Of a stretch of DNA of 64,000 nucleotides, positions 1 to 64,000 are shown piece after piece. Below the pieces are notes generated by a model that saw only the letters and a list, made by a program, of their open reading frames with translations, was not told where the DNA came from and did not search any database. Numbering within the stretch: the first letter of the stretch is position 1; each line of letters opens with the position of its first letter. Origin of the DNA: Halanaerobium saccharolyticum (GTDB lineage: Bacteria > Bacillota > Halanaerobiia > Halanaerobiales > Halanaerobiaceae); the NCBI RefSeq assembly GCF_003259895.1, contig NZ_QLME01000006.1:1-64000 (forward strand), written 5' to 3'. Position numbers and translations under genes: made by a program.

Positions 1-221
1 GATTCTATTTTTTTATTCAAAAAAATTTGAACTAGATTTACTGTTTAAAGACTATCATAACTGGATTCGGTATTTTTACTTGCCGAATTCAAGTTAAAGT
101 TAATAAAATAAGAATATATTTATAAATGCTAGCAAAAATTGAACTAAAACTTTTATCTTTCATAATCCACACCCCTTTAAAACTCTACTAAAATAAAATA
201 TTTACAAAATAGTTTTAATAA
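1..221. other. AT-rich window edge with a possible truncated dctQ start
   Basis: No full gene is visible. On the minus strand a strong ribosome-binding site (AAAGGGGTG, about 170-178) precedes an ATG at 161-163 that opens a 24-codon frame ending in TGA at 89-91. The peptide is hydrophobic at its end (IYKYILILLTLT), which resembles the first residues of TRAP DctQ subunits, and a dctQ would be expected after the dctP at 283-1290. It may be a decayed or truncated dctQ. The rest is unassigned. Confidence 0.3.
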
Positions 222-246
222 AATTAAAGGGGGAGTAAACTCCCCC
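222..246 (-). terminator. Rho-independent terminator after dctP1
   Basis: A GGGGGAG/CTCCCCC stem (229-235 with 240-246) is followed in minus-strand reading by a T-rich stretch. It lies about 40 bases after the stop of the TRAP receptor gene, so it should end that transcript. Confidence 0.75.
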
Positions 247-282
247 CATAATTACAACATAAATTTTAATTTATTATGTTAA

Positions 283-1290
283 TTACTGCTGAGCCTGAAA
301 TTCTTCTACCTGTGCCTGCACATCTTTGATTAATTCAGCCCCAATTTCGTCTTCAAACTGTTCGTAAACAGGCTGAACTGCTTCTTGGAATGCTGCTTTT
401 TGTTCTGGAGTTAAGATTGTAACAGTCATAACTTCTTTTAAATCTTCTAAGTAAGCGGCATTCATTTCTCTATTGATTCTTCTATTGTGATGTTTAGCTT
501 CTTGAGCTGCATCTCTAACTACCTGCTGTAAGTCTCCAGGTAACTTGTCATAGAACTTCTTTGACATCATAAGTACGAATGGAGAATAAACATGGCCTGT
601 ATCTGTTGTATATTCCTGAACTTCATAGAAGTTCTGAAGATAAATTGTACCCCATGGGTTTTCCTGACCATCAACAACACCCTGCTGCATAGCTGAGAAT
701 AATTCACCAAATGCCATAGGTGTAGGGTTAGCTCCCATTTCTCTCCAGGCTGCTAAGTGCATTGGGTTTTCCATAGTTCTGACTTTCAAACCTTCAACAT
801 CTTCTGGACTTTCAACAGCATTTCTACTATTTGTTAACTGACGGTATCCATTTTCCCAGAAAGCAAGACCAACCAGGCCTTCATCTTCTAACTGCTTAAG
901 TAGATCCTGACCAACTGGTCCATCGAGAACATAGTCTGCTGCTTCATGAGTTGGGAATAAAAATGGTAAATCAAATACTTTAAATCCATTTACAAAGGGA
1001 GCGATTGGAGCTGTAGATGGACAGGTCATTTCCTGGACACCCATCTGTAAAGCTTCCATCATTTCTCTATCATCACCAAGCTGGCTGGAGTGATATAAGT
1101 TAACTTCGATCTGGCCGTCACTGTTTTCTTCAACTAATTCTTTAAAGAACTCTAAAGACTCATACTGAGCTGATTTGTCGTTAAGTCCAATACCAGCATT
1201 AATAGTATATTCAGCCGCCATTGATGATACAGAAAAGGTTAAGACTAATAAAAGAGCAAGTGATAAGTTGATAATTAATTTTTTATTCAA
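283..1290 (-). CDS. dctP: TRAP transporter substrate-binding protein (DctP family), copy 1
   Basis: Extracytoplasmic receptor of a TRAP transporter that captures an organic or sugar acid for the DctQM permease. The 335-residue length, the N-terminal signal peptide (ending near SSMAA) and family segments such as VRTMENPMHLAAWREMGANPTPM and VDGQENPW, which holds part of the carboxylate-binding site, support the call. The start is TTG, eight bases after a perfect AGGAGG. No dctQM follows in the window, so it either uses the QM pair at 6.0-7.8 kb or an incomplete pair beyond the left edge. Its leader carries the GGAGGTGGTA element at 1390-1399. Its place after the larA/dgoD genes suggests an aldonate-type ligand; that is inference. 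Confidence 0.9.
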   Translation of the reverse strand: MNKKLIINLSLALLLVLTFSVSSMAAEYTINAGIGLNDKSAQYESLEFFKELVEENSDGQIEVNLYHSSQLGDDREMMEALQMGVQEMTCPSTAPIAPFVNGFKVFDLPFLFPTHEAADYVLDGPVGQDLLKQLEDEGLVGLAFWENGYRQLTNSRNAVESPEDVEGLKVRTMENPMHLAAWREMGANPTPMAFGELFSAMQQGVVDGQENPWGTIYLQNFYEVQEYTTDTGHVYSPFVLMMSKKFYDKLPGDLQQVVRDAAQEAKHHNRRINREMNAAYLEDLKEVMTVTILTPEQKAAFQEAVQPVYEQFEDEIGAELIKDVQAQVEEFQAQQ

Positions 1291-1389
1291 GATAATTTCC
1301 TCCTGTAAGGTTAATTTTAGTTTTTTTGAAATAACTAATAAAAGTCTTTAAAATATACACAACAAAAATTCTTAAACCTCGGTTTTTAC

Positions 1390-1423
1390 TACCACCTCCA
1401 GCTCAATTTTTTTAAAAGGGCTT
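1390..1423 (-). promoter_or_regulatory. Leader element GGAGGTGGTA upstream of dctP1
   Basis: A strong Shine-Dalgarno-like sequence (1390-1399) lies about 100 bases before the start codon, so it is not the gene's own ribosome-binding site (AGGAGG just upstream of 1290). An AAGCCCTT block (1416-1423) precedes it, as at the second dctP gene. It may be a 5'-stabilising ribosome-docking site (STAB-SD-like) at a primary or processed mRNA end. Confidence 0.45.
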
Positions 1424-1452
1424 ATAGGATTATAACCTTGCTCCTGATTTAC

Positions 1453-2742
1453 TTATTTATCTTGATATACCCATAACCCTGTAGCAGGATTATCGATATA
1501 AAAGATCTCTTCTCCATTTACTGTGTTAAATCCATTTTTCAATTCATCTATTTTATATTCTGCAATAGTCTGCTGATAATCTAGATAATTAAAATTAACA
1601 GCTTCAACTTCTTGGCGGCTCAATTTTGGTGAAGCCAGCGAAATCTTAAATCTGCCTTCAGAAGAACCATGAATTAAATGAGCTGCTGCTGATAAATCTT
1701 TCTGTAAATCCTGATTTTGATGGAGATTTTTGAGTGTGTTTTCTGTACCCTGATAACCATATTTGCGAAGCAGCTGGTCAATATTCTGATCTTCTCCAAA
1801 TTTATGAATACCAGGAGCAATAATAATTAACTCTCCTCCATCTGCAACAGCCATTCTGGTTCTGTAAATAGCCTTGCCACCAATCCAGGTGCTTCTAAAT
1901 TTATCTTTTTTTAGAAAAACTACAACTTTTTTTAAAGGCTTTTTTACATATATAATATTTTCTTTTTGACTTAAAGCAACTGCTTTTTCGAAACTTTCTC
2001 TGCTGCTGCCTGTAAAAATACCTTTAATCTCTGTCAGTCCTGTTTTTTTATCACTGACCGGAGAATTAACTGTCATCAGATAGATTAGAGGCAGCTGATC
2101 TAAAAATTCCTGCTGACAGTAATCATAAAGTTCTCTCACAGGTGAATGATCTCTGCCCATTATTTTTTCCATACCTGCCAGAGCACCTAAAAAATGTGAT
2201 TTATTAATAATCTGATTTCCTCCACAGCCAACAACTATATTTTTTGTATAATTGGCCATTCCCACAACTTCATGCGGTATTACCTGGCCTAAAGAAATTA
2301 TCAGATCATATTTATCAGAAAATATATTTTTGTTGATTTCTAAAGGGAGTGCTTCAGTTAACTCACCTTCTGAAAACTCCTTCATTTTAGCTGCTGGAAT
2401 TTCTCCAACTTTTATTGTTTCAGTTCTCCAGTTGTGTTCCAGGAATTTATCAACTGGAATAGTTCCAAAAACTGACTTCAGACATTCAGCATCCATCGGA
2501 TCATGAGTTCCTGAAGCAGGTAAAATGTCTATATTTTTAATCTCTGCTTCTAATTTGAAATATAGCTTTTCAGTTATAACTCCCAGAGCAGATGACTTGC
2601 GTGTATAATCAGGTGGAATTAAAAGTAAATTTTCCGCACCACTTTCTATAATTTCTGCTGCAAGTTCTTTTAAGTAATTTTCAATTTCTGCATCAGTTAA
2701 ATACTGATCTTGAGTTGTTATTTCGGATTTAATCTCTCTCAT
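1453..2742 (-). CDS. larA: LarA-family nickel-dependent 2-hydroxyacid racemase/epimerase
   Basis: Homologue of lactate racemase LarA, which inverts the C2 hydroxyl of a 2-hydroxyacid using the nickel-pincer nucleotide cofactor. The family's active-site residues can be placed: DYTR near residue 45, His80 in GTHDPMD, His157 in IPHEVVG, Lys167 in NYTKNIVVG and His183 in NKSHFLG. The 10- and 16-residue spacings from His157 to Lys167 to His183 match His174/Lys184/His200 of characterised LarA. Length 429 is typical. No larB, larC or larE is in the window, so the cofactor genes must be elsewhere. It sits between dgoD and a TRAP receptor, so an aldonate C2-epimerase role is more likely than lactate racemisation. 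Confidence 0.8.
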   Translation of the reverse strand: MREIKSEITTQDQYLTDAEIENYLKELAAEIIESGAENLLLIPPDYTRKSSALGVITEKLYFKLEAEIKNIDILPASGTHDPMDAECLKSVFGTIPVDKFLEHNWRTETIKVGEIPAAKMKEFSEGELTEALPLEINKNIFSDKYDLIISLGQVIPHEVVGMANYTKNIVVGCGGNQIINKSHFLGALAGMEKIMGRDHSPVRELYDYCQQEFLDQLPLIYLMTVNSPVSDKKTGLTEIKGIFTGSSRESFEKAVALSQKENIIYVKKPLKKVVVFLKKDKFRSTWIGGKAIYRTRMAVADGGELIIIAPGIHKFGEDQNIDQLLRKYGYQGTENTLKNLHQNQDLQKDLSAAAHLIHGSSEGRFKISLASPKLSRQEVEAVNFNYLDYQQTIAEYKIDELKNGFNTVNGEEIFYIDNPATGLWVYQDK

Positions 2743-2796
2743 TTTTTTCGCTCCCTGTTATAAGTATAGCGAAACTACTGCTGGATAAATAATTTA

Positions 2797-3942
2797 TTAC
2801 CATTCGGCAATTGTTCCATCCTGATTACGCCAGACCGGGTTCTTCCAGTTATGTGATTCTTTAGCCTTTGAGCGCACAAAATCCTCATCAATTTCAATTC
2901 CAAGTCCAGGTGAATCTGGAATTTCAGCATATCCAGCTTTATATTTAAAGACTTCTTTATTAACTAAGTAATCTAAAAGATCATTACCCTGATTATAATG
3001 AATCCCCAGGCTCTGCTCCTGAATAAAAACATTAGGAGTTACTGCATCTATCTGCAGACTGGCTGCCAGATTGATTGGACCCAGCGGAGAATGTGGAGCA
3101 ACTGCAGTATCATAGGCTTCTGCCATAGCTGCAATTTTCCTGACCTCCGAGATTCCACCTGCATGAGATAAATCAGGCTGAATAATATCTACTTTATTTA
3201 ACTCAAAGACCTTTTTGTAATCCCAGCGGCTGAACAATCTTTCGCCAAGTGCAATTGGAATTCCAAAAGTGTCCATTGTTGCCAGGGCTTCAATGTTTTC
3301 AGAAAGTACAGGTTCTTCGATAAACATCAACCGGAAGGGTTCCAGTTCTTTAAATAAGATTCTGGCCATTCCCTTGTGAACTCGACCGTGAAAATCAACC
3401 GCTATTCCAAAATCTGGACCGAGCTGATCTCTAATTGCTGCAACTCTGGCCACTGCCTGATCAACTTTTTTATAACTATCTATGTAATGTAATTCTTCAG
3501 TTCCATTCATTTTAACTGCTGTAAAACCTGCATCATTTTTTTCCTTAGCTGCCTGAGCAACATTATCAGGTCGGTCTCCCCCAATCCAGGAATAAACTCT
3601 AACTTTATCCCTAACTTTACCTCCTAAGAGCTGATAAACAGGCTGATCTAAATATTTACCTTTGATATCCCAGAGCGCCTGATCAATACCGGCAATAGCA
3701 CTCATCAAAACCGGGCCTCCCCTGTAAAAAGCCCCTCGATATAGAGTCTGCCAGATGTCTTCAATTTTTAAAGGATCTTTTCCAATCAAATAATCTTCCA
3801 TCTCTTTAACTGCTGCTTTAACTGTTTCAGCTTTACCTTCCACAACTGGTTCTCCCCAGCCGGAAAGTCCCTGATCAGTTGATATTTTAAGAAAAAGCCA
3901 GCGTGGTGGCAGCTTAAATAATTCTAATTTAGTTATCTTCAA
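2797..3942 (-). CDS. dgoD: D-galactonate dehydratase (enolase superfamily, DgoD-like)
   Basis: Dehydrates D-galactonate to 2-keto-3-deoxy-D-galactonate. The 381-residue protein resembles E. coli DgoD (382) along its full length, including the KITK...LPPRW start, the YRGGPVLMSAIAGIDQALWD segment and the WRNQDGTIAEW end. Predicted metal and catalytic residues are Asp183/His185 (DFHGR), Glu209 (IEEP), Glu234 (GERLFSR) and His284 (APHSPLG), nearly the E. coli numbering. The start is TTG after GGAG with nine-base spacing. A TGTGATATAT operator-like site lies upstream at 4058-4073. Kinase and aldolase genes for the product are not in the window. Confidence 0.9.
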   Translation of the reverse strand: MKITKLELFKLPPRWLFLKISTDQGLSGWGEPVVEGKAETVKAAVKEMEDYLIGKDPLKIEDIWQTLYRGAFYRGGPVLMSAIAGIDQALWDIKGKYLDQPVYQLLGGKVRDKVRVYSWIGGDRPDNVAQAAKEKNDAGFTAVKMNGTEELHYIDSYKKVDQAVARVAAIRDQLGPDFGIAVDFHGRVHKGMARILFKELEPFRLMFIEEPVLSENIEALATMDTFGIPIALGERLFSRWDYKKVFELNKVDIIQPDLSHAGGISEVRKIAAMAEAYDTAVAPHSPLGPINLAASLQIDAVTPNVFIQEQSLGIHYNQGNDLLDYLVNKEVFKYKAGYAEIPDSPGLGIEIDEDFVRSKAKESHNWKNPVWRNQDGTIAEW

Positions 3943-4057
3943 GCTTATCAGCTCCTACTAAAATGATACATCAAATTTTATACCTAAAATTATATTAACC
4001 AGAAATAAATCAGCTTATTAATAATTTTTACTGATATTGTATATCTTCTATTTGATA

Positions 4058-4073
4058 TGTGATATATCAGATG
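4058..4073 (+). promoter_or_regulatory. Candidate GntR operator upstream of dgoD
   Basis: TGTGATATATCAGATG, with the core palindrome TGATATATCA. It is identical to the sites in front of both GntR genes (4874-4889, 9809-9824) and lies about 115 bases before the dgoD start in an otherwise empty gap of about 280 bases. Confidence 0.55.
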
Positions 4074-4226
4074 AATTAAAAAAATATTATTTGTTTCCTT
4101 AGATAAAAATCCGTCCATTTATTATTGATAAATATTCTTAATTATATTTTAATTTTCTTTCTATTTTTAATATTACAACATTTGGCTGCAGATTGCAAAT
4201 TTTATTTGCAATTTTTTAAATTCTTT

Positions 4227-4856
4227 TTAAGCTCTTTTTCTGATTTCAGCATCTTCTGCAATTTGGACTCTATCTAAATGACGATATAAAATTTCCGTTG
4301 CCTTTTCCTGTTCCCCATTTAATATACAATCAATTAAATCAATATGTTCCTGACGAGAAGTTTCAGAACGTTTATAATTTAAATAACTAAAAAGCATTGT
4401 ATAATGATTAATCATTTTTAAATAACTATCAATTAGATAATCATTATCAGCTGCTAAAATAATTTCCTTGTGCAGTTTCAGATCATAACTGGTAAAATAT
4501 TTTTTGTGCCCATTTTCAAATTTGTCTTTTAGATCAGCAATAACTTCCCTGTCAATATTATTAAAATAATTTTCCAGGCAGTAGAGTTCATGCATTTTTC
4601 GAACTTCTAAAATATCATTAACCTCTGCTTCCGAAAAATTTTTGACAAAAAATCCTACCCGTGGTTTGTTTTCTACCAGGTCCTCATTTGCCAGCCGCCG
4701 TAGAGCATCCCGAACCGGCATTAGAGAAATCCCATGTTCTTCTGCAATTTCTCGGGTGTTTAACTGTTCCCCCAGTTCAACATCTCTGCTCAATATTTTT
4801 TCTTTTAACATTGTATATACCTGATCTGTCAAACTTTTTTTATTTATAACCATCAT
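4227..4856 (-). CDS. GntR family regulator, FadR/FCD type, copy 1
   Basis: DNA-binding repressor or activator of the sugar-acid locus. An N-terminal winged helix covers about residues 1-70 (LNTREIAEEHGISLMPVRDALRRLANEDLVENKPRVGFFV is the classic recognition region), followed by an all-helical FCD ligand-binding domain. At 209 residues it is slightly short for the family. A second ATG one codon in (4853) has better spacing to GGAAG. It is a close paralogue of the gene at 9171-9791; the wing-helix region is almost identical while the effector domain has diverged, so the two may answer to different ligands through the same operator. An operator-like site just upstream implies autoregulation. Confidence 0.9.
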   Translation of the reverse strand: MMVINKKSLTDQVYTMLKEKILSRDVELGEQLNTREIAEEHGISLMPVRDALRRLANEDLVENKPRVGFFVKNFSEAEVNDILEVRKMHELYCLENYFNNIDREVIADLKDKFENGHKKYFTSYDLKLHKEIILAADNDYLIDSYLKMINHYTMLFSYLNYKRSETSRQEHIDLIDCILNGEQEKATEILYRHLDRVQIAEDAEIRKRA

Positions 4857-4936
4857 AACACTTCCTAATTTTCTGTGATATATCAGATGCTCTATATTAC
4901 ATATTCAACACCAGAGCAAAAGTTCCTGCAAAAAAT
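4813..4936. repeat. 124-bp duplicated segment, copy A (5' end and promoter of GntR copy 1)
   Basis: Aligned by eye to 9748-9871, this block differs at only two positions, although it is mostly non-coding. It includes the first codons, ribosome-binding site, operator-like palindrome and upstream DNA. Beyond it the two genes diverge clearly. Confidence 0.85.
4874..4889 (+). promoter_or_regulatory. Candidate GntR operator in the promoter of GntR copy 1
   Basis: TGTGATATATCAGATG. On the minus strand it overlaps a possible -10 (TGATAT) located 17 bases after TTGAAT, about 20 bases before the start codon, a position suited to autorepression. Confidence 0.55.
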
Positions 4937-5074
4937 AGAATTAATTCTAAAATTAATTTTCCTTTTTACTCTCTATAAAGATTATATCACAAATAAATCT
5001 TAGGTGAAATAGATTTCCAAAGATTATCACAACCCGGGAAGCAATTTATAAAACCACTTCCCACCTGATAAAGT

Positions 5075-6007
5075 CTATCTTTTTAAATATTCTACTACAT
5101 TTTTAGCTGCTAACACATCCATTTTAATGAATATTTCTTCGGTAAATGTTCCCACATGAGGGGTGAGAATAACATTCTCAGTATCTTTTAAGACAGAATT
5201 AGTTTTTGGTTCTTCATCAAATACATCCACTGCAGCATAAGAAATCAAACCTTCTTCTAAAGCTCTTTTTAAATCTTCATTATTTACAACCGGACCTCGA
5301 GCTGTATTAATTAAAATAGGTGATTTTGTCATTTTTGACATAGCCTCATAATCAATTAAGTTTTCGGTATGTTCATTTAAAGGTACATGTAGAGTTATTA
5401 CATCTGCATTCTCAAATAACTGGTCAAGTTCCTGATACTCAATTCCCAGTTCCTCTTCCAGAGATTTTTTTCGATCTACATCATAATAAATTATTTCCAT
5501 GTCAAAGGCCTGAGCTTTCCGAGTTATTTCCTCCCCTATATTTCCCATACCAATGATTCCTAATTTTTTACCATCTATACTATGAGCTAAAATTTTATTC
5601 CAGTTCCCCTGATGCATTGATTTATTTAAAGGCATAATCTGACGCGAAATATTTAAAATATAAGACATCACCAATTCTGCTACCGGTTTTTCCACTACTC
5701 CTAATGTTCTCGCCACTTTTATACCTTTTTCCTCTGCGTATTCGACAGCTACAGAATCCGTTCCCACACCCCGGCGGGCAATAATTTCTAAATTTGGAGA
5801 CTGGTCAATCACGTTTTTTGAAATTTTCTCTAAATCACAAATAACCGCATTTGCATCTTTTGTTAAAGAAATAATTTCTTCTTCCTTATCTAAATATTTA
5901 TCATAACGATTAGGTATTACTTCCAGTCCATTTTCTTCAAGAATGTTAAAAGCTTCATTAGAAAATTTACCAAAAAATTCTGAGGTGATTGCAACTTTTT
6001 TCGACAT
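5075..6007 (-). CDS. D-isomer-specific 2-hydroxyacid dehydrogenase (phosphoglycerate dehydrogenase-like)
   Basis: NAD-dependent dehydrogenase acting on a D-2-hydroxyacid or its 2-oxo product. The 310-residue single-domain form has the Rossmann motif GIIGMGNIGEE, the catalytic Arg in INTARGP, the Glu in DVFDEEP and the His in LTPHVG. There is no ACT or regulatory C-terminal domain, so biosynthetic SerA is less likely. It lies directly after dctM (40-base gap) in the same direction, probably as the last gene of the TRAP operon, so it should act on the imported acid or a product of it. Exact substrate unknown. It stops at TAG, so amber is an ordinary stop codon here. Confidence 0.85.
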   Translation of the reverse strand: MSKKVAITSEFFGKFSNEAFNILEENGLEVIPNRYDKYLDKEEEIISLTKDANAVICDLEKISKNVIDQSPNLEIIARRGVGTDSVAVEYAEEKGIKVARTLGVVEKPVAELVMSYILNISRQIMPLNKSMHQGNWNKILAHSIDGKKLGIIGMGNIGEEITRKAQAFDMEIIYYDVDRKKSLEEELGIEYQELDQLFENADVITLHVPLNEHTENLIDYEAMSKMTKSPILINTARGPVVNNEDLKRALEEGLISYAAVDVFDEEPKTNSVLKDTENVILTPHVGTFTEEIFIKMDVLAAKNVVEYLKR

Positions 6008-6046
6008 GATATTCCTCCTGACAAAATATTTAAATTAAATAGATAG

Positions 6047-7339
6047 TTAAAATAATAGATATGGATCAAATTTAAGTGGAATATAAAAAGCTATTTCTGG
6101 TAAAAAAGCAATAAATAACAGAACAGCAAAAACAACTCCGATGAACATAATTACAGCACTAAATGATTTCTCAATTGACATATTTCCGATTTTGGCCGCG
6201 ATCATTAAGCAGAGCCCATATGGAGGTGTCACCAGACCAATAGCCAGAGTAATAATTGTCACCATTCCTAATAATACAGGACTAATACCCAGTCTCATAG
6301 AAACCGGTAAGATCACTGGAATAAAAAGTATCATGGCTGGTATAGCATCCATAAAAGTTCCAATAAAAAGGAAGAATGCTATCACAATAATCATAAATAA
6401 GCCTGCGGAGTCAATATATGTAGTGAAAAACTGTTCTACAGTTGTAGATACCTGATAATACCCTAATAATTCTCCTAAAGCACTGGCAGCAGAAAGAGCA
6501 AACAAAGATAAAGAACTTAAAGTTAGCGTGTCAACTAAAATATCTGGTATATCTTTAAACTTAATTGTTTTATAATAAAACATCCCTATAACAAAGGTGT
6601 AAAGAGAGGCAATAGCAGCTGCTTCAGTAGCAGTATACCAGCCGGTAATTACACCTCCAATGATAATTATTGGAGTCATTAGGGCGGGAAAGGCTTCCAG
6701 ACCAAGCTTTAAAATTTTCTTTAAACTTGATTTCTCATATAATGGATAATTTCTTTTTCTAGCTAAAATTGAAATTACAATCATCATTCCCAGACCTGCA
6801 AGAATTCCTGGCACCATTCCAGCTAAAAATAAAGAACTAATAGATGTATTGGTCAGCCCCGCATAAATAATCATCGGTATACTTGGGGGGATTATTACTC
6901 CAATAGTAGATGATGCAGCCGTAACTCCAACAGCCGTCTCTTTATCATAACCTGTATCTATCATATTTGGAATTAAAACTTTTCCAATACCAGCAGTATC
7001 TGCCTGTGAAGCCCCAGAAATACCTGCGAAAATCATTGAAACTAAAACATTGGCATGGGCAAGCCCACCTTTAACAGGTCCTACAATAGCAATAGAGAAA
7101 TCAATAAGTTTTTTAGAAATTTTGCCGCTGTTCATCAAATTTGCAGCTAAGATAAATAAAGGAACTGCCAGCAGGACAAAAGAATTAAGCCCATTAAACA
7201 TTTTCATTACAACTGTAACTATGGGAATATGAGGAGCAGCAGTTATACCTGCAAAAGCTATAATTGCTATTACAAAAGCTATCGGGACTCCAATAATCAT
7301 TAAAACCAAAAATAAGGAAACTAAAAATATCCCTAACAT
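6047..7339 (-). CDS. dctM: TRAP transporter large permease subunit DctM
   Basis: Integral-membrane subunit that moves the solute with Na+ or H+. At 430 residues it shows the usual chain of about twelve hydrophobic helices, the GVPIAFVIA start and the conserved GISGASQADTAGIGKVLIPNMI and PPSIPMIIYAG segments of the ion-transporter superfamily. Its ATG overlaps the TAA of dctQ by one base (TAATG), so the two are translationally coupled. Confidence 0.95.
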   Translation of the reverse strand: MLGIFLVSLFLVLMIIGVPIAFVIAIIAFAGITAAPHIPIVTVVMKMFNGLNSFVLLAVPLFILAANLMNSGKISKKLIDFSIAIVGPVKGGLAHANVLVSMIFAGISGASQADTAGIGKVLIPNMIDTGYDKETAVGVTAASSTIGVIIPPSIPMIIYAGLTNTSISSLFLAGMVPGILAGLGMMIVISILARKRNYPLYEKSSLKKILKLGLEAFPALMTPIIIIGGVITGWYTATEAAAIASLYTFVIGMFYYKTIKFKDIPDILVDTLTLSSLSLFALSAASALGELLGYYQVSTTVEQFFTTYIDSAGLFMIIVIAFFLFIGTFMDAIPAMILFIPVILPVSMRLGISPVLLGMVTIITLAIGLVTPPYGLCLMIAAKIGNMSIEKSFSAVIMFIGVVFAVLLFIAFLPEIAFYIPLKFDPYLLF

Positions 7340-7818
7340 TATTCACCCCTCCTCAATTCTTTATAATTATCAACTAAATGATCTAAACCATAAACAAACA
7401 TACTTAACCCCATAATTGGAATTGAAATGAACATATATCCCATTTTAAAATTTGTTAGGGAATACCAATTGTAATTCCAAAAATTTGCAGTTGCTATAAT
7501 ACCATAATATAAAATTGCAAGACTAAAAATTAATAAAATAGAATCAATAGAAATTTCTAAAAATCTTTTGGATTTCCCCTCCAGCTTCTCATAAAGCAGA
7601 CTAAATCTAAAATGACCTCTTCTGTGAATCATAACTGAAGCCCCCATAAAAACTGCCCAGATAAAAGAGTAAGTGGCAACTTCCTCAGTCCAAATTAAAG
7701 AGACTCCTATATATCTAACAAACATCTGGAGCACAATCACAAAAAAGAATAAGGAAAGGAAAAAAACCCCCATTTTTAACTGAATTTTTTCAAGGTGATC
7801 AGCAATTTTTTTAACCAA
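7339..7818 (-). CDS. dctQ: TRAP transporter small permease subunit DctQ
   Basis: Four-helix membrane subunit (159 residues) that pairs with DctM. It shows the family's short first helix, the TEEVATYSFIWAVFMGASVMIHRRGHF segment after helix 2 and two later helices. The start lies about 110 bases after the receptor gene, across a strong hairpin at 7864-7900. Confidence 0.92.
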   Translation of the reverse strand: MVKKIADHLEKIQLKMGVFFLSLFFFVIVLQMFVRYIGVSLIWTEEVATYSFIWAVFMGASVMIHRRGHFRFSLLYEKLEGKSKRFLEISIDSILLIFSLAILYYGIIATANFWNYNWYSLTNFKMGYMFISIPIMGLSMFVYGLDHLVDNYKELRRGE

Positions 7819-7863
7819 CTTTTACCCTCCTTCTAGCTAAATCCTATTAATAATTTTACTAAA

Positions 7864-7900
7864 TTCTAACAGGCAGATTATTATAACCTGCCTGTTAGAA
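7864..7900 (-). terminator. 13-bp hairpin between dctP2 and dctQ (partial terminator or mRNA stabiliser)
   Basis: Arms TTCTAACAGGCAG (7864-7876) and CTGCCTGTTAGAA (7888-7900) are perfectly complementary with an 11-base loop; the tail read on the minus strand is only moderately T-rich. Such structures between a receptor and its permease genes commonly give excess receptor mRNA. Confidence 0.7.
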
Positions 7901-7928
7901 TTAGATTATTTAAATAAAATATTTCTAC

Positions 7929-8933
7929 TTATTTTAATTCTCTAACCTTTTCTAATAAATCTTCTACACCATATTCTTCTGCATATTCATCCTGAATAGG
8001 CACTGCTGCTTCAATAAATGGTTCACGGTCAATTTGATTTACTTCTCCACCTTCATCTATAAGTACCTGCTTATATTCTTCTTCCTGGCTAATGACTTCT
8101 TCTCTTTCAGCTTCTATACTAATTCTGGCAGCTTCCATAATAATATTCTGCTGTTCTTCAGTAAAGCTGTCAAACTTTTCACCATTAGTTAACATAAATC
8201 TAGTGGTATAATCATGGCCAGTTTCTGTTGTAAATTTACCATTTCTAGTTTTGTGATGGCTTTCCTGAACAAAGAATGGATAAGCATTTTCAGCTGCATC
8301 TACAACGCCCTGCTGTAGGCCCTGATATAATTCTCCCCAGGCAACAGATGTTGGAACTGCACCGATACCGCTCCAGTAATCAGCAACTACCCCAGAAGTC
8401 TGAGTTCTGATTTTTACACCTTCAATGTCAGAAATATCATTAAGAGGCTTTTTACCATAATAATGTCTGACACCTGCACCCCAGTAACCTAACATTTTGA
8501 AGTCATTATTTGATTTTTCATTAACGATTTCAGCCATTCTGTCTCCTACTTCTCCATCAACTACTCTTTCCCAGTGATCATAATTTTCGAACAAATATGG
8601 GAAGGCAAATAATTGAATTTCCTGAACTCCGGTTTTGCTCATAAAACCTGGAGAAGCAATAACAACATCAACAGCATCCAGTTTGAGTTTTTCAACTAAT
8701 TCAGACTCACTTGTACCTAAAGTACCTGCATGAACCTGAACAGTCATTGCGCCATCTGAAAGATCTTCTACTGCATCTTTAAACGCAAGCATCCCAACCT
8801 GATAAGGACTTTCTTTAGAAGTTTGATTATGAGCAGCAACTAATTCTAATTCTTCAACCGCTAAAACATTCATTGAAAGAGTTGATAATAAAAATACCAT
8901 TACTAGCATAATTAATAGTTTGTTTTTTAACAT
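7929..8933 (-). CDS. dctP: TRAP transporter substrate-binding protein (DctP family), copy 2
   Basis: Receptor for the DctQM encoded just downstream. At 334 residues it has a signal peptide (cleavage after STLSMNVLA), the GYWGAGVRHYYGKKPLNDISDIEG and KIRTQTSGVVADYWSGIGAVP segments, and VDAAENAYPFF where the family's substrate-binding loop lies. It is only distantly similar to copy 1. The ATG follows a GGGGGT ribosome-binding site. The leader carries the GGAGGTGGTA element and an operator-like site, so it probably starts the dctP-dctQ-dctM-dehydrogenase operon. Confidence 0.93.
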   Translation of the reverse strand: MLKNKLLIMLVMVFLLSTLSMNVLAVEELELVAAHNQTSKESPYQVGMLAFKDAVEDLSDGAMTVQVHAGTLGTSESELVEKLKLDAVDVVIASPGFMSKTGVQEIQLFAFPYLFENYDHWERVVDGEVGDRMAEIVNEKSNNDFKMLGYWGAGVRHYYGKKPLNDISDIEGVKIRTQTSGVVADYWSGIGAVPTSVAWGELYQGLQQGVVDAAENAYPFFVQESHHKTRNGKFTTETGHDYTTRFMLTNGEKFDSFTEEQQNIIMEAARISIEAEREEVISQEEEYKQVLIDEGGEVNQIDREPFIEAAVPIQDEYAEEYGVEDLLEKVRELK

Positions 8934-9000
8934 ATTTTCTACCCCCTGTTTTTTTGAAAACCTTGAATTGATTAATATATTCGTAAACTTTTTGAAAATT

Positions 9001-9035
9001 TACCACCTCCAAGATTTATATAAATATAAGGGCTT
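9001..9035 (-). promoter_or_regulatory. Leader element AAGCCCTT...TGGAGGTGGTA upstream of dctP2
   Basis: GGAGGTGGTA (9001-9010) lies 67 bases before the start codon. TATAAA immediately precedes it on the minus strand, so the mRNA could begin at the element. AAGCCCTT (9028-9035) is at almost the same distance from it as in the dctP1 leader. Confidence 0.5.
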
Positions 9036-9081
9036 GTAATTTTATATGCTTATCCCAATTAAAATCAGTTAAATAGATATT

Positions 9082-9100
9082 TGATATCTAATATATCACA
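9082..9100 (-). promoter_or_regulatory. Candidate GntR operator upstream of dctP2
   Basis: Minus-strand TGTGATATATTAGAT matches the three other sites of this locus except for one C-to-T change in the core. It lies about 150 bases before the dctP2 start, upstream of its likely promoter. Confidence 0.45.
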
Positions 9101-9170
9101 AAAAATCAAATAAATAATTTTCTGTCTATTTTCAATATTATAATACATATTCAGAAAATGCAAATTGTAT

Positions 9171-9791
9171 TTATTTAATTTTGCTTTCACTTTTAATATG
9201 AACACTATCCAAATGGCTGTATAAAATTTTATAGGCTTTTTCTTTTTCTTCATCTAAAATAGCATCAATCAAACCTACATGTTCCTGCCTTGATAATTCT
9301 GATCGTTTATTCTTCAGATAACTAAACAGCATGGTAAAGTGGTTTACTAATTTTAAATGGCTCTCAATTAAATAATCATTTTGCGAAGCAAAAACAATCG
9401 CCTTGTGTAGTCTATCATCATGAACCGTAAAATAACCAGGTTCAACATTTTCAAATTTATTTCTTAGTTTTGAAATCTGTTCTTTATCAATTTGGGAAAA
9501 ATAATTTTCGAGACAATAAAGTTCGTGCATTTTTCTTACTTCAAGAATCTCATTTATCTCAGCTTCTGAAAAATTTTTGACAAAAAATCCAACCCGTGGT
9601 TTATTTTCTACCAGATCTTCATTTGCCAGCCGCCGCAGAGCGTCCCGAACGGGCATCAGACTAATACCCTGTTCTTCTGCAATCTCTCTGGTATTTATCT
9701 GTTCGCCCAATTCTATCTCTCTATTTAAAATTTCTTTTTTTATCATAGTATATACCTGATCTGTCAGACTTTTTTTATTTATAACCATCAT
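9171..9791 (-). CDS. GntR family regulator, FadR/FCD type, copy 2
   Basis: Paralogue of the regulator at 4227-4856 with the same MMVINKKSLTDQVYTM start and nearly the same winged-helix domain. The FCD effector domain (about residues 75-200) has clear substitutions. At 206 residues it heads the catabolic cluster, upstream of the TRAP operon. Its promoter region is a near-identical copy of that of the first paralogue and contains the same operator-like palindrome, so cross- and autoregulation are likely. Confidence 0.9.
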   Translation of the reverse strand: MMVINKKSLTDQVYTMIKKEILNREIELGEQINTREIAEEQGISLMPVRDALRRLANEDLVENKPRVGFFVKNFSEAEINEILEVRKMHELYCLENYFSQIDKEQISKLRNKFENVEPGYFTVHDDRLHKAIVFASQNDYLIESHLKLVNHFTMLFSYLKNKRSELSRQEHVGLIDAILDEEKEKAYKILYSHLDSVHIKSESKIK

Positions 9792-9871
9792 AACACTTCC
9801 TAATTTTCTGTGATATATCAGATGCTCTATATTACATATTCAACACCAGAGTAAAAGTTCCTGCAAAAAAT
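9748..9871. repeat. 124-bp duplicated segment, copy B (5' end and promoter of GntR copy 2)
   Basis: Differs at two positions from 4813-4936. The similarity ends at the first base of the stop codon of the GrpB-family gene, so the duplication boundary coincides with the end of that gene. Confidence 0.85.
9809..9824 (+). promoter_or_regulatory. Candidate GntR operator in the promoter of GntR copy 2
   Basis: TGTGATATATCAGATG, in the same position relative to the start codon as in the paralogue's promoter, overlapping a possible -10. Confidence 0.55.
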
Positions 9872-10398
9872 TAATTATTTTTAAGTTTAAGTATTTTTTC
9901 AACAAATTCTGATTTATATAATCTGTATAAATTCCGATTATTCCTATATTTTTGGGCTAAAGTTCTTTTGAGTTCTGCATACTCTAAAGCAGTTTCTGAA
10001 TTATCTTGCAAATAGTTTCTAAAAAAAATGTTATCCTCCCAGTATCTATTTTCATATTCTACTAAATGTAGATGAAAAAGCGTCTCATTGTTTTTTTCTT
10101 TAACTAAAAATGTTCTTCCTTTTCTACCACATTCTCCAAAATTTAAATAATTAAGATCTCCTAAGTTTTGAATATATATATTGACCTGTGAATAATCATC
10201 TAGCGCAAGCATAATATCAATTATTGGTTTAGCAGGTATTGATTTAATTGCAGTACTTCCAATATGCTCTATTTTACAAAAATAATTATTTATCTGATTC
10301 TTGATCCTGTCTTTTTCATTTTCAAAAATAGTTTTCCATTCTTTATTATGAGATTTTAATTTAACCTGTTCATATTTTAATCCTAACATTTTTGTCAT
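9871..10398 (-). CDS. GrpB family protein (UPF0157, nucleotidyltransferase fold)
   Basis: A 175-residue protein with the family's core: the GSTAIKSIPAKPIIDIML strand-loop segment of the nucleotidyltransferase fold and a central NETLFHLHLVEYENRYWEDNIFFRNYL region. Function in bacteria is poorly defined; GrpB-like enzymes are proposed nucleotidyltransferases. An AAGGA is placed nine bases before a second ATG (10389), which may be the real start. It follows uvrC by 24 bases in the same direction and could be cotranscribed with it. Confidence 0.85.
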   Translation of the reverse strand: MTKMLGLKYEQVKLKSHNKEWKTIFENEKDRIKNQINNYFCKIEHIGSTAIKSIPAKPIIDIMLALDDYSQVNIYIQNLGDLNYLNFGECGRKGRTFLVKEKNNETLFHLHLVEYENRYWEDNIFFRNYLQDNSETALEYAELKRTLAQKYRNNRNLYRLYKSEFVEKILKLKNN

Positions 10399-10422
10399 TC
10401 CTTGCTTTTTTAAAATCTATAA

Positions 10423-12273
10423 TTAATATGCCCTCATATTCTCTCTTAAATAATCATAAATCTTGCGGGCTGTTTTACCGCTAACTCCATCAACCTCTTT
10501 TAGCTGCCAGATTTTAGCCTCTCTAATCTTGGCTAATGAGCCAAAGTGCTGCAGCAGAGCGTTTCTTCGGGTTTCACCAACTCCGGGAATTTCATCTAAC
10601 ATTGAATGAGTCAACCGCCGCGACCTCAGCTTGCGGTGGTAGCTAACTGCAAAGCGATGAGCTTCATCTCTAACTCGCTGCAGCAGCTGCAGGGTTGGAG
10701 TATGATGAGGGAGAGCTATCGGCTCACTTTCTCCCGGGCGGAAAATTTCTTCTTCTTTTTTGGCCAGCCCAATAATTGGCAAATCTTCTATTCCTAAAAG
10801 CTCTAAGATCTCATAGGCTGCACTAAGCTGACCTTTCCCACCATCAATCAAAATTAAATCTGGCAGTTCTCTATCTTCACGCAGCAGACGAGCATAACGG
10901 CGCTCAACTACTTCTTTCATACTGGAAAAATCATCCGGTCCCTCTACAGTTTTAATCTTAAAGCGGCGGTAATCCTGTTTGGAAGGCCGTCCATTTTTGA
11001 AAACCACCATTGAAGCAACAGTATCCGTTCCCTGAATATTAGAAATGTCAAATCCTTCAATATGATAAGGGTCATTTTCCATTTCCAGAATTTCTCCCAG
11101 CTTTTCTACAGCACCAGAAGTTCGCTGTTCTTCATATTTGCTGCGGATATCTTCTTTTTTGAGGTTTTGCTCTGCATTACGCTCAGCCATCTCCAGCATT
11201 TTCTTTTTATCTCCCTTTTGTGGATACTGGATACTGACCTTTTTTCCTTTCATATTAGCCAGTCTTTCGGAAAGCAGTTCCTGATAATTAATTTCTGTAT
11301 TTAATAACAGTTCATCTGGAATTCCAGCTGCCTGCTCATAATACTGCTGTAAGAATGAGGCCATTGTTTTTGCTGCACTTTCTGCTTCTGTTCCCTGAAG
11401 AATAAAATATTCCTGTCCGATCAGGCGACCATTTCTTACCAGCAGCAGCTGAGCACAGGCTGTATCTTCCTCTCCCTGGACTAAAGCGACAACATCCTGA
11501 TCAATGTTTTTATCTGTCATTACCTTCTGGCTTTCACTCAATTTTTCAAATGCCTCTAAAGCATCACGAAAACGAGCAGCTTTTTCAAAATTTCTTTCTG
11601 CTGCTGCTTCTTTCATTTTCTCTTCTACCTGTTTTTTTAATTCTACCTGACGTCCAGAAAGAAATAAACAGACCTGGTCAATTAGTTCATGATAATCCTC
11701 TTTGCTGACTGCTCCTATACAGGGGCCCAGGCATTTATCAATATGATAATTCAGGCAGGGGCGATCCTCAGGATCATCTGCCTTCAATTCTTTTTTGCAG
11801 CTTCTAAGTTTAAAAATATCCTTAATTACATCAAGAGTTTTATAAATAGCATCAACATCAGCAAAAGGACCAAAATATTTTGCTCCGTCATTTTTTACAA
11901 TCCTGGTCTTGAAAACTCTTGGAAAATCAACATTTTTTGTAACTTTAATATAGGGATAAGATTTATCATCTTTGAGTCGAATATTAAACTTTGGCTGGTG
12001 CTTTTTTATCAGATTAGCCTCTAAAATATAGGCCTCTACTTCCGTATCGGTCATTATATAATCAAAATCATCAATATATTTTACCAGCATTCTGGTTTTA
12101 TATGTCTGATCATTTTTACGAAAATATGATCTTACCCGGCTGCGGAGAGATTTTGCCTTGCCAACATAAATAATCATTCCAGTTTCATCTTTCATCAGAT
12201 AAACTCCAGGCTGGCGGGGCAACTCCTTCAGCTGAGCTTCAATGTGTTCTTTTCTATTTTCATTGTCTGTCAT
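10423..12273 (-). CDS. uvrC: Excinuclease ABC subunit C
   Basis: Makes the 3' and 5' incisions in nucleotide excision repair after UvrA/UvrB recognise damage. Domains in order: GIY-YIG nuclease (about residues 15-95, GVYLMKDETGMIIYVGKAKSL), a Cys-rich linker (CLNYHIDKCLGPC), the UVR motif that contacts UvrB (about 205-240), an RNase H-like endonuclease (IEGFDISNIQGTDTVASMV...LILIDGGKGQL) and paired helix-hairpin-helix motifs at the C-terminus (IPGVGETRRNALLQHFG). The 616-residue length is typical. It is the most downstream uvr gene of the region, separated from uvrA by two unrelated genes. Confidence 0.97.
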   Translation of the reverse strand: MTDNENRKEHIEAQLKELPRQPGVYLMKDETGMIIYVGKAKSLRSRVRSYFRKNDQTYKTRMLVKYIDDFDYIMTDTEVEAYILEANLIKKHQPKFNIRLKDDKSYPYIKVTKNVDFPRVFKTRIVKNDGAKYFGPFADVDAIYKTLDVIKDIFKLRSCKKELKADDPEDRPCLNYHIDKCLGPCIGAVSKEDYHELIDQVCLFLSGRQVELKKQVEEKMKEAAAERNFEKAARFRDALEAFEKLSESQKVMTDKNIDQDVVALVQGEEDTACAQLLLVRNGRLIGQEYFILQGTEAESAAKTMASFLQQYYEQAAGIPDELLLNTEINYQELLSERLANMKGKKVSIQYPQKGDKKKMLEMAERNAEQNLKKEDIRSKYEEQRTSGAVEKLGEILEMENDPYHIEGFDISNIQGTDTVASMVVFKNGRPSKQDYRRFKIKTVEGPDDFSSMKEVVERRYARLLREDRELPDLILIDGGKGQLSAAYEILELLGIEDLPIIGLAKKEEEIFRPGESEPIALPHHTPTLQLLQRVRDEAHRFAVSYHRKLRSRRLTHSMLDEIPGVGETRRNALLQHFGSLAKIREAKIWQLKEVDGVSGKTARKIYDYLRENMRAY

Positions 12274-12308
12274 TTTCTATCACCTTTTGTTTGTGATTTA
12301 TTTCTTCT

Positions 12309-12344
12309 GTACCAGGTACAAAAAGGCCTTTTTGTACCTGGTAC
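12309..12344. repeat. GTACCAGGTAC palindromic element 1
   Basis: A perfect 36-bp palindrome; each half is GTACCAGGTACAAAAAGG, with AGGCCT at the centre. It is identical over all 36 bases to element 2. It lies between uvrC and the signalling gene. The left flank TTCTTCT is shared with element 3. Confidence 0.95.
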
Positions 12345-12353
12345 CAATAATTT

Positions 12354-15300
12354 TTATAAGCTTTCAATAAATTTATCCACTAACTCCGGATCAAACTGAC
12401 CACCAGCACAACTCTTGAGTTCTGCTTCTGCTTCTTTTTCAGTCATTGCCCTTTTATAAGGACGACCGCTGATCATTACATCATAAGAATCAATAATGGT
12501 CAACATCCTGGAGAGTAATGGTATCTCTTCTCCGGTCAAGTTTTCTGGATAACCGGAGCCATCCCAGCGCTCATGGTGATGTAAGATCTCATGTGAGATA
12601 TGCGCAAAATCTTCGAGATTAGAAGTGATTCTAAAGCCAGTTTCGGTATGTTTTTTTATTATTTCCCATTCTTCTTCATTTAATTTACCTGGTTTATTTA
12701 AAATTTCCTCAGAAACTGCAATTTTACCGATATCATGCATCTGGGTCAGAAGATAGAGCCTATCCTGTTCGGAATTCGATAGACCAACTTTTTCTCCAAA
12801 TCTTTTTGCCATTTTACTCATCCTCTGCACATGTTCTTCAGTTTCTGAACTTTTCTCTTTTAAAGAAGTTAAAAATGCTGAGAGCACACTGCTGCGGGCA
12901 CTTTTTCGACTGGCAATTTTATTTTTATACATTCTATCCTCTGCCTTACTTAAGACAGACATTAAATCCTGATCTGTATCTGTTTTGGAAGCTGTTCCCA
13001 GTGAAATCGAAACTGCGAGCTCTCCCTCTTCCTGCTCTATCTGCTGATTAATTCTTTTAATAATTACTTCACTTTCCTTTACAGTAGTTTGAGGAAGCAG
13101 TACCACAAATTCATCTCCACCCCATCGGGCAATTATATCTTCATCCCGGCAGGAATTATTGATCATCTCAGCTGCACTTTTAATCAGCTGATCTCCGACC
13201 TGATGTCCGTAGGTATCATTGATCAGTTTTAAATTATTTAGATCTCCCATAATTATACTGATTGGCTGCTGGCGAGTAGTGTCCACCCTTTTTATTTCTT
13301 CTTCCAGAAAAGCTCGATTATATAATCCAGTCAGTTTATCATGAAATCCAAGATATTTAATTTTTTCTTCACTTTCTTTACGTTCTGTAATATCCCAACT
13401 AAATCCTTCAATCACAAAGCTTCCATCCTGCTTTTCTTTGCTGACCCGGGCATTCATCTCCAGCCACAAAATATTTTTGTTTTTATCATAGGCCTGATAA
13501 ACAAAATTATTGATCATTCCTTCTTCTTTTATCTGACTGATAAATTGTTGGCGCCGTTCTGGATTGACATATAACTCCTGACCAAGATTATTATAATGCA
13601 TTATAGTTTCCTCAATTGAATCAAACCCCAAAATTTTAGCAAGATGGGGGTTAATCATCTGAACTCTACCATTCGAAGTAGTCTTAAAAATTCCAACCGG
13701 AGAATTCTCAAATAGCTGTCTGTATCTCTTTTCACTTATTTTTAATTTTCTTTCCGACTCCTGCCGTCTCTGCTCATTTATAATCTTTTCAACTCCCAGT
13801 GAAATATCACCGGTCAGTTCCTTTAATAATTCAATTTCCATTTGATCAAAATGATTTTCTTCAGCGGTGCAGAAAGAAAAAACACCCCAGGGTTTACCAA
13901 ATGCTCTGAGAAGAAAAAAGGCTCTTGAGCCACAATGATTTTCCGGCAGAATGTCCAGTTCATTTAAATTTTGACAGCTGTTGATAACTAAACTGTCTTT
14001 TTCCTGATCAATTAATTCTTCTTTGAATTTCAAAACTTGATTTTCCAGCTTTAAATCGTGGCTGTCCCCTTTTTTGATATAGCTGCAGTCATTTTCGATA
14101 GTTGTCAGTATTTTAATTTTTTCATTACTCGAATTAATTTTTCCAATCCAGATATTTTGATATTTTCCATACTCAGAGGTTATCTGTGCTGCCTCTTCTA
14201 AAAGTTTACTGATCGATTTTTCTCTAACAATCAGCTGGTTAACCATACTTAAAGTCCTATAAATTTTATTTAATTTTTTTAACTCAGCTTCTGCTTTTTT
14301 GCGTCGGGTAATATCTACAGCAGTGCTAATCACCAAATTGCGACCATCTTCCCCTATTCCCAGTGGGGCTGTGCTAAATTCCCAAATTCTTTTTTTCCCA
14401 TTTTTAGTTGTGATTTCAAACTCACCAGCTTTGCCTTTCTGACGAGTAAAAGACTCTTTAATATTTTTTTCAACTTCCTCATTCTCTCCCCTATAAGCCT
14501 TTTTTATCCAGCTTTTTATATCAGGTATTTCTTCCTTTTTATAACCACTGATATTTTCCCAGGTATCATTTACAGTTATAACCTCACCATCCTCAGCGTG
14601 AACCATAATCGGAAATGGCGACTCATTGATAGCGGTAGAGAACATTTTTCCTCTCTGTTTAATCTTTTCTCTCATTTTATAATTTTTACTAACATCTCTA
14701 AAAACCATCACAGTTCCGTGAACATTTCCCTCGTCAGTTTTAATGGGAGCAGCACTGTCTGCAATATGATATTCACTGCCATCTCTGGCTATCAATTTTG
14801 TATGATTGGCCAGACCTACAATTTTACCATGTTTTAAGACTTTTTCAACCGGATTTTTCACTTCAAACCCAGTCTTTGAGTTAACAATATTAAAGATTTC
14901 TCTGATATCTCTATTTTTTGCCTCATCTATAGTCCAGCCGGTCAAATCTTCAGCTATACTGTTCAATCTTTTAACCCGACCTTTTTTGTCTGTTACAATT
15001 AGACCATCACCAATAGAATTAAGTGTTATAGAAAGAAAGCGGCGCTGTTCTTTTATTTCTTTTTCCTGTTCTAAATTTTTTAAAATATTGGTGATTTTAG
15101 CTGTAATTGAATTAAGTAAATCAAATTCTTCTTTTAAAAATACTGTTCCCTGGTACTGCACTGGGTGTTGTTCCAAATAAACAACCTCAATTTTTCCTAT
15201 CTCTTTATTATTAATTTTCAGGGGGAGCTGCTGGCTCCATTCTGTTTCTCTAAAATCAGAAGTCTGATATTTATTTCCCTGATAGATAATTCTGGCCTCA

Positions 15301-15779
15301 CAGTCTTCCGGAAACTGGTAAGATGGTGGAATTCCCTGAACAACTTCATTTAATAATTGATCAAGATCAGTCTTTAAATTTTCAGCTGCCTCGGAAATTC
15401 TATAAAGCCCTGTCAGCTCTTTAACTCGTTCGCCGAGTTCAAAATTTAATTTTTTAATACTGGAGGTGCTTTTATAAATATAAAATACTGCGATAATAAC
15501 TACAGATACTTCAATTAAATACTGGTAAAGACCTATATTAAGCTTATATAAATCCTGAAGGGCAAGTACAGAAATCGCAAAAATAGTTGAATAAACTGCA
15601 CCTCTTTTTGCAAAATTCAAGCTGCAGTAGATTACGAATAAAATAACAAGTGGTTCTATGACTTCCAGACTGGCCAGTAAGGCAATCAAAATTATGGCTG
15701 CAGCCATAATAAATGCAGCAGTTTTTGATTGAAATATTTCTTTGATCCTATTAGATATCTCCAATTTATGCACCTCCAT
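12354..15779 (-). CDS. Membrane-bound PAS/GAF sensor with GGDEF and HD-GYP domains
   Basis: Predicted c-di-GMP enzyme of 1141 residues. Order: about four membrane helices (residues 19-105), a GAF-like segment, two PAS domains (about 245-370 and 380-490), a GAF domain (about 510-665), a third PAS (about 675-800), GGDEF (about 805-960) and HD-GYP (about 965-1140). RWGGDEF is intact and RDED, five residues before it, fits the inhibitory I-site. The HD pair (MHDIGK) and HHERWDGSGYP are intact too. Both synthesis and hydrolysis of c-di-GMP are therefore possible. It is inserted between uvrA and uvrC with palindromic elements at both ends. Confidence 0.92.
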   Translation of the reverse strand: MEVHKLEISNRIKEIFQSKTAAFIMAAAIILIALLASLEVIEPLVILFVIYCSLNFAKRGAVYSTIFAISVLALQDLYKLNIGLYQYLIEVSVVIIAVFYIYKSTSSIKKLNFELGERVKELTGLYRISEAAENLKTDLDQLLNEVVQGIPPSYQFPEDCEARIIYQGNKYQTSDFRETEWSQQLPLKINNKEIGKIEVVYLEQHPVQYQGTVFLKEEFDLLNSITAKITNILKNLEQEKEIKEQRRFLSITLNSIGDGLIVTDKKGRVKRLNSIAEDLTGWTIDEAKNRDIREIFNIVNSKTGFEVKNPVEKVLKHGKIVGLANHTKLIARDGSEYHIADSAAPIKTDEGNVHGTVMVFRDVSKNYKMREKIKQRGKMFSTAINESPFPIMVHAEDGEVITVNDTWENISGYKKEEIPDIKSWIKKAYRGENEEVEKNIKESFTRQKGKAGEFEITTKNGKKRIWEFSTAPLGIGEDGRNLVISTAVDITRRKKAEAELKKLNKIYRTLSMVNQLIVREKSISKLLEEAAQITSEYGKYQNIWIGKINSSNEKIKILTTIENDCSYIKKGDSHDLKLENQVLKFKEELIDQEKDSLVINSCQNLNELDILPENHCGSRAFFLLRAFGKPWGVFSFCTAEENHFDQMEIELLKELTGDISLGVEKIINEQRRQESERKLKISEKRYRQLFENSPVGIFKTTSNGRVQMINPHLAKILGFDSIEETIMHYNNLGQELYVNPERRQQFISQIKEEGMINNFVYQAYDKNKNILWLEMNARVSKEKQDGSFVIEGFSWDITERKESEEKIKYLGFHDKLTGLYNRAFLEEEIKRVDTTRQQPISIIMGDLNNLKLINDTYGHQVGDQLIKSAAEMINNSCRDEDIIARWGGDEFVVLLPQTTVKESEVIIKRINQQIEQEEGELAVSISLGTASKTDTDQDLMSVLSKAEDRMYKNKIASRKSARSSVLSAFLTSLKEKSSETEEHVQRMSKMAKRFGEKVGLSNSEQDRLYLLTQMHDIGKIAVSEEILNKPGKLNEEEWEIIKKHTETGFRITSNLEDFAHISHEILHHHERWDGSGYPENLTGEEIPLLSRMLTIIDSYDVMISGRPYKRAMTEKEAEAELKSCAGGQFDPELVDKFIESL

Positions 15780-15811
15780 TTAAAATTATATTTTAATTAT
15801 ATCACTTATAG

Positions 15812-15847
15812 GTACCAGGTACAAAAAGGCCTTTTTGTACCTGGTAC
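15812..15847. repeat. GTACCAGGTAC palindromic element 2 (downstream of the transposase)
   Basis: A perfect 36-bp palindrome identical to element 1. It lies 12 bases beyond the stop codon of the tyrosine transposase gene and 32 bases before the start of the signalling gene. Confidence 0.95.
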
Positions 15848-15859
15848 AAGTAAAATTAA

Positions 15860-16438
15860 TCACAAGTCTATTTCAAGTTTTATTTCTTTATCTAACTCCT
15901 TATTAATTTCATTTGATTCAACAAATTTCTTATATAAATTACAATTATTTTCAAAGAAGTTTAAAATATGATCAGTTTCTACCAACTCACTATCTTTCTG
16001 TTCTAAATAAATCGGATAACTACTCCTATTATATTCATCTGCATTTTCAACAATGGAGGCTTCAACTGGATTTAAATGAATATATCTACTGACACCAATA
16101 TTATAAAAATCATCTTCAATAACCTTTGAATGATATCGCCCCTGGAACACATGCCCCTTTAAATCATATTTATAATTAAAATATCTTGCATAGAATAGAT
16201 TAATCCGATGCATAATTTCCCAGATTGGATCTTTCTCAGTTTTAATTTGTAAGTGAATATGGTTTGTCATCAAACAATAAGTCAGTAATGAATAATTACA
16301 TTCCTCTTTTATTTTCTTTAGTATTTCTAAATAAAAAGTATAGTCCCGATTATCTCTAAATAGGTGACCCTGTCGATTACCCCTACTGACAATATGATAA
16401 ATAGCTCCTGGATACCAGACACGATTTTTTCTTGGCAT
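15860..16438 (-). CDS. REP-associated tyrosine transposase (RAYT, Y1/HUH superfamily)
   Basis: Single-strand DNA transposase-like protein of the TnpA_REP group. It has the HUH metal site (MTNHIHLQI), the GNRQGHLF and GHVFQGRYHSKVI segments and the Y1 helix with the likely nucleophile in SRYIHLNPV. The chosen ATG (16438) has AAGGAG eight bases upstream; an ATG six codons earlier would overlap that site. At 192 residues it appears intact. It is flanked at once by elements 2 and 3, the usual arrangement of a RAYT and its REPs. An inverted repeat upstream (16449-16509) can hide its ribosome-binding site. Confidence 0.9.
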   Translation of the reverse strand: MPRKNRVWYPGAIYHIVSRGNRQGHLFRDNRDYTFYLEILKKIKEECNYSLLTYCLMTNHIHLQIKTEKDPIWEIMHRINLFYARYFNYKYDLKGHVFQGRYHSKVIEDDFYNIGVSRYIHLNPVEASIVENADEYNRSSYPIYLEQKDSELVETDHILNFFENNCNLYKKFVESNEINKELDKEIKLEIDL

Positions 16439-16448
16439 ATTGATATCT

Positions 16449-16509
16449 CCTTCCATTTATTGGATTTAAAGTAATATTATTATACCATTTTTATCCATAT
16501 AATGGAAGG
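16449..16509 (-). promoter_or_regulatory. Inverted repeat that could sequester the RAYT ribosome-binding site
   Basis: On the minus strand, CCTTCCATTATATGG (16509-16495) can pair with CCAATAAATGGAAGG (16463-16449) at 13 of 15 positions. The 3' arm contains the GGAAGG of the Shine-Dalgarno sequence. A transcript that includes both arms would be poorly translated, as is known for IS200 tnpA. Confidence 0.6.
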
Positions 16510-16539
16510 GCTAATTTAAACTTGTGAATTTATTCTTCT

Positions 16540-16575
16540 GTACCAGGTACAAATGGGCCCATTTGTACCTGGTAC
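16540..16575. repeat. GTACCAGGTAC palindromic element 3 (upstream of the transposase)
   Basis: A perfect 36-bp palindrome with the same outer sequence as elements 1 and 2 but a different centre (ATGGGCCCAT); both halves changed together. It lies 14 bases after the uvrA stop codon. Confidence 0.95.
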
Positions 16576-16589
16576 CTAACGTTTTAACT

Positions 16590-19400
16590 TTATAACACTT
16601 CTTTTAAAAACTTACCTGTATATGAATTTTCATTTTGAGCAACTTCTTCCGGGGTACCGGTGGCTACAATTTCTCCACCTTTCTCTCCTCCTTCTGGTCC
16701 TAAATCAATTAGATAATCTGCTGATTTAATTACATCCAGATTGTGCTCAATCACAATTACTGTATTACCATCTTCGCGCAGACGGTGCAGAACTTCCAGC
16801 AGTTTTTTGATATCGGCAAAATGGAGTCCAGTTGTCGGCTCATCGAGTAAATAGAGGGTTTCTCCCGTACTTCTTTTTCCAAGTTCTTTGGAAATTTTAA
16901 TTCGCTGTGCTTCACCACCGGAAAAGGTAGTAGCCGGCTGACCAAGTCTAATATAGCCGAGACCAACATCATAAAGTGTCTGCAGCCGGCGGCGAATTGG
17001 TTCGATATTTTCAAAAAACTCAACCGCCTCTTCCACTGTCATATCCAGCACATCAGCTATTGTTTTACCTTTATATTTAATTTCTAAGGTTTCGCGGTTA
17101 TATCTTTTACCATTACAGACATCACAGGGGACATAAACATCAGGTAAAAAGTGCATCTCTATTTCTTCAATTCCCTGACCCTTACAGGCTTCACAGCGGC
17201 CTCCTTTAACATTGAAGCTGAAGCGTCCAATTTCATATCCGCGCTGTTTGGCCTCCGGAGTACTGGCAAAAACATCTCTGATATAATTAAAAACCTTTGT
17301 ATAAGTTACAGCATTAGAGCGAGGAGTTCTGCCAATTGGTGACTGATCAATATTGATTACTTTATCAATCTGATCCATCCCTTCAACCTCATCGTGTTCT
17401 CCCGGGTGCAGAGTCGAATCATGAAGCTCCCGCATCATTTTTCTCTTGAGAGTATTATTAATTAGAGTACTTTTCCCCGAACCAGAAACTCCGGTCACAC
17501 AGGTAAAGGTTCCCAGTGGAAAATCGACATCTATACTTTTTAGATTATGCTGTCTGGCACCTTTGATACTGAGCCACTTTTCTCCAGCCGGATACCTGTC
17601 TTCAGGTACGTGAATCTTCTTTTTACCAGATAAATACTGACCGGTAAGTGAACGCTCTTCCTCTATAATATCAGCCAGAGATCCCTCAGCGACAATTTCT
17701 CCACCGTGTTTTCCAGCACCTGGTCCCATATCAATAATATAATCAGCAGATCTAATTGTATCTTCATCATGTTCAACCACGATTACAGTATTTCCTAAAT
17801 CCCTGATATGCTCTAAGGTGCTGATCAGGCGGTTGTTATCTCTCTGATGCAGGCCAATACTTGGTTCATCAAGGATATATAATACCCCCATTAAACCTGA
17901 CCCAATTTGAGTTGCTAGTCTAATCCGCTGGGCCTCACCACCTGAAAGTGTTCCTGCAGAACGGTCTAGACTTAAATAATCGAGTCCAACATCCAGCAAA
18001 AAACGCAGTCTTTCTCTTACTTCTTTCAAAATTTCCTTACCAATCTTGGCCCGGCGGTCATCCAGTTCTACCCCTTCTATAAATTCGTGGGCTTCTTTAA
18101 TTGTAAAGGAACTGAATTTTGCTATAGAAATTCCACCAACTGTTACTGCCAGCACTTCTGGTTTGAGACGCTGACCATGGCAGACATGACAGGGAATCTC
18201 ATTCATATATCTTTCCATCCTTTTATGGGTTCCCGGACTATCAGATTTATCCATTCTTTCTTTTAGATAACCCGTTATCCCCTTAAATCTGGTTGTGTGA
18301 TCTCTTGTTTTACCATAGCGGTTAGTATAGGGAAAGGTGATTTTCTTGTTATCACCATAGAGTAATTTTTCTAAAATCTGATCATCAAGATTCTCGATTT
18401 TTGTCTCCAGGCTGAAATCATACTCATCAGCCATTGCCTCTAAAAGAGCAGGATAATAACGGCTGGATGAACTGGCCCAAGGTATAATTCCTCCATCAGC
18501 TATCGATTTTTCTTTATCCAGTATTAAATCAGGATCAAATTCTTTTTTTACTCCCAGACCATCGCAGTTTTCACAGGCTCCATAAGGAGAGTTAAAGGAA
18601 AACATCCGAGGTGACATTTCTTCCAGGCTAATATTATGCTCAGGACAGGCAAATTTTTCACTGTAAGTTGTTGTTTCACCATCTATCTCATCAATCATTA
18701 CCAGGCCTTCAGCATAGTCAAGGGCTGTTTCTACAGAATCAGCCAGACGCTCTCTAATCCCATCTTTAACTACCAGACGATCAACAATAATTTCTATATC
18801 ATGCTTAAAATTTTTATCCAGCTTTTCCGCTTCTTCTAAAAGAATTGTCTCACCATCGACCCGGGCTCTGACAAAGCCATCTCTCTGAGCCTGCAGAAAA
18901 GTACGCTCATGCTCACCTTTACGTCCGCGCACAATCGGTGCCAGAACCTGGATTTTAGTCCTCTCCGGCAGTTCCAGTACCTGATCAACAATCTCATCCA
19001 CGGTCTGAGATTTAATTTCCTTACCACAGATAGGGCAGTGCGGAATCCCTACTCTGGCGTAGAGCAGACGCAGATAATCATGAATTTCGGTTACCGTACC
19101 CACAGTTGAGCGCGGATTACGGCTGGTTGTTTTTTGATCAATTGAAATTGCAGGAGAAAGACCTTCTATATATTCCACCTTTGGTTTTTCCATCTGGCCC
19201 AGGAACTGTCGGGCATAGGCAGAAAGTGATTCTACATACCGGCGCTGTCCTTCTGCATAGATGGTATCAAATGCCAGTGAAGACTTACCAGAACCACTTA
19301 AACCTGTAATCACAATCAATTTATCTCGCGGTATATCGATATCTACTTTTTTAAGGTTGTGCTCTTCAGCACCTTTTACTATTAAACGTTCTAATCCCAT
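16590..19400 (-). CDS. uvrA: Excinuclease ABC subunit A
   Basis: ATP-dependent DNA damage sensor that loads UvrB. At 936 residues it has the two ABC modules: Walker A ([12 protein letters not shown] near residue 32; [13 protein letters not shown] near 640), signature motifs ([24 protein letters not shown]) and Walker B ([24 protein letters not shown]). Zinc-finger Cys sets are present (CPICGKEI...; CEACKGQGI...CDVCNGKRY). It follows uvrB with a 77-base gap containing a degenerate palindromic element. Confidence 0.98.
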
Positions 19401-19426
19401 TTTAAAATTACACCTCTTTATTAATA

Positions 19427-19465
19427 GGTACCAGGTACAAGAAATCGTTTTCGGTACCTGGTACC
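19427..19465. repeat. GTACCAGGTAC palindromic element 4 (degenerate centre)
   Basis: The outer 12-base arms are perfect (GGTACCAGGTAC at 19427-19438 and its complement at 19454-19465), but the 15-base centre is only partly self-complementary. It lies between uvrB and uvrA. Confidence 0.85.
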
Positions 19466-19477
19466 TAAAAATATTTA

Positions 19478-21505
19478 TTATTTTTCTTCCAATTTTGCTT
19501 CTAATTCTTCTATTTCGTCTCTAATCTGAGCAGCAATCTCAAACTCTAAGTTATCTGCTGCTGATTCCATTTCATCTTCTAGATCTATTATTAAATGCTG
19601 AATCTCTTTGCGTGTCATATTATCATAATTTTGAGTATTATCATCAGCATCTTGATTATCCTGACTTTTATCATAATAGCGGCTTTTATCTTCGGAAACT
19701 ACCATCTCAACTGGTTTAACAACATCTCTTACTGGTTTGATAATTGTCTCCGGAGTAATATTATTATCTTTATTATGCTGAATCTGAATTTCTCTTCTTC
19801 TTTCAGTTTCGTCAATTGCAGTTTTCATTGAATCAGTAATTTTATCGGCATACATAATTACCTTACCACCAACATTACGGGCAGCACGACCAATTGTCTG
19901 GATCAACGCCCTCTGTGAACGCAGAAAACCTTCTTTATCAGCGTCTAAAATTGCAACTCGAGAAACCTCTGGTAAATCAAGACCCTCTCTTAAAAGGTTA
20001 ATTCCTACCAGGACATCAAATTCTCCCAATCGGAGATCACGAATAATTTCTGAACGTTCAATTGTATCAATATCAGAATGAAGGTAGCGAACTCTAATTC
20101 CGGCTTCAGCCAGATATTCGGTCAGATCCTCTGACATTTTTTTAGTCAGAGTTGTGACCAGAACTCGCTCACCATCTCCTACAACCTGTCGAATTTCTTC
20201 CAGCAGGTCATCAATCTGACTCTTTGTCGGCCGGACATCAATTTTCGGATCAACAAGTCCTGTTGGACGGATAATCTGCTCAACTATCTGCTGACTGTGC
20301 TCCCGCTCATAAGGACCAGGAGTTGCAGAAACATAAACTGATTGAGGCACGACCTGTTCAAACTCTTCAAAATTAAGCGGCCTGTTATCTAAAGCAGAGG
20401 GAAGTCGAAATCCATACTCCACCAGCTTTTCCTTACGCGAGCGGTCACCGGCAAACATTCCACCAATCTGGGGAACTGTCATATGGGATTCATCTATAAT
20501 CACCATAAAATCATCTGGAAAATAATCCAGAAGAGCCATCGGTCTAGAACCTGGTTCTCGTCCTGCCAGATGACGGGCATAGTTTTCAATTCCAGAACAA
20601 AATCCCATCTGCTCCAGCATCTCTAAATCATAACGTGTTCGCTGTTCCAGTCGCTGGGCCTCAACCAGACGGTTTTCTGCCCGCAGTTCTTTTAATCGTT
20701 CCTCTAGTTCGGAATTTATTGTTTTAATTGCTCTTTCAACCTTATCTTCTGGAGTAACAAAATGACTGGCCGGATAAATTGTCATCTCATCTATTTCAGC
20801 CTCGACCTCACCGGTTACAGTATTAATCCGGGTTACTCTATCAATCTCATCTCCAAAAAGTTCGACTCTGATTGCAATATCTCTATAAGCAGGAAAAATG
20901 TCTATTACATCTCCCTTAACTCTAAAATGGCCGCGGGATGTATCCATATCATTACGGCTGTACTGCATAAAAGTAAGACTACGAGTAATCTCTTTGCGGT
21001 CCATTATCTTGCCTACTTTAAGATCCAGAGATAAATTTAAATAATCATCAGGAGAACCCAGTCCATAAATACATGATACACTGGCTACAATCAGCACATC
21101 TCTTCTTTCAAAAAGTGAAGTTGTTGCCGATAGTCTTAATTTTTCAATCTCATCATTGACAGAGGCATCTTTTTCTATATAGGTATCAGTCTGAGGTACA
21201 TAGGCTTCAGGCTGATAATAATCATAATAACTGACAAAATATTCAACAGCATTATCCGGAAAAAACTCCTTAAATTCACTGGTCAGCTGAGCTGCCAGAG
21301 TTTTATTATGTGCAATAACCAGAGTGGGTTTATTAACCTCTTCTACCAGTTTGGCCATGGTAAAAGTCTTTCCCGTCCCAGTCGCACCAAGTAATGTCTG
21401 GTGACGATGTCCTTTTCTTATCCCTGCAGCCAATTGTTCTATTGCCTCAGGCTGATCACCTTTTGGTTCAAAAGGGGCCTTTAATTTAAACTGTCCATCC
21501 TTCAC
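19478..21505 (-). CDS. uvrB: Excinuclease ABC subunit B
   Basis: Helicase-like damage-verification subunit. It has Walker A ([15 protein letters not shown]), the beta-hairpin region ([21 protein letters not shown]), DEAD-like VIIDESH, the C-terminal helicase motifs (GRAARNVGG) and a C-terminal UVR domain ([23 protein letters not shown]) that contacts UvrC. The 675-residue length is standard. The GTG start has AGGAGGGG seven bases upstream. A TATAAT on the minus strand (21591-21596) is a likely -10. I saw no Bacillus-type LexA box in the leader. Confidence 0.98.
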
Positions 21506-21752
21506 TAACTATCCCCTCCTAATTTATTAATTGATAATTTAGCAGAACTTTAAAATTCTTTACTAGATCTGTGTTATCATAATTATATTTATTATACTCT
21601 TATCCAAAAATAATTTCAGTAAAATTTATGACATTTTTCAAAAAAGTGAATATATGTTTAGGTGCTGTCCTTCTATTATAGCAATAATCATTACTGAATT
21701 AAAGTTAAATTTAAAATCAATTTACCATTAATTTGTGAATATACGCACTTTA

Positions 21753-21784
21753 ACCAGGTACAAAACGGCCGTTTTGTACCTGGT
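21753..21784. repeat. GTACCAGGTAC palindromic element 5
   Basis: A 32-bp perfect palindrome (ACCAGGTACAAAACGG per half). The terminal GTAC of the left end is lost by point change. The centre ACGGCCGT differs from elements 1-3 but remains self-complementary. Confidence 0.92.
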
Positions 21785-21794
21785 ACGTAAACTC

Positions 21795-21822
21795 AAAAAA
21801 AAAAGAGCCCAACTAAGGGCTC
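21795..21822 (-). terminator. Rho-independent terminator after the coiled-coil repeat gene
   Basis: Minus-strand stem GAGCCC/GGGCTC (21805-21810 with 21817-21822) with a six-base loop, followed by ten T residues. It starts eight bases after the stop codon. Confidence 0.92.
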
Positions 21823-21829
21823 ATAAGTT

Positions 21830-22375
21830 TTAACTTACTTTAACTTTGCCAATTTCAGTTTTTACTTCATGGCTGTGATTATTAAATGACTCTTCAAGAT
21901 GTTTAATACTTCCCTGAATTTCAGCCACATCATTAATCAATTTGTCCATTTGATTATTCCTATAATCCTTATTTTCTTCTAATGCTTTTAAAATAAGAAT
22001 ATTTTCTTCAAGCTGTCGACACACAGAATTTAATCCTCCGGTATTTTCATCAACCTTTGTAGCTATAGCAGATATTGCCTCTGTATTTTTATCTACTTTG
22101 GTTTCTATAGACGATATTGCCTCTGTATTCTCATCTACCTTGACTCCTATAGCAGATATTGCCTCTGTGTTCTCATCTACCCTGGTTCCTATAGAGGATA
22201 TTGCCTCTGTATTCTCATCTACCTTGGTTTCTAAGGAGGATATTGCCTCTGTGTTCTCATCAACCTTGGTTTCTAAGGAGGATATCGCTTCTGTGTTTTT
22301 GTCTAGTTTCCCTTCCAGGGGAGAAATCTCTTCTTTTATAATCTGCCTCATACTATCAAGAAAATCCTGCTCCAA
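21830..22375 (-). CDS. Coiled-coil protein with six tandem 14-residue repeats
   Basis: No family is recognised with certainty. The 181-residue protein has an acidic helical start, then six consecutive 14-residue units of the form NTEAISSLETKVDE (residues 27-110), a degenerate seventh and a helical tail. Fourteen residues are two heptads, with hydrophobic positions fitting a long parallel coiled coil. There is no signal peptide or membrane helix, so it should be cytoplasmic. It is a single gene with its own terminator. Similar repeat proteins occur as scaffolds and phage-related proteins, but no function can be assigned. Confidence 0.8.
   Translation of the reverse strand: MEQDFLDSMRQIIKEEISPLEGKLDKNTEAISSLETKVDENTEAISSLETKVDENTEAISSIGTRVDENTEAISAIGVKVDENTEAISSIETKVDKNTEAISAIATKVDENTGGLNSVCRQLEENILILKALEENKDYRNNQMDKLINDVAEIQGSIKHLEESFNNHSHEVKTEIGKVKVS
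22046..22297 (-). repeat. 42-bp in-frame tandem repeat, six copies
   Basis: Six adjacent units of 42 bases encode the 14-residue repeats. Units are similar but not identical at DNA level, with silent and conservative changes (SLETK, SIGTR, AIGVK, SIETK, AIATK), so the array is not a fresh expansion. Confidence 0.9.
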
Positions 22376-22430
22376 TTAATTCACCACCTGTCTCTTAATA
22401 GTTTCCATAATTCTAAATTGATAACCAAAT

Positions 22431-23213
22431 TTACTGCTGCCAGTATTTAATTTCATCATAATGATCGTACAGTTTTTCTTCATAATCACGATGGACTAAA
22501 TAATCTGTTTTTTCTTCTCTATATTCGGGAGCACTTTTTATCTCTTCTTTTGTTTTATTTACAAATATTTTTTCCTCATTCCAGCTTATAAGCTCTAACC
22601 ACTCAGGTGCAATTAATACATCCTTACCCGGTAAAATATTACGCGTATCAATTAAGAGGTAACGAATTGCCCAATCTTCCTCATCCACAAATAAATCTTC
22701 CAGATGCCCAAATTCTTTGTCTTCTGCCTGGATGTGATAACCTCTGACTTCATTAAAACTGCGCAGATTAGACTCTACATCATTTTCTTTTGTTCTTTTT
22801 TCTTCAGCTGTTAACACACTAAAATCAAAGAGTTCTTCTCTAATTACACTACCTGCCTGGATTGCAGGTCCATCAGTAGGATGAGGACTGACCCAGTAAA
22901 TTGGCCAGTCAAAATGTTTTACGAGTTTTTCTTCCATAACTTTAGAAATAGGTTTATTCTTATCTAAACTTGGAGCCTCTTCTAGTTCATCTGAAGTCAG
23001 ATCAACTAGAATCTCTTCCTGTTCATAATTTATTTGAATAAAAGAATTTGTGGAAATCAAAGTTTTTTGATGTTTAAGCCAGTTACCCGTATCTACAACA
23101 ACATACCTCAAGCCAAAACGCTGCTGGTCAAAATAGAAATCCTTAACTTTACCCAAATCATCATCTTTACCATGAATTGTAAAACCTTCGAGATTCTTGA
23201 GCTTTCTTAACAT
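22431..23213 (-). CDS. PRC-barrel domain protein (two domains)
   Basis: Two copies of a PRC-barrel-like unit can be seen. The first is at about residues 1-85 (GFTIHGKDDDLGKVKDFYFDQQ...RYVVVDTGNWL) and the second at about 150-235 (GYHIQAEDKEFGHLEDLFVDEE...RYLLIDTRNIL), each ending in a DVLIAPEW-type strand. The domain occurs in photosynthetic reaction-centre H subunits, RimM and many stress- or envelope-related proteins of unknown role. The 260-residue protein has no membrane helix. It appears monocistronic. Confidence 0.85.
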   Translation of the reverse strand: MLRKLKNLEGFTIHGKDDDLGKVKDFYFDQQRFGLRYVVVDTGNWLKHQKTLISTNSFIQINYEQEEILVDLTSDELEEAPSLDKNKPISKVMEEKLVKHFDWPIYWVSPHPTDGPAIQAGSVIREELFDFSVLTAEEKRTKENDVESNLRSFNEVRGYHIQAEDKEFGHLEDLFVDEEDWAIRYLLIDTRNILPGKDVLIAPEWLELISWNEEKIFVNKTKEEIKSAPEYREEKTDYLVHRDYEEKLYDHYDEIKYWQQ

Positions 23214-23413
23214 AATTGCTCACCTCTCTTCATTTAGCGGCAAAAACAATCCAACAATTTTTTAATAATTTGTTTTTTTAGTCTTCTACCTTCTATCTTA
23301 ATTATAGTAAATAGCAGCTGGAAATTCAAGTTATAAAATTACAAATAGATTAAAAAAGAGACTTGGATATTGGACTATAATACTAATTTTCAGCAGCCTC
23401 AAAAACCCGATTT

Positions 23414-24145
23414 TTAAGAATTATTATTCTGCTCCCTGATTTCCAGCGCCATCTCAAGATCATCAGTTATGATCATATCTACTCCTTTTTTCATTAAATC
23501 AATAACTGCTTCCGGATAATTTACTGTATAAACATTAAGCTGCATCCCCATAAAATGAGACTTATCTATTACTTCCTGATCAGCAGTTAAAAAATGTAGA
23601 TGTAAAGCATCAAAACCTCTTTTAAAACTATAATCAGCAGGATTAATCATTTTTGACATTAATAAAGCCCCAGTTCTAATTTCCGGCTGCAGTTTTTTTA
23701 CCGTCTGCAGGCTGTAATGATTAAAAGAAGAGATAATCACCTGATCTCTAATTTTAAATTGATCAACCAGCTTTAAAACCTTTGCTTCCAGGCCGGGATA
23801 AAGCAGAAAGTTTTTCAACTCAATGTTGATAACCTCTAAATTCTTAACGATTTCCAGCACCTCAGCTAAAGTTGGTATTTTTTCAGCTTTAAATTCAGGA
23901 CTAAAAAATTCACCTGCACTCATTTTGCGTAATTCACTCAAAGTATAATCTTTTAGCAGTCCACTGCCGGTCATTGTTCTATCGATCAGTTCATCATGAA
24001 TAACTACAACTTCTCCATCTTTTGTCAGCTGCACATCAAATTCTACCCCATCAGCACCCAGCTCAACTGCTTTTTTAAAAGCGACCAGAGTATTTTCCGG
24101 ATAACCCTTTACCCCACCACGGTGTCCAATAATCTTTGTCTCCAT
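23414..24145 (-). CDS. ugpQ: Glycerophosphodiester phosphodiesterase
   Basis: Hydrolyses glycerophosphodiesters to sn-glycerol-3-phosphate and an alcohol. The 243-residue cytoplasmic form without signal peptide has the GDPD signature: HRGGVKGYPENTLVAF (catalytic His and metal Glu), GADGVEFDVQLTKDGEVVVIHDE (Glu/Asp ligands and second His), then INIELKN. The lack of a signal peptide and its place just downstream of ugpB-ugpA-ugpE match E. coli UgpQ, which acts on the imported substrate. Confidence 0.93.
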   Translation of the reverse strand: METKIIGHRGGVKGYPENTLVAFKKAVELGADGVEFDVQLTKDGEVVVIHDELIDRTMTGSGLLKDYTLSELRKMSAGEFFSPEFKAEKIPTLAEVLEIVKNLEVINIELKNFLLYPGLEAKVLKLVDQFKIRDQVIISSFNHYSLQTVKKLQPEIRTGALLMSKMINPADYSFKRGFDALHLHFLTADQEVIDKSHFMGMQLNVYTVNYPEAVIDLMKKGVDMIITDDLEMALEIREQNNNS

Positions 24146-24300
24146 TAATAATCACTTCCTCTATCTATCTTTAAAAAACTTTGTTTTTATAGTTGTATAA
24201 TATAACTTTTAAAGGAGAGCTGCAAATCTGATTGAATAGTCTCGGCAGAAAATTTATATTCCACTTCTCAGCTGAAAATTATTGTATGATTTTTAACTAA

Positions 24301-25143
24301 TCATTCCTTAATTCCCTGAGTAGCTATCCCTTTAACAAAAAACTTCTGGGCCAGCAGAAAAACAACAAGAGTTGGAATTACAACCATTATTGTACCGGCC
24401 ATAATTAAACCCCATTCTCTTTCGGCTGCACTGGCAAATAACATTCTAATCCCCTGCTGGGAGACCTTCATACTATCTGAATTCAAAATAATCAGCGGCC
24501 AGAGATAGGCATTCCACATTACCAGAAAGTTAACTGTCGCCAGCCCGGCTAGAGTTGGTCCGGAAAGTGGAATTAAAATTTGAAACAAAAATCTAAATGG
24601 ACCACAGCCGTCAAGTTGGGCTGACTCCATCAATGATTTGGGGATAGTTAAAAAATGCTGTCTCATCAGAAAAGTCGTGGTTGCACTTGCCAGGAAAGGC
24701 ATTACCAGTCCTGTATAAGTATTGGTCCAGCCAAGTTTGCTGACAAAGTCAAAAAGAGGGACCACCCTGACCTGCATCGGCAGCATCAGAGTAAATAAAA
24801 TTGCAAAAAACAAAAACTTTTTTCCTTTAAATTCAAAATGCGAAAAAGCATAGCCGCTTAAAACACCAAGTGTTAACTTACCAACCATCACAATTACTGA
24901 AGCAATTAAACTATTAGTTAAAAGCCGCCCCATATTTACCAGATTCCAGGCTCTAATATAATTCCCGAAGTATAATTGATCAGGTATAAATGAAGGTGGA
25001 TAAGTAAATACCTGGGAGCGGGTCTGGAAACTTATACTGAATGCAAATAGGATCGGCATAATAACTATAAAACTTAAAATAATTAATAATAGATGGCTGA
25101 ATATCTTATCCGCTAATTCTCGTTTGTGTTTTGATTTAAACAT
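24301..25143 (-). CDS. ugpE: ABC transporter permease, UgpE-like
   Basis: Inner-membrane permease with six helices (280 residues) and the EAA loop (ESAQLDGCGPFRFLFQILIPLSGP) that contacts the ATPase. It pairs with the UgpA-like protein encoded 20 bases upstream. The receptor and the adjacent phosphodiesterase make glycerol-3-phosphate or glycerophosphodiesters the best guess for substrate. No ATPase (UgpC/MsiK) gene is nearby; a shared ATPase encoded elsewhere is common in such systems. Confidence 0.88.
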   Translation of the reverse strand: MFKSKHKRELADKIFSHLLLIILSFIVIMPILFAFSISFQTRSQVFTYPPSFIPDQLYFGNYIRAWNLVNMGRLLTNSLIASVIVMVGKLTLGVLSGYAFSHFEFKGKKFLFFAILFTLMLPMQVRVVPLFDFVSKLGWTNTYTGLVMPFLASATTTFLMRQHFLTIPKSLMESAQLDGCGPFRFLFQILIPLSGPTLAGLATVNFLVMWNAYLWPLIILNSDSMKVSQQGIRMLFASAAEREWGLIMAGTIMVVIPTLVVFLLAQKFFVKGIATQGIKE

Positions 25144-25163
25144 AATTAAGCACCTCCCCGGAT

Positions 25164-26051
25164 TTATTGATAGTGTACTCCCTTACTGCCATATCTAAAG
25201 TGGAAAAAGGTTATAATTAAAACTAAGAAAAGTAAAACTACAGATTGTGCTGCTGCCAGCCCAGGTCTAAAATTAACAAACATATCTCTATACAATTTGT
25301 AGATAACCAGATTGGTCGCATTTGCCGGACCACCCTGGGTCATAATATCAATTATTCCGAAGGCCTGAAAAACAGTAAACAGGATATTCATAATAATTAA
25401 ATAAAAAGTTGTGGGTGAAAGTAAAGGAATAGTTATTTTTCTAAAGATCTGCCAGGAATTTGCTCCATCAATTTTAGCGGATTCATAAACACTGTCCGGT
25501 ATTGACTGCAGACCTGCCAGAAAGAAAATAATATTAAAACCCATGTTTTTCCAGATAGTTGCTATTATAATTGCAATAAAAGCAAAAAAACCATTTGTAA
25601 GCCAGGGCACCTGAAAACCAAACAAAAAATCTAAAACATAATTTACATGTCCGGCAACCGGATTTAAAAGGAAAACCCAGAGTGAACCGGCAACTGTGGG
25701 AGAAATCGCATAGGGAATAAAAAAAATTGTCCTGTAAATATGGATCCCCTTTAGTTTTTTATTAAGAAAAGTAGCCAGCACTAGAGAAAATGTCAGTCCA
25801 CCAAAAATTGTGATCAGCACAAAAACTGCCGAACGCTGCAGACTATCCAGATAAGACGGATCAGTAAATAATTTTTTATAATTATCTAGACCACTGTAAA
25901 TAACACGAGAACCAAATGGGGCAGTTCTATATAGACTTAAGAAAAATGACTGGAGTGTAGGCCAGTAAAGAAAAAATATCAAAATAATCATTGAAGGAAT
26001 AATTAATAAATATGGTACTAAAAAGTGAGAATTATAATCCTGTTCTTTCAC
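25164..26051 (-). CDS. ugpA: ABC transporter permease, UgpA-like
   Basis: Six-helix permease with the EAA loop ESAKIDGANSWQIFRKITIPLLSP and the usual FFLYWPTLQSFFLSLYRTAPFG opening. I place the start at the GTG at 26051 because GGGGGGAG lies six bases upstream; this gives 295 residues, the same length as the paralogue at 29089. A TTG ten codons earlier lacks a good site. It is the partner of ugpE and of the UgpB receptor just upstream. Confidence 0.88.
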   Translation of the reverse strand: MKEQDYNSHFLVPYLLIIPSMIILIFFLYWPTLQSFFLSLYRTAPFGSRVIYSGLDNYKKLFTDPSYLDSLQRSAVFVLITIFGGLTFSLVLATFLNKKLKGIHIYRTIFFIPYAISPTVAGSLWVFLLNPVAGHVNYVLDFLFGFQVPWLTNGFFAFIAIIIATIWKNMGFNIIFFLAGLQSIPDSVYESAKIDGANSWQIFRKITIPLLSPTTFYLIIMNILFTVFQAFGIIDIMTQGGPANATNLVIYKLYRDMFVNFRPGLAAAQSVVLLFLVLIITFFHFRYGSKGVHYQ

Positions 26052-26146
26052 TGCTGTCTCCCCCCTTGGATAAAAAAACAATTCCCCTTCCAGTTTTTAA
26101 GTGGAAGGGAAATCATCTTTTTCAAATCATTTATTTAATTTAGATT

Positions 26147-27484
26147 TTATTGATAAAGTGAATTATATTCCTGTAGTGACTCATCTACCTGTGCCGCTGC
26201 ATCTTCCATAGCTTCCTGTGGAGTCATAGTCCCCTGTAAGGTCTCCTCTATTGCACTTTCTACTATCTGTCTTACTTCAGGGAAAGTCCCAATTAAAGCA
26301 CCCTGAGTTGGAGCACCTTTTTTACTTAACAGAAGCTGTAGGAATGCTGTCATATGATTTGGATTTTCAGCAAAGAACTGATTATTCATTTCTCTTTCTA
26401 CTGCTGATTTAGTTACAGGGAAATATCCTGTCTGCTCAAACCAGTAAACCTGCTGTGCTTCTTCGGTCAGAAAACTTAAGAATTCCCAGGCAGCTTCTAG
26501 CTCTTCCTGTGGATGATCTCTAAGTGCCCAGAGGCTGGCTCCACCAATAATTACTCCACCGCGATCTACACCATCAGGACGGGGTAGAAAAGCTGTACCC
26601 AGTTCATAACCTGATGCTTCAGCATTTTCGCTAAAGTTTGTAACCTGGGCGGTAGATTCGATCATCATTGCAGCACGTCCTGATAAGAATGCCTGTTTTG
26701 CACCATCCCAGCCGCGGCCAGGGTTTAACATAATCTCTTCCTCAACCATTTCTTTCCAAAGTTCAACAAATCTAACTGCTGGCTCCTGATCTAAATATGA
26801 TTCAGTTGCCCTACCATCACGGCCGTTGTTGTTATTAACCAATAGTGCATCCTGATTTGCAACCATCTGTTCTACAAACCAACCAACTATACCGAGAGTA
26901 AAACCATAGCGTTCAACATCTCCATCTTCATTTCTGATAGTCAGCTGTTCGGCATATTCTTTCAGTTCACTAAAAGTCTGTGGTGGATCATTAGGATCCA
27001 GACCGGCTTCTTTAAACGCATCTTTATTATAATATAATATAGGAGTAGATGAATTAAAAGGCATTGAGTTTAACTGCCCATCTACCTGATAATAATTAGA
27101 AACTGGTGTTAAAAATTTACCCCAATCAAAACTATCATCCTGAGCTACTTCTCTCCCAAGTTCTTCAATTGGAATGATAATTCCACTATCAACCATTACC
27201 TGAGTTCCAATTTCATAAATCTGAACAATATGAGGAGCATCCCCACTTCTTACTGCAGATTCTGTCTTAGTTAAAGTGTCATTATAAGTACCCGTATTTT
27301 GTGGCACAACCTCAATATTCGCATGCTGTTCATTAAATCTCTCAACCAGAGTCTCTGTGACCTCTAAATTGTGTCCCCCCATGGCATGCCAGAAATTAAT
27401 AGTAATCGGATCTTCCTGAGCAGCTGCAGAAAAAGTCAGCACCAAAACCAGTGATAAAGCAAGCAGCATAGTTATTTTTCTCAT
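26147..27484 (-). CDS. ugpB: ABC transporter solute-binding protein, UgpB-like, copy 1
   Basis: Secreted receptor (445 residues, signal peptide ending LTFSAAAQE) resembling glycerol-3-phosphate receptor UgpB: INFWHAMGGHN at the start, QIYEIGT, SMPFNSSTPILYYNKDAF and the VGWFVEQM segment corresponding to the UgpB Trp-containing ligand loop. It is the first gene of the ugpB-ugpA-ugpE-ugpQ operon. AAAGGGGAG precedes the ATG. A consensus promoter lies at 27568-27596, and the GGAGGTGGTA element sits at the predicted mRNA start. Confidence 0.88.
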   Translation of the reverse strand: MRKITMLLALSLVLVLTFSAAAQEDPITINFWHAMGGHNLEVTETLVERFNEQHANIEVVPQNTGTYNDTLTKTESAVRSGDAPHIVQIYEIGTQVMVDSGIIIPIEELGREVAQDDSFDWGKFLTPVSNYYQVDGQLNSMPFNSSTPILYYNKDAFKEAGLDPNDPPQTFSELKEYAEQLTIRNEDGDVERYGFTLGIVGWFVEQMVANQDALLVNNNNGRDGRATESYLDQEPAVRFVELWKEMVEEEIMLNPGRGWDGAKQAFLSGRAAMMIESTAQVTNFSENAEASGYELGTAFLPRPDGVDRGGVIIGGASLWALRDHPQEELEAAWEFLSFLTEEAQQVYWFEQTGYFPVTKSAVEREMNNQFFAENPNHMTAFLQLLLSKKGAPTQGALIGTFPEVRQIVESAIEETLQGTMTPQEAMEDAAAQVDESLQEYNSLYQ

Positions 27485-27547
27485 TAATAATTCACTCCCC
27501 TTTAGCTAAAATTCTGTCATATCTTAACCTAACTCTTATTCGTTTTT

Positions 27548-27557
27548 TACCACCTCC
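27548..27557 (-). promoter_or_regulatory. Leader element GGAGGTGGTA at the predicted 5' end of ugpB mRNA
   Basis: It lies 63 bases before the ugpB start codon and only a few bases after the transcription start predicted from the consensus promoter. A ribosome-binding-like sequence at the very 5' end and far from any start codon matches the STAB-SD arrangement of Bacillus cry3A leaders. Confidence 0.6.
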
Positions 27558-27567
27558 TCTACTGCTT

Positions 27568-27596
27568 ATTATATATTTATTAGAATTATTTGTCAA
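27568..27596 (-). promoter_or_regulatory. Consensus sigma-A promoter of ugpB
   Basis: TTGACA (27591-27596) and TATAAT (27568-27573) with exactly 17 bases between them, both at full consensus. Transcription should begin near 27561. Confidence 0.85.
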
Positions 27597-27766
27597 TTAA
27601 GAATATTCGATATTATTGTTAAGTTCCTTAATTTCAATATTCTTTCTTTGCTCCAAATACTACCCTATTTATTACTATACAGGAGAGAAGTTAAAACTAG
27701 ATTTCTAAAAAGTTAAAGTTATATAAAATCACTTATTTTAAAAGATAAACTAATTTGTTAAAACTC

Positions 27767-27795
27767 TTGCAAAAAGAAAGCAAAATGCTTATACT
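27767..27795 (+). promoter_or_regulatory. Sigma-A promoter of the MFS gene
   Basis: TTGCAA (27767-27772), a 17-base spacer and TATACT (27790-27795). The predicted start of transcription (about 27802) falls after the first ATG of the frame, which argues against that ATG being used. Confidence 0.6.
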
Positions 27796-28953
27796 ATGAT
27801 AAATACATCAGGGAAAGAAGGAATTATCATCTTATTTAAATCATATTATTTTATCTATTATATCTACATAGCAGCTACAACCTATATCAATATTCACATG
27901 GAAGAAATCGGACTTTCGGCAACTCAAATTGGAATGATGACTTCAGCTGCCAAAACAGCCGCCATTATGGCTCTCCCGATCTGGGGAATGATGTCTGATT
28001 ATTTTGAGGCAAATAAAAAAATACTGCTCTTTACTATCTCGGGAACCCTTATTTTTTCCCTCAGTTTTTTATTGAGTCAAAGTTTTTTAGTGATTTTTAT
28101 ACTTTACAGTTTTTTTGTTATTTTTAGCAGCTCCATTGTCCCCCTTTCTGATTCTTTACTGCTCAACTATCTAGGGGACAGAGCCGAACAGTACGGACAA
28201 TTTAGAGTCTGGGGCTCGCTCGGTTATATGCTCGGAATTATGCCTTTTGGCTGGGTTATTGAACAGACTCAATCAGAAAGTACTTTTATATTAGCTGCTT
28301 CCGGCCTTTTTTTATCTTTATTTTTTGCTTATAAACTACCCAAAAGTGACAGAACTATCAAAGTTACAAGTTTAAGCAGTTTTAAACTTTTATTTAAAAA
28401 TAAAGATCTATTATATTTTTTGATCTTTACCTTTTTCATTCAGGCACCTTTAACTGCTAATTTTGTTTATTTTCCCATCTATTTCAAATCAATTGGAGGG
28501 GGAGAAACTCTGCTGGGACTGGGAATGTTTATTGCTGCCGGCAGTGAGCTCGTTATTTTTCAAAAGGCTGATATCTTTTTGAAAAAATTTAAATTAAAAA
28601 AAGTTTTATTATTAGCAGCCATGACTTTTGGTCTCCGCTGGTTTTTAATTGCTATCTGGTCCTCACCTGTACTTTTACTTTTGACTCAGATCTTCCACGG
28701 CTTAACCTATGCTTTATTTCACGTCACAGCGGTTGGCTATATTTCGAAACTGGTTGGAGAAAAATTTCGTTCGACCGGACAGAATCTTTATGCTTCAATT
28801 ATTAGTGTCAGCACTGTTGCCAGCAGTCTGATTGGGGGAATGATTTATGATGGAGCCGGTGGTGCAGCAATGTATGCTGTAGGAAGTGCAATTTCTCTGC
28901 TGGCCGGTCTTAGTTATTTTTATCTGCTGCATAGAATTGAATATAAAAAATAA
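27796..28953 (+). CDS. MFS transporter (LacY/NucH-like MFS_1 group)
   Basis: A 12-helix secondary transporter of about 375-385 residues. FKSYYFIYYIYIAATTYINIHMEEIGLSATQIGMM is typical of the group's helix 1 and first loop, and GQFRVWGSLGYMLG is the helix-4/5 signature. Substrate unknown; the group includes nucleoside, disaccharide and phenylpropionate carriers. The ATG at 27796 abuts the -10 box and has no ribosome-binding site. GAAGGA at 27817-27822 would instead serve a non-AUG start (ATC near 27829), which fits the expected N-terminus. It runs in the same direction as the second ugp set but ends in its own terminator. Confidence 0.8.
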   Translation: MINTSGKEGIIILFKSYYFIYYIYIAATTYINIHMEEIGLSATQIGMMTSAAKTAAIMALPIWGMMSDYFEANKKILLFTISGTLIFSLSFLLSQSFLVIFILYSFFVIFSSSIVPLSDSLLLNYLGDRAEQYGQFRVWGSLGYMLGIMPFGWVIEQTQSESTFILAASGLFLSLFFAYKLPKSDRTIKVTSLSSFKLLFKNKDLLYFLIFTFFIQAPLTANFVYFPIYFKSIGGGETLLGLGMFIAAGSELVIFQKADIFLKKFKLKKVLLLAAMTFGLRWFLIAIWSSPVLLLLTQIFHGLTYALFHVTAVGYISKLVGEKFRSTGQNLYASIISVSTVASSLIGGMIYDGAGGAAMYAVGSAISLLAGLSYFYLLHRIEYKK

Positions 28954-28967
28954 AAATAAATTTTAAG

Positions 28968-28997
28968 CCCTGTTTTATAATTTTAAAGCAGGGTTTT
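28968..28997 (+). terminator. Terminator after the MFS gene
   Basis: CCCTG...CAGGG stem, extendable by TTTA/TAAA across one G-T wobble, followed by TTTT. Confidence 0.75.
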
Positions 28998-29088
28998 CTA
29001 CTCTAACAGAGAAATATAAAATTAGAGCTTGTAATTATTTTTTTAGTTTAAAAATTCATAATATTATCACTTTTAGGGGGTAATCAGA

Positions 29089-29976
29089 TTGAACAGTAAG
29101 TTTGCTAAAAAATATCACTATTTAGCTTATCTTTTAATTGCACCATCAATTATTATTGTTACAACCTTTTTGATCTATCCTTCTCTACAATCACTCTATT
29201 TAAGTTTTTTTCGCTCGACACCTTTTGGTAACAGAATAATTTATGTTGGTTTTCAAAACTTCCAGCGGCTTTTAACTTCTCCTGCCTACTGGAATAGTTT
29301 AACCCGTTCCATTGTTTTTACAGGAGTGACCGTTTTCATTTCTATTGCTTCTGCTCTAATCCTGGCAGTAGTGACCAATAAAAAAATTAGAGGCGCAAAA
29401 ATTTATAAAAGTTTATTAATCTGGCCATTTGCTTTTTCTTTTGCTTTTTCCGGTATTATCTGGGGAGTTTTAATGCACCCCAATGTAGGAATCATGTCCT
29501 ATTACATTCAGCTATTAACCACTTATGAATTCAACTGGATTAATAATGGAACAGCTGCTTTCATTTTAATTATTATTGCCTCCAGCTGGCGGATGCTCGG
29601 CTATAATTTCATTTTCTTTATTGCCGCCCTGCAGAATGTTTCCCCTGAACTTTTAGAAGCAGCTGATATTGATGGTGCCAGTCCTGTTACAAAATTCTGG
29701 AGGATTACTTTTCCTTTAATTTCGCCAATTACATTTTTTCTCCTGATTATGAATACTCTGCAGGTCTTCTTTTTAACTTTTGGGGTTGTAGACGTGCTAA
29801 CTCAAGGGGGGCCGGCTCGAGCCACAGATATTGTTACCTATAAATTATTTAGAGATGCTTTTTTAAGTATGAGAACCGGTTATGCCTCGGCTCAGTCGAT
29901 TATTCTCTTTGTTTTTGTAGCAGTAATCACCATAATTCAGTTTAAATATGCCGGCGAAAAAGTATTCTATCAGTAA
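29089..29976 (+). CDS. ugpA: ABC transporter permease, UgpA-like, copy 2
   Basis: A 295-residue six-helix permease, paralogous along its length to the protein at 25164-26051 (IYPSLQSLYLSFFRSTPFGNR; VVDVLTQGGPARATDIV). The EAA loop is EAADIDGASPVTKFWRITFPLISP. The start is TTG, nine bases after GGGGG. It is followed by the UgpE-like gene after 15 bases. Confidence 0.88.
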   Translation: MNSKFAKKYHYLAYLLIAPSIIIVTTFLIYPSLQSLYLSFFRSTPFGNRIIYVGFQNFQRLLTSPAYWNSLTRSIVFTGVTVFISIASALILAVVTNKKIRGAKIYKSLLIWPFAFSFAFSGIIWGVLMHPNVGIMSYYIQLLTTYEFNWINNGTAAFILIIIASSWRMLGYNFIFFIAALQNVSPELLEAADIDGASPVTKFWRITFPLISPITFFLLIMNTLQVFFLTFGVVDVLTQGGPARATDIVTYKLFRDAFLSMRTGYASAQSIILFVFVAVITIIQFKYAGEKVFYQ

Positions 29977-29991
29977 AGGGGAGAATTCAGA

Positions 29992-30819
29992 ATGAAGCGC
30001 AAAAAGTCCACTACAATTTTTATTCATCTATTCTTAATAATTTCTGTATTTTTAGTTTCATTTCCAATAATTTATGCCTTTATGGTCAGTACCCTAAATG
30101 TAAATGAAGTTTATTCTTCCCCACCAAAACTGCAGCTTGGAAACAATCTAATCAATAATTATCGAGAGGCCTGGCAGCGTTCAAATATGGGGAAATTGCT
30201 TTTTAACAGTGCTTTTATTTCAATAGTTACAGCTGTCGGTAAAATTGCACTTTCAATTTCGGCAGCCTTTGCCTTTGTCTATTTTGGAAATTTTCCGGGC
30301 AAAAATATTCTTTTTGTCATGATTTTAATTACCCACATGCTGCCGCTGCCAATCAGAATTGTTCCCACCTATCAATTAATGGACAATTTAGGCTGGCTGG
30401 ATACCTATTATGCACTGACTATCCCATTTTTCGCCAGTGCAACCGGAGTACTTTTATTTAGGCAGTTTTATATGACTGTTCCAGAATCACTGCTGGAGGC
30501 CAGCTTAATAGATGGCATTACTCCACTGAGATTTCTCTGGTCAATTTTAATCCCACTTTCTAAAAGTAATATAGTTGCCCTGTTTACTATTGAGTTTATT
30601 TGGGTCTGGAATCAATATCTCTGGCCCTTAGTAACTACTAATAGTGCCCGTGTCCGGGTGGTACAGATTGGTCTTAAAATGCTGATCCCATCTGATGCCC
30701 AACCGGAATGGAATGTAATTATGGCGGCTTTAATAATTGGTGTTATACCACCACTATTAGTTTATTTAACTCTGCAGAAAAGTCTGGTTGAAGGCTTTGC
30801 TATGCAGCAGGATAAATAA
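29992..30819 (+). CDS. ugpE: ABC transporter permease, UgpE-like, copy 2
   Basis: A 275-residue six-helix permease paralogous to the protein at 24301-25143, with the EAA loop EASLIDGITPLRFLWSILIPLSKS. GGGGAG precedes the ATG. It is followed by a 196-base gap and the interrupted receptor gene. If the receptor is dead, this permease pair would need another receptor, such as the intact UgpB at 26147-27484. Confidence 0.88.
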   Translation: MKRKKSTTIFIHLFLIISVFLVSFPIIYAFMVSTLNVNEVYSSPPKLQLGNNLINNYREAWQRSNMGKLLFNSAFISIVTAVGKIALSISAAFAFVYFGNFPGKNILFVMILITHMLPLPIRIVPTYQLMDNLGWLDTYYALTIPFFASATGVLLFRQFYMTVPESLLEASLIDGITPLRFLWSILIPLSKSNIVALFTIEFIWVWNQYLWPLVTTNSARVRVVQIGLKMLIPSDAQPEWNVIMAALIIGVIPPLLVYLTLQKSLVEGFAMQQDK

Positions 30820-30837
30820 TAGATACTGATACCTATC

Positions 30838-30980
30838 AAAGGAGGGATAAACTGCGGTGAGTTTAATTAAATAATTTTTCAATCGGGGGTGAGAGTAAAA
30901 AATTCAATCAGGGAAGTTGAATTATAATCTCAGAATTACTCATCTGTCTCAGGTTCATTTTTCATCAAAAAAAGGAGGTG
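30838..30980 (+). promoter_or_regulatory. ugpB2 leader with three orphan ribosome-binding-like sites and a hairpin
   Basis: AAAGGAGGGA (30838-30847), GGGGGTGAG (30885-30893) and AAAGGAGGTG (30971-30980) have no credible start codon after them. AATTCAA/TTGAATT (30901-30923) forms a small stem, and TATAAT at 30923-30928 could be a -10. The last purine block is 35 bases from the ATG at 31016, too far for normal initiation. Confidence 0.4.
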
Positions 30981-31015
30981 TAATCTTCATTTATTAAGTT
31001 AAATGAAGAACATTT

Positions 31016-32311
31016 ATGTTAAAAAAATCTATTATTATTTTAACCTTAGTCACTCTTTTTGCTTTTAGTGCAGCCATGGTCTCTGCTCAAACCATAGAAC
31101 TCGAATTCTGGCATGCGATGAGCGGTGGTCGTACTGCTGCAGTAGAAAAAATTGTTGATGGTTTTAATGCAGAACACGATGATATTAATGTAACAGCTCA
31201 ATTTACCGGCAGTTATGCAGAAACTTTAACTCAGGGAATTTCTGCTGTCCGCTCCGGTAATCCTCCCCATATTATTCAGGTTTATGAAGTAGGTACTCAG
31301 ACAATGTTAGATAGTGAAGCAATTGTACCTGTTTACGAAATAGCAGAAGGTAAAATTGACTTCGGTAGTGTTATTCAGCCTATTTTAAACTACTATAGTG
31401 TTGATGGTCATCTTTATTCTATGCCCTTTAACTCCTCAACTGCAATGCTTTATTACAACAAAGATGCATTTGCAGAAGCAGGTATAGCAGCTGTTCCAGA
31501 AACCTGGGCAGACATTGAAGAAATGGGTCTGCAGATAATAAACAGTGGTGCAGCAAATCATGGTTTATCTTTTGGCTGGCCGGCCTAGATTTTAGAACAG
31601 ATGCATGCTTATCACAACAAACCTTATGCAAATAACGATAATGGCCGCAGCGGCCGAGCAAATGAAGTTTACCTTGACCGTGATTTTGCTAAAATGGTTC
31701 TGGGAACCTGGACAGATTTGGTAGAAAAAGATGTTGTAGCTTATGGAGGCCGTGAATATTCTGCCAACCAGGATTTCTTAGCCGGTGAAGTTGCAATGTT
31801 AATTCAGTCAACTTCTTCTTTAAGTTCAATTATTGAATCTGCTGATTTTGAAGTCGGTACTACCTTCTTACCTCGTATTGAAGGTTATGGAATTGGTAAT
31901 TCAGTCATTGGTGGAGCTTCTCTCTGGGTAATGCAGGGTCACAGTGATCAAGAATATGCGGCAGTAGTAGAATTTTTTAAATATCTGAGTTCAACTGATG
32001 TTACAATTCAGTGGCACAAAGATACAGGCTATTTCCCGGCAACAAATGCAGCCGTTAAAACTCTAATGGATAACCACTGGTTTAGCGACAATCCTAACTA
32101 CTTAACAGCTTTTCTGCAGGTCTTAAGTGGAGTCCAGTCCCCAGCAGCCAATGGTGTACTCTTAGGAAACTTTGTTGAGATCAGAGATATTGTTGATACA
32201 GCAGTAGAAGAAGCATTTACAGGAGTTTCTTCTGCTGACGAAGCCCTAAACAAAGCTGATCAACAGGCTGACAGTGTGCTTCAGGATTATACAGAGTTAT
32301 TTGATAACTAA
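31016..32311 (+). pseudogene. ugpB: UgpB-like solute-binding protein, copy 2, interrupted by an in-frame amber codon
   Basis: A single 432-codon frame with a signal peptide (ending AAMVSAQ), ELEFWHAMSGG, QVYEVGT, SMPFNSSTAMLYYNKDAF and later SVIGGASLWVMQG, all UgpB-like. TAG at 31586-31588 (codon 191) lies in GLSFGWPA-stop-ILEQM. The intact paralogue has GIVGWFVEQM there and E. coli UgpB has a ligand-loop Trp, so TGG to TAG is the simplest reading. The frame is otherwise open, with no second lesion. A possible restart at 31601 would give a fragment without signal peptide. TAG ends several other genes here, so general read-through is unlikely. A sequencing error remains possible. Confidence 0.85.
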
Positions 32312-32340
32312 GTTTAGCAAAGTAAATAGATTTTTTAATA

Positions 32341-32370
32341 AAACCCGACTGCAAAATGCAGCCGGGTTTT
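32341..32370 (+). terminator. Terminator of the second ugp set
   Basis: AAACCCGaCTGCA/TGCAGcCGGGTTT stem with a short loop, ending in TTTT, about 30 bases after the receptor stop. Confidence 0.9.
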
Positions 32371-32506
32371 GCTTTAGTACTTGAATTCATTTAAAAGTAC
32401 TGATAAATTAATACTAACATTAATTAATTCTAGAATTGGGCAAGTTAAGATCTTTCTGTTTTTCTGAGACAATGAATATAAAATGAGATTTTGAAAGGGG
32501 AAACAA

Positions 32507-33340
32507 ATGAGTGATTTAAATGATCTAAAAGAAATAAAATTTTTTATGCTGGATATGGATGGGACAATTTATCTGGAAAACGATATATTGAAGGGGAGTC
32601 TGGACTTTTTAGAAAAACTTGAAAAGACAGACAGAGATTACATATTCTTAACTAATAATTCTTCTAAAAATAGAGCTGATTATCAGCAAAAACTGGCTCA
32701 AATGCAAATTGAAGTTACAGCTGAAAAGATTATTAACTCAGGTGAGATTACTGCCTCTTATCTGGCAGAAGAGGGAAATAAGAAGGGGAAAAGAATTTAT
32801 CTTTTAGGAACAGAGTCTTTAAAAAAGGAAATGGAACGTTTTGGCCATCAAATTGTCAATGGAGAAGAAAATATTAAAGAGAAAGCAGAAAGTGTAGATT
32901 ATGTAGTTCTAGGTTTTGATAAAAGCTTAACTTATCAAAAACTCTGGGATGCCCATGAGCTGATACTATCCGGCGTTAATTATGTAGCCACCCATCCGGA
33001 TCTGGTCTGTCCTTTAAGTGGGGGCAAAACCCAACCTGATACAGGAGCAATGATCGAACTGCTGGCAGCCACAACGGGTAAAAGACCTCTAATTGTGGGC
33101 AAACCATCCAATCTTACTGTTGAATATATTTTAAAAAGATTTAATTTAAAAAAATCTGAGCTGGCAATGGTGGGAGATCGCTTATATACCGACATGAGGA
33201 TGGCTCATGATGCAGGAATTACAGGAATCTTAGTTTTGAGTGGAGAAAGTAAAAGAGATGACTTAAAAGAGCTGAGTGCTGATCAAAAGTATTATGATTA
33301 TGTTTTTGAAAGTGTAGCTGAATTAAAAAAAGAGTTATAA
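32507..33340 (+). CDS. HAD-superfamily phosphatase, NagD/AraL-like (HAD-IIA)
   Basis: A cytosolic phosphatase of 277 residues. Motif I is MLDMDGTIY, motif II LTNNSS, motif III Lys in GKPSN and motif IV VGDRLYTDM, with the large C2 cap typical of HAD-IIA. Relatives hydrolyse phosphoglycolate, glycerol phosphates, sugar phosphates or p-nitrophenyl phosphate. Its position after ugp-type genes makes glycerol-3-phosphate a possible substrate; that is inference. AAAGGGG precedes the ATG. Confidence 0.88.
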   Translation: MSDLNDLKEIKFFMLDMDGTIYLENDILKGSLDFLEKLEKTDRDYIFLTNNSSKNRADYQQKLAQMQIEVTAEKIINSGEITASYLAEEGNKKGKRIYLLGTESLKKEMERFGHQIVNGEENIKEKAESVDYVVLGFDKSLTYQKLWDAHELILSGVNYVATHPDLVCPLSGGKTQPDTGAMIELLAATTGKRPLIVGKPSNLTVEYILKRFNLKKSELAMVGDRLYTDMRMAHDAGITGILVLSGESKRDDLKELSADQKYYDYVFESVAELKKEL

Positions 33341-33360
33341 GTCAAAACTAAATAAACTAT

Positions 33361-33390
33361 TTAAGGGACAGCATTAATGCTGTCCCTTAA
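33361..33390. terminator. 30-bp perfect palindrome between convergent genes
   Basis: TTAAGGGACAGCATT and its exact complement, placed between the HAD gene (+) and sdaAA (-). The A/T-rich ends would supply a weak U tract in both directions, suggesting a bidirectional terminator. Confidence 0.6.
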
Positions 33391-33500
33391 TAATTTAGAA
33401 GTTAGATTGAGTTAGATTTTACTATTTTAACTTAATCTTTATAATTCAACTTTTTGAATGTTAGAATCTATTTTATTATAACTTATTATCATATTTCTTA

Positions 33501-34370
33501 CTACAGGTCTTGCTTAATCTTTAAAGCAGTAGGAGTTACTGCCAGTCCTCCGCGAGATGTTTCTTTAAGACAGGTCGGCATCTGATCACCAATTTCTGTC
33601 ATGGCCATAATGACCTCATCTGCCGGAATCACACTTTCAATTCCTGCCAGTGCCATTGTAGAAGCTGTATAAGCATGAGCGGCAGCAAAAGCATTTCGTT
33701 TTACACAGGGCACTTCTACAAGTCCTGCTACTGGATCACAAACTAAACCCAGCAGATTTTTTAAAGCCACTGCAAAAGCATCAGCCGCCATCCGGGGACT
33801 GCCTCCCCTGAGCTCAACAGCTGCTCCTGCCGCCATTGCAGCTCCAACTCCACATTCAGCCTGACAGCCACCGGCCGCACCAGCCAGAGTCGCTTTTCTG
33901 GAGACAACATAACCCAGTCCTGCTGCAGTAAATAAAGCTTCTACCAGCTTCTGATCACTTAAACTATTTTCTTCTCCAATTGCAAGCACCACTGCAGGAA
34001 CTATTCCGCTGACCCCAGCAGTCGGTCCGGCCACAATCTTACCCATCCCTGCATTAACCTCTGCAGTAGCCAGGGCATAAGTAATCATTTTATTATATAT
34101 ATTATTCTGCTCAGATTTTGAGGCAGTAGTTAGATATTTTTCCAGCTTAAGAGCCTCATCTCCAACCAGGCCACCTCCGGTCTGAATATTATTTTTGCGG
34201 CCATAATCAACAGCCTCTTTCATTACATTTAAATTTGCCAGCATTGATTTTCTGACCTCTGCCTCAGTCATTTCTTCCTCTTCAGCTTCAACCTGGAGTA
34301 CTATCTTCCAGATAGAAGTTTCAGCAGCTTCAGCCAGTGAGACAAGCTCTTTTATTGTAGCATATTCCAT
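33501..34370 (-). CDS. sdaAA: L-serine dehydratase, iron-sulfur type, alpha subunit
   Basis: Catalytic subunit of the oxygen-sensitive [4Fe-4S] L-serine ammonia-lyase, giving pyruvate and ammonia. The 289 residues include the cluster Cys residues in GGCQAECGVG and CDPVAGLVEVPCVKRN and the conserved GPTAGVSGIVPAVV stretch. It lies ten bases after sdaAB. Stop codon TAG. Confidence 0.95.
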   Translation of the reverse strand: MEYATIKELVSLAEAAETSIWKIVLQVEAEEEEMTEAEVRKSMLANLNVMKEAVDYGRKNNIQTGGGLVGDEALKLEKYLTTASKSEQNNIYNKMITYALATAEVNAGMGKIVAGPTAGVSGIVPAVVLAIGEENSLSDQKLVEALFTAAGLGYVVSRKATLAGAAGGCQAECGVGAAMAAGAAVELRGGSPRMAADAFAVALKNLLGLVCDPVAGLVEVPCVKRNAFAAAHAYTASTMALAGIESVIPADEVIMAMTEIGDQMPTCLKETSRGGLAVTPTALKIKQDL

Positions 34371-34380
34371 CTATTCCACC

Positions 34381-35043
34381 TCATATCCTCGGCAAATATC
34401 GAACCTGAAGAATATCCTCAGAATTCTCTAATTTAGTGATTACATCCTGGTTGGGCTGATCATCCATTTCTATAATACAGGACCCAATCTCACCTTTTCG
34501 ATTTCTATAAACCTGCATAAAAGCAATATTGATTTTATAACTACCCAGGATAGACGTGATAATCCCAACTTCTCCCGGACGATCCTGATGTAAAATCCAG
34601 AGAGTGGGCATTCTACCTGTTAATTCAACAGTGCTGCCGTTAATTTCTGTAACTTTAATTCTGCCACCACCAATTGAAGAAGCAACAATTTCTAAGTTTT
34701 TAGTTTTTTCCTTATTATACAATATAATCTGAGCTGTATTGGGGTGGACCTCTCTTAATTTTACCTCTTCTATGGAAAATTCCATACCTTCAGTTTCTGC
34801 CAGCTCAAAAGAACTACGCAGACGCTGATCATCAGGTAAAAATCCCAGTAAGCCTCCAATTATTGCTCTATCAGTTCCATGACCAACTGCGGTATCTGCA
34901 AAAGATCCGTGCAGCTTAACAACTGCTCGATCTATTTTATCTGCAAATAAGAGTTTGGCCATTCTACCGATTCTGGCAGCTCCCGCAGTATGAGAGCTGG
35001 AAGGACCGATCATAGCCGGCCCCATTATCTCAAAAATACTCAT
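34381..35043 (-). CDS. sdaAB: L-serine dehydratase, iron-sulfur type, beta subunit
   Basis: Partner of SdaAA (220 residues). GPSSSHTAGAARIGRMA at the start is the family signature, and a C-terminal ACT domain (about residues 147-220, LWILHQDRPGEVGIITSILG) probably binds serine as a regulator. Two-gene alpha/beta arrangement as in Bacillus. GGAG lies nine bases before the ATG. Confidence 0.95.
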   Translation of the reverse strand: MSIFEIMGPAMIGPSSSHTAGAARIGRMAKLLFADKIDRAVVKLHGSFADTAVGHGTDRAIIGGLLGFLPDDQRLRSSFELAETEGMEFSIEEVKLREVHPNTAQIILYNKEKTKNLEIVASSIGGGRIKVTEINGSTVELTGRMPTLWILHQDRPGEVGIITSILGSYKINIAFMQVYRNRKGEIGSCIIEMDDQPNQDVITKLENSEDILQVRYLPRI

Positions 35044-35092
35044 TTTATTCAGCTCCTAAAATACCTGTCTTTAATTTATCAGCTTAATTTTT

Positions 35093-36325
35093 TTATTCAC
35101 CTGAAGCTTTTTTATCCTGAAAATCACGGACAAAGATCATATTTTCCATTTCCTCAACTGCCTGATCAAGCTGATTATCACTGCCATCTTCCTGAGCAGC
35201 TTCCAGGTCTAATTCCACTTTGATATCTGGAGTAATTCCCTTATCATGAATATAATTTCCAGCAGGGGTATAATAACGGGCAGTAGTTAAACTAACTGCA
35301 GAACCATCTTTAAGTGGTATTACAGACTGTACCACTCCTTTACCAAAAGTAGTGGTTCCCATCAACTTGCCTCGATCATAATCTTTTACCGCTCCAGCAA
35401 CAATTTCTGAACCACTGGCAGATCCTTTATTAACTAAAACTATTAAAGGAATTTTAGTATCAGCATTAATATTTTTATTGACTTCTAAGACTCTTTCAGT
35501 CTCGTCCTTCTGTTTTACTGAAACAATAACTCCTTCATCTAAAAAGACTGAAGAAACATCAACAGCTTCATTCAGCAGACCACCAGGATTATTTCTTAAA
35601 TCAAGAATGATTCCCCGGGCTCCCTGCTCTTTTAAATCCGCAACTGCAGTTTCAACCTTTGTTCCGACATTTTCAATAAACTGAGCCAGGCTGATATAAC
35701 CAATTTCTTCGGTTTTCATCTCTGTCTCTACATAAGGAACCTCTATATCTTCGCGAGTGATTTCAACATCAAAAGGATCTTCATCACCACGATCAATTGT
35801 CAGAGTAACATCTGTTCCTTCTTCTCCCCGCATTAAATCCACTGCTTTCATCTGCGACATTTCTGCAGTTTTCTGGCCGTCAATTGCAGTTATTATATCT
35901 CCTGCTCTCAATCCAGCTCTCTCGCCGGGAGTATTTTTAATTGGAGAAACAATAGTCAATTTATTATCTCTCATTGTAATAACAATTCCAATTCCACCGT
36001 AATGGCCTTCATATTCCTGCTGCATTTCTTCGTATTCAGAAGGAGACATAAAATATGAATAACGATCAACCTCATTTAACATTCCATCTATGGCACCTTC
36101 AATCAGAGTTTCAAATTCTACATCTTCAACATAGTAATTTTGCAGCAAAAACATAACATCCTGAAAAGCATCTGCCTTTGTATAATTTTCTTCCTGCTGT
36201 GGTTCCTGAGGCAGCTGCCTTTCTACTCCACCATCCTGGGCAGAAACTGCAAAAGTAAATAACAGCACGAATGCTATTGTTATTAACCACAATTTATTAT
36301 CTAATATTTGTCTAATTTTTTTCAT
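35093..36325 (-). CDS. ctpA: Carboxyl-terminal processing protease (S41 family)
   Basis: Exported serine protease with an N-terminal signal/anchor (residues 9-29), a PDZ domain (about 90-175, YGGIGIVITMRDNKLTIVSPIKNTPGERAGLRAGDII) and the S41 catalytic domain with the Ser-Lys dyad in GSASGSEI (Ser) and TFGKGVVQ (Lys). At 410 residues it is typical. It probably trims periplasmic or envelope proteins. It lies 49 bases upstream of sdaAB but is functionally unrelated to it. Confidence 0.94.
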   Translation of the reverse strand: MKKIRQILDNKLWLITIAFVLLFTFAVSAQDGGVERQLPQEPQQEENYTKADAFQDVMFLLQNYYVEDVEFETLIEGAIDGMLNEVDRYSYFMSPSEYEEMQQEYEGHYGGIGIVITMRDNKLTIVSPIKNTPGERAGLRAGDIITAIDGQKTAEMSQMKAVDLMRGEEGTDVTLTIDRGDEDPFDVEITREDIEVPYVETEMKTEEIGYISLAQFIENVGTKVETAVADLKEQGARGIILDLRNNPGGLLNEAVDVSSVFLDEGVIVSVKQKDETERVLEVNKNINADTKIPLIVLVNKGSASGSEIVAGAVKDYDRGKLMGTTTFGKGVVQSVIPLKDGSAVSLTTARYYTPAGNYIHDKGITPDIKVELDLEAAQEDGSDNQLDQAVEEMENMIFVRDFQDKKASGE

Positions 36326-36418
36326 TAACTACGCCACCTGCTTTCTTAATTTTTAAAATATAATTGATAAATGCTGAACATAAAAATTTATTAATCAGCC
36401 GTCAATTCCAAAAATAAA

Positions 36419-37261
36419 TTAATGTGCTATTTCTGTAAATCCTTCACCAAGTACTTCATGAACATTACTAATAATTACAAATGCTTCCTCATCTATTTTT
36501 GCTACTGCTTTTTTTAGTTCTGATACTTCAGAACGTGAAATAATACAGAGCAGCACCTGTTTTCTGTTACCTGTATATCCACCCTTAGCTTCAAATTCGG
36601 TAATCCCGCGGTTCAAATCATTAACCACCATCTGATTGATCTCATCAGCTTTATCAGAGATAATCAGCACACCTTTTTTGAAGTTTAAACCTTCCTGGAC
36701 AACATCTATAGTCTGAGAGGTAATAAAAATTGTAACTGCTGCATAAAGCGCTACTTCTAGATTAAAAAAGATACCAGCCAGGACCACTACAACTCCATCA
36801 GCGATTAAAAGTCCCTCACCAACAGTAATTCCAGTAAAGTAATTGATCAGGGAAGCTATCATATCTGTACCTCCGGTAGTTCCCCGGGAACGAAAAACAA
36901 TTCCCAGACCAATTCCACCGACCACACCTCCATAAATTGAGGCCAGCAGCAGATCATCAGTCAGAGCTGTCATCTGGGGCTGCAGCAGATCAGTAAAAAC
37001 AGAAAGAGATATTATTCCATAAATAGTCCGAATCCCAAAACTGGTCCCCATAATCTTAAGACCGGCCAGAAAGAGTGGAATATTGATAATCAACATTGTA
37101 ATCCCAATTGGAAAAGATGTTATATAATAGATAACAGTTGCCAGCCCGCTGACTCCACCGGCTGCAATTCTATTTGGAACCAGAAACACAGTTAAAGCCA
37201 GCGCAATCAAAAAAGAGCCGACTGTGATTCCCAGATAGTCAATGATTGTTCTTTTTTTCAA
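36419..37261 (-). CDS. YitT family membrane protein
   Basis: Five to six membrane helices (about residues 10-175, with VPNRIAAGGVSGLATVIYY and SRGTTGGTDMIASL typical of the family) followed by a soluble DUF2179 domain (about 220-275, GYTGNRKQVLLCIISRSEVSELKKAV) with a ferredoxin-like fold. Transport has been suggested for the family, but the substrate is not established. It could share a transcript with ctpA downstream. Confidence 0.88.
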   Translation of the reverse strand: MKKRTIIDYLGITVGSFLIALALTVFLVPNRIAAGGVSGLATVIYYITSFPIGITMLIINIPLFLAGLKIMGTSFGIRTIYGIISLSVFTDLLQPQMTALTDDLLLASIYGGVVGGIGLGIVFRSRGTTGGTDMIASLINYFTGITVGEGLLIADGVVVVLAGIFFNLEVALYAAVTIFITSQTIDVVQEGLNFKKGVLIISDKADEINQMVVNDLNRGITEFEAKGGYTGNRKQVLLCIISRSEVSELKKAVAKIDEEAFVIISNVHEVLGEGFTEIAH

Positions 37262-37330
37262 ATTATCTCCCCCTTATAAACTTATTTCCTTGTTTAAAAT
37301 TTAATTTGTTTTAAAACCATAAAAATAAAC

Positions 37331-38065
37331 TCAGCTAAAATATTCGGATTTTATTACTAAAAATATAAATTTGGGCAGAGATAAGATTCTGCCAAAACGA
37401 GAAGGCTCCTGCAGTAATCTATAAAACCATTCCAGAGCAGCCTTCTGCATCCAGAGTGGAGCTCGATTTACCTCTCCAGCCAGCACATCAAAGCTGCCGC
37501 CAACTGTTACTGCAGCTCCAACATTTAAATTTTTCAAATTATTATCCAAAAATTTTTCCTGCAGGGGGACTCCCATTCCCACCAGCAGCAGATCAATATT
37601 CATTTCATTTATTTCCGAAATCACCTTCTGTTGATTTTTATGGTCTAAATAACCGTGATGATATCCTGAAATATTTAAAGCAGGATACTTTCTTTTTAAA
37701 TTTGCAGCTGCCTGATCGACAACCCCCGGTTTACCACCCAGAAAATAAAAATTAACATCCTCTTTAGCCATTTGCTTAAAGATTAAACTAATCAAATCAA
37801 ATCCTGCAACCCTTTCCTGGAGAGGTTCTCTCATGATTTTAGAAGCAATGACCACTCCAATCCCATCTGCAGTTGCCAGATCAGCCGAATTCAAAATTCG
37901 AGCCAGCTCCCTGTCTTCAGCCGCCAGGGCCAGCATTTCTGAGTTTGGGGTTACCACTAAAGAAGGTCGACTGTGATCAGCAATTAGTTCTTTAACCCGA
38001 TCTGCGGCCTGCTCAAGATTGACCCGATCAATATTTACATCCAGTATTTTTATCAGCTCCCGCAA
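37331..38065 (-). CDS. tagA: WecG/TagA/CpsF family glycosyltransferase
   Basis: Transfers an N-acetylmannosamine-type sugar to undecaprenyl-PP-GlcNAc in wall-polymer synthesis. The 244-residue protein has TPNSEMLALA, DGIGVVIASK, FLGGKPGVVDQAA, VGMGVPLQEKFL and the GGSFDVLAGEVNRAPLWMQKAALEWFYRLLQEP block that defines the family. The start overlaps the end of csaB by 13 bases, so the two are translationally coupled. Confidence 0.92.
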   Translation of the reverse strand: MRELIKILDVNIDRVNLEQAADRVKELIADHSRPSLVVTPNSEMLALAAEDRELARILNSADLATADGIGVVIASKIMREPLQERVAGFDLISLIFKQMAKEDVNFYFLGGKPGVVDQAAANLKRKYPALNISGYHHGYLDHKNQQKVISEINEMNIDLLLVGMGVPLQEKFLDNNLKNLNVGAAVTVGGSFDVLAGEVNRAPLWMQKAALEWFYRLLQEPSRFGRILSLPKFIFLVIKSEYFS

Positions 38066-39123
38066 GAGTCAACCTCCTCTAAAACCAGTTCTGCAAAATT
38101 TTCAGCTTCAACCGTTTTCTGCTTTAAAAACTCTTTAATTTTTTTGCGCAGACTGTATCTTTCTGCAAAAATAGTTTCCAGTTTCTCCGCTATTTCTGCT
38201 GCTTCCAAATCCTCCAGTTTGATCAGCGGCAGATAATCAAGCTCAGTCATTAATCCCTCAATCTTGGGATCATAGCTTAATGCCAGCAGCGGAATTTGAT
38301 TTAGCAGCGCAAAAATTAGACTATGCAGACGAACTCCAACAAATAAATCAAGCTGAGAAAATGCCTTTAAAGCTTCTCCCGGCACTGCAGGAAGATCACA
38401 AATCTCAGTTTCAGCTTTCAATTTACCTTTTAACTCTCTCGAAATTTTTTCGTCTGCACCTTGATGCATCGGAAATAAAACAAATTTAATATTGTTGGTC
38501 TGCGCAAACTTGTTTAAGCCTGCTGCAAGTTCTGATAGATAATCAATTGACCAGGGCCTGACCGAAATTCCAACTTCTATTTTACCTTTAATCTGCTGCC
38601 TCATATTATTTAAAGGATCATAGAGAGCAAATACAGGATCAACTGTCAGCTCAATTTTCTTTTTGACATCTATCTCCTTCAAAAGATTTTTTGAACCCAG
38701 ATCCCTCACACCCAGTATATCAAATCTATTCAACGTCAGAGCAGTTATTTTCTGGCTCCACCATTTATTTAGCGGACCAGCACCCTGAGCATAATAGACA
38801 GTTTTTGTATTCTGCATTTTTGCCAGCCAGGCCAGCCCCAGATAATAGGGAACAGAAAAACTGCCGGTAACATCCTGCAGCAGGCTGCCGCCACCACTAA
38901 TAAAAAGATCTGCCTCAGCCAGGGCAGCCAGAATCTGAATAAGTGAAGTCCGGCTGACTGAATTTACATCATAAAGTTCAGCTGTTTTTTGAGGACTGGC
39001 TGAAAGAACAGTTATTTTAAGTTTTTCATTTTTATTTTTTAAAAGCGAGGTTATTCCTGCTAAAACAGCCTCATCACCGAGATTGTTAAAACCATAATAA
39101 CCTGAAATCACAATATTTTTCAT
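38053..39123 (-). CDS. csaB: Polysaccharide pyruvyl transferase CsaB
   Basis: Adds ketal pyruvate to a secondary wall polymer, the modification recognised by SLH domains. The 356 residues begin ISGYYGFNNLGDEAVLAGI and include FISGGGSLLQDVTGSFSVPYYLGLA and GVRLHSLIFALL, typical of CsaB. In diderm Firmicutes, SLH-bearing outer-membrane proteins use such polymers to tie the outer membrane to the wall; no SLH protein is encoded in this window. It overlaps DUF5693 upstream by one base. Confidence 0.93.
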   Translation of the reverse strand: MKNIVISGYYGFNNLGDEAVLAGITSLLKNKNEKLKITVLSASPQKTAELYDVNSVSRTSLIQILAALAEADLFISGGGSLLQDVTGSFSVPYYLGLAWLAKMQNTKTVYYAQGAGPLNKWWSQKITALTLNRFDILGVRDLGSKNLLKEIDVKKKIELTVDPVFALYDPLNNMRQQIKGKIEVGISVRPWSIDYLSELAAGLNKFAQTNNIKFVLFPMHQGADEKISRELKGKLKAETEICDLPAVPGEALKAFSQLDLFVGVRLHSLIFALLNQIPLLALSYDPKIEGLMTELDYLPLIKLEDLEAAEIAEKLETIFAERYSLRKKIKEFLKQKTVEAENFAELVLEEVDSCGS

Positions 39124-41084
39124 TATTTAACCCCGGTAAAATAATATTTTTGATAAAGATAATTAAATAATTTATAAAAACCAATTAAAACTAAAGCCAC
39201 TCCAAAGCTCAACCAGTAAGCATGAAAAGTTCTAAGCAGTGAAATCATGACCGGTGTGTGCAGATGAGAAAATGTATTAACAGTAGTAATTACTCCCACT
39301 GAAGCCAGCATTAAAAGTGGATAAAAGAATAACTCTTTTCTTTTTTTTGCCCCCAGGTAGAGTGCAAAAATAAAGAGCGGATGTCCAATTAAGAATTCTT
39401 TAAAACGCGGTCTTACATAAAGCAATTTTTCCAGCAGACTGCGAACAGTTAATTCCCAGGCTGGAACCGGCAGCAGCGGAAAGTTCCCGGTTCTCCCGAT
39501 ATAGATAACTGCAATTAGTGCCAGTCCTCCGGCCAGAATAATGTGCTTTACTTTAATCACTCTTTCCAGCAGCTGTGGAATTTGCTGCCTCAAATTTTTG
39601 CTTCCGGGCCGGAAAAGATAATAAAGTGAAATTATGATCAGAGGCAGTAAAAAAGCAAGTTTTACCCCTCTAAAAGCATTAATTTTAAAGATAAATTCAC
39701 TGCTATTTAAAGCAGCACTTACAAAAACTCCTCCAATCAAAGCGGTTATAACAGCAGCAGTGAAATTGAAAAAGACAAAGGCCAGGCTGAGGCCGCCCTC
39801 AAGATTTTCTCCTCCTCTATCTTTTTCAAGCAGAAATATAATTACTGCCAGAGAAGGAAAAATCACCGCCGATCCGAGTGCTGTTATCTGCCTTAACAAA
39901 ATTCCTCGACCGGACTGTAAAAGAAAAATTCCGCCTGCAGCTGAGGCCAAAAAGAAAATATTCATAATCACTGAATATTTAAACGCTGTAAAATAATTCA
40001 AAAGTAAAATGCCGGCAGCTGTTACACCCAGCAAAATTGCTAAAAGATGCCAGCTGGAATTACTGTAATAGGATACAGGTTCTGAGTTTCCGGGCTGATA
40101 ACCTTCCGCTTCCAGGCGAGAAGTTAAAGTTGAAAGCAGCCCCAGATTTTTCTCTGCCAGCTGATTTCCTTTTAAATAGGGCTTATGATAAAGAACCTTA
40201 ACACTTCTCTCCCTAACTGAAAGTAAATAACGGCTGATGATTTGCTGATCATCTGCCTTTTCTACTTCTTCCTGCTGCATACTGTGTGTTCGCAGCAGCT
40301 GATAATTATTCAATTTAGCCAATTTTTCTGCTCCATTCTGGTCAGCAATAAAAGCTTCTATATTTCCGAAAATCAAATTATGCTCCTCCATCAAAGCAGC
40401 AGTTTCTTCGATTCTATCTGGATAACCAGTTATTTCTTCCCCATCAAAAACCAGAAGTTGGGGACTTAATAATTCCAGATTATTTTTTAAGGCAGAAAAG
40501 GCATTTAACTTATTATTGCTGCGATAGACAACTTTCAGACCCTGCTTACGAGCTTCCCGAACCTGAGCAGTATTAAAACCTAAATTTAAGTCTTCGAGTT
40601 TTTCATGCCAGTTGGGAAAGTAAATAAAATCATACTCAGCTGTATTAATAACTTCTGCTGAGTATTCTGCAGCCAGTTCCGGAGCTAAATTATTAAGCTG
40701 TTCTCTTAAAGAATCACTGAAAACTGCAAATAATGCTGAATTTTCCAGCTCACCAATATTTATTTCATTATTTTCTAGCCCTGTCTGCAGTTCGTTTCCT
40801 GCTAAAATTATATCCAGAGCTTCAATTCTTTTTAGAGCACCATTATCCAGAAAATCTTCTAAACTCTGCTGATAAACAGCAAGAGCAGTAATTCCATTTT
40901 TCTTTAGTTTCTGCAGATTAATCTCTGGAGCAAGAGACTTCAGCTCCGAATAGGCTTCTCCGTCCATTACTATTTCTATACCCGGGCTCTGATCTACCCG
41001 GTCAATTCTCGCCGTCAGGGTCCAGGCGGCTGCAATAAATGTTATTAAAATGATCCCAATTAGTATTTTCTTCAAGAAATTCAC
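39123..41084 (-). CDS. DUF5693 family membrane protein
   Basis: A 653-residue protein with an N-terminal anchor, a large extracytoplasmic part (about 35-345) and a C-terminal half of about nine membrane helices (about 350-645). The domain is named for such Firmicute proteins and is repeatedly found beside csaB and tagA; its biochemical role is unknown, although a part in wall-polymer assembly or flipping is plausible from context. First gene of the DUF5693-csaB-tagA operon. Confidence 0.8.
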   Translation of the reverse strand: MNFLKKILIGIILITFIAAAWTLTARIDRVDQSPGIEIVMDGEAYSELKSLAPEINLQKLKKNGITALAVYQQSLEDFLDNGALKRIEALDIILAGNELQTGLENNEINIGELENSALFAVFSDSLREQLNNLAPELAAEYSAEVINTAEYDFIYFPNWHEKLEDLNLGFNTAQVREARKQGLKVVYRSNNKLNAFSALKNNLELLSPQLLVFDGEEITGYPDRIEETAALMEEHNLIFGNIEAFIADQNGAEKLAKLNNYQLLRTHSMQQEEVEKADDQQIISRYLLSVRERSVKVLYHKPYLKGNQLAEKNLGLLSTLTSRLEAEGYQPGNSEPVSYYSNSSWHLLAILLGVTAAGILLLNYFTAFKYSVIMNIFFLASAAGGIFLLQSGRGILLRQITALGSAVIFPSLAVIIFLLEKDRGGENLEGGLSLAFVFFNFTAAVITALIGGVFVSAALNSSEFIFKINAFRGVKLAFLLPLIIISLYYLFRPGSKNLRQQIPQLLERVIKVKHIILAGGLALIAVIYIGRTGNFPLLPVPAWELTVRSLLEKLLYVRPRFKEFLIGHPLFIFALYLGAKKRKELFFYPLLMLASVGVITTVNTFSHLHTPVMISLLRTFHAYWLSFGVALVLIGFYKLFNYLYQKYYFTGVK

Positions 41085-41123
41085 CTTTTCCTCTTTAATA
41101 ATTATTACTGTCCTCTATAATGA

Positions 41124-42222
41124 TTACTGAGCACTTTTAAATTTTAAATAGGCTTCTATAAATTCATCCAGATAACCATCCATAACCTTGTCAACATTAC
41201 CCTCTTCAAAATCAGTGCGGTGGTCTTTAATCATACTATAGGGATGGAAAACATAGGATCTAATCTGACTTCCCCAGGCAATTTCTTTATGTTCTCCACC
41301 TAATTCATCAATTTTTTCAGCCTGAGCTTCTTCTTTTAGCTCCAGCAGTTTGGCAGTTAAAACCTTCATCGCTGTGGCTTTATTTTTATGCTGAGAGCGT
41401 TCATTCTGACACTGGACCACAACTCCTGTCGGCTGATGGGTAATTCTAACCGCTGAGTCAGTCTTATTTACATGCTGACCACCGGCACCACTGGCCCGAT
41501 AGGTATCTATTTTTAAATTATTTTCATCAATATCAACTTCTATATCATCATCAATCTCCGGCATTACATCAACCGAAGCAAAGGAAGTATGTCTCCGGCC
41601 TGAGGAATCAAAGGGAGAGATTCTAACCAGGCGGTGTACTCCTTTTTCTCCTTTTAAATAACCATAAGCATAATCTCCACTGATCATCAATGTTACACTT
41701 TTGATTCCGGCTTCCTCCCCGGGGTTAAAATCCAGGGTCTGCAGTTCATAACCATTGGACTCTGCCCAACGGCTGTACATTCGAAGCAGCATCTGAGCCC
41801 AGTCCTGAGATTCCGTTCCTCCAGCACCAGGATGAATAGAAAGAATTGCATTATGATCATCATAGGGTTCATTTAGACGCAGCTTTAGCTCAAGTTTTTC
41901 GAGCTCCTTTTCCAGCTCAGTCAAGGTCAGCTTAAGTTCACTGGCTAAGCTTTCATCTTCCTCTGCTGCCAGCTCTAGATAAATTTCAGCTTCCTCAAAC
42001 TTTTCTTCCAGCTGATTAATAACCTGCATGCGTTTTTTGATCCGGTCCAGCTTCTGCGATTTCTGGCGTGCGTTTTCTTTATCATCCCAGAAACCACCGG
42101 CTGCCATCTCAGTTTCTATCTTCTTTTTATTCTGCAGCAGTTTTTCCCGGTCAAAGTAAATCACTCAAATCCTGAAATCTATCTTTTAACTCTGAAAATC
42201 GTTCTTTAAAATTATTATTCAC
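41124..42222 (-). CDS. prfB: Peptide chain release factor 2 (programmed +1 frameshift)
   Basis: RF2 terminates at UAA and [18 protein letters not shown] holds the GGQ motif, and [16 protein letters not shown] contains the RF2 tripeptide SPF. Translation starts upstream of the main frame, at GTG 42222 (GGGAGA eight bases before) or at ATG 42231 overlapping the secA stop. Codon 23 is CTT, codon 24 is TGA, and CTTTGAC (42150-42156) is the canonical slip site. A +1 shift joins LSDLL to DREKLLQN. About 365 residues. The purine block before the slip site (GAGTGA) is only a weak anti-SD match. Confidence 0.93.
42150..42156 (-). promoter_or_regulatory. RF2 autoregulatory frameshift site CTTTGAC
   Basis: In-frame UGA after CUU, followed by C. 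Low RF2 slows termination at this UGA, allowing the +1 slip and full-length RF2. The frames on both sides fit exactly. Confidence 0.93.
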
Positions 42223-42227
42223 TACAA

Positions 42228-44795
42228 TCATCTCCCACAACACTTTTTATATTTTTTACCGCTGCCGCAGGGGCAGGGATCATTACGTCCGGGTTCTTCT
42301 TCCTTAACAACAGTTGCCTGTCCAATACTGCCATCACCAGCACTGCTTTTATCATTACCTTTTGATTTCCCTTCTAAAGCAGCCTCCGGAGAAGAATAAT
42401 TCAGCTGCCGCTGCTTAATCTGCTGTGCTGGCATATTTTCTCTTTCTTCAACCTCAACTTTAAAGGCAGTTTCTACAATATCTTCTCTGATGGAAGAAGT
42501 AAGCTCATTAAACATATCAAAAGACTCGAATTTATATTCTGTCAGCGGATCTTTTTGGCCGACAGCTCTCAGGCCAATTCCCTGTCTCAGTTCATCCATA
42601 TTATCAAGATGAGTCATCCACTTCCGGTCAATTACTCTTAAAGCAAGGAATTTAATTATTTTATTGAAGCGCTCAGAATCAACCTTTTCTCGCTTACTCT
42701 GATAGGAACCCAGAGAACTTAAAGTAATTTTTTCTTTAATCTCGCTCCGCTCTTTACCCTCAATCTCAGCAGCTTCTATATCTCTGGCCAGAGCAATTCC
42801 ATGCAGATATTCGAGCATCCCTTCTAAATCCCATTCATCAGGATGTAGATCTCCGGAAATAAACATCTCCATTACATCTTCCAGGAGCTGTTCCAGCATT
42901 CCGGCAATCTTTTCTTCCAGCTCATCTGTAGTCAGCAGAGTTTTACGCTGTCCATAAATAACTTCACGCTGTTTATTTAAAACATCATCATATTCTAAAA
43001 TTGCTTTTCTAATATCAAAGTTACGGCTTTCGACTTTCTGCTGAGCCCGCTCAATTGAATTAGATATCATCTTATGTTCAACCGGCTGATCTTCATCTAC
43101 ACCCAGTTTATCCAGAATACCGTTAATTTTATCGGAACCAAAGAGCCTTAAGAGGTCATCTTCTAGCGATACATAAAACTGTGAAGATCCAGGATCTCCC
43201 TGACGACCAGCACGACCACGCAGCTGATTGTCAATTCGACGACTTTCGTGACGCTCAGTTCCTAAAACATGGAGACCACCGAGTTCTACAACACCATCAC
43301 CCAGGACAATATCTGTACCACGACCGGCCATGTTGGTAGCAATGGTCACACTTTTTTTCTGTCCGGCATCTTTAATGATCTCGGCTTCACGCTCATGGTT
43401 TTTAGCGTTTAGAACTTGATGGGGTACATTTTCTCTTTTCAGCTCGCGGCTTAACATTTCGGAATTTTCTATATCAGCTGTACCGACCAGTACCGGCTGA
43501 CCTTTTTCGTATAGTCTTTTAATCTCTCCAATAACATTCTTATATTTAGCCTCTTTATTGGTAAATACCAGATCAGGCATATCATCTCTAATCATCGGTT
43601 CATTTGTCGGAACAACTACAACCGGCATATCGTAAATTTTAATAAATTCTTCTTCTTCAGTTTCGGCAGTACCTGTCATTCCGGACAGTTTATCATACAT
43701 CCTAAAAAAGTTCTGCAGGGTAATTTTGGCAAAGGTCTGACTTCCCTTCTGGACCTCTACCCCTTCTTTAGCCTCAATGGCCTGATGTAAACCTTCACTG
43801 TAGCGGCGGCCTTCCATGACCCGGCCGGTAAATTCATCCACAATTTTTACTGCTCCATCCTTAACAATATAATCACGATCCTTTTTCATCAAGGTATGAG
43901 CCTTTAAGGCCTGATTTAACTGATGATTAAGCTTGAAATTTTCTTCTGAATACAGATTATCTACATTTAATTTTTTCTCTGCTTTTTCAACACCGGCCTC
44001 AGTTAGAGTTACCAGCTTATTTTTTTCATCAATCTCATAGTCTTCCTCACGTTTTAAAGCAGGAATAACTCGATTAAATTTTCGATAATCTGAACTTTTT
44101 TCCTGGACAGGTCCCGAAATAATAAGTGGGGTCCGGGCCTCATCAATTAAAATACTGTCAACCTCATCTAAAATTGCATAATGATGTTCCCGCTGGACCA
44201 GATCTTCTTCTTTATAGGCCATATTATCCCGCAGATAATCAAAGCCAAACTCATTATTGGTACCATAAGTGATATCACAGTTATAGGCTTCCCGCCTTTC
44301 AGCAGGAGACATCCCACTTAAAATTACACCAACTGACATTCCCAAAAAACGATAAATCTGACCCATCCATTCACTATCTCTTTCGGCCAGATAGTCATTA
44401 ACAGTTACTACATGGACACCTTTACCTGTCAGAGCATTTAAATAGACAGGTAGAGTTGCAGCCAGAGTTTTACCTTCACCGGTTTTCATCTCGGCTATTT
44501 TGCCCTGATGAAGTACAATACCTCCAATCAGCTGAACATCATAATGACGAAATCCAGCTTCTGTTGCCCTCTGAGAAGCCTCCCGCACAACAGCAAAAGC
44601 CTCTACCAAAAGATCATCCAGACTCTCACCATTTTGATGTCTATTTTTAAATTCTTCTGTTTTCGCCTTCAATTCCTGATCACTTAAAGCCTGCATTTCA
44701 GGCTCCAGCGCATTAATTTGCTCTACAATTGGTTCTAATTTTTCCAGTTCTTTTTCATTTGCATCTTTAAATAAGTTCTTGAGGAACTCAAACAT
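42228..44795 (-). CDS. secA: Protein translocase ATPase SecA
   Basis: Motor of the Sec pathway. The 855 residues show [17 protein letters not shown] (Walker A), [20 protein letters not shown] (Walker B/DEAD-like), the preprotein cross-linking region, motif [12 protein letters not shown] and a C-terminal SEC-C zinc motif [13 protein letters not shown]. Its stop codon touches the prfB start region, so the two genes are coupled as in many Firmicutes. Confidence 0.98.
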
Positions 44796-44953
44796 TTATC
44801 TTCCTCCCTAAGGTTTAGAATCTAATGATTTTTTATCCTATTTTAATGGTATTCAGCTATTTAAGTAATTTACTTTACTTTCACTATCTCAATCAAAGTA
44901 ATTATATCATCTTAAGGTTTAAAACTCAATTAAAGGCAGATTAAAAACCTTAG

Positions 44954-44989
44954 GTACCAGGTACAAAACGGTCGTTTTGTACCTGGTAC
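44954..44989. repeat. GTACCAGGTAC palindromic element 6
   Basis: 17-base arms GTACCAGGTACAAAACG (44954-44970) and their complement (44973-44989) separated by GT. The stem variant matches element 5. It lies about 23 kb from the other five copies. Confidence 0.92.
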
Positions 44990-45010
44990 TAGTGAAATAT
45001 GTTACATATA

Positions 45011-45038
45011 AAAGGGGCTCTCCGCTAAGAGAACCCCT
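45011..45038 (-). terminator. Terminator of hpf
   Basis: Minus-strand AGGGGTTCTC/GAGAGCCCCT with one G-T wobble and a six-base loop, followed by TTTAT. About 70 bases after the stop. Confidence 0.8.
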
Positions 45039-45105
45039 CTGAATCCAAACTTATTCAACTAAATTATTTTAAAATCAAAACTGAAAATTGCTTCTCAGTT
45101 ATTTA

Positions 45106-45693
45106 TTATCCAAATGTTGGTTCAATCAAACCGTAGTTCCCATCATTACGTTTGTATACCACATTGGTCTCTTCTGTATCAGCATTATGGAAAACAAAGA
45201 AATCGTGATCCAGGAGATCCATCTGCATACAGGCTTCTTCTACATTCATCGGCTTCATCGGGAAACGTTTGGTTCTAACTACCTGTGGCTCAAATTCGCC
45301 TGTGTCCACATTTTCTGCGTCGTTTCCGAGCTGATGATTTAAAACCTGTTCTTTTCTCTTTTCCTTATACTCTTCTTTATATTCCTGTTTTTTCTCAATG
45401 TATCTATCGTGAATTTTAGATTTATACTTTCTCATCTGGCGCTCAAGTTTATCCATCACACCATCGATAGAAGCATACATATCACCTGTAACTTCCTCGC
45501 CTCTCAGGATTAAACCTTTAACAAAGGCGGTAACTTCAACAATATGTCTTTCTTTTTCTACTTCCATTGAGATCTGAACTTCCAACGGCTCTCCATTGAA
45601 ATATTTCTCTAGCTTTTTCTGCACCTTCTCCTCTGCGTGCTTCTTTAGAGCTGGGGTAATATCAATGTTTTTACCATAAGTCATAATTTTCAT
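45106..45693 (-). CDS. hpf: Long-form ribosome hibernation promoting factor
   Basis: Dimerises 70S ribosomes into inactive 100S particles in slow growth. The N-terminal domain (about residues 1-100, MKIMTYGKNIDITPALKKHAEEKVQKKLEKYF) is HPF/YfiA-like, and the C-terminal domain (about 135-195, VVRTKRFPMKPMNVEEACMQMDLLDHDFFVF) is the dimerisation domain of the long form. I use the ATG at 45693, with AGGAG eight bases before; a GTG three codons upstream overlaps that site. A SigH-type promoter lies upstream. Confidence 0.95.
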   Translation of the reverse strand: MKIMTYGKNIDITPALKKHAEEKVQKKLEKYFNGEPLEVQISMEVEKERHIVEVTAFVKGLILRGEEVTGDMYASIDGVMDKLERQMRKYKSKIHDRYIEKKQEYKEEYKEKRKEQVLNHQLGNDAENVDTGEFEPQVVRTKRFPMKPMNVEEACMQMDLLDHDFFVFHNADTEETNVVYKRNDGNYGLIEPTFG

Positions 45694-45751
45694 GAAGCTC
45701 ACTCCTCTCTTGCAACTATTATTATTATATTTTACTTCTGTATATTATATT

Positions 45752-45776
45752 ATTCTACAAAGTGAAATTAATTCCT
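45752..45776 (-). promoter_or_regulatory. Candidate sigma-H promoter of hpf
   Basis: Minus-strand AGGAATT (45770-45776), an 11-base spacer and GTAGAAT (45752-45758) fit the Bacillus SigH form AGGAWWW-N11/12-RNNGAAT. The B. subtilis homologue (yvyD/hpf) is known to be under SigH as well as SigB. The transcript would start about 45 bases before the ATG. Confidence 0.6.
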
Positions 45777-45873
45777 GCTTAAAAATCTAATTATTAGAAA
45801 TATTAATTTGTTTTTAATCTGATGAACAGCTGTCTCCTGCTGCTAAACCACTTTAATAGCCAGAGTTAAAATG

Positions 45874-46620
45874 TTAGTCAATTTTTACCGGCACCGAGGC
45901 AGTTGTCAAAACATAAACACCGGCAGCTTGCATTTCCTTTAAAACAAAGTGAGAAATTTCGGAAGAAGTTGTACCGGTTGTAATTATATCATCAATGATT
46001 AAAATATTCTTATCCTTAAAAATAGAAGGATCTACATCATCTTTTAGTTCAAAAGCCCCCTCCAGCTCCAGTTTTCTGGCTTTTTTGGTTAGGGTATAGA
46101 GAGGAAGTGAATTTTTCACTCTTAAAAGTACATCCTTATATTCAATATTTATTTTTTTAGAAAGTGCCTGAGCCAATCTTGCTGCCTGATTGTAACCGCG
46201 GTAGGTTTTTCGATCCCCATGCATTGGTACCGGAATTAGATAATCAATATCCTGATCCCTAAAATATTCGTCATAGTAGAGAAATAACATCTGCGAAAAT
46301 GGTTCCGCCAGATCTGGTCGGTGCCCATATTTATATTCTAAGAGCACTTCTCTTGCATAACCGGAATAGGTAAATACACTGCGGGCAAAATTATAAGGAG
46401 GCCTCTCCTCCTGACATTCCGGACAGGGCTGACCCTCAATCAAAGCTGCCGGTACCACCTCTCTACCACAGACAGGACAGGCATCTGTGATAAAGGAAAA
46501 CCGAGCCAGACAGCGGTCACAAATCCCCTCAATTTCAGAATGATCATGTCTTCTTCCACAGGCAAGACAGACAGGCTTTTCAGGATAAACTAAATCTTTT
46601 AAAACATCCAGTACTTTCAA
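45874..46620 (-). CDS. comF: ComF family phosphoribosyltransferase-like protein
   Basis: A 248-residue protein with N-terminal zinc-ribbon cysteines (CLACGRR...CDRCL; CPVC...CPEC) and a PRTase fold with the PRPP loop ILIIDDIITTGTTSSE. ComF proteins help take up single-stranded DNA in competence; their enzymatic role is unproven. It starts two bases after the sigH stop, so it is probably cotranscribed with sigH. Confidence 0.92.
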   Translation of the reverse strand: MKVLDVLKDLVYPEKPVCLACGRRHDHSEIEGICDRCLARFSFITDACPVCGREVVPAALIEGQPCPECQEERPPYNFARSVFTYSGYAREVLLEYKYGHRPDLAEPFSQMLFLYYDEYFRDQDIDYLIPVPMHGDRKTYRGYNQAARLAQALSKKINIEYKDVLLRVKNSLPLYTLTKKARKLELEGAFELKDDVDPSIFKDKNILIIDDIITTGTTSSEISHFVLKEMQAAGVYVLTTASVPVKID

Positions 46621-46622
46621 CT

Positions 46623-47249
46623 TTAATTAACAACTCCTTTGAGGTTGTAGTGCTCCTTAAGATCATCAATCTTTTTTCTTGCCCGCTGTAGAGCATTATC
46701 AACAGTTTTAACATTAATATCGAGATCATCAGATATTTCTTGATAAGATTTACTGTCCAGATAAAGCATAAACACATTCCACTCAAGATCTGTTAATTCT
46801 TCTGAAAGTTCATCAATGATTGTTGTTAAGGTTTCCTGACAGATAAATTTTTTCTCCAGGTTTTCTCCTTCATCAGGTAAAATTTCATTAAAAGTTCTTC
46901 CTGTTTCATTTCCATAGTCCAGGCTTTTATCCAGAGAAGCTGAGGTGTTTAAAGGCATATGTTTCTGCCTATTTGCCTTTTTAATTGCCGATACCAGCTG
47001 TCTGTGAACACAGAGTTGGGAAAAGCCTCTAAAAGAAGCCCCTTTGTCTTCCTTAAAATCTCTGATGGCCTTATATAAACCAACTCTTCCCTCCTGAATT
47101 ACATCATCTCGATCCAGACCTTTGATAAAAAAGAATCGGGCCTTGGCATATACTATGTCCATATTTTGATCTATTAGATATTCTATCGCAAAGTCATTTC
47201 CAGCCTGGGCCATCTCTATAATCTCTTCTTCTTCCTTCTCTTTAAACAA
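46623..47249 (-). CDS. sigH: RNA polymerase sigma factor, SigH (Spo0H)-like
   Basis: A 208-residue sigma-70 family protein. Region 2 (YAKARFFFIKGLDRDDVIQEGRVGLYKAIRDFKEDKGASFRGFSQLCVHRQLVSAIKKANRQKHMPLN) follows B. subtilis SigH closely, and region 4 has SYQEISDDLDINVKTVDNALQRARKKI. The start is TTG, six bases after GGGGGA. SigH controls stationary-phase, sporulation and competence genes in Firmicutes. Context: followed by comF, preceded by heptose genes and a small peptide gene; hpf downstream has a matching promoter. Confidence 0.92.
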   Translation of the reverse strand: MFKEKEEEEIIEMAQAGNDFAIEYLIDQNMDIVYAKARFFFIKGLDRDDVIQEGRVGLYKAIRDFKEDKGASFRGFSQLCVHRQLVSAIKKANRQKHMPLNTSASLDKSLDYGNETGRTFNEILPDEGENLEKKFICQETLTTIIDELSEELTDLEWNVFMLYLDSKSYQEISDDLDINVKTVDNALQRARKKIDDLKEHYNLKGVVN

Positions 47250-47281
47250 GAATATCCCCCCATCCTGGTCTCAGTTTTCCC

Positions 47282-47386
47282 TCAAAAACTCATCAAATCC
47301 TGAAATGAAATTCCTAATTCCAGCATTGTTACACCTAAAAGTAAGAGGGTCAGCAGAATAAGAATTTGCAGCTGACTATTTTTCAT
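47282..47386 (-). CDS. Predicted 34-residue single-helix membrane peptide
   Basis: A short frame starting MKNSQLQILILLTLLLLG and ending FQDLMSF, with one membrane-spanning run (about residues 7-22). Its ATG lies inside the last codons of rfaE2 and its stop is 32 bases before sigH, so it fills an otherwise empty gap and would be translated from the same mRNA. A possible ribosome site is AAGG about ten bases upstream, which is weak. No family is recognised; a role near SigH or the envelope is guesswork. Confidence 0.5.
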   Translation of the reverse strand: MKNSQLQILILLTLLLLGVTMLELGISFQDLMSF

Positions 47387-47861
47387 CTTTACTCTGCCTT
47401 ATCTTTTTGATTATATTTGTTGTTGATTTTCCTTTAATTTCTGTTACTAAAACTATTTTTCCACCGTAGTTGTAGACTGTTTCTGCTTCAGGCAGGTCTT
47501 CAATTCGGTAATCTCCACCCTTAACATAAATCTGCGGCTTGAGTTCCTCCAGCAGCTGGCTGGCGTCAATCTCAGAAAATAGAATTAGATAATCAATCAT
47601 CTCTAAAGCAGCAAGCATCTCCATCCTTTCAGAGTCTGGAACAAAGGGCCGTGCTTTACCCTTCAGTTTTTTAACAGAACTGTCACTGTTTAGAGCCAGC
47701 ACCAGCTTATCTCCCAGAGAAGCAGCTTTTTTTAAATAACGAATATGACCTACATGCAGGATATCAAAACAGCCATTGGTAAAAACTATTAGCTCTCCTG
47801 CCTCTTTATCTGCTTCAATTTCTTTTTTCAAGCTTTCTAAATCCATTATCTTAGCTGTCAT
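47376..47861 (-). CDS. rfaE2: D-glycero-beta-D-manno-heptose 1-phosphate adenylyltransferase
   Basis: Makes ADP-heptose from heptose-1-phosphate for the LPS core. The 161-residue cytidylyltransferase-fold protein has FTNGCFDILHVGHIRYLKKA (HxGH), LNSDSSVKKLKGKARPF and KGKSTTNIIKKI. It is a separate protein here, not the fused HldE of enterobacteria, and overlaps rfaE1 by 11 bases. Confidence 0.93.
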   Translation of the reverse strand: MTAKIMDLESLKKEIEADKEAGELIVFTNGCFDILHVGHIRYLKKAASLGDKLVLALNSDSSVKKLKGKARPFVPDSERMEMLAALEMIDYLILFSEIDASQLLEELKPQIYVKGGDYRIEDLPEAETVYNYGGKIVLVTEIKGKSTTNIIKKIRQSKDEK

Positions 47862-48861
47862 TTTTATTCACTTCCCTGATTAATTCTGCTACTGTAACTG
47901 AAGCAACACCACTTTTACGGACAACAATCCCGGCTGCATAATTGGCAATCCTAATTGCAATCTCTACCGGGGCACCTGCTGCCAGCGCCAGGATCAGAGT
48001 CCCAACAACTGTGTCTCCAGCACCTGTAACATCAAAAACTTCTGTAAAGTTAGCAGCTGGTATATGATCGATACTATCTCCCGGGGCAAAAAGGGTCATC
48101 CCATCTCCACCCTGAGTTATCAGCAGATATTGTAATTCCAGTTCTTTTCTCATCTCAAGTCCTGCTTTTTCTACCTCAGCCTGGCTCCTTAATTCCTCTC
48201 CATAAATTGCAGAAGCCTCCTCCAGGTTGGGAGTTGCAATTACAGCTCCCCTAAACTGACCCAGCTGATAGCGGCTGTCCACAGCCGAATTTTTGTCAGC
48301 TGCAGCTGCAGTTTGAACAAAATCTGTGGTAGTATTTTGATTAAAGATTCCATTACCATAATCCGAAAATAAGACTGCATCACTTTGAGCTACATTCTCT
48401 TTTAAATAGGAAAGTAATTTATCTCTCAAACTGCTGCTGATATCAAAACTTTTAACCTTATCCACCCTGACTACCTGCTGGCGGACTATCTGATCTCCAC
48501 CGGCCAGAATTCTGGTTTTTTCGGCAGTAGGGCGGCTGGCATCCTTAAAAATCCCGGCAGTAATAATCTGACGCTGATCAAGCTCCTCTTTTAAAGCCTC
48601 TGCAGCCAGATCATCACCGACAACTCCGAGTAAATCCACTTCAGCTCCCAGGCTGGCAATATTGGCTGCCGCATTGGCTCCCCCGCCAGGAAGAGTTTTT
48701 TCCTGCTGATGTTTTAAAATTAAAACCGGAGCCTCCCGGGACAGTCTTTCCGGATCTGCAATAATAAATTTATCGGCAATTAAATCTCCTAAAACCATTA
48801 TTCGCTTTTCTCCAAATTTTTCAATATATTTTACTAACTCTTCTGCCTGATAGTTTCCCAT
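47851..48861 (-). CDS. rfaE1: D-glycero-beta-D-manno-heptose-7-phosphate kinase
   Basis: PfkB-family kinase (336 residues) acting before RfaE2. It has VLGDLIADKFI near the start, the PGGGANAAANIASLGA substrate site and the ATP/anion-hole motif FDVTGAGDTVVGTL. It supports synthesis of heptose-containing LPS. gmhA and gmhB are not in the window. Confidence 0.93.
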   Translation of the reverse strand: MGNYQAEELVKYIEKFGEKRIMVLGDLIADKFIIADPERLSREAPVLILKHQQEKTLPGGGANAAANIASLGAEVDLLGVVGDDLAAEALKEELDQRQIITAGIFKDASRPTAEKTRILAGGDQIVRQQVVRVDKVKSFDISSSLRDKLLSYLKENVAQSDAVLFSDYGNGIFNQNTTTDFVQTAAAADKNSAVDSRYQLGQFRGAVIATPNLEEASAIYGEELRSQAEVEKAGLEMRKELELQYLLITQGGDGMTLFAPGDSIDHIPAANFTEVFDVTGAGDTVVGTLILALAAGAPVEIAIRIANYAAGIVVRKSGVASVTVAELIREVNKNDS

Positions 48862-48870
48862 GTCTTCCCC

Positions 48871-49398
48871 CTACATTTTATAGCTGATTCCGATATTTAA
48901 AACCCTGTTGTCTAAATCCCAGTACTGGTTACCAATACTCAATTCAAAATCACTGCGGGGGCCGATATTATATCTTGCTCCACCACGATAATAAGCGTGA
49001 TCATCTAAATCATCATCAATAAAATAGTAGGTCTGCCAGAAAAAATTTAAATCAGAATTTAAAGTTGCAGCTGAAATTCCTACACTCTTGCCAAAACTTT
49101 GACTGTCAACCTCATCGGTCAGCATCAAATGCAGGTCCATTCTAAACTCTTTTTGAGCAATCATATTTAATCCCATATCTGCACCGATATGAAAACCATC
49201 ACCATCAAAAGCTAAATTCAGTTTACCCTGCTGGCCTCCATTAAGTCTAAATATTGGTTCCAGCTGTAAAGTATCAATCTCCGATGAATCTCCGGAAATT
49301 AAATAATTGACCGACTGCAGTTCAGCTGCACTGACTGCTGAAAAAGATGCGAAAATAATTGCGGCTGTAATCATTAGAATAATTGTTTTTTTATACAT
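48871..49398 (-). CDS. Exported protein, probable small outer-membrane beta-barrel
   Basis: Not assigned to a family. A signal peptide (MYKKTIILMITAAIIFASFSAVSAAE) is followed by about 150 residues of alternating polar/aromatic strands (FNLAFDGDGFHIGADMGLNM-like repeats, FFWQTYYFIDDDLDDHAYYRGGARYNIG) typical of barrels. I take the ATG at 49398, because AGGAGA lies seven bases upstream and includes the earlier ATG at 49413. It lies ten bases before rfaE1, probably in the same operon. Confidence 0.7.
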   Translation of the reverse strand: MYKKTIILMITAAIIFASFSAVSAAELQSVNYLISGDSSEIDTLQLEPIFRLNGGQQGKLNLAFDGDGFHIGADMGLNMIAQKEFRMDLHLMLTDEVDSQSFGKSVGISAATLNSDLNFFWQTYYFIDDDLDDHAYYRGGARYNIGPRSDFELSIGNQYWDLDNRVLNIGISYKM

Positions 49399-49446
49399 TT
49401 TATCTCTCCTCATCTAGTAGATTATTTAGGTTGTAACTTAAATTTT

Positions 49447-51657
49447 TTATTCATCTTTATTGACTATAACTCCATTAGAAATAAGCCTCTCAGCACTGGG
49501 ACTGTTCATTGTAAAACCTCTGATTACCATCCTGGCTGAAGCACCACCATCAAGATTCATTGCCTCTACTGCACCCAGATCTTTTAGGGTCTCAGCAGTT
49601 TCTTCCAGAGTCATCCCAATACTTAAAGTTGACTGTCTGCCGTCAATGGTCAGCATCAGCAGATGATTGTCTTCTGTTAAGCCCAGTGCAGTTCTTGGGG
49701 CTCTACCGTTTAATATATCAGGCTGAAATCTTTCTTCTCCACCTGTTATTTTAACTTCCCCATCAGCTAATAGTCTGGGGCCTCCTCCAACTGCATGGAG
49801 AATATTTTTTGCCTCTAAATCAGGTGAAAAATTATATTTTAGCTCAGCTGTTTTTCCTTTTAGCTCCGGGATCAAATTAATCAGCTCAGTTTTTTCGGAG
49901 CCAACTCGAATAATATAGCCATCAGGTGGGATAGGAGTTTCTATTCCAGACTCTGTTTCTGTGCCCAGGATTTCGCCTGAGCGGACAACTATATCATAAT
50001 AACCTGCGTTTAAAGCCGGCATTCGAGCTCCATAGTAGCTATTAAAAACTATCACTTCTCCTGCTGTAACTGATCTGTTAACTCCACTTAAGTTAAAGGA
50101 GCGCGAAAGTTCTGCAATCTCAAACTCACCCTGCCAGTCCACCTGAGCAAAAGAAAGTTTTTTATTCCGATCAATTAAAAGTGAAGTTCTTTTATACAGT
50201 GGTTCACTAACCAGAATTCCATTTAAATAGAGCAAACCAAGAGGCCTGCCGCTGTAGTGAAAATAACCGCCATTAACTCCAGCCAGGGCCGAATTTTTCC
50301 GGATTAACTCTCCCAGATCTTCCCGGCCCGGCACAATCTCCTTAGCAAGTACAGGCTTCAGTTTCAATTTGTCAGCTGAGAGATCATAATCAACAACTGT
50401 AATCACCCTGGGCCCTGCCCAGCTCATCTGCCTGATTTCCTTAAAGTGCAGACCGCGATCAATTCTGGCAGTAAATTTAAGCTCACTGTCCAGCAGTTCG
50501 GGCAGCTCTGCCAGTTCCGCCCGCTCATAATAATAATTTATAATCTCCTGATACTCATAATTGGCCTGAGCCAGAGGAATAATTCCAGCCCGGGGTCTAC
50601 CTATTTCCTTAAAAGAGAAATCAGTATTATAATAAAATTTATCATTTCTAATTAAGACCTGAGATTCTGTGGCCGCTGCAGCTTCTTTATAAATAGGACT
50701 TAACCTGCCAAAGTTTAAACCATTCATATTTCCCAGACGGGCTCCCTGACTTTCCAGCTGATAGAGAAGAGCGGTTCTATAAAGTACTGCCTGGGCTTTT
50801 AAAGCCGCCTCCGGAGCTCCAGGATTAAATGAACTCTGCAGTAGATGGGCAGTTAAATCCTCCAGATCAGTTTTATAGCTAAATAAAACTGAATTAGCAA
50901 GCGGTCCAAATTGATATTCACCCTGCATTTTTTGATCATTAACCTCAAATTGACCCTTTATTTTGAAAATATGAGCCTCTCTTATTTTTTCGCCCTCAGA
51001 ATTATAAAAGTTAAGCCCCTCTCCAACTTCCTGACTACCTGATTGGACAGCAGCTAAATTCTCTCCTGGTTCTGCAGCTTCTGGCTGGCTCTCGTTTTCG
51101 TCAGCCTGCAGTTCGATTTCTCTAACCCAGCCATTATAACCGGCTTCCTGCAGCTGCTGCTTAAATTCTGCAGCTTTTTCGCGCTCATTAAAAGCACCGG
51201 CCAGGACTTTAAACAGTTCAGCCTCTTTTTTGACAACTACCTGTACCTCAAAATCCAATTCTGCCTGGTTTTTATACTCCAGTGCATTTTCCTCAGAAGA
51301 ACTGGCCATAATCTGAACTCCCCAGCCATCTTTCACTTCCGGCTCTCTACTTTTTTTTGCTTTTTGCTGAACCCTGATTTCACCCTGAGTAATATAATAT
51401 TCTTTTCCGGCCTCCAGTTTAAAATCAGCAGCTCCAGCAGCCATTAAAACGGTATCTGCCTCAGCTGTTAAAGTGATTTCCCTGGCTGGAGAAAATATGG
51501 GTACAGTTATCTGGTGTTTACCCTGAATAAAATCGACAAGTCCTGACTGATAAAATTCTGCCGCAGCCGGCAGTGCTGTTAAAATTAAGATCACTAAAAT
51601 AAAACATAAAATTTTGGGATTTAATAATTTCAGTTTAAACACAATTTTCATCTCCAT
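49447..51657 (-). CDS. Exported SPOR / SpoIID-like / phosphodiester glycosidase (NAGPA) fusion
   Basis: A 736-residue protein. A signal or anchor covers residues 12-33, followed by a beta-rich segment, a SPOR domain (about 111-182, WGVQIMASSSEENALEYK...LAGAFNEREKAAEFKQQL), a SpoIID-like segment (about 235-350, PEAALKAQAVLYRTALLYQLESQG) and a NAGPA domain (about 455-735, GVNGGYFHYSGRPLGLLYL...AMNLDGGASARMV). SPOR binds denuded glycan, SpoIID domains cleave it, and NAGPA domains split phosphodiester-linked sugars, so a wall or polymer remodelling role is likely. The SpoIID catalytic Glu is not certain. Confidence 0.82.
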   Translation of the reverse strand: MEMKIVFKLKLLNPKILCFILVILILTALPAAAEFYQSGLVDFIQGKHQITVPIFSPAREITLTAEADTVLMAAGAADFKLEAGKEYYITQGEIRVQQKAKKSREPEVKDGWGVQIMASSSEENALEYKNQAELDFEVQVVVKKEAELFKVLAGAFNEREKAAEFKQQLQEAGYNGWVREIELQADENESQPEAAEPGENLAAVQSGSQEVGEGLNFYNSEGEKIREAHIFKIKGQFEVNDQKMQGEYQFGPLANSVLFSYKTDLEDLTAHLLQSSFNPGAPEAALKAQAVLYRTALLYQLESQGARLGNMNGLNFGRLSPIYKEAAAATESQVLIRNDKFYYNTDFSFKEIGRPRAGIIPLAQANYEYQEIINYYYERAELAELPELLDSELKFTARIDRGLHFKEIRQMSWAGPRVITVVDYDLSADKLKLKPVLAKEIVPGREDLGELIRKNSALAGVNGGYFHYSGRPLGLLYLNGILVSEPLYKRTSLLIDRNKKLSFAQVDWQGEFEIAELSRSFNLSGVNRSVTAGEVIVFNSYYGARMPALNAGYYDIVVRSGEILGTETESGIETPIPPDGYIIRVGSEKTELINLIPELKGKTAELKYNFSPDLEAKNILHAVGGGPRLLADGEVKITGGEERFQPDILNGRAPRTALGLTEDNHLLMLTIDGRQSTLSIGMTLEETAETLKDLGAVEAMNLDGGASARMVIRGFTMNSPSAERLISNGVIVNKDE

Positions 51658-51805
51658 TTAAATAATCAAATTATATTAATCAAACCTGTTAATTACAGCA
51701 GCTAAAAACAACTTTTTTCTCTACTTATATATATTTTATCTCAAACTTCCAAATCCTGCTTTAAATTCTGATTTATTCGCGTATTTTTCGTAAAAATAAG
51801 CTTTA

Positions 51806-51814
51806 TGTTATAAT
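51806..51814 (+). promoter_or_regulatory. Extended -10 promoter of the radical SAM gene
   Basis: TGTTATAAT, with no good -35 (TTTCGT 17 bases before). It lies about 115 bases before the ATG in the 270-base gap between divergent genes; the rest of that gap shows nothing I can support. Confidence 0.45.
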
Positions 51815-51931
51815 AAAGTCAGCAGACGTAATAATTATTTTATTAATTCCACTTTTTAGTCTATAAAATGCTCTTTTAAATTCTTTTTGAGAACTTAAAA
51901 CAGCAAATCAATATATCTTGGAAAGGAATTT

Positions 51932-53572
51932 ATGATGAAAAATACTCAGTTGAAAATTACAGTTATCGATGGATATTTAGATGAACCCTCCTGTCTGGGA
52001 GTCCCTCCTTATGTCTCACCCCATATTCGTTATCTCTGGGGAGCATTACTCGAATCAAATGTTAGCGCAGATAATCTTAGTTACTTAAGTATTGATGACT
52101 TTAGAGCCAATAAAGAAAATGAGTTTAAAAAATTGGAAGCTGTAGATATAGTGATTGTAATTGCAGGTACTACAGTTCCCGGCCATTATCTGGGTGGACA
52201 GCCCGCAACAGCCGCCGAAATTAAAGAAATCGGAGAAAAAGTATTTTATCCAACCAAAGTTTTAGGTGGACCGATAACTTTAATTGAAAAAATGAAAGCC
52301 AAATTTAAGGATGATTATGATATCCTGACAGCAGAAATTGCTGCAGTTGATATCTTTGAACGATTAAATGAAGTAGAAATTTCAGCCCCAGAAATTGAAA
52401 AATATATTAATCAATTTGCCCTAGGTGGAGCCCAGCTGCTCAAAAGGCATCCCAATTATCCCAAAATAGTTGCCGAATTAGAAACATTTAGAGGCTGTCC
52501 CCGTTTAAGCCACTGTGCTTTCTGCAGTGAACGGTTAAAGAAGCTGAGCTACAGCCGCAGTCCGGAAGCAGTAGCGGCTGAGGTTAAAGCACTGGCAGCA
52601 GCTGGAATCCATCACTACCGTCTGGGCAGTCAGACTGACCTCCTGCTCTATGGAGCTGAAATGGACAGCGGCAGCTTTATCTTAAATCCGGCTCAGATTA
52701 GAGATCTCTACCAGGGTATCCGCCAGGCTGATCCGGGGCTTAAAGTACTGCATATGGATAATATGAATCCGGCCGAAATTGCCCGCAATCCGGAAAAAGC
52801 AGCCGCGATCATAGAAATAATTAGCAAATATAATACTGCCGGTGATACTGCAGCTTTTGGACTCGAATCTGCTGATCCTGAGGTGCTAAAGAAAAATAAT
52901 ATAGACAGCAGCAGCCGGGAAAATTATTTTGCCATTAAATTAATGAACGAAATAGGCGGCAGACGGGAAAATGGAATCCCCAAATTACTGCCCGGTCTCA
53001 ACTTTCTGCACGGACTGATCGGTGAAAGCAGAAAGACTCTGGAGCACAACTTTCAATTTCTAAATAAATTACTTAGGGATGATTTACTGCTCAGAAGGAT
53101 CAATATCCGGCAGGTTGTCCGCCTGGGCAGCTATCCTGAGATAAAATACTCTCAGAGAGAATTTAAAAAATATAAAGAAAAAGTTAATAAAAAGATCAAC
53201 CATCAGATGCTGAAAAAAGTATTTCCCAGAGGTGTTATTTTAAATGATCTTTATTCGGAAAAGAAAAAAGGGAGCCTCAATTACTGCCGCCAGCTGGGAA
53301 CCTATCCCATTTTAACCGCAGTAATCGATCAGCCAGACGATTTTTTCGAAAAAGCAAAAGTTGTAGACCACGGCTACCGCTCAATCACTGCCTTAAAATG
53401 GCCCCAGAAATTTAGTGATCTAAGCAAAAAAGAGCTGGAAGCAGTACCGGGAATAGGCAGTAAAAGAGCTTCCCGACTCATTCTGGAAAAACCTGAAAAT
53501 ATAGAAGAATTAAAAACACTTCTGACACCAGATTTTGATCAGGAAACTCTTGCTCAATTTTTCAAATTCTAA
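51932..53572 (+). CDS. Radical SAM protein with C-terminal helix-hairpin-helix (COG1031 type)
   Basis: A 546-residue enzyme of unknown reaction. The N-terminal part resembles a B12-binding-like Rossmann region (IDGYLDEPSCLGVPPYVSPHIRY). The cluster motif is C189-x5-C195-x2-C198 (RGCPRLSHCAFCSER), not the usual Cx3Cx2C. A TIM-barrel part follows (FGLESADPEVLKKNN) and then a helix-hairpin-helix (about 500-530, LEAVPGIGSKRASRLI), suggesting nucleic-acid binding. GAAAGGAA precedes the ATGATG. The family is best known from archaea. Tail-to-tail with galU, six bases apart. Confidence 0.85.
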   Translation: MMKNTQLKITVIDGYLDEPSCLGVPPYVSPHIRYLWGALLESNVSADNLSYLSIDDFRANKENEFKKLEAVDIVIVIAGTTVPGHYLGGQPATAAEIKEIGEKVFYPTKVLGGPITLIEKMKAKFKDDYDILTAEIAAVDIFERLNEVEISAPEIEKYINQFALGGAQLLKRHPNYPKIVAELETFRGCPRLSHCAFCSERLKKLSYSRSPEAVAAEVKALAAAGIHHYRLGSQTDLLLYGAEMDSGSFILNPAQIRDLYQGIRQADPGLKVLHMDNMNPAEIARNPEKAAAIIEIISKYNTAGDTAAFGLESADPEVLKKNNIDSSSRENYFAIKLMNEIGGRRENGIPKLLPGLNFLHGLIGESRKTLEHNFQFLNKLLRDDLLLRRINIRQVVRLGSYPEIKYSQREFKKYKEKVNKKINHQMLKKVFPRGVILNDLYSEKKKGSLNYCRQLGTYPILTAVIDQPDDFFEKAKVVDHGYRSITALKWPQKFSDLSKKELEAVPGIGSKRASRLILEKPENIEELKTLLTPDFDQETLAQFFKF

Positions 53573-53578
53573 TCTTAT

Positions 53579-54448
53579 CTAAAAATCTTCAGTTAAATCT
53601 TTTAAGTACTGTTTAAATTCAGGTCCCAGGTCTTCTCTGGCCAGAGCCAGCTCGACTGTAGTTTTTAGAAAACCCATTTTATTACCGACATCATAACGTT
53701 TACCCTCAAAATCATAACCATAAACAGCTCTTTTATCGAGCATAGTTTTTAAAGCATCAGTCAGCTGGATTTCTCCACCTTTTCCGGGAGGAGTATTTTC
53801 TAAAATATCAAAAATTTCCGGGGTAATAATATAGCGACCTAATATTGCAAGATTGGATGGTGCTTCTGCAAGCGAAGGTTTTTCGATCATATCTTCAACC
53901 TTATAAACATCTCCATCTCTGCGGCTGTAATTAACAATCCCATACTTGCTTACATCTTTTTCGGGAACGGTTTTACAGCCTAAAACAGGTGCTTTTTTTT
54001 CCTCATAAACCTCTATCATCTGCTGAATAACAGGTTTTTTAGAATGAATTATATCATCACCTAATAAAACCGCAAAAGGATCATCACCGACAAAAGTTTT
54101 CGCACAATAAATCGCGTGGCCCAATCCTTTTTGTTCCTTCTGTCTGACCGAGTGAATAGTGATCATCTCAGAGATATCTTCTACCATCTTTAACAGCTCG
54201 GTTTTGCCCTGCTTTTCCAGAGCATCCTCCAGAGCCTGAGATATATCAAAGTGATCTTCAATACTCTGTTTATCTTTGGAGGTAATAATTAAAATATCTT
54301 CAATTCCTGCTGCAACAGCTTCCTCAACAATATACTGAATAGCTGGTTTATCTACAATCGGCAGCATTTCTTTGGGCTGAGCTTTAGTTGCTGGTAATAA
54401 CCTGGTCCCCCAGCCAGCTGCCGGAATTACTGCTTTTTTAATTTTCAT
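53579..54448 (-). CDS. galU: UTP-glucose-1-phosphate uridylyltransferase
   Basis: Forms UDP-glucose for envelope polysaccharides. The 289 residues show AAGWGTRLLPATKAQPKEMLPIVDKPAIQYIVEEA, LGDDIIH, the VEKP-like MIEKPSLAEAPSN and GKGGEIQLTDAL. It works with the phosphoglucomutase encoded two genes away, which supplies glucose-1-phosphate. Confidence 0.97.
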   Translation of the reverse strand: MKIKKAVIPAAGWGTRLLPATKAQPKEMLPIVDKPAIQYIVEEAVAAGIEDILIITSKDKQSIEDHFDISQALEDALEKQGKTELLKMVEDISEMITIHSVRQKEQKGLGHAIYCAKTFVGDDPFAVLLGDDIIHSKKPVIQQMIEVYEEKKAPVLGCKTVPEKDVSKYGIVNYSRRDGDVYKVEDMIEKPSLAEAPSNLAILGRYIITPEIFDILENTPPGKGGEIQLTDALKTMLDKRAVYGYDFEGKRYDVGNKMGFLKTTVELALAREDLGPEFKQYLKDLTEDF

Positions 54449-54549
54449 ATTACCACTCCTCTTAGTAGAAAGTTTGAGATAATAAAATTCTGGTGTTTAA
54501 AACTTAGTTTTAAACCATTTACTTTATTCAATTTTATATGCTCATTAGT

Positions 54550-54558
54550 ATTATAACA
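54550..54558 (-). promoter_or_regulatory. Extended -10 promoter of galU
   Basis: Minus-strand TGTTATAAT, about 100 bases before the galU start, identical to the extended -10 before the radical SAM gene. No clear -35. Confidence 0.4.
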
Positions 54559-54574
54559 TTAAACTTTATAAATG

Positions 54575-56455
54575 TTAAAAACTATAGGAAAACTGTAATC
54601 CATAACGCTGATCCTGTATTTCAAAATCATGGGCTGCAAATAATTCAACTTCTATCGGTTTTAATCCCAGCAAATAAAGGCGTGAATTAAACCCCGGCCC
54701 AACTGCCAGACCTTCTTGATCCCGATCCCTGTCATGATAATAATCAGCAAACAGATAACCACCAATATCAGTCAGCTGCAGAAAATTTAAAAGCTGTAGG
54801 GGCAGCCGTAGATTGTAATTATAATTAAAATTGAGCGAGGCCTGCAGATCAGTATATTCTGCAAGTTCCTGACCCCGATAAATGAGTGGCGATTCCACAA
54901 AATCACTGCTGTTGTAGACCACTTCAGCCCCAATGCTCCAGGCTTTTGTAAAATCATAATTTATCAGCTGTGAACTCAAAAGATTCAGAGTCTCTTCCTT
55001 TCTGGTAAAAAAGATATCATTTTCTGACTGCCACTGCAAATTTTCGCCTAGATAACGGAAATCATTTCCAAAAAGATAATATTCTTTTCCTGCCCGGCTG
55101 CCATAACCTCCGGATAAGTTAAAACGCCTGCCGAAGTATTTAAGTTCAGCTTCATACTCATCATCTGTAGCAGAATCATTATCATTTTTATATTTTAAAT
55201 ACAGATCAAAACTATCTCCAATTTTTTTAACTCTAAGAGCTGCTGTATAACCATCTGACCAGCTGTCATCCCCTAAAAAAGATAATCTTGCCCGATTGTG
55301 ATAAAATTCTATTCCTAACTGCAGTCTGTCCAGAGGAGTCCGAAATAAATCCTGGTTAAATGGTGAAAAATCCCTTCCATAATAAATTAAAGGATTGATT
55401 CCACTTTCCTCAACTATTAAACGGTCAAATTCCAGGTCCCGCAGTTCATCATCGAGGTTAAAGGTTTCTCTTTCCTCAGAAGCCCGAAGGGAAATATTTT
55501 CTGCTGCCAGTGCTTTTTTTAATTCAGGCATCCGTTTTAAAGTTTCCTGATAGCCGATTTCCACAAGTCTGGCCGCATAATTAAAATCCATAAAAGTATA
55601 ATCCTTTACATCAGCAGTAATAATAAAATCAGAATATCTATCCAGGATCTGTCCGGAATATCTATTTTGAATTATCTCTAAAAATCGGCTGGCTGACTGA
55701 AAAGCACCACCATAATCATAACCGCTTCTGCTTTCTGGAGTGTGAGTTGCAATAACAAAATCTGCCCCCAGCAAAGCAGCTGACTTAGCAGGTGTTGACT
55801 CCAGTACCCCTGCATCCATAAAATAATGTCCTTCGCGAGAGTGTATGGGGAAATATCCCGGGATAGAATAAGATGCCTGCAGCACTTCGGAAATTTTCCC
55901 TTCTGTTGCCAGATATTTTTTGCCGGAAGCCAGATCGAAACTGAGCTGGGCTGTAGGAATCAGAAAATCTTCCAGCCGTTTTTGGGGAGCAACTGACTCA
56001 ATAAAAATGTTTGCTTTTTTACTGTTAAGTAAGGCTCCACCCCCAAAGTTAAAAAGACTGGCAAAAGGAGTATCTGTTACAATTTCTTCTATTTGCGTAA
56101 CAGAAAGACCACTTCCGTAAAGTGTAGCAATGATTGCTCCCATACTTGTTCCCGTCATCAGATCAATGGGAATATCATTTTCTACCAGGGCCTTCACTAC
56201 TCCCAGATTGGCAATCGCTCTGGCACCTCCACCTGATAAAGCAAGAGCTACTGTGGGATGTTCCAGATTATCAATTTGGTTTTTGAACTTCTGATAGTTT
56301 TCTACCAGGTAACTTTCTCCATCAAAGGCAATATTTGATAAATTGATGGCATCAGCTCCAGCAGGGGTTTTCAATTCTGCTGCCAGAGAACTGCTCAAAC
56401 TAAAAACGATGGTGAAAATAATAACTAAGATTAAAATCAAAAAATATTTTTTCAT
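54575..56455 (-). CDS. Patatin-like phospholipase with C-terminal outer-membrane barrel
   Basis: A 626-residue exported protein. A signal peptide (about 1-25) is followed by a patatin domain (about 65-300) with GGGARAIANLGV (oxyanion Gly-rich), GTSMGAI (Ser nucleophile) and DAGV (Asp), then strand-rich sequence to residue 626 ending FSYSF with a terminal Phe, a beta-barrel signature. This is the PlpD-like arrangement (secreted lipase plus Omp85-type or similar barrel). I did not identify a POTRA domain with confidence. Confidence 0.85.
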   Translation of the reverse strand: MKKYFLILILVIIFTIVFSLSSSLAAELKTPAGADAINLSNIAFDGESYLVENYQKFKNQIDNLEHPTVALALSGGGARAIANLGVVKALVENDIPIDLMTGTSMGAIIATLYGSGLSVTQIEEIVTDTPFASLFNFGGGALLNSKKANIFIESVAPQKRLEDFLIPTAQLSFDLASGKKYLATEGKISEVLQASYSIPGYFPIHSREGHYFMDAGVLESTPAKSAALLGADFVIATHTPESRSGYDYGGAFQSASRFLEIIQNRYSGQILDRYSDFIITADVKDYTFMDFNYAARLVEIGYQETLKRMPELKKALAAENISLRASEERETFNLDDELRDLEFDRLIVEESGINPLIYYGRDFSPFNQDLFRTPLDRLQLGIEFYHNRARLSFLGDDSWSDGYTAALRVKKIGDSFDLYLKYKNDNDSATDDEYEAELKYFGRRFNLSGGYGSRAGKEYYLFGNDFRYLGENLQWQSENDIFFTRKEETLNLLSSQLINYDFTKAWSIGAEVVYNSSDFVESPLIYRGQELAEYTDLQASLNFNYNYNLRLPLQLLNFLQLTDIGGYLFADYYHDRDRDQEGLAVGPGFNSRLYLLGLKPIEVELFAAHDFEIQDQRYGLQFSYSF

Positions 56456-56495
56456 AATAACACCTCAATTTTGCAAAGAAGTCCAATAATACAGT

Positions 56496-56518
56496 AAAGG
56501 GAGGCAGAGCCCCCCTTT
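56496..56518 (-). terminator. Hairpin downstream of the phosphoglucomutase gene
   Basis: AAAGGG(A/G)GG paired with CC(C/T)CCCTTT with one wobble and a five-base loop, about 80 bases after the stop. The T run is better in the plus direction, so terminator strength for the minus gene is doubtful. Confidence 0.45.
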
Positions 56519-56597
56519 TTAATTTTCCCAATTCTACCAGTTATTTTATTCAATAGATTAAAGATTCTATTTTATAGTTAAATTATTTATAGTTAAA

Positions 56598-58343
56598 TTA
56601 AAAGTTACCCATTATCTCTTCGACCTCAGCCATCAATTTTTCTTTAAACTCTGCCAATTCTGACTCTGCAGCTGCCTGATTTTTTTCACGTACGGCAAAA
56701 TAAAATTTAAGTTTTGGCTCAGTACCTGAAGGTCTAATTGTCAGTTTAGCACCACCTTCAAGTAAAAACTGTAAAACATTTGATTTGGGAAGCTTAATCT
56801 CTTCCTCTCTATCTTCTTCTAAATAAGTAGTTTTAGCCAGTTTGAAGTCTTTAGCTACCTTAACCTGGCGGCCAGCAATTTTGTCGGGGCTTTCTTCCCT
56901 TAGACTGGCAATGGTTTTAGTAATGACTTCCTGTCCTTCTTTACCTTCCAGACGAATTGATTCTAAATCTTCGAGAAAGTAGCCGTATTTTTCTCTTAAT
57001 TCTGCCAGGCGCTGAAGCAGATTTATTCCTTCTTCCTTATATTTCAGGGCCATAACTGCAACAAGTCCGGCTGCAACAGCTGCATCTTTATCACGAGCAT
57101 GTTTCCCAATTAAATAACCAAGGCTTTCTTCAAAACCCAGTATAAATTCTTTTTCACCTGTTTTTTCAAATTCAGTAATTTTTTCTCCGATAAATTTAAA
57201 CCCTGTTAGTACATCAAGCACCTCTACCCCATAATCAGCTGCAATATCTAAAACCATATCTGTAGACACAATTGATTTTACAATTACACCATTATCAGGT
57301 AGATTACCAGCTGCTTTAGCCTCTCTTAAAAGAAAATCAGCAAATAAGACACCTGTTTCATTTCCATTTAAAAACTGATAATTACCCTCAGCATCTTTAA
57401 CTGCGGGTGCCATCCGATCACAATCTGGATCAGTTGCAATAATTAAATCAGCATCTTTTTCCCCGGCCAGTTTTAAAGCAAGTTCAAAGGCCGCTCTGTC
57501 TTCAGGATTAGGGCTCTCTACAGTAGAAAAATCCGAATCTCCATCTGCCTGTTCTTTAACAACATGCAGATTAGAAAATCCTAAATCACTTAAAAGCTTT
57601 GGAATAACTGTACTCCCGGTTCCATGTAAAGGAGTATAAACTACTGATAAATTGCTGCCCTTCTCTGCTGTTAATTCTGTATCCGGTAAAATATCAATTA
57701 AAGTTTTTTGATAACTTTCGTCAATCTCAGATCCAATATAATTAAGCAGCTCTTCATTTACTGCCTCCATCTCATCCATTGTCTTAACAATGGAAAAATC
57801 ATCAATTTCATCAATCTCAGCAATAATATCTCTGGCCTGCTCGGGAACTACCTGACCACCATCTTCCCAGTAGACTTTGTAACCATTATATTCTGGTGGG
57901 TTATGGCTTGCAGTTACAACAATCCCCCCAATTGCATTTAGTTCCCTAACAGCATACGAAAGTTCCGGAGTGGCTCTCATTCCGGTAAATAAATAAGTTT
58001 TAATTCCATTTGCTGCAAGTACAAGTGCTGCCTCCAGCGAAAATTCTGGAGAATTATGTCTGGAATCATAGGCAATTACTACCCCTTTTTCCTGACCATC
58101 ATCACTGTAATTGATTATATAATTTGCCAGACCCTGGGTTGCTTTGCGGATTACATATTTATTGATTCTATTGGTTCCGGCACCCATTTTACCTCTCATG
58201 CCACCTGTACCAAAATCCATATTTTTATAAAAACGATCTTCAATTTCTGCTTCATCATCCTGAATGGCTTCCAGTTCCTTTTTAGTTTCTTCGTCAAAAT
58301 AATCACTTACAAGCCAATCGCGATATCTGGACATATAACTCAA
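56598..58343 (-). CDS. pgcA: Phosphoglucomutase / phosphomannomutase (alpha-D-phosphohexomutase)
   Basis: Interconverts glucose-6- and glucose-1-phosphate. The 581-residue protein (large PgcA-like form) has the phosphoserine loop TASHNPPEYNG, the metal loop ATDPDCDRM, GFEESLGYL and the phosphate-binding RPSGTEPKLKFY. Together with galU it feeds UDP-glucose into envelope synthesis. Confidence 0.95.
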   Translation of the reverse strand: MSYMSRYRDWLVSDYFDEETKKELEAIQDDEAEIEDRFYKNMDFGTGGMRGKMGAGTNRINKYVIRKATQGLANYIINYSDDGQEKGVVIAYDSRHNSPEFSLEAALVLAANGIKTYLFTGMRATPELSYAVRELNAIGGIVVTASHNPPEYNGYKVYWEDGGQVVPEQARDIIAEIDEIDDFSIVKTMDEMEAVNEELLNYIGSEIDESYQKTLIDILPDTELTAEKGSNLSVVYTPLHGTGSTVIPKLLSDLGFSNLHVVKEQADGDSDFSTVESPNPEDRAAFELALKLAGEKDADLIIATDPDCDRMAPAVKDAEGNYQFLNGNETGVLFADFLLREAKAAGNLPDNGVIVKSIVSTDMVLDIAADYGVEVLDVLTGFKFIGEKITEFEKTGEKEFILGFEESLGYLIGKHARDKDAAVAAGLVAVMALKYKEEGINLLQRLAELREKYGYFLEDLESIRLEGKEGQEVITKTIASLREESPDKIAGRQVKVAKDFKLAKTTYLEEDREEEIKLPKSNVLQFLLEGGAKLTIRPSGTEPKLKFYFAVREKNQAAAESELAEFKEKLMAEVEEIMGNF

Positions 58344-58453
58344 AATTGATCAACTCCTTTGTTGATAAACGATCTAAATTATTTGTTATACTCATTGAAA
58401 ATATTATATCACAAATAATTTTTATTATAAAGTTTTTAAAGAATTAAGAAAAA

Positions 58454-59155
58454 TTAGAGTTTATATTTAAAATTAAGAGATATTTTACGGCCGCTCTTAT
58501 CTGTTTTGCCGGAGTTCTGATCGTTAATCTGGCGGTCAAACTGAATTTTAGTGTCCAGGTCAAGTCTCTCACTTAAATCCCAGCCCCATTTTAATGAAAT
58601 TCGATTTAAACTGTAATCATTTTTGGGAGTGATATCGTATTCAGTCCACTGCCGCTGAAGTATAAGTTCGTAATCATGTTTTTCGTTTAACTCATACTGT
58701 AAGGTGTACTGCAGTCTGGCCAGCTGATAATCCTTGCTTTCTGCTTCCAGATAATCCTTATCCCGCAGCAGCAGCTTAAATCTATTGCGCAATTTATCAG
58801 TTAAATAAAAAGTGTAATTGGCCTCTGTTTCTAAATTTAAATTATCATATGTTTCACTTTGCTCATAAATTCTCTGCTGCCGCTGAACTTTAAGATAATA
58901 ATATTCCCCCACTGCAAGCTGCTGTCTGTAGCGCAGCCACTGCTTATCAAAGCGGTAATAATCCACTACCTCATCCTCATCGTCTTCTAAAATACCGGGG
59001 TCAGTATATAACTTATCTCCACTCTCAAAACTGCCGCTGATTTCCGGCTGGTAGCTTTTAGCTGCCGTTTGAGTCGGAAAAAGACTGAGGATAATTAAAA
59101 AGATCAGAGTCAAATTAATGAAGGCAGTTAAAATAAATGATGTGTTCTTTTTCAC
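58454..59155 (-). CDS. Exported protein, predicted beta-barrel
   Basis: Unassigned family. I take the GTG at 59155 as start (VKKNTSFILTAF), because the frame's earlier ATG gives a basic tail before the signal peptide and an AAAGG lies shortly before. About 233 residues: a signal peptide ending near QTAAKS, then strands such as YYRFDKQWLRYRQQLAVGEYYYLKVQRQ and LQYTLQYELNEKHDYELILQRQW with alternating aromatic/charged residues and a hydrophobic end (LNFKYKL), like an outer-membrane barrel. It follows LptD in the same direction. Confidence 0.65.
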   Translation of the reverse strand: MKKNTSFILTAFINLTLIFLIILSLFPTQTAAKSYQPEISGSFESGDKLYTDPGILEDDEDEVVDYYRFDKQWLRYRQQLAVGEYYYLKVQRQQRIYEQSETYDNLNLETEANYTFYLTDKLRNRFKLLLRDKDYLEAESKDYQLARLQYTLQYELNEKHDYELILQRQWTEYDITPKNDYSLNRISLKWGWDLSERLDLDTKIQFDRQINDQNSGKTDKSGRKISLNFKYKL

Positions 59156-59289
59156 AAAAATCATCCTTTTTCTTTTTATTTTATCATGATAAAAAGAAAA
59201 AGTCCTGCAATTTTGTGGAAATTTATCCAATTGTCTGAAATTTATTTAAGTGGGGCTTAAAAATCATTTGTTTTAACTGGAAAAATAAT

Positions 59290-61062
59290 TTAAATAGAAA
59301 GCCCAAAATTGATACTCTGATCGATAAACTCGTAACCTATAAAAAAATCAAAACAATCCTCTTTTTTGCGCAGACGCAGATTGATCTCATCCCATTCTTC
59401 CTTTTCTAAATCATAACTGCCATCACCTTCGATGGCCCAGACTGAATCCGGATAGTCTCCCTCAATATCAAGTGAGAGAGATGGATTAAGCAGCCGTTCT
59501 TCCTCTTCTCGGTCATCAGGTAATGGTGATCGACCGCGAATAGTGTCCTTTTTATAAAAAAGACCTGACTGCAGCAGCAATTTATCATTTAAATTTTTGC
59601 GGTAGCGAAAACCAGTATTTAAAACAGAAAAGTGATAGTTCTGATCATAGCCGCTGCGGTAATGGTCCAGACGATAATTATGACTCAAATGATAGGAAAA
59701 ACCAGCCGGCAGCTGCCAGCTGTTATTATAATTTAAATTGAATCTGTGTTTATTTAATTCCACTCCGCCATTTTCTACCCGACCGGTACCAACCGAGGCT
59801 TTAAAGGAATAAACTGCTGGAAAAGAAAGATCCAGATAGGGATAATAATTATAATCTTCTCCCTCTACATATTTTAGATTCCAGTTAACTGCAGTCTGGC
59901 TGTGGCTTAAATTATATTTTTCTTTAATTAATTCTTCCCTATTATATTCTCGCCTTAAAGAAGCTCTGACTCCAGTATCAAAAGTATAGCCGGCTGTATA
60001 AACTGTTTTAACAATATCCTTAATCTCCGGGTCATATTCTTTACGAACTCCGGTATTTAAACCATTCTCAAAGCGGTAATCTGCATCTACAAAATATCTG
60101 TCCACAGCTTCCTCAGGTAATAAATCCCTGAGCAACCCTGTTTCCAGACTCAAATTTCCGGGAGTATAGAGCAGAGAAGTACTAAACTCTTCTTCCTCAT
60201 CATCTAACTCTTCATCCTCAAAATCATAATCATAAAGGTAATAATAGCGATTTTTAAAACTCAAATCAGCAGTTATTTGATGGTTATTAACAAATTCCCG
60301 GGTTTCATCCCGCTCTTCTCCAGAACCGGCCTTCCAATAATAAATTTTTCCACTATTTTTACTGCCAATCTGATAGGGATAGGAAAACTCAACTGTCATT
60401 CCCCGGTCATCATAGCCAAACTGGGGTACAGGAAAAGCATCCCGAAGTTTTTCGCCATTTTCCGCTTCCGGGTCATATGTGACTGAATAATAGGGAAGAT
60501 AAAAAACAGGAATATTAGCTATATGAGGTACAATATGATGAAAAGTTATTGTATTATCGGGATTAATTCGGACTTCTTTTGCCTCAAGATGATAATGCGG
60601 CTCTTTGCGAATACAGGGAGTAATAACCGCTGACTGCATAGTTCCTTCAACTGGAGAAGTTGATAAAATATCAAGTCTGGCACCGGAAAAAAACATCTCA
60701 CCGACCCTGCCTTCAGCTCCATATAAAGTTCCCTCTTCAGTCTCATAATTATAGTCTAAACTTTCTCCCCTCAGATCATCCTGTTCTGATTCAAGCACCA
60801 CATTATCAAAGGCCTTTAGCTCCTTACTTTCCGTATCAAGCTCAAATTTATCGGCCCGCAGAGTAAAATCAGCCGTCTTAAAAACAGGCGAACCTTCAAA
60901 AATCACAATTCCGGACTGCTGCATAAAAGTTATCTCTTCACCCTGGACTGTGTAATCAGCCGCTCCTACAGAAACGCTAACAGCAAAAAGAAAGAACCCA
61001 ATAAGTAAAATAAATAGCCCAGATCTATTTAATTGAAATGAATTATATTCTGTACTATGCAA
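59290..61062 (-). CDS. lptD: LPS assembly protein LptD (OstA)
   Basis: Outer-membrane barrel that inserts LPS. A signal/anchor lies at about residues 15-34, an LptA-like beta-jellyroll at about 35-140 (YTVQGEEITFMQQSGIVIFEGSPVFKTADFTLRADKFELD...), the HIANIPVFYLPYYSVTYDPE segment typical of LptD follows, and the barrel runs to residue 590. At 590 residues it is shorter than proteobacterial LptD (about 780) but in the range of diderm Firmicutes. The disulfide cysteines of E. coli LptD are not conserved. Confidence 0.88.
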   Translation of the reverse strand: MHSTEYNSFQLNRSGLFILLIGFFLFAVSVSVGAADYTVQGEEITFMQQSGIVIFEGSPVFKTADFTLRADKFELDTESKELKAFDNVVLESEQDDLRGESLDYNYETEEGTLYGAEGRVGEMFFSGARLDILSTSPVEGTMQSAVITPCIRKEPHYHLEAKEVRINPDNTITFHHIVPHIANIPVFYLPYYSVTYDPEAENGEKLRDAFPVPQFGYDDRGMTVEFSYPYQIGSKNSGKIYYWKAGSGEERDETREFVNNHQITADLSFKNRYYYLYDYDFEDEELDDEEEEFSTSLLYTPGNLSLETGLLRDLLPEEAVDRYFVDADYRFENGLNTGVRKEYDPEIKDIVKTVYTAGYTFDTGVRASLRREYNREELIKEKYNLSHSQTAVNWNLKYVEGEDYNYYPYLDLSFPAVYSFKASVGTGRVENGGVELNKHRFNLNYNNSWQLPAGFSYHLSHNYRLDHYRSGYDQNYHFSVLNTGFRYRKNLNDKLLLQSGLFYKKDTIRGRSPLPDDREEEERLLNPSLSLDIEGDYPDSVWAIEGDGSYDLEKEEWDEINLRLRKKEDCFDFFIGYEFIDQSINFGLSI

Positions 61063-61114
61063 AATATTAACTCCTTCATAATTATATACTGCCAGTATAT
61101 TTTATTAAAAAGCG

Positions 61115-61138
61115 AAAAAACCCGCCTTCTGGCAGGTT
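61115..61138 (-). terminator. Terminator between the 310-residue exported protein gene and lptD
   Basis: Minus-strand AACCTGCC-AGAA-GGCGGGTT (one G-T pair), followed by a T run. It is nine bases after the stop of the upstream gene. Confidence 0.85.
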
Positions 61139-61147
61139 AGATATCAA

Positions 61148-62080
61148 CTATTCTAAGACTAAGCCTCTAACTTTTTTCCTTTCGGTAACCTGGATGTATA
61201 ATTCTGAACCTGCAGGAATTGTTTCGTCTTCACCCTCAACAAAATAGCCGACAACAACTCCGGGTAAACCTAATAATGCAGTACCCAGCACACTGGCTCC
61301 AATAGCCAGTTTCTGTGACTCATTTTCCTCCTGAGCCTCTTCTTCAATGGCTACTTCCAGTGAAGTACCATCAATCGTTGTCAACTTAGGAAAACCAATT
61401 TTTATATCCCCATCCTGGCCCATTTTTCCGGCTTCCTTAATTTCAGTAACTTCAAGCTGACCAGTAGTTCCAGCAGGAATGATTAAAGTATCATCTATTT
61501 TTATATCTTCAACGACCTGATAGGCTACTTTTTCGCCTCTACTGGCTGTATTAGAATTAATTTCTTCCTGTAATGCAATCCTGATCAGCTGATCAGTTCT
61601 GCTTTCTACAAGCTTAACAGGCATCTCTCTACCGCTGATAGTCAGCTGATGAATTTCTTTGATCCGCTCTTTGAGTGGACCTTCATTCACTTCACCACTG
61701 ATCATCTTCTCTAAATTACTAATTCTCTGCAGCAGATTTAAACTGCCAATTTCTCCACTTACAGCCCACTCGACTGTATTAAAAAGAAAAACTAAAGAAG
61801 GAGATTTTTCGGTTGTTTCAAAGAGATCAGCAATTATCTTCTCTGTTCTTTGAACAATTGACCCCGACTGCTTAGACTGATAAAGACTCTGTTCCACAGC
61901 AGCAACTCGGTCTAAAATGGGCTCATTTGAGACTGAACCATACAAAAGTTTTTCAGCTTCTGCCAGACCATCCAGTGGAATAATTCCTGCAGCCTGCAGT
62001 TGATAAAAGGGCATCAAAGGTGTTAAAATTATTGAAAATACTATAATCAAAACTATAATGTTTTTCATTTTTAATGACAA
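61148..62080 (-). CDS. Exported protein of unknown function
   Basis: A 310-residue protein. A signal peptide (about residues 5-32, ending QLQAAG) is followed by a helical middle (LLYGSVSNEPILDRVAAVEQSLYQ-type repeats, about 35-150) and a C-terminal beta domain (about 175-310, IIPAGTTGQLEVTEIKEAGKMG...TIPAGSELYIQV) recalling small beta domains of envelope proteins. The TTG at 62080 has GGATGGTG upstream; the ATG four codons later is an alternative. It is next to a barrel gene and lptD, so an envelope role is likely. Confidence 0.6.
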   Translation of the reverse strand: MSLKMKNIIVLIIVFSIILTPLMPFYQLQAAGIIPLDGLAEAEKLLYGSVSNEPILDRVAAVEQSLYQSKQSGSIVQRTEKIIADLFETTEKSPSLVFLFNTVEWAVSGEIGSLNLLQRISNLEKMISGEVNEGPLKERIKEIHQLTISGREMPVKLVESRTDQLIRIALQEEINSNTASRGEKVAYQVVEDIKIDDTLIIPAGTTGQLEVTEIKEAGKMGQDGDIKIGFPKLTTIDGTSLEVAIEEEAQEENESQKLAIGASVLGTALLGLPGVVVGYFVEGEDETIPAGSELYIQVTERKKVRGLVLE

Positions 62081-62096
62081 ATTAACTACACCATCC

Positions 62097-63083
62097 TTAA
62101 AAATTTATTTCGAAAGAAGCACTAATATTTCTTTCGCTATCCTCTTCCTCATTTTCACTCTGGATTATTTCATAACCAAGATTTAATCCATAGTTTTCAT
62201 TTATATTAACTCCCAGTCCCAGATCCCAGGCAGTTTGTGATCTCAAGGTCGACTCCAGATCTGCAGGGTCCAGAAGTTTATAGGAAGCGCTGAAAGTTGC
62301 CAGATTATTAAAATCAAGCTCAACCCCGGTTATTCTCTGGGTTAGCTCATCATTTAAGTCAACCTGATAACTGGCTCTAATTGTTCCCCTCCGATCATTA
62401 TACTGCAGACCAAAAACTGTAGAGTTAGCATTTAAATCAAAATCATTATTAAAACTATTTAAGTCATTATTTTCTATAAAGTCAGCAGATACTGTAAAAC
62501 GGTCACTGGTCTGATAGGCAACTCCCAGGCTGCGGCTGACTTCATTTTCCTCTCTAAATACTCTTTCTGAGTTATTATTGAGCAGTGATGACTGATCACT
62601 ATTTATACTCAAATTTGGCTCCTGCCCGGCCGCTTCCGCTTCAGTTTGAGGCCGCTGAACTTCCCACCATTCTCGATTGGCCAGACTGTAACCGGCTCTA
62701 ATTAAAGCACGCGAGTTAATTGCATATTCTAACTGCAGTTGAGTTTCACTTACTATTTCGTCATTGATAATTTCTTGGTCATAATCTGTATTAAAATTTA
62801 AATCAGATAAAAGCTGTAAACCAGGATTTGCCTGAGTTCCATTCCCGGTTAAATTAAAACTGCTGTTATCTATTTCAATGTTTTCTATATTAGTTGGACT
62901 TTCATACTGAGAAGCAATCCCCAGTAATTCCTCCCTTGCTGAATCGGAAAAAGATTTTCCTTGAGACAGGTCCAGACTTTCTAAATTTTCGCTTTCAAGA
63001 TCTGCAGACTCGGCTTCCTGAGCTGCAGCACTAAAACTAAATAACATTATAATTATTAAAGAAAATACAAATATTTTTTTCAT
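62097..63083 (-). CDS. Exported protein, probable outer-membrane beta-barrel
   Basis: A 328-residue protein with a signal peptide (MKKIFVFSLIIIMLFSFSAAAQ), an acidic segment, then many strands (TQLQLEYAINSRALIRAGYSLANREW; RRGTIRASYQVDLNDELTQRI) ending ISASFEINF with a C-terminal Phe, typical of barrels inserted by BamA. No family is recognised. AGGAGG lies nine bases before the ATG. First gene of the envelope cluster. Confidence 0.7.
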   Translation of the reverse strand: MKKIFVFSLIIIMLFSFSAAAQEAESADLESENLESLDLSQGKSFSDSAREELLGIASQYESPTNIENIEIDNSSFNLTGNGTQANPGLQLLSDLNFNTDYDQEIINDEIVSETQLQLEYAINSRALIRAGYSLANREWWEVQRPQTEAEAAGQEPNLSINSDQSSLLNNNSERVFREENEVSRSLGVAYQTSDRFTVSADFIENNDLNSFNNDFDLNANSTVFGLQYNDRRGTIRASYQVDLNDELTQRITGVELDFNNLATFSASYKLLDPADLESTLRSQTAWDLGLGVNINENYGLNLGYEIIQSENEEEDSERNISASFEINF

Positions 63084-63245
63084 CTTACCCTGCCTCCTTT
63101 CTTTTCTAGTTACACACTATTAGTATAACAGATATGAGCCGAATAATCCAGATGGTGATGGCTTTTATTTTATTAAATATTATATTTGTCTATCTGGATA
63201 TAGTATTATATAATTTAATCAACACAAATAAAACGAGGTGGTCAA

Positions 63246-63938
63246 ATGACAGCAGATCTCAGCTTAATAGCAGCACTTTCGGCAGGACTATTATCTTTTT
63301 TTTCACCCTGTATTTTACCGCTGATACCAACTTATCTCTCCTATCTTGTAGGTGATTATGCAAAAGCAAAGCAAAATAAAAATGAGCTTTCTATAATTAT
63401 TACTGCTCTGAGTTTTATTGCCGGTTTTACAGTAATTTTTGTTTTTCTGGGACTTTCTGCTACATTTCTGGGCAAGTTTTTAATTAGAAACCAGCGTTTA
63501 CTGATGCAAATTGGAGGCACTGTAATTATTATTTTTGGTCTTCACTTAACTGGAATCCTGGAAATTAATTATTTTTATCGAGAAAAAAAGTTTGAGCTTC
63601 CCAATTCTCTGACAGGAAATTTAAGAGCGTTTATCATGGGAGTAATTCTGGCAGTTGGTTGGACCCCATGTATTGGACCAATTTTAAGTTCAATTTTAAT
63701 TGCCGCCAGCACCAGAGCTAATATTTTTCAGGGAGGACTGCTGCTTTTCGTTTATGCAGTCGGTCTGGCTCTACCATTTTTTATCACAGCATTATTTATG
63801 GACTATCTGCTCCCCAAATTGAAAGCTTTTAATAAATTTCTCCCAATTATAAATAAAATAACAGGTACTCTGCTGATCATTTTTGGACTGCTGATGGTTA
63901 CCGGTTATCTGGAAGTAGTCAATAGAATCTTATTGTAA
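63246..63938 (+). CDS. ccdA: Cytochrome c biogenesis / thiol-disulfide transporter CcdA
   Basis: Membrane protein of 230 residues and six helices that passes electrons from cytoplasmic thioredoxin outward. It has the paired redox Cys motifs FFSPCILPLIPTYLS (Cys22) and GWTPCIGPILSS. In an organism without obvious c-type cytochromes in the window it could support extracytoplasmic disulfide reduction. GAGGTGG precedes the ATG. Confidence 0.9.
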   Translation: MTADLSLIAALSAGLLSFFSPCILPLIPTYLSYLVGDYAKAKQNKNELSIIITALSFIAGFTVIFVFLGLSATFLGKFLIRNQRLLMQIGGTVIIIFGLHLTGILEINYFYREKKFELPNSLTGNLRAFIMGVILAVGWTPCIGPILSSILIAASTRANIFQGGLLLFVYAVGLALPFFITALFMDYLLPKLKAFNKFLPIINKITGTLLIIFGLLMVTGYLEVVNRILL

Positions 63939-64000
63939 ATCTGCTCAAAAAATTTAAAATAAGTGATAACCCCCCTTCTGTTTGAGAATTATATAACTAA

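Follow-up and report, generated by a model that had tools for sequence, protein, structure and literature searches.

A solute-binding protein gene of the sn-glycerol-3-phosphate type, ugpB2, in a Halanaerobium genome contains an in-frame TAG, and the question arises whether this codon terminates the protein, is decoded as an amino acid, varies within the strain population or is an error of the sequence. The genome (3.31 Mb), assigned to its genus by the names of the orthologues, is a draft of 63 contigs, and the window, which is the whole stretch of 64,000 nucleotides analysed here, lies on contig C6. The ugpB2 frame (31016-32311, plus strand) runs from the ATG at 31016 to the TAA at 32309-32311, comprises 431 residues plus the stop, and is open apart from one TAG at 31586-31588, which is codon 191. 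Reading of 31016-32311 confirmed on this point the preliminary description, where a single amber codon in an otherwise intact frame had been reported.

When read through, the ugpB2 protein has NF008211 (UgpB) as its best NCBIfam match, at 310 bits; this falls short of the equivalog cut-off, 411 bits. Each half separately matches an extracellular solute-binding family in Pfam. The N-terminal fragment of 190 codons (31016-31588, plus strand), which by inspection is composed of a signal peptide and part of the N-terminal lobe, matches SBP_bac_1 (profile positions 5-147 of 307), and the C-terminal fragment (31589-32311, plus strand) matches SBP_bac_8 (profile positions 156-276 of 279). For the first ATG of the C-terminal fragment, at 31601, a scan showed no Shine-Dalgarno-like motif, and inspection gave no sign of a signal peptide.

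The neighbouring permease genes are intact. They lie upstream and are ugpA2 (29089-29976, plus strand; NF007852, 231 bits, below cut-off), 93-95% identical to its counterpart at the same locus in five relatives, and ugpE2 (29992-30819, plus strand; NF008210, 252 bits, below cut-off), 94-97% identical in five relatives. Downstream is the gene of a HAD-type phosphatase (32507-33340, plus strand), recognised by Pfam Hydrolase_6 and Hydrolase_like and by synteny, and the gene order ugpA2-ugpE2-ugpB2-HAD phosphatase is common to all six species. The window also carries, on the opposite strand, a divergent and intact first Ugp set (23414-27484, minus strand) composed of ugpB1, ugpA1, ugpE1 and a glycerophosphodiester phosphodiesterase gene, and a third ugpB-A-E-like set is present on contig C2 at approximately 94.9-98.0 kb.

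Out of the 12 genomes of the genus searched for orthologues, five besides the window genome carry ugpB2. With the stop read through, the protein shares 91-95% identity with these five orthologues, which are free of a TAG at codon 191. The codon is TGG in all five, in the context GCC TGG AT(T/C), so one G-to-A transition, placed at 31587, accounts for the TAG, as had been proposed from the window alone. In wider relatives position 191 is W in 73 of 75 loci, C in one and T in one, and no stop interrupts any of the 75. An internal TAG in the solute-binding protein of another species (G008:C4) was discarded, the alignment having merely run to its normal stop. A one-base frameshift affects the WC1 (G007) copy of ugpB2 around codon 399 and gives it a different C-terminus over roughly the last 30 residues; this is either an independent break of the same gene or an error.

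In UgpB the glycerol moiety of the ligand is clamped between two tryptophans, Trp188 and Trp191, a role supported by mutagenesis (PMC12718374). W191 of ugpB2 aligns with the second clamp tryptophan of the solved UgpB structures. Both tryptophans of the GWxxW motif, W188 and W191, are kept in the orthologues; the window copy retains W188 and has TAG in place of the W191 codon. The tryptophan of GIVGWFVEQM in the paralogue ugpB1 (26147-27484, minus strand) and the second one of GWQGWIQLE in E. coli UgpB (4AQ4) both align with the stop, and the preliminary description had read both correctly. UgpB1 has kept the second clamp tryptophan and has Ile at the first position (GIVGW versus GWPAW), and its ligand may therefore differ. 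As the change in ugpB2 is a stop, the loss is not that of the tryptophan as such, on which attention had first been fixed, but that of the whole C-terminal 241 residues, with ligand-contact residues among them. The lost part includes the invariant alignment columns S265, G300, Y339 and R390, which according to our own mapping would correspond to the ligand-contacting Ser266, Gly303, Tyr342 and Arg393 of PMC12718374.

If the TAG were decoded, as pyrrolysine, as selenocysteine or by an amber suppressor, the full-length protein would still be made, and the constraint which persists 3' of the stop (see below) would be in keeping with this. The order Halanaerobiales includes the pyrrolysine-decoding Acetohalobium arabaticum. 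Against decoding, a profile search of the genome yielded nothing above the PylS cut-off; two weak matches lie in ORFs read by eye as lysyl- and threonyl-tRNA synthetases (LysRS, ThrRS) and were rejected. No pyrrolysine-type trimethylamine methyltransferase (MttB-type) was found in the genome either. The tRNA genes were represented by 51 Rfam matches read by ARAGORN, one of them cut by a contig end and read by eye as anticodon GTT; a CUA anticodon was absent from the tRNAs read by Rfam and ARAGORN in the 63-contig draft, with 150 of 296 first-look candidates scored. Two identical genes encode tRNA-Trp (anticodon CCA). The two tRNA-Sec genes both have the anticodon TCA, and so read UGA, and neither has CUA. 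These two genes (C2:84562 and C5:90544; L169 and L170) are non-identical, one lying beside a selB-like gene and the other after a chemotaxis-receptor-like gene; two tRNA-Sec copies have likewise been reported in H. praevalens (PMC5330540). The prfA gene for RF1 is intact, which rules out loss of this release factor.

TAG is moreover a common terminator in this genome: a sample of 700 kb contains 402 ORFs that reach 250 codons or more, and 77 of them end in TAG. Within the window sdaAA (33501-34370) ends in TAG, as had been remarked earlier, and two other ORFs checked do likewise. The 100 bases from the stop fold no better than shuffled sequences (z 0.42), so that no RNA structure was seen 3' of it. 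The in-frame TAG is not conserved among the ugpB2 orthologues, and their TGG means that there is no conserved recoding at codon 191. Pyrrolysine, UAG-selenocysteine and amber-suppressor decoding were thus set aside, the machinery having been sought and none found; the search for pylS, pylT or an amber suppressor tRNA that had been proposed at the outset came out negative in this draft genome, for tRNAs within the reading by Rfam and ARAGORN, and the doubt expressed there about pyrrolysine was borne out. Read-through of the ugpB2 stop is very unlikely. We give decoding of the TAG hardly any probability, and as little to an undetected amber-suppressing tRNA which suppresses UAG usefully enough for the protein still to be made.

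The stop is not the only one of its kind in the genome. We searched 700 kb for places where a single stop divides two coding-like segments that share a frame, a crude filter under which most pairs were ordinary neighbouring genes. Two further conserved genes are broken by TAA. The first break lies at C6:66274 (approximately 2274-2276 of L156, minus strand), where codon 125 of a gene for a small beta-barrel-like protein is an in-frame TAA; nine aligned relatives have no stop at this codon, with E, Q, S or N in its place. The G010 copy of this gene has a TAG near its C-terminus. The second, at C8:66769 (approximately 6769-6771 of L204), is an in-frame TAA inside the GGDEF domain, identified by eye, of a GGDEF-type signalling protein whose gene is intact in two relatives, G006 and G007. 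The scan also returned in-frame TGA codons at C2:72294 and C2:75087, in genes with motifs typical of the glycine reductase proteins GrdA and GrdB; judged by these motifs they are probably selenocysteine codons, and their recovery suggests that the scan can detect recoded genes. Such probable recoding of TGA in the same genome is a second point in favour of decoding at codon 191, against which stands that both of the other interruptions are by TAA. From three nonsense cases in the 700 kb, one TAG and two TAA, we extrapolate to about 14 genome-wide, a rough figure, so that the ugpB2 stop would belong to a set of roughly a dozen nonsense mutations. With amber being one of three cases, nothing points to UAG specifically.

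The sequence around the stop is undegraded. In pairwise comparisons of the window ugpB2 with the others, dN/dS is 0.02-0.08 for the part before the stop and 0.03-0.06 for the part after it, and among the other five orthologues it lies in the same range. Purifying selection has left its signature 5' and 3' of the stop alike, which indicates that the change is very young. Singletons of the window branch in ugpB2 are 11 synonymous and 2 non-synonymous, where neutrality over the full length of the branch would predict approximately 39 non-synonymous ones. With 15% of the branch neutral, the probability of at most two is 0.07, and with 20% it is 0.016. The stop therefore probably arose within about the last 15-20%, or less, of the branch of its lineage, an estimate which is rough owing to small counts and the use of no tree model. 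Singleton amino-acid changes are fewer on the window branch than in four of the five relatives. The two present, F288I and R354H, are both located 3' of the stop, at positions that do not vary in the rest of the genus, and are suggestive, as far as only two changes can be, of relaxed constraint after inactivation.

An intact gene with a sequencing or assembly (consensus) error at codon 191 would also be expected to show the TAG as a singleton in otherwise undegraded and constrained sequence, and the assembly is a draft. However, an error rate giving three nonsense codons in 700 kb should yield many odd amino-acid changes, and the ugpB2 branch has two; nor do the other listed solute-binding protein paralogues of the genome contain an internal stop. 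We regard such an error as unlikely. There is a smaller chance still, a slight one, that codon 191 is polymorphic or switches reversibly within the strain population. A very young loss is expected to pass through a polymorphic stage, but a one-base substitution outside any repeat would be an unusual mechanism for switching, and the phase-variable site initially considered found no support as a repeat-driven switch, the change being a substitution. The ancestral TGG sits in CCTGG, and the change is that expected from deamination of 5-methylcytosine; a hot spot of this type is nevertheless unsupported, since no DNA C5-methylase that could make it one was found in the genome by PF00145.

We conclude that ugpB2 is likely to be a very young nonsense pseudogene, either fixed or polymorphic: the premature stop occurs in one lineage only and cuts off conserved functional residues, as defines such a pseudogene. 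This had been the first of the possibilities originally offered, and it is favoured by the TGG of the orthologues, the undegraded sequence, the lack of detectable suppression machinery and the further nonsense-broken genes of the genome. If the base call at 31587 is correct, as we take it to be, a single G-to-A transition would have made TAG out of the TGG that encodes W191, the second clamp tryptophan, and RF1 would terminate at this codon to leave a stub of 190 residues. The stub, deprived of the rest of the ligand site (S265, G300, Y339, R390), is not expected to function as a binding protein. The permease genes upstream are intact, and the two other Ugp-like systems, the divergent set of the window and that of contig C2, could cover the loss. 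The different break of the WC1 copy hints, if only weakly, that the cell can do without ugpB2 when the other Ugp set is present. A nonsense break of this kind is an ordinary event with little implication beyond annotation, where ugpB2 is best marked as a probable pseudogene. Gene content alone does not justify assigning this strain a complete second Ugp importer, and amber recoding need not be invoked for this member of the Halanaerobiales.

Acetohalobium arabaticum decodes TAG as pyrrolysine, whereas the window genome, of the same order and with an in-frame TAG, shows no PylS, CUA tRNA or pyrrolysine methyltransferase. The closest solved relatives of ugpB2 by sequence are UgpB of Phaeobacter (PDB 9LFF/9LFJ; PMC12718374) and of E. 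coli (4AQ4); the second clamp tryptophan of UgpB falls at codon 191, where the window ugpB2 is cut, and a complete binding protein is not expected. The orthologues of Halanaerobium kushneri, H. saccharolyticum and H. congolense are 91-96% identical and lie in the same operon as in the window; they have TGG at codon 191, where the window copy has TAG.
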